IMG/VR virus record: IMGVR_UViG_3300041586_000229
Coordinates: 1 to 24,368 of that record
From: a virus
DNA: 24,368 bases
Strand: one strand, 5' to 3'
Shown one piece after another: positions 1-24,368 of this stretch (the first letter of the stretch is position 1; the number at the start of each line of letters is the position of its first letter). The position numbers and the translations under genes were made by a program. The notes beneath the pieces were generated by a model that saw only the letters and a program-made list of their open reading frames with translations, searched no databases and had not been told where the DNA came from.

Positions 1-469
1 AAAAGCCGCCGTACTCGACATTCTCAAACTCATCTTTATTCCTAAGCCATGCGCCGTCTTTATCCGTGCGTACCGCCTTGCTGTTTAAGCCTACATTAGG
101 GAAGGCGATTTTATACTCCTTACTTTCTATTATTCTTTGCACGTCCCTATTAAACTTTGAACTATTATCAGCATTGTAAGAAGCCGAAATAATGCGGCAC
201 TTAGGGTTGAGGCCTAAAAGGTAGGCGGGTAGTATGCGCGACGCAATTTCGGACTTGCCGTGCTGCGGAGGGATTGATATGATTAGGTTTTTTATACGCC
301 CCTCTACAAAATCTTGTATGGTATCAAGTATTACTTTATGGTGCCAGTTGATAACATTTTCGGGTTTTATTAGCCTAAAGAAGTGCGCAATATGCTTATG
401 CGCAAGGTTGGCTTGTAAGGCTTTCTTTAGGCTGTTTATATATTCGGGGCTATAATCTTCAATAATCAT
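1..469 (-). CDS. terL: Terminase large subunit, N-terminal part (runs off left edge)
   Basis: The first 156 residues of a protein that continues past the window edge. TerL is the ATP-driven motor that pumps DNA through the portal into the prohead, then cuts the concatemer. Seen directly: an NWHHKVI segment near residues 41-47 that fits the adenine-binding region ahead of the P-loop, and a Walker A-type loop IPPQHGKSE at about residues 66-74, typical of phage TerL. The nuclease domain would lie outside the window. The ATG at 469 is preferred because it lies 14 bp after the small-terminase stop, behind an A/T-rich leader. It is the last visible gene of the leftward tail operon, an unusual place for a terminase. 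Confidence 0.9.
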   Translation of the reverse strand, partial: MIIEDYSPEYINSLKKALQANLAHKHIAHFFRLIKPENVINWHHKVILDTIQDFVEGRIKNLIISIPPQHGKSEIASRILPAYLLGLNPKCRIISASYNADNSSKFNRDVQRIIESKEYKIAFPNVGLNSKAVRTDKDGAWLRNKDEFENVEYGGF

Positions 470-483
470 ATCAATATTTTTTA

Positions 484-960
484 TTAGTTATCGCTATCCT
501 GCCCGCTTGCACCTATCTTTGACAGCAGCGTTAGTAACTCTATTTGCTGCCTTTCGGTTAGGTTATCGACGACAGGGCGGCTTATTACCTCCGCCCGTAT
601 CTCTACACTTTGTGGCGCACGTCCTGCTATACGCTCTATTAACTTGATAGCAGTATCTGTGTTTTTGTTCTTTTTGTCCTTCAATAAAGCCTCGGTAAGG
701 GTAATCACAAATAGCGGGTACTTATTCTTATCCTTGCAGTCTTTAATATCTAAAAGCTGCTGCTCGCTAAGGTTTAGCAAAATAGCCGTGGCTTCGTTTA
801 TTTGCGATGGCGTAACAGGCTCGCCCAGCTGTTCCCTAATCATATCAGCTAATTTATTTTTCTTTGGCCTGCCTGCCTTATGCCTATTTTCAGGGTTACT
901 AAAGCCATTCGTGTTTGCTTTGCCGCCAAAGTTAGTTTTATACACTTTATCGTCTTCCAT
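484..960 (-). CDS. terS: Putative terminase small subunit
   Basis: About 158 residues. The role is inferred from position directly upstream of TerL and from the sequence: a basic N-terminal stretch NPENRHKAGRPKKNK, resembling the glycine/lysine-rich start of DUF5681-like phage proteins, followed by helical, charged sequence. TerS proteins recognise viral DNA and load TerL. The ATG at 960 is preferred over an in-frame TTG at 966; it overlaps the end of the preceding gene by 14 bp, which suggests translational coupling. The family assignment rests on context and general appearance; no diagnostic catalytic residue is expected. Confidence 0.7.
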   Translation of the reverse strand: MEDDKVYKTNFGGKANTNGFSNPENRHKAGRPKKNKLADMIREQLGEPVTPSQINEATAILLNLSEQQLLDIKDCKDKNKYPLFVITLTEALLKDKKNKNTDTAIKLIERIAGRAPQSVEIRAEVISRPVVDNLTERQQIELLTLLSKIGASGQDSDN

Positions 961-1276
961 TTTCAATATCGTTTATTTTGTTAATAATTGCAGCCATAGT
1001 AATACGGCTGCGTATGCCACACAACTGCATGATAAACCGCTTTAATTGCGCTGTACGGCGCGGGCTTTGCTTAATTATACCTTTGTTGTTGTTTTGCCAT
1101 ATCGCCGCTGCTATGGCGCGCCGCTGCGCCCCTACGTCGATAAAAGCCAACTCCAATTCAGTAACGCCAGCATTTACATTACAGCGGTACAGGCCACTGT
1201 AGTCCTCTCCCAAGAGCTGCTGCGTCTCTATTATATGCAGCAGCTCCGCCTTATTGTTTAAAACTTGTATTTTCAT
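947..1276 (-). CDS. Hypothetical protein, 109 aa, between tape measure and terminase
   Basis: Function not recognised. The ATG at 1276-1274 directly abuts the tape-measure TAA (1279-1277), and the 3' end overlaps the small terminase start, so it is translated as part of the same operon. The N-terminal half looks like mixed alpha/beta sequence (MKIQVLNNKAELLHIIETQ). The C-terminal half is basic and helical with several Arg (RRTAQLKRF). No membrane segment or cysteine cluster is seen. The tight packing on both sides supports a real gene. A role in tail completion or packaging would be a guess from position only. Confidence 0.7.
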   Translation of the reverse strand: MKIQVLNNKAELLHIIETQQLLGEDYSGLYRCNVNAGVTELELAFIDVGAQRRAIAAAIWQNNNKGIIKQSPRRTAQLKRFIMQLCGIRSRITMAAIINKINDIENGRR

Positions 1277-4200
1277 TTAAAGGATTTGTGTGTTTCTACG
1301 TGGCGTATCTTTTAATCCCTGCGCTACAATAGCTTGCGCATCAGCGACAACAACCATTCTATCTATTCTTTCGCCCGTGGCAATAGCTATATTTTTAGCC
1401 TCGTTAGCCAGCTGCAATATTGCCGCCGTTTGCGCCTGCGCCACCTGCGCCCCTCCACTTATACCTGTACCTATACTTTGTGGTGGTATGCTGCCACCAG
1501 CGGCAAAACGCACCCCTAACCCGCCATAGGCATTTATATTACTAAGCAATTGCCGCTTGCCTGCAAAGGTTTTGCCGCCTATGCTTTTGAGGGTGTTCCT
1601 GAATAAGCTGCTGCTGCGCTTGTTTATTATGATGCCATTGCCGTACTCGTCATCCGTTTTGTATTCGCCGCCTTCGGCTTCTATCGCTCGCCCGTTTATT
1701 GCGCCGTGTACGCCGCCGCCAGCGTGGCTACGCCCTGTTATAAAGCCGCTGCCAGCAGGTATGCTGCCGCCTAAAGCAAACTGCTGCGAGCTTATAAGCG
1801 CAACTTGTGCTACCGTCGTTGCTACTGCTGCCCCAATCCTAATAGCCGTAAAAATGCCCGTCGGGTCGGGGGTTGTCGCTAATATATTAGTTACAGCAAC
1901 TGCGCCATTGACAATAGCCTGTGCTATGGCAATAGCCTTACGCCGCGTCGCCGCTGCCCGTTCTATCTTCTCTATCTCCGCCGCCTTGCGTGCCTCGATA
2001 GCCGCAATAGCCGAAGCGTTGCCGCGTGCGCCATTTAGCTCCGCCGCATACCGTGCGTCGATAGCCGCCTTTTTATTGTTTTCACTTGCTATAAAAAAGT
2101 CGTCCGCCGTCTTTGCCGCATTTAAAATAAAGCTACCTACGCCACTAACAGCAGTAGCAAATTCTTTTAGTGTTGCCTGTTGGTTTTCGCGGTAGGCAGC
2201 TGCACGCTCGGCTAAAGAGTCTATTTGCGCGCTTGTAATCTCGCGCTCTAAATCTATTCTCTCTTTACTCGTGCTTGCCTCTACAGCAGCTATATCTTGC
2301 GCCGCTACTTTGTTGGCCAATAACAGCTGTGCGTTTGTTGATGCGTTAAGCTCTATAAGGGCGGCATCAAAAGTTTCAGTACTTATTAGCTGCTCCTCTA
2401 AATTAGTCTCTAATTGCGTGACGCTTGCATCGCGTGCGTCCCTAATAGCCTGTTGCTGCTGTTCAAGGTTACCCTCTATTTGCAGCTTTTGCAGCTCCGT
2501 CTTTGCAAATATAATACTACTTTGCTCCTCGTAGTTATTTGTAAGCAGCGCGATGCGGGCATTGGCCGAATTTTGCTCTATTGCCTTTATTTGCGTTTGG
2601 TACTCTTTTTCTGTTACCAAATTTGCAGCCCGCGCCAACCCTAAGGCGGCAGTCGCTTTTTTAGCCGCAAAATCAATATCATCTTGCGCTACCTCTATCC
2701 GCAACTGTATAGCATCGCTTGCGCCAGTCGCTAACGATAAGCGGCTTTGCACCTCGCCAATAGCATTGTTTAACGCATCGCTATCAATACTCTTAATAGC
2801 CTCGCTAATAGCAGCTGCACGGCTAACCTCCAACTCTTTAAGCTGCTTATCCCTCTCGCTAATAATAAGGCTTGTCTGTACCCGTATTTGGTCTGCCGTC
2901 TCTTGCGCCACTGTCTCCGCCTGCGCTGCTATTTGTTCGGGTGTGCCAAACTGTGAGCGGATAGCCGCATCACTTGCCGCGCTTTTTGCAAGTTTGCCTA
3001 AAGATGCTATGCGCGCATCAGCAGCATCGCTAAGGGCTTTTGTCTCGCTTTCGATACGGTCAGCAAAGGTTAGCTTCAAAGTTTCAGCTTCTCGTGCGCC
3101 ACGGTCTTTGATGCCTTGTAAGCTAAGGCTTGTAATCGCCTTTTCTGTATCTTCTTTTGCTGATTGTAGTTGCTCGCGCGTTGCCTTTTCTTCCTCAATA
3201 AGCGCGTCCCGCTCCGCCTTAGCTTTTTCAGCGGCTGCCTTTGCCGCTTCGGCAGCCTTAGCGCGCCCTTCGGCTTTTTGTCGGCTCAACTCCGCCTCGC
3301 CTGCTGTTTTTGCTATATCCGCCTGCTTTTTATTGCCTGCATTAGCAGCATCGTCAGCCTCTTTACTTAGTTGCTCAAAAATAGCCTTTTGGCGGGCTGC
3401 CAGTGCGGAGGGGTCTTGAAAATCAGATACACTTGCACCTTGTATAGCTAAAGAAGAGGCGAGCTTTTGCCGACCAGCTTCGGTGGTTTTTAATATAGCA
3501 TTCAAGTCTTGCGCCTCCTTGCCTAACTTGTTCAACTCTCCAGTAATAGCGACAACTTCAGCATCGTCAATAGATACCTGCGTGCCGTTTAGTTTTTGAA
3601 CGCCTGTAACTACGGCATTAATTGGGCTTAGGTATTCTACTTTTTGCAACTGCTTAATGGCTTCATTAGATTGCGCGTCTTCAATGCTTTTTTGCAGCAG
3701 CTTTTGTTGTGCTATATAATCCTTCGCCGCGCCAGCGTTTACAGCCAAAACTTGATTATACTTACCAAATTGGCTTATAGCTGTTGGTATGTTATCGCCT
3801 ACGGCTTGTATAACCTTTGCTAACTCCGCCTGCGCTGCCACCGCCTCATCGCTACCTACTGCCAGTGTAGGCAGTAAGGCAGTTAGCTCGTCATAACGCT
3901 TCAATAGTGGCGTTACATTTTTTTCTAAATCAGCAACAATTTTACTTTGGTCACTAAGGGCTTGCGTTGTTTTGCGTAACGATTCGCGCCCAGCAGCCAG
4001 TCCATTGCCAAATACAGAATTAAACGCTATTAGTGTTTTGTTTGCAAAATTTATAAGCCCTGCTTGTATTTTCGTAAATGTAGCACTAAAGCTAAAGCCT
4101 AAGTCCTCAAAAGAGTTAGCCAGCCCTTGCTGCGCCGAAGCTAAGGCTTTATTTGCTTTTAGTTGTTCTTGCTGTACGCGGGTAACCCCGTTAGACTTAT

Positions 4201-5788
4201 CTATATAAGAATCAATGCCAGCCCCTATGCCCTTTAAGCTTAAAATAAACTCGTTTTCGGCAGCTGTACCCGCGCCAAAAGCATCTACAAAAACTTTACT
4301 GGCGGCATCAGCAGATACGCCTTGCTTAGTAAGCTCTTCGCTTACTTGCTTAATAGCATCTTTGGTGCTTATGCTGCCATCTTGCACGCCCTTGAAAATC
4401 TTATCTGTAAATTCAGCTCCTAAAGCATCATTTAAAGCTGCCTTAGCTTCGCCGCTATTGGTTTTAATAGCAGTGCCGAAGGTGTTAACTAACTCAATAC
4501 CTCTATCGCTTAAAAGCCCGCTTTTTGTCGCTTCGTTACTAAACACAATAAGGTCGTCGATAGATAACCCCGCCACGCGTGCCGCCTCTGCACTACCCTC
4601 CAAAGTAGCTAATAGTTCGCCCGAAGCGTCCGCGCCAGTAAGCAGCCCTTTGCCTACTAAATCTAAAGCCGTAGCAAAATCTACGCCTAAACTTTTAGAT
4701 AATGCTTTAGTAGTCTTTAGTATTTCTTCTTGGTCTTTGCCGAACGTGTCAGCAGTAGCTTTAACATCAACGGATAAGGTTTTGAGCGCGCTGCCCGAAA
4801 CGCCCGAGAATGCTGCCGTTTGGCTCTCGAGTTTTTGAAACTGCTTTGTTAGTTCATCAAGTGCTTGGATACCTTTAAAAGCTAAGCCGCCAGCCGCAAA
4901 TATACCAAAAGCTGCTACGCCTACTGGCCCAAACTGCGCTGCTGCTTCAGCCCCTTGGAATAGCCCGCCCGCAACGCCTGCCGCGCCGCCTAAGCCTTTG
5001 CCGCCCGCTTTCCCGATATTGCGTATGTCGCGCCCGCTAACGCTTTTTTGGCTCTCTAAGCCTTTGGTATTCGCAAGTTGCCCGTTAAGCCCCTTCAAAG
5101 CAGATTGGTTGATTTTTATTTGCTTTTCTATTTGCGCCAACTCCTTAATGCTATTAGATGCATCAACGCTTTTGTCGCCAGCATTAATACCGTCGTATAG
5201 CTTTTTAAAGCGCGCCCGCAGGTCGTCGGTCTCGCTGTTAAGCGTATTAATATCTTTTATTAACCCTTCCTCGTTGGCTGCCCGCCGCAGGGCTTTAACT
5301 ACGCTGTCGGAATAGTTGCCTACGTTACGGGAAAACACGCCCAATTTAGCATCTGATTCTACCAGCTGCCCGTTAAGGTCGTCAATTTGCGCCGTCAGCT
5401 GCTTGCCTATATCGCTATCGCGTTCGGCTGCTGACAGCTGCTTAAAGCGATTCCGTAGTATTGATAGCTGCGCATCTAAGGCGTTATAACTATCTGCGCC
5501 TTCGGCGGCCGTGGCCTTAAATGCCTTTTGCTGCAACTTCAACTCTTTATTAAGAGCGGTGCTCGCCAGCTTTAAATCGTTTTGCTTCGCCCGCGCATCT
5601 GCCAGCTCTTTGCCGTACTTTGCGGCATCAGCTGTATTGTTGCTACTTACTGCCTTTTTTAAAGCCGCCTGTAATTGCGTCGCCTGCTGCTTAGTTTGCT
5701 CTAATTCGGCATTTAGGCTACCTATGCGCTTAACAATATCATCTGTGCCTACCACATTAATACGCAAGCCTATTATTTTCTCTGCCAT
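1277..5788 (-). CDS. Tail tape measure protein
   Basis: At 1503 aa this is the largest gene in the window. Tape measures set tail length and are threaded through the tail tube; at the usual 0.15 nm per residue this length would give a tail of roughly 220 nm (inference). Visible order: a Gln/Lys/Ala-rich coiled coil over about residues 20-240; a Gly/Ala hydrophobic stretch around 260-310; a TP901-like region with alternating helices around 320-540; a long charged Ala/Glu/Lys coiled coil around 840-1250; a hydrophobic helix-rich stretch near 1290-1360; and a Gly-rich tail with SHAGGGVHGAINGRAIEAEG and a GIIINKRSS motif, resembling the C-termini of Bacteroidota tape measures. The start is ATG, 12 bp after the stop of the 750-aa gene. 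Several long plus-strand frames beneath it are by-products of its Ala-rich codons. Confidence 0.92.
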   Translation of the reverse strand: MAEKIIGLRINVVGTDDIVKRIGSLNAELEQTKQQATQLQAALKKAVSSNNTADAAKYGKELADARAKQNDLKLASTALNKELKLQQKAFKATAAEGADSYNALDAQLSILRNRFKQLSAAERDSDIGKQLTAQIDDLNGQLVESDAKLGVFSRNVGNYSDSVVKALRRAANEEGLIKDINTLNSETDDLRARFKKLYDGINAGDKSVDASNSIKELAQIEKQIKINQSALKGLNGQLANTKGLESQKSVSGRDIRNIGKAGGKGLGGAAGVAGGLFQGAEAAAQFGPVGVAAFGIFAAGGLAFKGIQALDELTKQFQKLESQTAAFSGVSGSALKTLSVDVKATADTFGKDQEEILKTTKALSKSLGVDFATALDLVGKGLLTGADASGELLATLEGSAEAARVAGLSIDDLIVFSNEATKSGLLSDRGIELVNTFGTAIKTNSGEAKAALNDALGAEFTDKIFKGVQDGSISTKDAIKQVSEELTKQGVSADAASKVFVDAFGAGTAAENEFILSLKGIGAGIDSYIDKSNGVTRVQQEQLKANKALASAQQGLANSFEDLGFSFSATFTKIQAGLINFANKTLIAFNSVFGNGLAAGRESLRKTTQALSDQSKIVADLEKNVTPLLKRYDELTALLPTLAVGSDEAVAAQAELAKVIQAVGDNIPTAISQFGKYNQVLAVNAGAAKDYIAQQKLLQKSIEDAQSNEAIKQLQKVEYLSPINAVVTGVQKLNGTQVSIDDAEVVAITGELNKLGKEAQDLNAILKTTEAGRQKLASSLAIQGASVSDFQDPSALAARQKAIFEQLSKEADDAANAGNKKQADIAKTAGEAELSRQKAEGRAKAAEAAKAAAEKAKAERDALIEEEKATREQLQSAKEDTEKAITSLSLQGIKDRGAREAETLKLTFADRIESETKALSDAADARIASLGKLAKSAASDAAIRSQFGTPEQIAAQAETVAQETADQIRVQTSLIISERDKQLKELEVSRAAAISEAIKSIDSDALNNAIGEVQSRLSLATGASDAIQLRIEVAQDDIDFAAKKATAALGLARAANLVTEKEYQTQIKAIEQNSANARIALLTNNYEEQSSIIFAKTELQKLQIEGNLEQQQQAIRDARDASVTQLETNLEEQLISTETFDAALIELNASTNAQLLLANKVAAQDIAAVEASTSKERIDLEREITSAQIDSLAERAAAYRENQQATLKEFATAVSGVGSFILNAAKTADDFFIASENNKKAAIDARYAAELNGARGNASAIAAIEARKAAEIEKIERAAATRRKAIAIAQAIVNGAVAVTNILATTPDPTGIFTAIRIGAAVATTVAQVALISSQQFALGGSIPAGSGFITGRSHAGGGVHGAINGRAIEAEGGEYKTDDEYGNGIIINKRSSSLFRNTLKSIGGKTFAGKRQLLSNINAYGGLGVRFAAGGSIPPQSIGTGISGGAQVAQAQTAAILQLANEAKNIAIATGERIDRMVVVADAQAIVAQGLKDTPRRNTQIL

Positions 5789-5800
5789 TACCTTTTGTTT

Positions 5801-8053
5801 TTATACAGTTAATTCAAAAATATATCCTACCGTTAACAGCGGTATATCATCGTTGCTCTCCTCTGCATACGTAAAACTTTTTATATTATCATAATCGCCA
5901 ATTACTATAATATCTGCCTTATCGCTTTGTGTAGGGTTAAAGCTCTCTGTGCTTACCTGCCAGCCCTTTATTAGCTGCCCGCCTATACTAAACATCTTAG
6001 GCGCATTAAACAAGTCCGCACGGTACGTGCTTAAATCTACCTTTGCCGTTAAGCTGTACCACTTATCATTATAAATGATAGATAAGTACTTGCTATGGTA
6101 TCTATCTATAAGCCCTAATATTGCAAAATTAGGCGTTGGCGAGTTGTTGTATGTAAGTGTAGCATAGGACAAATTAAAGGGAATATCGTTAAATGCTGCG
6201 AAATAACTTGCCGAGTCTGGAAATACTTGAAAAAAACTGGGTATAATATTTACTGCAAGGTCGTTACTAATCCCTACATAATCTTTGAACCCGAATTGAT
6301 TATAGTTGCCATAAAAGCTAGTTCCAAAATCTAAAACGCCGTAATACATGGCTAATTTAGGGGCGCACTCGAATTTAGCAGGCAAAAAAGCATTATCATT
6401 AGAGATTATCGCCAGCTCTAAATCTGTAATCATGCACGGCATAACAGTTTGCCGTGGTATGCTCGTGCTTGACTGTATGCGTATATTTAACAGGTAGGTA
6501 AAAAACGGGTTAGGTAGCAGTGTACCTTTTTTATCCGAAGCTATAAAAGTTAATAGGCTGCCCATTAGCGGCTTAATGCTGTAATCGCCTTGTTCTTTTG
6601 CATAAGCGTAGTAAGCATCGCCACTATCCTCGCCGTAGCTTAACGTAAGTGTATCACCGAACGGGCGGCGGTGCTGTAAGGTTGTCTCGCTAATATCTAC
6701 CTCCAACACTTCCGCATCAGCTGCTGTATTATAATAGCCATCATCGTAATTAAATAGCCCTTCAGGTACTACAGCGGGCTGTGTGGCATTATTAAAACGC
6801 GGGTCTATATAAACACGCTTATTTATATTATCAATGGCTATAACAAGCCCAAAAGCGTGTTGTAAGCCGCGCAAGAAGTCTTTTTGTGTCCTATCATGTA
6901 AGCATGATGCTATCCGTAGCGGCTGCCCGTAGGCGAAGCGGCTTATCAGCTGCGCCTTATAATAAGTGTCGATGAATACTGTTTGGCTTATAGACGGGTT
7001 AGGTGCGCCCTCAATATGTATATTCATTTTCTTTAACCCGTACAGCGGCTCAAAACAAATAGGGTCTGTTATTATAAGCGTATTAGGCTCATACTCGCCT
7101 AAGTTTATATTTACTACTCCATTCGCATTTTGACCCCTTAGTACTATCTTATTTACATTGTTTGTATTTATTTTAAATGTAAATACATACCAACCTGCGC
7201 CATAAGCAGTGGGCTCAAACTCGCCAAAGTTATTTAATGCAAGCGGGTCGCTGTACGGCGCGGTTTCAATTAGAAATTTAACAGCATTTATAGGCGGCGT
7301 AAAGCCTTGGTTATTAGACCCTACATAGCAAGTTGTAGCCGCCACTGCATCGCTGCGCACCCACGCATCGCCTACGCCAAAAGGATAAACTAAATTCCTA
7401 AAGGCTTCAGTATTGTAAAAATTAGATACTATCTCGTAGCCAAATTGCCGCTCAAAGATAGCCTCTAAGATGCGCCAAATGCGCACAACAGGGCGCAACC
7501 CTTGCAAGTAAGTACCGTTATCAAAATTGGAGGTAGCCCCGTTGTAAGTAATTCCGCCATAGAAGGCGGGCGCAAAGATAAGCGGGTTGTTAGTCATTGA
7601 TAAAGCAACCCAAGAGGCGTTTATATCAGCAGGCGCGGTTGGCGCATCACCCATAGGCAAGTCCCGTAGCGATAGCTCCGCCAACTGTGTAAATACATCT
7701 GTGCTATCGCCTAATATTTTTATAGCGAAGCTATCGCTTTGCGTGCCTATTTTGCTTACGCTAACCCGCTGCCCGTAACCTGCAAATACGGATTGTGCAT
7801 TTACAAAGACTTGGATAAAAAGTAAGTCTTGCGCGGGCGTGCTGTCAATGCTGTATATATCAAAATTGGCTAATATATTTGAGTTATTGCGCGTGGCGGG
7901 TAGATATAGCGTATCGTTTAAGGATTTTGCTTGCGTCCCCTCGCTGCCTATAAAGCTGTCCCACAAATCAATTTTGCGGCTAAAGACAAGCGGCAAGCGG
8001 CTCTTGTCCACGTCCGCCCGCTGCCCGTTTATTTGTATCTCTATGCTTTGCAT
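5801..8053 (-). CDS. Large tail/baseplate-like structural protein, 750 aa
   Basis: No enzyme motif is seen. The protein is rich in Tyr, Asn, Phe and beta-strand-like segments (for example IEIQINGQRADVDKSRLPLVFS at the N-terminus), as expected of a tail-tip, hub or baseplate protein. It lies immediately upstream of the tape measure in the same operon, which supports a tail role. Its ATG overlaps a TAA in another frame as TAATG; that TAA ends the remnant of the upstream tail gene (see 8053-8163), so the gene was probably coupled to that tail gene before the methyltransferase arrived. A receptor-binding role is possible but not shown. Confidence 0.65.
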   Translation of the reverse strand: MQSIEIQINGQRADVDKSRLPLVFSRKIDLWDSFIGSEGTQAKSLNDTLYLPATRNNSNILANFDIYSIDSTPAQDLLFIQVFVNAQSVFAGYGQRVSVSKIGTQSDSFAIKILGDSTDVFTQLAELSLRDLPMGDAPTAPADINASWVALSMTNNPLIFAPAFYGGITYNGATSNFDNGTYLQGLRPVVRIWRILEAIFERQFGYEIVSNFYNTEAFRNLVYPFGVGDAWVRSDAVAATTCYVGSNNQGFTPPINAVKFLIETAPYSDPLALNNFGEFEPTAYGAGWYVFTFKINTNNVNKIVLRGQNANGVVNINLGEYEPNTLIITDPICFEPLYGLKKMNIHIEGAPNPSISQTVFIDTYYKAQLISRFAYGQPLRIASCLHDRTQKDFLRGLQHAFGLVIAIDNINKRVYIDPRFNNATQPAVVPEGLFNYDDGYYNTAADAEVLEVDISETTLQHRRPFGDTLTLSYGEDSGDAYYAYAKEQGDYSIKPLMGSLLTFIASDKKGTLLPNPFFTYLLNIRIQSSTSIPRQTVMPCMITDLELAIISNDNAFLPAKFECAPKLAMYYGVLDFGTSFYGNYNQFGFKDYVGISNDLAVNIIPSFFQVFPDSASYFAAFNDIPFNLSYATLTYNNSPTPNFAILGLIDRYHSKYLSIIYNDKWYSLTAKVDLSTYRADLFNAPKMFSIGGQLIKGWQVSTESFNPTQSDKADIIVIGDYDNIKSFTYAEESNDDIPLLTVGYIFELTV

Positions 8054-8163
8054 TAGCTTGTTTTTTTAATTGCCGTATAGCTGCTATTTGTATCAAAATG
8101 CCGTCTTTGGCTTTTCTGCTCAATCGTTATGCGCAAACCTAAAAGAGCCTCATCTGTGAAATA
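8053..8163 (-). pseudogene. Detached 3' end of the 403-aa tail gene
   Basis: After the methyltransferase stop (8139), a different frame remains open to TAA at 8055-8053. Read from TAT (8163-8161), it gives Y, then FTDEALLGLRITIEQ, then KSQRRHFDTNSSYTAIKKTS. It contains no ATG and begins inside the methyltransferase gene. Its TAA shares an A with the ATG of the 750-aa gene (TAATG), the kind of coupling expected of an intact upstream neighbour. Joining it at TAT to the TAT codon at 9009-9007 of the 403-aa gene gives one continuous frame of about 434 residues. Interpretation: this is the original C-terminus of that tail protein, cut off by insertion. Confidence 0.6.
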
Positions 8164-8978
8164 AAATCTGCATCAATTTCGGAGCCGACAAAAGACAATT
8201 CTGCCTTCATACATTCTTTTAAGTATTTGTAAATTTTCCATTTTGATAAAGATGGGCTTGCGATACTAGGATATAATTCTTCCCAATTCGCTTCCTTCAT
8301 CTTTTGAATAACCATCTCTTTTAATTGTGGGTTATTTACAATAATATAATGTTCATAAACAAATTGCCCTTGATATTTTATTTCTTTCCCAACAACCCCC
8401 CAAGAGCAAATACCTAAATCATATTTTTTAGGTATTTTACAACCTTTTCCTCTACCCCATGCTAATACAGTTACATCTTTGAACTCATAGTTGTATGGCT
8501 TTAAATTTAATCCATTTGAGTTTCTTTGATACACGTTAAAACAGCACCGAAGTTTTCGCCCGCAATACTCTATAAGTGGCAAAACTTCGGAATGAATTAA
8601 ATCAAACTTATACATTTGCTGATTATTGTTATATTGCCCCACGGGTAATATGAAGGCAATATAATCCCCCATACTTACACACTTATTATAAAAACGAACG
8701 CTTAATGTGTTTGCTGTTCCAAATGGTGGGTTACCAATAAATAATCTACCTTTTTTGTATGGCAAATTGAGTTGTAAAAAATCTTGCTTAATTATACTTT
8801 CGTGGTCGGGCTCTAAATCGTAGGCAATGCAGTTTGGTATCTGCAAACTAAATGCTCCGTTCCCTGCACTTGGCTCAATGGTTTCTGTAATATCTAAGCC
8901 TAACTTTTCAACTACATCAATACAATATTTTGCAAGTTTTTTTGAAGTGTAGTATTTGTCCAAATCAATTTTTGCCAT
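8139..8978 (-). CDS. DNA adenine-N6 methyltransferase, inserted cargo gene (moron)
   Basis: About 279 aa. Two class I methyltransferase motifs are clear: SAM-binding EPSAGNGAF around residues 36-44 and catalytic GNPPFG around 81-86, the NPPF form that marks amino-methylating DNA methyltransferases. It probably methylates adenine in phage DNA, for example to evade host restriction; the target site cannot be read. Start: ATG at 8978, 13 bp after the 403-aa gene stop; a longer frame from 9023 would overlap that gene and is less likely. Composition differs from its neighbours: much richer in A/T, with Lys, Asn, Ile and Tyr codons, against the Ala-rich tail genes. The last few codons (ISQMRLF) appear to be read from the disrupted tail gene's DNA. 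No restriction endonuclease partner is seen. Confidence 0.82.
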   Translation of the reverse strand: MAKIDLDKYYTSKKLAKYCIDVVEKLGLDITETIEPSAGNGAFSLQIPNCIAYDLEPDHESIIKQDFLQLNLPYKKGRLFIGNPPFGTANTLSVRFYNKCVSMGDYIAFILPVGQYNNNQQMYKFDLIHSEVLPLIEYCGRKLRCCFNVYQRNSNGLNLKPYNYEFKDVTVLAWGRGKGCKIPKKYDLGICSWGVVGKEIKYQGQFVYEHYIIVNNPQLKEMVIQKMKEANWEELYPSIASPSLSKWKIYKYLKECMKAELSFVGSEIDADFISQMRLF

Positions 8979-9009
8979 CGCTTTTTTTGTACTAATTGGA
9001 GTGTGAATA
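8161..9009. other. Insertion carrying the methyltransferase, with short junction similarity
   Basis: On the minus strand, the upstream junction reads TATTCACAC (9009-9001) and the downstream junction TATTTCACAG (8163-8154). Both begin with a TAT codon that is in frame with the two halves of the interrupted tail gene; the distance between the two TAT codons is 846 bp, a multiple of three. Nearly the whole segment is the methyltransferase frame, leaving no room for a transposase, an intron ribozyme or terminal inverted repeats. This looks like cargo acquisition by recombination at short similar sequences. It is inference from one genome. Confidence 0.5.
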
Positions 9010-10203
9010 ATCAATATTTGCAAGCGCGCATTCGACCTCTATATCGCGCACTGTTTGCGCCGTGCCTTCGGCTTCAAAGTCGCTAACCTTCTCGATAGCG
9101 ATAGCAATAAGCGTACTCTCGCCTGCTTTTTGTAGGTAAGCCACACTTGTATTTTGAAGCTCATAATACCACGGCAACAAGCGATTTACAACGCCAAATT
9201 TAGCTAAGGTAATTTTGCGGCTGCCTCGTGAATTTAATACAGTAAGCCCGCGCGCACTGGCGGTTGGGTAGTTAGGGTTGTTGGCAGTATATACTTCTTT
9301 TTCGATAGTATTAGTAAATTGAAAATCTTTAAAGCGGATAACATCGTCCGCCCCCAAGGCATTCAAAAAGAATAAGCTATACTTGCTGCACTCGCCTTTA
9401 GTTATAAAGAACTCTCGTATTTCTGTGAATACAAAAGGCACTGGTATGGTCGTATCTTCTACTATACAAATAGTATAATAATGCACCCCAACTAAAGAGG
9501 TCAGCAGCGCAATATCAGTAGTGCCAACCGCTAACCGTCGCACGCGCATAGCGTTATTTAAAGCCTGCCCTATGTCATAATAAACAGTAGCCATTAGCGC
9601 ACCTGTGCTGTTAAAAGTTTGCACCCGCATTCCCTCTCGCGAGTTGCCGCGATTAAAGTAGCTTAGAAATAACTTTTCGTTTAATGCCATAGATTGGCGC
9701 ATTGGCGCATTAGTCAAAAAACGCGTAGGGAGAGCACCGCCAAAATACTCTATACTCTGCTCATCTAAGTATTGGTTAGCTGCTATATTAAGCCCTAATA
9801 AGGAGTTGGAGGTATAGGTAATTGCTGTATCTTCATAGATGCCATTAACGCCGCTGCCCTGCCAAACTACAAAGACGACATAGAAGGTACAACGCTTTGC
9901 GAAGCCTGCATTAGAAGCGTCAGCAGTGGGCTGTACGTTTGTATTGGCCCCTAAATTAAAGGTGTCTTCATTTTTGGCATACGTCCGCAAAAGTTCTGAT
10001 ACATCAAAACGGAACTTAAAATCGCCACTAATAACATAATGCGGCTGCGTTATCTCTCTACCGTATGTTGCGCCGTTGATATACAGCTGCGCCTTTATGA
10101 TTGGCGGCTTACCAAAAGCAAATGCCGCTGTAAGCTCGTAGCTTATTGGCGCATAGATGCTTAAAAGGTCGCCCGAAGGCATAGGTTGTGCTACTAAAGC
10201 CAT
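8992..10203 (-). CDS. Tail structural protein, 403 aa, C-terminus altered by insertion
   Basis: Function not recognised by motif. The sequence is rich in beta-strand-like segments, aromatic residues and Asn, without a membrane segment or catalytic signature, and lies among tail genes between the gp10-like protein and the 750-aa protein. I infer a tail or baseplate component. The ATG at 10203 is 6 bp after the gp10-like gene stop. The natural end was probably not the present TAG at 8992: after TAT (9009-9007) only SHSN is added, whereas the 35 codons that would continue the frame lie beyond the methyltransferase. The present protein would therefore lack about 35 C-terminal residues of its ancestor. 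Whether it still works cannot be judged. Confidence 0.65.
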   Translation of the reverse strand: MALVAQPMPSGDLLSIYAPISYELTAAFAFGKPPIIKAQLYINGATYGREITQPHYVISGDFKFRFDVSELLRTYAKNEDTFNLGANTNVQPTADASNAGFAKRCTFYVVFVVWQGSGVNGIYEDTAITYTSNSLLGLNIAANQYLDEQSIEYFGGALPTRFLTNAPMRQSMALNEKLFLSYFNRGNSREGMRVQTFNSTGALMATVYYDIGQALNNAMRVRRLAVGTTDIALLTSLVGVHYYTICIVEDTTIPVPFVFTEIREFFITKGECSKYSLFFLNALGADDVIRFKDFQFTNTIEKEVYTANNPNYPTASARGLTVLNSRGSRKITLAKFGVVNRLLPWYYELQNTSVAYLQKAGESTLIAIAIEKVSDFEAEGTAQTVRDIEVECALANIDYSHSN

Positions 10204-10209
10204 TTTATT

Positions 10210-10752
10210 TTATTTTGTTATATCAGCTACTAAAATATCTAACTGCGCTAATACCGTCGCTTCTAAGCCGTCCTGCAAAATAGAATCTATCTTAGCTGCA
10301 TTATTATTTACTACATACGACTGGAAGCCTTTGCGCCGCCCGTTGCTGCTAAACAGATACGAGCCGCGCGTCGGCATACCTTCTTGCTTATGCTTGCGAG
10401 CTATGCCAAAAGCCATGCCTGTAGCTTCCAACCCCGAAGCTATGCCTTTTATCTTTACCCACTCAATAAGGGCTTGAATATACTTAGAGGTCTTTGCGCC
10501 CGTCTTTTTGCCGTACGGTATGCGGTCTGCCCGCACGCCCGTCTCTACGTAACGCCCGTACTCTAAGTAGCTTATCTCTAAAGCTAAGGAGTTGGCATAT
10601 ACAGTAACATTGTACTCAATGCTTGATGCCAGCCGACCTGTTGCCCTATGCCCCTGCCCTATAAGCTCCCGCGCCAACTCGTCCTTTAGCAAATCGCCCA
10701 ACTTATCTAAGTTGTCGCGTAGCTGATTGGATAGTTTTATTATATCTAACAT
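10210..10752 (-). CDS. HK97-gp10-like tail-completion/neck protein
   Basis: 180 aa. The family's usual pattern is visible: an N-terminal helix rich in Leu, Asp and Lys (LSNQLRDNLDKLGDLL), a conserved-looking RATGRLASSIEY around residues 36-47, then YLEYGRYVETG around 62-72, and a C-terminal helical stretch. HK97 gp10-type proteins sit at the head-tail junction and terminate or connect the tail tube. Length is in the normal range (about 110-190 aa). The ATG at 10752 follows the 52-aa membrane gene stop by 11 bp. It lies in the tail operon, not beside the head connector gene, which is on the opposite strand at 19962. Confidence 0.75.
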   Translation of the reverse strand: MLDIIKLSNQLRDNLDKLGDLLKDELARELIGQGHRATGRLASSIEYNVTVYANSLALEISYLEYGRYVETGVRADRIPYGKKTGAKTSKYIQALIEWVKIKGIASGLEATGMAFGIARKHKQEGMPTRGSYLFSSNGRRKGFQSYVVNNNAAKIDSILQDGLEATVLAQLDILVADITK

Positions 10753-10763
10753 AGTGCGTCATT

Positions 10764-10922
10764 TTAATTATAAAACCCCGTGTTTTTTGGCACTATTGCG
10801 CAAATTACATGACTATACATAAGTAAGCCTATATAAAAGCATATAGCTACGAAGCAAAAAACACTAAAACGATAAGTAAGATAAGCAAGGACTGCGACCG
10901 CAAAGAGTATAAAATCTTTCAT
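10764..10922 (-). CDS. Small hydrophobic membrane protein, 52 aa
   Basis: A short gene. It starts ATG (10922-10920) and ends TAA (10766-10764). The start overlaps the stop of the upstream 82-aa gene as ATGA, a classic coupling arrangement, and the stop lies 11 bp before the gp10-like gene, so it fills what would otherwise be a 166-bp gap in a tightly packed operon. Residues 4-16 (FILFAVAVLAYLT) and about 21-43 (VFCFVAICFYIGLLM and following) are strongly hydrophobic: one long or two short membrane segments. Role unknown; a holin-like or superinfection-exclusion role is conceivable but unsupported. Confidence 0.65.
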   Translation of the reverse strand: MKDFILFAVAVLAYLTYRFSVFCFVAICFYIGLLMYSHVICAIVPKNTGFYN

Positions 10923-11167
10923 ATTCTTTTGAGTTCTATTTTTAGCGGCAGCTTAGGCTTAATAAAAAGCGTCTCGCCCTGCTGCTCGTAGCCAAAAGTC
11001 CGCACATCGTTTGGGTTGGCATTGATGTAAGTGATTAAATCAGCAACATCAGCAGGCGGCAGAAAGTAAATGCTGTCTGTGTAGCCTTTATTTAATACCT
11101 GCTTAGTTGTTATAGCTTGTAATATTTCGCTTGTTTTGGCGCGAAATTCTGCGGCGTTGTACGGCAT
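10919..11167 (-). CDS. Hypothetical protein, 82 aa
   Basis: Not recognised. A soluble, mixed alpha/beta sequence: an N-terminal helix with Lys and Glu (AAEFRAKTSEILQAITTKQ), a central PPADVADLITYIN segment, and a basic C-terminus KPKLPLKIELKRI. The ATG at 11167 is 11 bp after the previous gene's stop, and its own stop is coupled (ATGA) to the 52-aa membrane gene, so it belongs to the leftward tail operon. No cysteines, signal peptide or membrane segment. Likely a minor virion or assembly protein by position only. Confidence 0.65.
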   Translation of the reverse strand: MPYNAAEFRAKTSEILQAITTKQVLNKGYTDSIYFLPPADVADLITYINANPNDVRTFGYEQQGETLFIKPKLPLKIELKRI

Positions 11168-11178
11168 ATTGTTTTATT

Positions 11179-11385
11179 TTACATTACAAAACGCTTAGGC
11201 ATAAATAGTATTTCGGGCAAATCTTTTACCCACGCAAACTCTGCATGATTGCACCCGTCCGACTCCTGCATAGATATAACCCAATTATCGTTTACGTCTT
11301 GTATTGGGTTAAAATAGGCATCATTAGCGAAGGTTTGACCGTACAAACTTTGAGCCTGCTCCGCGGTTAATTTCTTGACTATCAT
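11179..11385 (-). CDS. Hypothetical protein, 68 aa
   Basis: Not recognised. It starts ATG three bases after the stop of the 507-aa gene and ends 11 bp before the 82-aa gene, so it lies in an unbroken operon. The sequence has an N-terminal KKLTAEQAQSLYG helix and a later segment NWVISMQESDGCNHAEFAWV that could form a small beta sheet. Similar short proteins often follow phage tail-fibre genes, but I cannot name a family. Confidence 0.6.
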   Translation of the reverse strand: MIVKKLTAEQAQSLYGQTFANDAYFNPIQDVNDNWVISMQESDGCNHAEFAWVKDLPEILFMPKRFVM

Positions 11386-11388
11386 GTT

Positions 11389-12912
11389 CTAATTATTGCG
11401 CCCTAAAGCAGTTTGGAAAGTTTCGATAATAGCGTAAAACGTATTTGCTTCGGGCGTGGTTAGTCCGCTTAGTATAGCCGCAAAAGCGCACTGGCGAGCC
11501 GAAAAGGCATCTGTTGTACCGTTATTGTTGCGCGCCCCTATATATACTTTCTTATTGGAAGCTGTATTCGGCTGGTTATTTGTCGCTAACAAAGTGGCGT
11601 TTCTATGTATTCTGAAGTTTACCGCGTCTGTACGGCTTGCGATATACATAGCGTTGGTGGGCGTTCCTGCGAAGGGGGCGTTGCCCGTAGCATTTACAGC
11701 ATTAAAGCCCGTGCCGCTAATATTTGGCGCAATAAATAATTGGCCTTGTCCCGAACTTATCGCACTGCCACTCGCGCCCATTTCGATATACGAACCCGTT
11801 GCACTGGAGCGTGAATAATAGGCCAAGGTGATACTGCTTACAGCTGCATTAAGCGAAGGTGTGAAAAACGTATCTGCAAAAGCATTAGTAGCGTTTGGCG
11901 TTGCGCCCGTACTGCTATGTACCCAACCGCCCGCGAAGGTAAGGCGATAGGCTGCATTAGTATCTAACGGGTTTTTCGCATTGAATTTATGCGCTGCTGC
12001 TGTACCGCCTATAATAAAGTATAGCGCGTATGCCTTGAGCCAAAGCCCTGCATCTTTAAGGGCTAGGATAGCCTCGTTAGTGGCATCTTTAGTAGTGTCG
12101 CTTAATGTTGCGCCCGTAGCTTCGATAGCGGCAAAATAAAGTACAGCATCATCATCATAAGGATTAATAGGTATAATAGGCTCTTCCTGCGGGCGGGCAG
12201 CGATAGGCGCAACACAGCCAAAGAATTGCACATTGATATTTAAGAAATAGCTTATCGCGCTTTCTGTGTGCATATCAAAAGCTATATAAGCCTTTGTTGT
12301 CTCGCTTATATATTGGGTTAAATAAGCTACTTCCTCGTAACTTGTTATAGCCGTAAGTGCTAATAGCTGCTGTAAGCCCGCCACGCTATACCAGCCCGAA
12401 CGCAAAATCGAACCACCGTTATATAGGTCGGCATATACATAATCGCTAAGGGTAGCATACACTTGTTGCCACAGCGCGCGCAACCCCTGTGCCACCTCCT
12501 CATACGTCCGCTGCGCGCAAAGCGATTGATTAAAGTTGCTGCCCTGTGCCTGCTCTATCCTATCGCTTAAAGCTATACTGTAATCAATACTATATTGGCT
12601 GCCCGCGCGGCTATAACTCTCATCTTGTTCGCCTAAAAATAGGGCAGGGAAATTAAACCTCGCCTCTGTGCCGCCTTGCGCATCTGTTGGGCTGGCGCGG
12701 CTAAAGAATATCTTTTTACCATTATACCTACTATCCTTGCCTAAGTTGGCTGTTTTTACTTCGGCAGCGTAATCTTTAGTTACAGCTACTGTTTGCAGCC
12801 GCGCGCATTCAACCTCGCTGCCGTTGCCGTCCGTTACTATCTGCATACTATTAGCAATATCATAAAGTATGGCGTAAAAATCTAAAGGGGTAAAGCTACT
12901 TAATGCGCTCAT
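11389..12912 (-). CDS. Tail-associated protein with C-terminal lectin-like (LamG/ConA-type) domain
   Basis: 507 aa in two visible parts. Residues 1 to about 230 are acidic and Tyr/Ala-rich with helical stretches (for example YEEVAQGLRALWQQVYATLS) and no known motif. From about residue 315 onward the sequence becomes Ser/Thr/Asn/Gly/Ala-rich with regular beta strands and ends with FYAIIETFQTALGRNN, an ending I associate with concanavalin-like domains at the C-termini of Bacteroidota phage virion proteins (from memory, not searched). Such domains bind surface sugars, so a receptor-recognition or virion-decoration role is inferred. It follows the possible frameshift protein by 5 bp and precedes the 68-aa gene by 3 bp. 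Confidence 0.65.
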   Translation of the reverse strand: MSALSSFTPLDFYAILYDIANSMQIVTDGNGSEVECARLQTVAVTKDYAAEVKTANLGKDSRYNGKKIFFSRASPTDAQGGTEARFNFPALFLGEQDESYSRAGSQYSIDYSIALSDRIEQAQGSNFNQSLCAQRTYEEVAQGLRALWQQVYATLSDYVYADLYNGGSILRSGWYSVAGLQQLLALTAITSYEEVAYLTQYISETTKAYIAFDMHTESAISYFLNINVQFFGCVAPIAARPQEEPIIPINPYDDDAVLYFAAIEATGATLSDTTKDATNEAILALKDAGLWLKAYALYFIIGGTAAAHKFNAKNPLDTNAAYRLTFAGGWVHSSTGATPNATNAFADTFFTPSLNAAVSSITLAYYSRSSATGSYIEMGASGSAISSGQGQLFIAPNISGTGFNAVNATGNAPFAGTPTNAMYIASRTDAVNFRIHRNATLLATNNQPNTASNKKVYIGARNNNGTTDAFSARQCAFAAILSGLTTPEANTFYAIIETFQTALGRNN

Positions 12913-12917
12913 AGTGT

Positions 12918-13190
12918 TTATGCAATTGAGTTATGTATTTTAATATGGACAAAAACAGATAAGGCGCGATAAAAGCTCGCCCTATCGACGCACTCGATAG
13001 CCGAAATACCAGCATCAAAAGTGTTAAGGCTACCCGTTGCTGCTATATCATAAGTTATAGCCAGCCAGCCTATATCTCCAATAGGCTTTCTTGTTGCGGC
13101 GGTATTGCCGCTGCTATCTCTTGCCAATACGGGCTTTTGAAAAGCAACGCCAAAGAGACCGTGAGTTCGGAACGCACGAACGAATTTGTC
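12918..13190 (-). CDS. Candidate -1 frameshift extension (90 codons, no ATG)
   Basis: In the -1 frame relative to the preceding gene, the sequence is open from just after a TGA at 13208-13206 to the stop at 12920-12918. Past the T9 run it encodes 90 residues beginning DKFVRAFRTHGLFGVAFQKP and containing KPIGDIGWLAITYDIAATGS. There is no ATG or GTG in this open stretch; the only common alternative start is a TTG at 13127, which would give 69 aa. Its stop lies 5 bp before the next ATG, whereas using the zero-frame stop alone would leave a 157-bp gap. Either it is expressed by frameshifting, or it is a TTG-initiated small gene, or the T-run length is wrong in the assembly. Confidence 0.5.
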   Translation of the reverse strand, partial: DKFVRAFRTHGLFGVAFQKPVLARDSSGNTAATRKPIGDIGWLAITYDIAATGSLNTFDAGISAIECVDRASFYRALSVFVHIKIHNSIA

Positions 13191-13984
13191 AAAAAAAAAC
13201 CTACATCACGCGATATAGAACAAGGTAGGTCGTAAAAGAAAGCCTTTTGTTTTTTTAAGTGCGCCGCCCACGCCTCGCCCTGCATATTTGGGACAGCGGC
13301 TTTCTCTTCGTACGCGCCCGTCTCTTTATCAACGATGCGCACCTCGCGGCAAAGAGCGGCTAATATAGTAAGCGAGTTGTTAAGTAGCACCCCCTCGCCG
13401 TACTTGCCATCTTCCTGCGGCTTAGTAAAATAATCGCTTTGTAAGGCTTCAGTGGCTTCCCCCCAAGTCAAGGCTGCGCCTATCATATCGCCATTATAAG
13501 GCACAATAAAACGCCGCCCTTTATGCTCAAAATGCTCGACCTCGCACGGCGTATGGCTTTCGTAAAATGCGCTAAAGACATCGCAAAATAGATTATTTAA
13601 CGCCGCCACATCAGCATAGCAAGTAAACTGCTGTTTGCTTAGGTACGTAAGCACACCTGCGCCAGCGACACAAAAGAAGTTTAATAGCTCTATTAGTATT
13701 TGCGCAAAATCATTATACTGCTTTGGCTGCCACTTACTTAGTTGCATCTCATCTGTAATTAGCAGCGGGTCGATGCTCTCTATGCTCTTTAGCCCTAAAG
13801 CTACCTTTGACCACAGCTCCAAATTGAAAACATAAGTTTCTAATTCTGCAAACTTGCCTACTGCCATATCGCGGGCATCGATACAGAAAGACAACTCTAC
13901 CGTCTTGCTTTCGATACGCTTTGTTTCATCATTAAGCACATCTATATCAAAACGAAATTGCAGTGTTTTACTTTCCGTCATCAT
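13070..13984 (-). CDS. Phage protein with possible frameshift; candidate tail assembly chaperone
   Basis: 304 aa from the ATG at 13984 (a second ATG follows at once); a longer frame starting at 14029 would overlap the preceding gene by 62 bp and is less likely. The chosen start overlaps the 228-aa gene by 17 bp. The N-terminus LQFRFDIDVLNDETKRIESK looks beta-stranded; the middle is helical, with GEATEALQSDYF and LLNNSLTILAALCREVRI. About 40 codons before the zero-frame TAG, a T9 run could move ribosomes into the 90-codon -1 frame, giving a product of about 355 aa. Tail assembly chaperones of long-tailed phages characteristically use such shifts. That is the reason for the suggestion, but this gene is not adjacent to the tape measure as is usual. 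Confidence 0.55.
   Translation of the reverse strand: MMTESKTLQFRFDIDVLNDETKRIESKTVELSFCIDARDMAVGKFAELETYVFNLELWSKVALGLKSIESIDPLLITDEMQLSKWQPKQYNDFAQILIELLNFFCVAGAGVLTYLSKQQFTCYADVAALNNLFCDVFSAFYESHTPCEVEHFEHKGRRFIVPYNGDMIGAALTWGEATEALQSDYFTKPQEDGKYGEGVLLNNSLTILAALCREVRIVDKETGAYEEKAAVPNMQGEAWAAHLKKQKAFFYDLPCSISRDVGFFLTNSFVRSELTVSLALLFKSPYWQEIAAAIPPQQESLLEI
13190..13199 (-). promoter_or_regulatory. Candidate -1 ribosomal slippery site (T9, T TTT TTG)
   Basis: On the minus strand the zero frame reads GGT TTT TTT TTG ACA, so the last seven bases of the run plus G (13196-13190) fit the X XXY YYZ rule; the same pattern with a final A is the HIV-1 gag-pol site. Eight bases later there is a possible small hairpin GTTCG-(7 nt)-CGAAC (13181-13165), a sensible spacing though a weak stem. 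A nine-base homopolymer is also a common sequencing-error site. Confidence 0.5.
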
Positions 13985-14654
13985 TTTTTTCTTTTGCTGC
14001 ATTATAGAAATTATAAACGCGGTAGGCAATTTCTTTGCGCGGTATTAAGCCCCAACCTGTAGGAGTAAGCAAGTTTATTTCGCTTTCGTCAAGCAAGCCT
14101 TCGGCGCGGGCGATAGTAATAAGGGTATCGTTACTAATTGCGCGTGTCGCTTTCTCTACGCTTATTGCACTAACAGCAGATTGGATATAAGTCATAGCTC
14201 TAATAAACTTTGCGTCCTCCTCGCTACCGTTCTCAATAATAGCCTCTATTCGCTCCGCTGGCGTATTATCAGCTACTAACGCCACAGCAGGCAGGCTCAA
14301 TCTTTTTTTTTCATCTTCAGTAACGGGGCTAACTACTACTTCGGTAGTCTGCATAAGTTTGTTATAAAATGCCCACATAACCTGCGGCGGTATATCGCCC
14401 GCAAACGTGCGCCCGTCCAATACCTTTTTATTATCTACATGCTTTATATGCGACGCAACAGCAGCGAGCATTCTACCTGTTTCATCAAGCGGCACGGTAG
14501 TATCCTCTTGCGCAACAAGTATATTCAATTTTGCTACGAAGGCTTTGATGGCCGAAATAAAGGCTGCTTTACCCGTAGGGTTGGTAGCTTTGTAATTTGC
14601 CTCAACATCAACAAGGAGGGCAATCAACTCTTTTAAGTCTGTAATTTTTACCAT
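13968..14654 (-). CDS. Hypothetical protein, 228 aa, first gene of the leftward operon
   Basis: Not recognised. Soluble and largely helical: an N-terminal LKELIALLVDVEANYKATN, a central IPPQVMWAFYNKLMQTTE, an acidic segment with PAERIEAIIENGSEED, and a basic end. No catalytic signature, signal peptide or membrane segment. The ATG at 14654 lies about 35 bp downstream of the -7 element at 14689-14696, so this is the promoter-proximal gene. Its end overlaps the next gene's start by 17 bp, suggesting coupled translation and possibly a joint function in tail assembly. Confidence 0.7.
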   Translation of the reverse strand: MVKITDLKELIALLVDVEANYKATNPTGKAAFISAIKAFVAKLNILVAQEDTTVPLDETGRMLAAVASHIKHVDNKKVLDGRTFAGDIPPQVMWAFYNKLMQTTEVVVSPVTEDEKKRLSLPAVALVADNTPAERIEAIIENGSEEDAKFIRAMTYIQSAVSAISVEKATRAISNDTLITIARAEGLLDESEINLLTPTGWGLIPRKEIAYRVYNFYNAAKEKNDDGK

Positions 14655-14688
14655 GATGCGTATTTTGTATTTTGTTAAACTAATAATG

Positions 14689-14719
14689 CAAAGATAAACA
14701 ATATATATACATTATACAA
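14689..14719 (-). promoter_or_regulatory. Bacteroidota-type promoter for the leftward operon
   Basis: On the minus strand, TATCTTTG (14696-14689) matches the Bacteroidota -7 consensus TAnnTTTG exactly. TTG (14719-14717) lies 20 bases upstream of it, where the -33 element is expected. The first gene's ATG is about 34 bp downstream, leaving a short A-rich leader. Confidence 0.6.
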
Positions 14720-14737
14720 TAAAAATAACTAATTCGC

Positions 14738-14776
14738 GCGTTTTGAATAGTACAATATACGCAAAACGCTACTATT
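14738..14776. repeat. Two 15-bp blocks of swapped inverted repeats between divergent operons
   Basis: Block 1 is GCGTTTTG then AATAGTA (14738-14752). Block 2 is CAAAACGC then TACTATT (14762-14776). Each half of block 2 is the exact reverse complement of the same-position half of block 1, but the two halves keep their order instead of reversing. The first pair could form an 8-bp stem; the second pair could then pair only across it. The position between two divergent promoters suggests operator sites or an RNA pseudoknot in the rightward transcript. No transcription data are available. Confidence 0.5.
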
Positions 14777-14800
14777 TTTTCAGTTCTTTAGTTTATTAGC

Positions 14801-14808
14801 TAATATTG
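14801..14808 (+). promoter_or_regulatory. Weak candidate -7 element for the rightward operon
   Basis: TAATATTG matches TAnnTTTG at seven of eight positions and lies 36 bp upstream of the protease ATG. No clear TTG is found at the -33 distance, only a T-rich tract. A promoter for the head operon must lie in or near this region if the operon begins at 14845, but this exact site is uncertain. Confidence 0.3.
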
Positions 14809-14844
14809 CAGAAGTGCTGCAATAAGCCACACTAAGTAAGCAAT

Positions 14845-15930
14845 ATGACAAATAGCGAGATACTGCAATATATCGAGGGTAATACTTGGCTTGTAACTGA
14901 AGGTTTAGCATCTTCTTTTCGCTCCCTAATAAATTCGGGTGAAGGCATAGCCTTTGAAGAAATAGCCAAGCGGCGCGAACAGCATAATGCCACAAATAAA
15001 ACTTTAGTTTTTACTGCGGGCAAAAAGCTGATGCCGTATAAGGAAGGTAAAAAGCGGCAGCCTATGCCATCGATGGATAACGAAATTTATACAGACGACG
15101 GCGAAGGGGAAACCGAAGAAGATAAAAGTATAGTAAGCCCTGAAGGCATCGCTGTTATGCGCATTAAAGGCGTACTACATAAAGATAGCGATTATTGCAA
15201 CAAAGGAACAATGGAGATTAATGCAGACCTTATGGAGCTGGGCGAAGACCCGCGCATTAAAGGCGTAATTCTTTGCATTGATAGTGGCGGTGGCGAGGTG
15301 GCAGGCACGGAGCAATTGGCTGATACTATATACAATTTTAAGCGGGCGTACGGCAAGCGTATTGAAGCGGTTGTATATACGGCTGGCAGTGCTGCTTATT
15401 GGTTAGCTTCGGGTTGCGATAAGATATACTTAGTAGGGCAAACCTCATCTGTTGGCAGTATAGGCACTATGGCGACGCTTGTAAACTCCGAAGGGCTGAT
15501 GCAGGCAGCAGGCATAAGCATTATAAATATATATGCTACTCTTAGCTATAATAAAAACAAAGAGTACGATGACGCACTGGCGGGCAACCCTGCGGCGATG
15601 CGCACCGAAGTATTGGATAAAATAAATACCGTCTTTTTGGCTGCCGTAATACGTGGGCGATACCGAAGTAAATATAAGGTAGAGGAGCTGACTTTGGAAA
15701 ATACGCCGCCCGAATTAACGGGTAAAATATACTTCGGCAAAGATGCCATAGCGGTAGGCTTAGCTGATAGCATAGGAACGTTAGAGCAGGCTTTAGTTAA
15801 TTTTGATACGCGCACAGCGGGTAGCTTAGTTACAGCAAGCGAAGAGCCTGCTTTTACAATACCTACAATGTCTATTTTAACACAGCCCAAAGGCGGGCTT
15901 ACTATTCTTAAACCAATTACTAAAAATTAG
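14845..15930 (+). CDS. S49-family (SppA/lambda C-like) prohead protease
   Basis: 361 aa. The S49 serine-protease fold is clear: CIDSGGGEVAG around residues 144-154, the nucleophile motif TAGSAAYWLAS with probable catalytic Ser182, and SSVGSIG at 201-207. The SYNKNKEYDD stretch near 234-243 offers the general-base lysine (K237 or K239), and GKIYFGKDAIAVGLAD at 293-308 is the usual C-terminal signature. In phage heads these enzymes cleave scaffold and capsid precursors during maturation, then themselves. The roughly 100-residue N-terminal extension, longer than in bare SppA, is acidic (DDGEGETEED) and may be a propeptide. It is the first gene of the plus operon, 6 bp before the scaffold-like gene. 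Confidence 0.87.
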   Translation: MTNSEILQYIEGNTWLVTEGLASSFRSLINSGEGIAFEEIAKRREQHNATNKTLVFTAGKKLMPYKEGKKRQPMPSMDNEIYTDDGEGETEEDKSIVSPEGIAVMRIKGVLHKDSDYCNKGTMEINADLMELGEDPRIKGVILCIDSGGGEVAGTEQLADTIYNFKRAYGKRIEAVVYTAGSAAYWLASGCDKIYLVGQTSSVGSIGTMATLVNSEGLMQAAGISIINIYATLSYNKNKEYDDALAGNPAAMRTEVLDKINTVFLAAVIRGRYRSKYKVEELTLENTPPELTGKIYFGKDAIAVGLADSIGTLEQALVNFDTRTAGSLVTASEEPAFTIPTMSILTQPKGGLTILKPITKN

Positions 15931-15935
15931 AGAGT

Positions 15936-16415
15936 ATGAATTTTTTTGAAAAGATAAAAAGCCTTTTCGGCTTAGGCGGCGTAATACTGGCAGACGCTAC
16001 TGGCGCTGCTATTACAGCCGAAAAAGAAGCGGAGTTTACCAATAGCTTAGAATTTCGTGACCTCTTAGAGGGCGAGTTTGGTGCTATCGCTGCCACACAA
16101 GCAAGCACAATAGCTGCCCAAAAAACAGACCTTACAGATACGCAAGCGCAATTAGCCGCTCTTGTTACTAAAGTTGAGGCTTTAGATGCTAAGTTGCAAG
16201 TTGTGTTAGTTGATGTTGCAAATGCGCAAAGCAATACTATAAAAGCCGAAGCGCGAATTAAAGAGTTGGCAACTACATTGAACGCCCAATTAGGTACACC
16301 TTTGGTAAAACAAGTTGAGAGCGATGCAAACGCTCAAATGCTCACTGGCGCGCCCACCGCAGAAGAAGTAGTAACTATTAATAAATATTTTAAAAAGGTA
16401 GGAGGCGGCATTTAA
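15936..16415 (+). CDS. Putative head scaffolding protein
   Basis: 159 aa. After a short hydrophobic start (MNFFEKIKSLFGLGGVI), residues 45-125 are an Ala/Gln/Lys/Glu heptad-like coiled coil with almost no aromatic residues, the usual look of a scaffold. Position between protease and capsid genes fits: scaffold proteins shape the procapsid and are then degraded by the protease. No sequence family is diagnostic, so the call rests on composition and order. The stop overlaps the next ATG (TAATG at 16413-16417). Confidence 0.6.
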   Translation: MNFFEKIKSLFGLGGVILADATGAAITAEKEAEFTNSLEFRDLLEGEFGAIAATQASTIAAQKTDLTDTQAQLAALVTKVEALDAKLQVVLVDVANAQSNTIKAEARIKELATTLNAQLGTPLVKQVESDANAQMLTGAPTAEEVVTINKYFKKVGGGI

Positions 16416-16738
16416 TGCACATACTATACCAACTGCTAAAGCCACAGCAGGAAGCCGAAATAAAGGCTATTGTAGATAACTATAATGTAGCCGTGGCGCA
16501 AAAGAATAGGAGCGAAGCCGCGCAGGCTGTAATACAGTTTGCCGCTTACTTAAACAACAACAAGGTAGGGTCAAGCCTTATCTGCATAACCTGTGTCGCT
16601 GCCGAAGAAGCTATACGGTATGCCGTAGCTGAATTTGCACTTAAAGCAAAAGAAGTAAAGCCCACAGCGAGAGGGAAAAAGCAAAACGATAGCGTGGGCG
16701 AGCTACCTACTGCTGATGAAACAAATTTAGAAGCGTAA
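16415..16738 (+). CDS. Hypothetical protein, 107 aa, in the head operon
   Basis: Not recognised. Helical: QLLKPQQEAEIKAIVDNYNV, then an Ala/Ile-rich segment with two cysteines in ICITCVAAEEA around residues 57-67, and a charged disordered tail (KPTARGKKQNDSVGE). Translation is coupled to the preceding scaffold-like gene by TAATG, and the major capsid gene begins 17 bp after its stop. A head assembly accessory is inferred from position only. Confidence 0.6.
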   Translation: MHILYQLLKPQQEAEIKAIVDNYNVAVAQKNRSEAAQAVIQFAAYLNNNKVGSSLICITCVAAEEAIRYAVAEFALKAKEVKPTARGKKQNDSVGELPTADETNLEA

Positions 16739-16754
16739 AAAATACATAAACATA

Positions 16755-17951
16755 ATGAGTACAGAATTAAGTATGATGGTAGGCAGGCTGCCTGCTGCCG
16801 AAGGCGTAGAGCTTATTGTAGCTTCACGGTTTAGATACGACCCGCTAACAACAACAACTGCCCCAATCTTTAAGGCTGTTCCAAAGGTTAGCAGCCGCGT
16901 AAAATACAAAGCAAGCTTTATTAGAAAGGCAAGCTACAATGCGCGCCCTGTTGATAGCGTTTGCGATAACTCCAATTTTGGCACGGGCAATAAAGAAGGT
17001 ATTGTATCACGCGAATTTAGCGGCGTGCTTTATGATTATTCAGGCGAGTTGTGTCCTGATGATTTTGCCGAAGTTTGCCAAGCGTGGGCAAATAGTAGCA
17101 TATATCGTATGCTCAACCCTACGGGCGAGTTTCAACGTAACGAACTCTTGCAAGTTATATTTGGCTTGAAATATGAGACGATGCTTGATGATATTGTTCG
17201 TATTGCATGGTACTCAAAAGCAGGCGCATTCGCTGTTAATACAGCAGCTGGTAGCGCGCCTTTTTATATTGGCAGCGTTCCTGCTGGTGCAGATAAGATG
17301 TTGGGCGGCAAACAAAGTGGCGTTTGGGACTTAGCGGCTACTAATGTTGGAGCAGGACTTACTACCTATGTAGATACAAATGATAACACAGTAGCTGGCA
17401 ATATCTTAAACCCTGCTAATATCTATTCTATCCTGCAAAGGTTTATTAATAGCGCATCTGCCGAATTGCGTGGCGTAGCTAAAGGTACAGGTAACTCTCC
17501 CTTCTTTTTGGTAGATAGCTCAGTGTTTGAAGCCTTGCGCGATTACTACACTATGAACGGCGTAAATACCAATCATGTGGCAGCGTGGGATATGCAAATG
17601 CAGGCGCAGGAAGTGCTTATGTTTCAAGGCTACCGCGTTTATAGAGATAACAATGCGGATAAGTTCGATACAGAAATTGGCGCAAAAACAACCTCTACTA
17701 TCGCTGGTAAACTTGTAACACACAGCCGCAACTGCCGTGTCCTCTTTACCGTGCCAAACAATATTTACTTAGGTTTGGATTTGGAAACGCCAAGCGGCGA
17801 TACTATTGGATTGATAGTTGCGCCAGCGGCAGACCAAGTACGTGATGCGGGTAAAATCTTTTGGAAAATGCTTACTTCGGTAGGTATCCTTATAGCCGAG
17901 CCTGAAATGATGGTTGTAGGCTATCCTTCGGTAGCTACTGCATTCCAATAG
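16755..17951 (+). CDS. Probable major capsid protein
   Basis: 398 aa, the usual size for an HK97-fold capsid protein. It follows the protease and scaffold-like genes and precedes a stem-loop, as capsid genes commonly do. The sequence lacks enzyme motifs and has the mixed beta/alpha pattern, with Gly/Ala-rich loops (AAGSAPFYIGSVPAGADKML) and a C-terminal segment KLVTHSRNCRVLFTVPNNIY compatible with the P domain. No certain signature is visible, so the call rests on size, order and general character. The ATG at 16755 has an A-rich leader. Whether the N-terminus is processed by the S49 protease cannot be seen. Confidence 0.7.
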   Translation: MSTELSMMVGRLPAAEGVELIVASRFRYDPLTTTTAPIFKAVPKVSSRVKYKASFIRKASYNARPVDSVCDNSNFGTGNKEGIVSREFSGVLYDYSGELCPDDFAEVCQAWANSSIYRMLNPTGEFQRNELLQVIFGLKYETMLDDIVRIAWYSKAGAFAVNTAAGSAPFYIGSVPAGADKMLGGKQSGVWDLAATNVGAGLTTYVDTNDNTVAGNILNPANIYSILQRFINSASAELRGVAKGTGNSPFFLVDSSVFEALRDYYTMNGVNTNHVAAWDMQMQAQEVLMFQGYRVYRDNNADKFDTEIGAKTTSTIAGKLVTHSRNCRVLFTVPNNIYLGLDLETPSGDTIGLIVAPAADQVRDAGKIFWKMLTSVGILIAEPEMMVVGYPSVATAFQ

Positions 17952-17969
17952 CCGTTCATTAAAATAAAA

Positions 17970-18001
17970 GCGCGTAGGCTTTGGCTTGCCTTAGCCTGCG
18001 C
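17970..18001 (+). terminator. Stem-loop after the capsid gene
   Basis: GCGC-GT-AGGCT (17970-17980) can pair with AGCCTGCGC (17993-18001) across a 12-nt loop, with two bases bulged. The following sequence is T-poor, so it is more likely a partial terminator or mRNA-stabilising hairpin that sets capsid expression above downstream genes than a full stop. Confidence 0.45.
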
Positions 18002-18030
18002 CTTATCAATAAAATCTAAAATATAAAACT

Positions 18031-18606
18031 ATGTGCTTATCTTCTTCAATGCCTGCTGCTGCCAGTTGTAGCCTCGCAGGCGGCATACTTCGGCTGTTAG
18101 TAGCTAATGCTACGGACTTAACAGCAAGCACGCTTACTATAACTAATACAGGTGCAACACGCCACCAAATTACGGCTATTGATGTTGCGTTAGATTGGTA
18201 CGAGATTAAGTTTGACAAAAAACGCGATGCCTCTGCTGCTGCCGAAAATACGCGCCCTGGTGCCGCTGCATTTACGCATACAGTAAGCGTACTTATTAGC
18301 ACAGACGATACAGGCACACATAAATCGCTTATTGATTTGCAGGACTGCTGCGGCGTTGTTTCCCTCGCTAAACTTGCATCTGGTAAGTGGATTCTATTAG
18401 GGTTAAATTACAGCAAATTAGATGCTACCTATGATAGTGCTGATATGCAGGTAAAATACGATTTCACAAGCGGTGCAAACCGTGCTGACGAGGCTGCTGG
18501 TGCAACTGTTGCGCTTAGTACTGAAAACGTAAATTTTGGCTATATGGACGTTGCGCCTGCTGCTGCTGCCACTGCTATCGCTGCTATCGTAGCTAATACG
18601 CCTTAG
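18031..18606 (+). CDS. Virion structural protein, candidate major tail tube
   Basis: 191 aa, not firmly recognised. It has an N-terminal Cys/Ser/Ala-rich stretch (MCLSSSMPAAASCSLAGGIL), beta-strand-like central sequence with FTHTVSVLISTDDTG and ASGKWILLGLNYSKL, and an Ala-rich end (APAAAATAIAAIVA). The size and strand pattern resemble tail tube proteins, and the stem-loop ahead of it would allow independent high expression. Its location between capsid and portal on the head strand is odd for a tail tube; a head decoration protein is the main alternative. Confidence 0.5.
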   Translation: MCLSSSMPAAASCSLAGGILRLLVANATDLTASTLTITNTGATRHQITAIDVALDWYEIKFDKKRDASAAAENTRPGAAAFTHTVSVLISTDDTGTHKSLIDLQDCCGVVSLAKLASGKWILLGLNYSKLDATYDSADMQVKYDFTSGANRADEAAGATVALSTENVNFGYMDVAPAAAATAIAAIVANTP

Positions 18607-18641
18607 TAGTATTTTTACTGCATAAATAAACACTATATACA

Positions 18642-19958
18642 ATGTCGTCCAATCTTTTAAATGAATCTATCTTCGGGGAGCAAACAGCCAACAAAGGCAT
18701 TATGCAAGGCTTGCAAAGTCCGTTACAAGAGGAGTTTAAAGACGGCGACTTCCACCTCGTAAGGGGGCTTGTTGATTACGTCCCTTTTATGGACTGCGGC
18801 GATGCTACCCTACGCGTGGTGCGCGACCTATCGCAGTTAAGCCCAACACAAGCGGCGTGTGTAAATTCTAAAATAGAGTATTGTACAGCAGGCGGGTTGG
18901 GTTTAATTAAAAAGATAGATAGTGTTTTTAAGCGGCAAAATGGCAAAGAGGGCGCGATTACAGATATGGAGCATGATGGCTATGTAGCCTTTTTAGGTAG
19001 CGTTATTGATATAGATACGCTTTTGGCGAAGCTGCAAAAGACGGCAAAGAACCAAATAGTGTATGGCAATAGCGTTATTGAAGTAGTGCTTACAAAGACG
19101 TTAGGTTACCGTGGCGCAGCTATCAATGTTTATGATGCGGCTATGTTTAGGTATAAGCGCGAGATAAACAAAGTAATTACAACGGTGGGCTATATTAGCG
19201 CGCGTTGGGATTATGCCTATGTAAGCAGAAACCCAAACGAGATAGTAGAGTATGCTATGTACCCCGCGTTTAAAGAACACGAGGACGGGACGCTACGCAG
19301 CTTAATACACGTAAAAGATGATGCGCTGCACCGCCAGTGGTACGGCTTGCCAACTTCTTTTAGTAGCATTTACTCTCAATTTTTAGAGTATCAATTAGGT
19401 AAGTACTCGACGCGTGGCTATGAGAACTTTTGGCTGCCCGCTGCTTTCATTGAGACCTACGATATGCCTTATGAAACAGATACAGAGGAGGCGGCAAAGG
19501 CGGCGCGGGAGTTGGTGCGCCAAATGGGCAATATCTATACGAATAGCGGCGACGGCAAGAAGTTGCCTATCGTTTTTCGTAGCGTACCCGAAGGCACTAC
19601 ACCTTCTACAATTACGCAATTCTCGCCACAAACGCACGAAAACTTCCACGTAGCGATGAAAGAGATAGCGCAATCGCAGATACTAAAATCGCATGGCTGG
19701 CATAGTAGTTTATTAGAAAAGACGGTAGGCTCGATAGGCAATAGCAGCGAAAATGCAGACCTTGCGCTTATAACAGACAAGACGATAATTAAGCCTTTGC
19801 AGAGCAAAATTCTGTATGCTTACCAAACTGCTATTAAGGAGGTAGAGAAGTGGGTAGGCTTTAATAATGCAGCAGGCTTAACTATCGACTTGAAAAGCGT
19901 TTTTGAGGCCGGGCCAGCTACTGAACCTATTATTACGCCTGCCTTAAATATAGTCTAA
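18642..19958 (+). CDS. Portal protein
   Basis: 438 aa. Portal proteins form the dodecameric ring at one capsid vertex through which DNA passes and to which terminase and connector bind. Seen: an N-terminal ATLRVVRDLSQLSPTQAACV region, KNQIVYGNSVIEVV near residues 136-149, and HRQWYGLPTSFSSIYSQ near 227-243, the typical portal WYGLP motif ahead of the long helix; a late acidic/helical segment with NADLALITDKTIIKPLQSKI fits the end of the clip/crown region. Length is normal for PBSX/HK97-type portals. It stands after the capsid gene instead of before the protease. Confidence 0.82.
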   Translation: MSSNLLNESIFGEQTANKGIMQGLQSPLQEEFKDGDFHLVRGLVDYVPFMDCGDATLRVVRDLSQLSPTQAACVNSKIEYCTAGGLGLIKKIDSVFKRQNGKEGAITDMEHDGYVAFLGSVIDIDTLLAKLQKTAKNQIVYGNSVIEVVLTKTLGYRGAAINVYDAAMFRYKREINKVITTVGYISARWDYAYVSRNPNEIVEYAMYPAFKEHEDGTLRSLIHVKDDALHRQWYGLPTSFSSIYSQFLEYQLGKYSTRGYENFWLPAAFIETYDMPYETDTEEAAKAARELVRQMGNIYTNSGDGKKLPIVFRSVPEGTTPSTITQFSPQTHENFHVAMKEIAQSQILKSHGWHSSLLEKTVGSIGNSSENADLALITDKTIIKPLQSKILYAYQTAIKEVEKWVGFNNAAGLTIDLKSVFEAGPATEPIITPALNIV

Positions 19959-19961
19959 GAT

Positions 19962-20675
19962 ATGAACGCATACGATACGCTAATAAGCGCAAATGATATA
20001 CGCATAAGCGGCATGATAGGCTCGCAAACAGATACGGCGCAACTTGCAAACTTAATAATCGTAACAGAGGAAAGTTTGTTTAATACGTACTTCGGTCGCC
20101 CCTTTTATGCCGCTCTTTTTACTGATGCTATTGTATATGCGCCAACGCCTTATGCAAATAGCACAATTTATTTAACGGGTGCTTTTGTGATTTTTAACGG
20201 GCTTATATACGAGGTATTACAAGATACGACAGGTGCACAAGTGCCTGCTCAAAATAATACATACTTTGCTTTAGCCCCTAAATTTGGCACAGCAGCTAAT
20301 GAATTTCTATGGCAGCGGTACTTAAAGCGGCTTTTGTGTTGGGCGGCAGCAAATGAATTTGTTATACCGTCCTCGCTAAAGCAAACCGAAAAGGGTATCA
20401 TAAAACTTAAAGACGACAATTTTGACGCTGCTAATAAAAGCGATTTAGCTACCCTAAAGGAGTTTAACTACCAGCGCATAAAGTTGTCAATAAGTGTTAT
20501 GGAGGAGTATGTAATGGAAAATAGCGCAAGCTTCCCTACCTACAAGCGCGTTGCTGATGCAGCGGCTGACTTATGCAATAAAGATGTGCCAACAGATAAG
20601 AAATATAGACGCAATACATACGGCTTTATTTTCCCAGATGGCGATAACGAAAACTGCAATATATGCCCCTCTTAG
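19962..20675 (+). CDS. Head-tail connector-like protein with a beta-rich insert
   Basis: 237 aa, starting 4 bp after the portal stop, the usual place for the adaptor that extends the portal ring. The N-terminus (LISANDIRISGMIGSQTDTA) and the later helices (ANEFLWQRYLKRLLCWAAAN; LKEFNYQRIKLSISVMEEYV) fit a helical adaptor of the gp6/DUF6712 kind. Between them, about residues 64-105, lies an Asn/Tyr/Thr-rich beta segment with STIYLTGAFVIFNGLIYEVL that looks like a carbohydrate-binding or chitin-binding-like insert. It ends in a Cys-containing tail (CNICPS) and overlaps the next gene by 13 bp. Confidence 0.65.
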   Translation: MNAYDTLISANDIRISGMIGSQTDTAQLANLIIVTEESLFNTYFGRPFYAALFTDAIVYAPTPYANSTIYLTGAFVIFNGLIYEVLQDTTGAQVPAQNNTYFALAPKFGTAANEFLWQRYLKRLLCWAAANEFVIPSSLKQTEKGIIKLKDDNFDAANKSDLATLKEFNYQRIKLSISVMEEYVMENSASFPTYKRVADAAADLCNKDVPTDKKYRRNTYGFIFPDGDNENCNICPS

Positions 20676-20944
20676 ATAAAATACGAGACCTTACGACGGC
20701 AGCGAAAGGGCTTGCCAAATTAGCCTTAGGCGGCTATGATGCTACGCAGGTAACAGATGGAGTATATACGGCACGCAGGGCGGTATGTAGCACCTGCCCA
20801 AAGTACAAAAGCATAACGGGGCAGTGCGGCGAGTGTGGCTGCTTTTTGGCTGTAAAGGCGCGCTTAATGTTTGACCCCGTGGCGCAGGAACGTACAGGGC
20901 AAAAGACTAAAACAAGCTGCCCGCAGGGGCTGTGGATAGATTAA
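20663..20944 (+). CDS. Cys-rich, probable zinc-binding small protein (DUF6171-like)
   Basis: 93 aa. Six cysteines are arranged as C42-x2-C45, C55-x2-C58-x-C60 and C86, in the context CSTCPKYKS, QCGECGCFL and SCPQGLW. Two CxxC pairs suggest a zinc ribbon. The N-terminus LLDKIRDLTTAAKGLAKLAL is a likely helix. I associate this Cys pattern with small proteins encoded beside portal/connector genes in Bacteroidota phages (memory, not searched). It overlaps the connector gene by 13 bp. Function unknown: it may fold as a structural knob on the neck or act as an assembly factor. Confidence 0.6.
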   Translation: MPLLDKIRDLTTAAKGLAKLALGGYDATQVTDGVYTARRAVCSTCPKYKSITGQCGECGCFLAVKARLMFDPVAQERTGQKTKTSCPQGLWID

Positions 20945-20970
20945 TTAATTATCATAAAACAATCATACAA

Positions 20971-21420
20971 ATGCAAAAATACACAGACCAAAGGGTAGGC
21001 GATATACTGCTTAATGCGCCAGTCCAATTTACAAGCTATTTAGATGTCGCTGACGGCATTCTTTGCAAATGCGACACAAGCGCAAACAGCACGGGCGCAA
21101 TAGTTTTAAAAACAGCTACTATTGCGCTACCTACCGCGCCAACTACTAAAATAGTAGATGCGATTAAATACACAGACCATAACGGCGTGGCGCAGGTATT
21201 TACATTTAACCGCCAGTATCTTTTTAGTACACTTAGTGTGGCGGGCATATATACCGAACTCAATAAAGAAGTAGTTGCCCTTTTTAGTCGCTTCCTCGTA
21301 GGTAGCGGTAACGCCATCGCAGGCAAAGTATCTAATAACCTCGTTGTTAAAGTTACTGCTCGCACGCCTTTTACGCCAACGTTCTTAGTTGTCGATGGCG
21401 TAGATATTGCTTTTGTTTAG
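20971..21420 (+). CDS. Hypothetical virion-operon protein, 149 aa
   Basis: Not recognised. Beta-rich with a hydrophobic core: VGDILLNAPVQFTSYLDVAD, GVAQVFTFNRQYLFSTLSV, LVVKVTARTPFTPTFLVVDG. No membrane segment. The ATG at 20971 is chosen; an in-frame GTG at 20932 would overlap the previous gene and add 13 residues without coding character. A 26-bp gap precedes it and a terminator-like hairpin follows, so it may be a separately balanced structural protein (decoration, fibre or tail). Confidence 0.6.
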   Translation: MQKYTDQRVGDILLNAPVQFTSYLDVADGILCKCDTSANSTGAIVLKTATIALPTAPTTKIVDAIKYTDHNGVAQVFTFNRQYLFSTLSVAGIYTELNKEVVALFSRFLVGSGNAIAGKVSNNLVVKVTARTPFTPTFLVVDGVDIAFV

Positions 21421-21460
21421 GTAGCATAAACAAAAAAATAATTTATAAAATCTTGAAAAG

Positions 21461-21493
21461 AGGCGCGAGGCAATTTGTCGTTGCGCCTTTTTT
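21461..21493 (+). terminator. Rho-independent terminator or attenuator
   Basis: AGGCGCGA (21461-21468) pairs with TTGCGCCT (21481-21488), an 8-bp stem with one G-T wobble and a 12-nt loop, followed by a run of six T (21488-21493). It lies between two genes of the same strand, 16 bp before the next ATG, so full termination would cut off the downstream genes unless there is read-through or another promoter. Confidence 0.65.
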
Positions 21494-21509
21494 GTAAATC
21501 TTAACCATA

Positions 21510-22286
21510 ATGGCAGTATTATATGTTTTCCCTTCGGCTGAATTTATACAATTTCGCGACCAAAATAACCAATATATAACTACTATTCATTATAGCGAGT
21601 TGTCTTTTGGGTTAGACGCTAACGCTAATGTTCAATTTTCGCACCGCCGCGAATCAGCACAAATCTACCCTATTCAATCCGCCCCCTTTGCTGAAGTATT
21701 GAAAGCTAATGGCACACCTTACAATGCAGTAAATATTAATGCTTTTGTAACTGCATTTACGGCCGCGCTGCCTACTAATATTGTTGGCGGGGGCACAGAT
21801 AATAAAAAGTTTGCTTGGGACCAGATGGTTTTTGATAAAACTACGGATAAGGCTGCCCGCCAAATTACAAAATTTGATTCTACCTTAGACACTTTTGCAG
21901 TAAGTTATACCACTATTGATGGCGCGGCTTATGTGCCAGCTGATTTAGAGCTTATTACAACTGACATTTTATGTTCTTTTGATACAGCAGCCAGTCTTAA
22001 TACAATAAAAAGTTTTACTAATAATTTCAACGCAGGCAATCCGCAAACTTTTACCAATACCGTAAAAGTAGTTGGCTTGCAAACTGTAGTAACGGGTGCG
22101 CATTCTATAAAATTAGTTGCTTTAACCTCATCAACTTTTTCCGTCAATGGCGTTACTTACCCCAAAACAACAGCAAGCGGCGGCATTATTGTAGATGTAC
22201 TGCTACGGGCTTCAGCAGGGCGCACCCTTGCGCAGCTTAATTATGAAGTTTTGACGGGTACGGTATTAGAAACTGTAGAAGTTTAG
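21510..22286 (+). CDS. Hypothetical structural protein, 258 aa
   Basis: Not recognised. It is rich in Thr, Asn, Ala and Phe with many short beta strands (for example QYITTIHYSELSFGLDANAN near the start and AHSIKLVALTSSTFSVNGVT near 195-215), and has no membrane segment or catalytic motif. The composition is typical of phage fibre, decoration or appendage proteins. The hairpin with T-tract just upstream and the stem-loop just downstream mark it as a unit that may be expressed separately from the head genes. Confidence 0.6.
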   Translation: MAVLYVFPSAEFIQFRDQNNQYITTIHYSELSFGLDANANVQFSHRRESAQIYPIQSAPFAEVLKANGTPYNAVNINAFVTAFTAALPTNIVGGGTDNKKFAWDQMVFDKTTDKAARQITKFDSTLDTFAVSYTTIDGAAYVPADLELITTDILCSFDTAASLNTIKSFTNNFNAGNPQTFTNTVKVVGLQTVVTGAHSIKLVALTSSTFSVNGVTYPKTTASGGIIVDVLLRASAGRTLAQLNYEVLTGTVLETVEV

Positions 22287-22318
22287 TATTGCGTCTCCCT
22301 TGATAAAAGCCCCTTTAC

Positions 22319-22346
22319 TTTGGGCGAGCGTGTCGGCTCGCCCAAA
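22319..22346 (+). promoter_or_regulatory. Perfect 11-bp stem-loop upstream of the small membrane genes
   Basis: TTTGGGCGAGC (22319-22329) and GCTCGCCCAAA (22336-22346) are exact reverse complements around a 6-nt loop. It ends 13 bp before the ATG at 22360. No T-tract follows on the plus strand, so it is not a standard terminator. It could shield or expose the translation start of the membrane gene, stabilise the mRNA, or mark a processing site. Confidence 0.55.
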
Positions 22347-22359
22347 AACAAATAAAAAA

Positions 22360-22560
22360 ATGGAGGAAAAACTATACAAAATAATTACGCAACAGCAGGC
22401 GATGTTAGAGGCCTTTACCGCGCATATAGATACGCTATATTATATAATTTACGCACTGCTTATTGTGCTGCTTATATACGCCGCTGCAAACGTTTTCTTT
22501 TCTTATTATATAGACATTATAGACTTTATACAAATGTTATGGACAAAAATAAAAAAATAG
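22360..22560 (+). CDS. Small membrane protein, holin-like candidate (66 aa)
   Basis: The ATG at 22360, directly after a run of A, is preferred over an in-frame ATG at 22300 whose first 20 codons pass through the stem-loop. Residues 1-26 are charged and helical (EEKLYKIITQQQAMLEAF); residues 28-55 are strongly hydrophobic (YYIIYALLIVLLIYAAANVF), giving one membrane helix; and the end is Lys-rich (WTKIKK). Small size, membrane helix, charged C-terminus and position at the end of the late operon fit a holin or lysis accessory. No endolysin is found in this window, so the role is tentative. Confidence 0.6.
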   Translation: MEEKLYKIITQQQAMLEAFTAHIDTLYYIIYALLIVLLIYAAANVFFSYYIDIIDFIQMLWTKIKK

Positions 22561-22781
22561 AATTACGCAAGCTTCGCCCGCGTATAGAGCGCGCGCGTAC
22601 AACCTTCGGGCTTATCTGTATAGCCACAGCCACCTGTTTAATCATTCCCGTCTTAGGCGTTGATATTTTGGCACAGCATAAGCAAATAGAAAAGCAAGTA
22701 GATACACTTCAAAAGCAGATTTTTATATATGGTGACGAGGGCACAGCAAAAGGCAGCGTTGTTTTTACGAGCCAAAAGTAA
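22539..22781 (+). CDS. Small single-pass membrane protein, spanin-like architecture (80 aa)
   Basis: The ATG at 22539 overlaps the preceding gene by 22 bp. A very basic N-terminus (KKIELRKLRPRIERAR) is followed by a membrane helix around residues 22-45 (FGLICIATATCLIIPVLGV) and a short Gln/Lys coiled coil (HKQIEKQVDTLQKQ). This topology (cytoplasmic N-terminus, one helix, external coil) matches inner-membrane spanins and also some holin partners. No lipoprotein partner with a lipobox is seen nearby. It is the last gene before the strong terminator at 22794. Confidence 0.6.
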   Translation: MDKNKKIELRKLRPRIERARTTFGLICIATATCLIIPVLGVDILAQHKQIEKQVDTLQKQIFIYGDEGTAKGSVVFTSQK

Positions 22782-22793
22782 ATATCTAAAAAA

Positions 22794-22830
22794 AGGCACG
22801 CCACAAATTAATGCGGCGCGCCTTTTTTTT
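22794..22830. terminator. Strong bidirectional terminator
   Basis: AGGCACGCC (22794-22802) pairs with GGCGCGCCT (22815-22823) with a single A/C mismatch and a 12-nt loop. Eight T follow on the plus strand (22823-22830), and a run of A precedes the stem (22788-22794) that forms a T7 tract on the minus strand. It ends the rightward head operon and can also stop leftward transcription from the 58-aa gene. Confidence 0.85.
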
Positions 22831-22920
22831 AATTTAAAATGTATCTCATGTTTTTTTAGTGTGAAAAAATGCCCTTCAAAAGGATTTTAACTCGGGTTGT
22901 CGTGCCGCGTTATGGTGGTG

Positions 22921-23097
22921 CTAATCTTCCAACTTAGAAATAGCAGCCTCGATGCGCGCTGTTTGTGCTACAATTTCGCCAACTGTTGCTGTGCTTGCCA
23001 GCGGCGTAAAAGGCACAGCGTCTAATATGGCTTTAATGATTGCCAATTGTTGTGCGTGGGCAGCCTTAGCTTGCTCCAAAGTTATACCGTCGGGCAT
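22921..23097 (-). CDS. Small helical protein, 58 aa, separately transcribed
   Basis: A short gene: ATG at 23097-23095, TAG at 22923-22921. The product is Ala-rich and helical in two parts, ITLEQAKAAHAQQLAIIKAI then a PFTPLAS turn and TVGEIVAQTARIEAAISKLE. No cysteines or membrane segment. A -7-like TATATTTG lies about 32 bp upstream, and transcription would end at the bidirectional terminator. It is isolated between convergent units. Composition matches the surrounding phage genes. Function unknown; a small regulator or structural helix-turn-helix hairpin protein is possible. Confidence 0.6.
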   Translation of the reverse strand: MPDGITLEQAKAAHAQQLAIIKAILDAVPFTPLASTATVGEIVAQTARIEAAISKLED

Positions 23098-23128
23098 AGT
23101 TTTATATTTATACGATTAATTAATAGCG

Positions 23129-23136
23129 CAAATATA
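23129..23136 (-). promoter_or_regulatory. Candidate -7 element for the 58-aa gene
   Basis: TATATTTG on the minus strand fits TAnnTTTG exactly and lies 32 bp before the ATG at 23097. No clear TTG is found at the -33 spacing (a TTTTG lies directly adjacent instead), so the promoter is plausible but incomplete. Confidence 0.4.
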
Positions 23137-23201
23137 CCACAAAAGCGCGGGATTACAGCCTAATTGCCATCTTTAATTAAAAGCAATACAAATACTTACA
23201 A

Positions 23202-23247
23202 AACCCTAAAAACGCGCTACAAGCTAATGTAGTGCATTTTTAGGGTT
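23202..23247. terminator. 20-bp stem-loop after the DUF4942 gene
   Basis: The arms 23202-23221 (AACCCTAAAAACGCG and onward) and 23228-23247 pair over 20 bp with one C-A mismatch and one G-T wobble around a 6-nt loop. It begins 5 bp after the stop of the minus-strand gene at 23253. The T5 tract lies inside the arm rather than after it, so it is probably a terminator or 3'-end stabilising hairpin, working in either direction. Confidence 0.6.
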
Positions 23248-23252
23248 CGGGG

Positions 23253-24368
23253 CTAACCCACCCAGTTCTTACCTTTGGCGGCGGCTTGATTGAAGCGCGC
23301 CCACACGCCTTCATCTTTAAATTTTAGGTGCATAGTGCCTTTTTTGTAGATGCGAATAGTGAAAAAATAACTATCATGCTCTGCATTAAAAGCATTATCC
23401 CTTTTATCAAAAGATAGTATGCTGCTTAGGGTAGCACAAATACTTTGCTGCCTTATGGTATCGTAAGATACGCCTGCGATAAAGCATAATGCACGCTCTA
23501 AGTCATCAAAATTGCCGCCGTGACAATCTTTAGCGTAGTAATTAGTAGTTACGCCATACTTATCAAAAGTATGTAGCGCAGGTACTATGCACTTTATATT
23601 GACTTTGTAATTGCTATTTGTTTTCCAACCCTCTTTGTGTATGATGTTTTTCTTATCATAAGAAGTTAGGAAGTTAAAACTATCCTCTATGGCTTTTCCC
23701 ATGACCTGCCCGCGCGTTCCTATCAGCGTATCTATAAAGCTGTTTAAATTAGCTTCGCTAAAAGCCATGCCGCCTAAGCGTTTTTGCTCTGCTGCAAATT
23801 TTTCTTTCACGCCAGCAGTAATTAACTTGCGATAAGCAGGCTTGTCAAAAAAGTCCCCCCACGCGTTTGTTGTCATTCTCTCAATAGCTTCATTAAAGCT
23901 ATCTTGCGTACCTTTAGCGAGTATTTCGGATAAAGGATTTTTGTGGTTATAGCTGTGTACGCTTGACTTTTGTGCGCCACAACCATTGCAGTAGTAATTA
24001 AAACGATGCGTAGCCGCTACAACGTCCCGTAGCGCATCGATGGCAGCCTGAAAGTTAGATACTTGGTTTTTGATATAGCTCGGCGTTGACAACTCCGCCT
24101 GCTGCTGCGCGCCCGCTATGTCTTCTTTTTGCATACCTTGTAAGTTGCCTATATTTAAGCTGATGCGCTTTTTTGCGGGCTTAAATATGCTTACAAGGGC
24201 TACCTCTACGCCTGTGCGCCGTTCGGCATCTGCTGCAAAAGCATTTTGGATATACTCAACCTCGCCGCCGTTTTGGGCTATTATTTCGGCTATTATTTCG
24301 CGCTCGTGTGTGTAGGTGTTGCGTAAAGTTTCCGCGTTTAGTAGGCAGCGAATATGCGCGCCGTCTGC
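23253..24368 (-). CDS. Methyltransferase-DUF4942 fusion protein, C-terminal part (runs off right edge)
   Basis: The frame is open through the right edge, so the gene is longer than the 293 codons that start at the internal ATG at 24134; 371 residues are visible. The first 78 hold the end of a class I methyltransferase domain: CLLNAETLRNTYTHEREI, NGGEVEYIQNAFAADAERRT, GVEVALVSIFKP, a pattern seen in Bacteroidota proteins with a C-terminal DUF4942. The SAM loop and NPPF motif would lie outside the window. The rest resembles DUF4942, ending TMHLKFKDEGVWARFN and a basic tail. Such proteins are common in mobile elements and are thought to modify DNA; the role of DUF4942 is unknown. Cysteines in NYYCNGCG (around residues 126-129) may bind metal. 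Confidence 0.72.
   Translation of the reverse strand, partial: ADGAHIRCLLNAETLRNTYTHEREIIAEIIAQNGGEVEYIQNAFAADAERRTGVEVALVSIFKPAKKRISLNIGNLQGMQKEDIAGAQQQAELSTPSYIKNQVSNFQAAIDALRDVVAATHRFNYYCNGCGAQKSSVHSYNHKNPLSEILAKGTQDSFNEAIERMTTNAWGDFFDKPAYRKLITAGVKEKFAAEQKRLGGMAFSEANLNSFIDTLIGTRGQVMGKAIEDSFNFLTSYDKKNIIHKEGWKTNSNYKVNIKCIVPALHTFDKYGVTTNYYAKDCHGGNFDDLERALCFIAGVSYDTIRQQSICATLSSILSFDKRDNAFNAEHDSYFFTIRIYKKGTMHLKFKDEGVWARFNQAAAKGKNWVG
24277..24300 (-). repeat. 12-bp exact tandem duplication inside the methyltransferase gene
   Basis: The 12-mer GCTATTATTTCG (plus strand) occurs twice in succession (24277-24288, 24289-24300). It is in frame and encodes EIIAEIIA in the reverse direction, lengthening a helix by one turn. 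It probably arose by slippage and may vary between relatives. Confidence 0.8.

Follow-up and report, generated by a model that had tools for sequence, protein, structure and literature searches.

Frameshifting in tail assembly chaperone genes is a textbook example of programmed recoding and is described as ribosomal. In phage lambda (G/GT) and phage P2 (E/E+E'), one tail gene carries an extension in the -1 frame and yields both a short and a long product; the annotated P2 site is GGT TTT TTG, with six T's. Transcriptional slippage at A or T homopolymers within coding regions also gives two-frame products, as in Thermus thermophilus dnaX (T9), Shigella mxiE/spa13, and Citrobacter tssM (A11) (PMC5009743, PMC4256274). 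Those are bacterial genes supported by experimental evidence, whereas the gene described here belongs to a phage structural operon and is known to us through comparative genomics only.

The gene belongs to a Bacteroidota-type phage, a virus record of 24,368 bases (IMGVR_UViG_3300041586_000229) that we call the window; coordinates refer to it unless a relative is named. Like lambda G/GT and P2 E/E+E', it is a tail gene with a -1 extension and, by prediction, a short and a long product. Unlike them, the family to which it belongs has a run of at least nine T's rather than six (GGT TTT TTT TTG in the window), usually sits several kilobases from the tape measure gene, has a larger N-terminal domain (∼264 aa), and shows no detectable sequence or fold similarity to either system.

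The gene and its two reading frames

The original prediction, which was made from sequence alone, had described a T9 run within a 304-aa zero-frame gene, overlapped by a -1 frame that lacks a start codon, is closed upstream by a TGA, and stops 5 nt short of the next gene. Each of these features held (Table 1). The TGA is at 13208-13206, the -1 frame contains neither ATG nor GTG and only one TTG, at codon 27, and the next gene starts at 12912. An alternative upstream ATG or TTG could lengthen the zero-frame ORF slightly. It had also been claimed that, without the extension, the operon would be left with a 157-nt gap, the largest it contains; this held when the count took in the small ORFs at 10764-10922 and 11179-11385.

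Table 1. Positions in the window of the two-frame gene and of neighboring genes
Feature	Coordinates	Strand	Remarks
Zero-frame gene, 304 aa, ATG start	13070..13984	-	∼264-aa shared N-terminal domain plus 40-residue zero-frame tail
T9 run (putative slippage run)	13191..13199	-	Zero frame ...GTA GGT TTT TTT TTG ACA...
-1-frame extension, FFFDKFVRAFR...HNSIA	12918..13205	-	C-terminal domain of the predicted long product; stop TAA at 12918-12920
Upstream neighbor, 228 aa	13968..14654	-	No assigned function; overlaps start of the 304-aa gene
Downstream neighbor, 507 aa	11389..12912	-	Relative in the same place in locus L017
Putative HK97 gp10-like protein	10210..10752	-	Most conserved neighbor; independent search bait
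Tail tape measure protein, 1503 aa	1277..5788	-	∼7.1 kb downstream of the extension

Taken alone, the T9 run is no evidence of function, because about two such runs are expected by chance in a window of this kind (2 observed on both strands against 2.05 expected); its significance comes from conservation. A chance T9 match on the sense strand was considered and rejected on the basis of conservation across homologues. The extension carries a conserved GW....IA motif. AlphaFold2 modeled the 304-aa protein with a pLDDT of 82 and a pTM of 0.78, and predicted the extension to be helical (pLDDT 78, pTM 0.56). We read the zero-frame model as a helical domain that has a hairpin at its N terminus and neither a shell fold nor a tube fold.

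Several other features of the window were recorded. An A9 run on the sense strand (14303-14311; T9 on the + strand) lies inside the 228-aa gene and is possibly slippage prone; it is absent from most relatives. Head and tail genes diverge at 14654-14845: those for the protease, the capsid candidate, and the portal are encoded on the + strand, and the tail genes on the - strand. The tail operon also contains a DNA methyltransferase-like gene (8139-9023), placed between genes for 403-aa and 750-aa proteins and overlapping the former.

Conservation of the T run and of both frames

When viral contigs were scanned with single-protein patterns of the 304-aa protein, the portal, and the protease, no relatives emerged, and none were found by tblastn of the 304-aa protein, the portal, and the 750-aa protein against annotated phages. 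Matches to the tape measure protein came mostly from phages of Bacteroidota (Bacteroides, Elizabethkingia, Cellulophaga, Phocaeicola, and Parabacteroides), and an alignment of its conserved region was used to collect 80 viral loci. Among these, the zero-frame protein had tblastn matches in L017 (26% identity, E 3e-12) and L039, each of which has a second ORF across a T9 run. L017 also has a gene of similar size in the place of the window's 228-aa gene. BKO1-3, TCUEAP1/2, and MT835637 contained no match to the fused protein, and Elizabethkingia TCUEAP1_3, which looked similar by eye, failed the profile test and was not retained. Profiles of the zero-frame domain and of the extension were iterated separately, as independent HMMs. 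One pattern used in the extension search includes FFFD, though TTC codons were permitted; a search through the gp10-like neighbor, which is free of this kind of bias, enlarged the set of loci.

The first 14 loci matched by both profiles all have the extension in the -1 frame, with a T9 or T10 run at the junction (14/14), and each of the 14 loci first examined (6 to 24 kb) contains exactly one sense-strand run of nine or more T's, located at the junction. The extension search gave 70 loci, all with T9 and all in the -1 frame. Across the enlarged set, which includes loci gathered through the tape measure and through the gp10-like neighbor, both profiles match 163 loci, of which 162 have a -1 extension across T9 (159 loci) or T10 (3 loci). 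These 162 loci comprise 86 distinct junctions. When they were reduced to representatives with less than 80% identity, 39 lineages remained, every one of which has a run of at least nine T's. The sole exception, L157 (2330-2520), has T8 and a second homopolymer indel upstream, and is otherwise near-identical to L075; given this second indel relative to near-identical relatives, its T8 is probably a sequencing error. One further locus, L213, has the T9 run and a -1 ORF that is too divergent for the extension profile to match.

The arrangement extends beyond environmental sequences. One locus (L163) is a contig of a Kordia metagenome-assembled genome, and searches of Bacteroidota genomes gave eight further prophage-like Bacteroidia loci, all with T9 at the junction (8/8). 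A structure search with the model of the N-terminal domain led, through a BFVD match, to gp38 of the cultured Nonlabens phage P12024S (JQ823122; L247 in our set, 23136-23830). In this phage, a T9 run lies in the overlap between gp38 and a -1 ORF and is the only sense-strand T9 in 35.7 kb, and an extension profile built without P12024S matches its extension (E 9e-5). The deposited record lists gp38 and gp39 as separate hypothetical genes, with gp39 beginning at an internal ATG, but the gp39 frame continues upstream across the T9. P12024S thus resembles the window in its two-frame layout, its T9, its related extension, and the structural match of its N-terminal domain, and differs in the codon register of the run, in having a shorter extension, and in its annotation as two hypothetical proteins. 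With P12024S and the bacterial-genome loci added, the family comprises about 49 lineages.

Five distant relatives (L009, L010, L014, L046, and L051) have the N-terminal domain within one continuous ORF and no T run above 7. Only L014 has a match to the extension at the right place, and this match is weak (E 0.075). These loci could be natural fusions in which the frame switch was lost or gained, a possibility that is suggested by our data rather than shown.

Substitution patterns point to coding in both frames. Beyond the zero-frame stop, the extension has a median dN/dS of 0.125 (70-locus set; 1,668 pairs, which are related and not independent), and its third codon positions vary the most (0.31, against 0.12 and 0.07). 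In the overlap, variability is flat across the three codon positions (0.14, 0.13, and 0.16), as expected of dual-coding DNA if both frames are constrained. Given the low dN/dS of the extension and the flat variation of the overlap, the extension and the zero-frame tail both look coding. Comparison across the family shows that the two frames are coding and selected and that the run of at least nine T's is conserved. The original prediction had named a conserved run and purifying selection on the -1 frame as the outcome to look for among homologues, and both were found. It had also held that extensions starting at an ATG of their own, or random substitutions in the -1 frame, would refute it; no extension begins at its own ATG near the junction in the frameshift-type relatives inspected, and the extension is under purifying selection.

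Possible function and route of the frame change

The gene probably encodes a tail assembly chaperone pair like G/GT of lambda, an inference from architecture and synteny that is made without binding data. The N-terminal domain would coat the tape measure, and the extension would recruit tail tube subunits. Two observations underlie this inference, namely the two-product architecture and a position in the tail operon that is near the tape measure in some relatives. In L066, L074, L170, and L171, the tape measure (the first long downstream ORF, 1028 to 1453 aa) begins 1.2 to 2.4 kb after the extension, with genes intervening, and across 70 loci the median distance from the extension to the first long ORF is 4.8 kb. 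Since the 7.1 kb in the window is within the range of its relatives, it is not odd for the family, and the earlier view that this distance would be unusual needs refining in that respect. Direct adjacency to the tape measure gene, as in G/GT pairs, is seen neither in the window nor in the relatives with the shortest distance; we therefore do not file the gene as a proven G/GT member, only as one presumed to work in the same way. Pfam, PHROG, and NCBIfam searches found no family match, sequence and fold searches of the PDB found no relative and no known chaperone, and the only named chaperone matched in BFVD, from Lactobacillus phage 521B, was weak (E 0.65). The parallel with chaperone genes drawn in the original prediction is supported as an inference, without a clear match to any known chaperone.

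That two products sharing an N terminus are made through a -1 shift is supported by the arrangement found in 162 of 163 loci. A programmed frame switch, whether by the polymerase or by the ribosome, is very likely, although there are no RNA or protein data and the products have not been observed. As for the route, we consider slippage by RNA polymerase to be at least as likely as ribosomal frameshifting, and we lean toward it modestly; without RNA data it is not shown. In this scenario, RNA polymerase would slip on the T9, and some of the transcripts would carry an extra U (U10). A single added U is just what entry into the -1 frame requires, so that U10 transcripts would place the extension in frame and give a minor long form of ∼355 aa, while ordinary translation of U9 transcripts would give the short form of ∼304 aa.

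Our lean toward the polymerase rests on the length of the run in three codon registers, on a fixed T at its start, on the failure to find a conserved RNA structure, and on published slippage data. The run mostly reads xxT TTT TTT TTG or TTA, the main register; the three registers of the representatives also include TTT TTT TTT (L066 and L074) and CTT TTT TTT TCG (L018), and further forms are CTT TTT TTT TAT (P12024S) and GTT TTT TTT TGC (L256). The base before the first TTT codon, a wobble position preceding TTT TTT TTR, is T in all 34 main-register representatives. Were that base free, codon usage would give this outcome a probability of 10^-17.8, a figure that is overstated because the lineages are related. 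A conserved RNA structure downstream of the run was sought and not found (mean fold z of -0.1 to -0.7). For E. coli RNA polymerase, at least 7 T's are needed, insertions exceed deletions, and slippage is greater on T than on A (PMC6260861), and in vivo A9/T9 supports efficient slippage (PMC5009743). Several points count against the polymerase: T TTT TTT TTG contains two overlapping slippery heptamers, so all of the conserved T's can serve the ribosome, the coding of Phe and Leu in both frames also keeps some of the T's, and the precedent from known chaperone genes is ribosomal. In the literature we searched, nothing linked T9 runs or transcriptional slippage to chaperones of this kind.

Hairpins directly 3' of the T9 with z below -2 were seen only in three GC-richer relatives (L075, 7960-8010; L074, 7952-8000; L026, 3475-3530). 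They may be lineage-specific stimulators.

Alternative explanations and significance

The closest competitor to polymerase slippage is programmed -1 ribosomal frameshifting, in which tRNAs slip in tandem inside the T9, at T TTT TTT or T TTT TTG; this would give the same two products and the same chaperone role. In its favor, an in-phase slippery heptamer (T TTT TTN) is present at the junction in every member examined, the chaperones of lambda and P2 are made through ribosomal -1 shifts (PMC5009743), with P2 shifting at T TTT TTG, and L075, L074, and L026 have strong hairpins just after the run. Against it, six or seven T's suffice, yet the family retains at least nine, in three registers; the T before the first TTT is fixed in 34 of 34 lineages though T TTT TTG does not need it; and no conserved downstream structure was found. 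We rate this route slightly behind the polymerase. The original prediction had placed the shift at T TTT TTG, which held in part but was too narrow: what is conserved is a stretch of nine or more T's, which occurs in three registers, and polymerase slippage is a serious alternative. A more radical objection is that the T9 is a sequencing or assembly error, the true genome having T10 and one continuous gene. Homopolymers are indeed error prone, and L157 has both T8 and another indel, but the same run length recurs across 162 loci that stem from many different projects, as well as in bacterial genomes and a cultured phage, and the DNA downstream bears a dual-coding signature. This reading is all but ruled out.

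It could also be argued that the extension is a separate gene with an internal start (TTG or other), never joined to the 304-aa protein. The TTG at codon 27 of the open -1 frame and the annotation of gp39 from an internal ATG in P12024S would fit such a gene, but conservation spans the junction (FFF, then the extension) upstream of any shared start codon, the internal start codons of the extension vary between relatives, and conservation of the T9 would be left unexplained. We regard a separate gene as very improbable. Finally, the frame switch might be real and the product not a chaperone but some other protein of the head-tail region or tail that carries a minor C-terminal extension. The absence of sequence or PDB fold matches to known chaperones and the 7.1 kb that separate the window gene from the tape measure speak for this reading; a two-product gene in a tail operon, with the tape measure following 1.2 to 2.4 kb downstream in four relatives, speaks against it, as does the predicted model, which we read as helical with an N-terminal hairpin rather than as a shell or tube fold. 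We consider it unlikely, and retain the chaperone assignment.

Pfam, PHROGs, and NCBIfam do not recognize the family, whose lineages come from environmental sequences, a cultured phage, and bacterial genomes. In phages of Bacteroidota, whose gene functions are poorly known, searching for a T9 run with a -1 extension behind it is a simple rule for spotting a tail gene. A bolder reading, which we put forward tentatively and do not at present favor, is that a large, unannotated chaperone family of Bacteroidota phages controls its short-to-long product ratio through polymerase slippage on T9, unlike the ribosomal frameshifting of other tailed phages. The conserved length of the run makes it testable whether the chaperone ratio in these phages is set at transcription rather than at translation.
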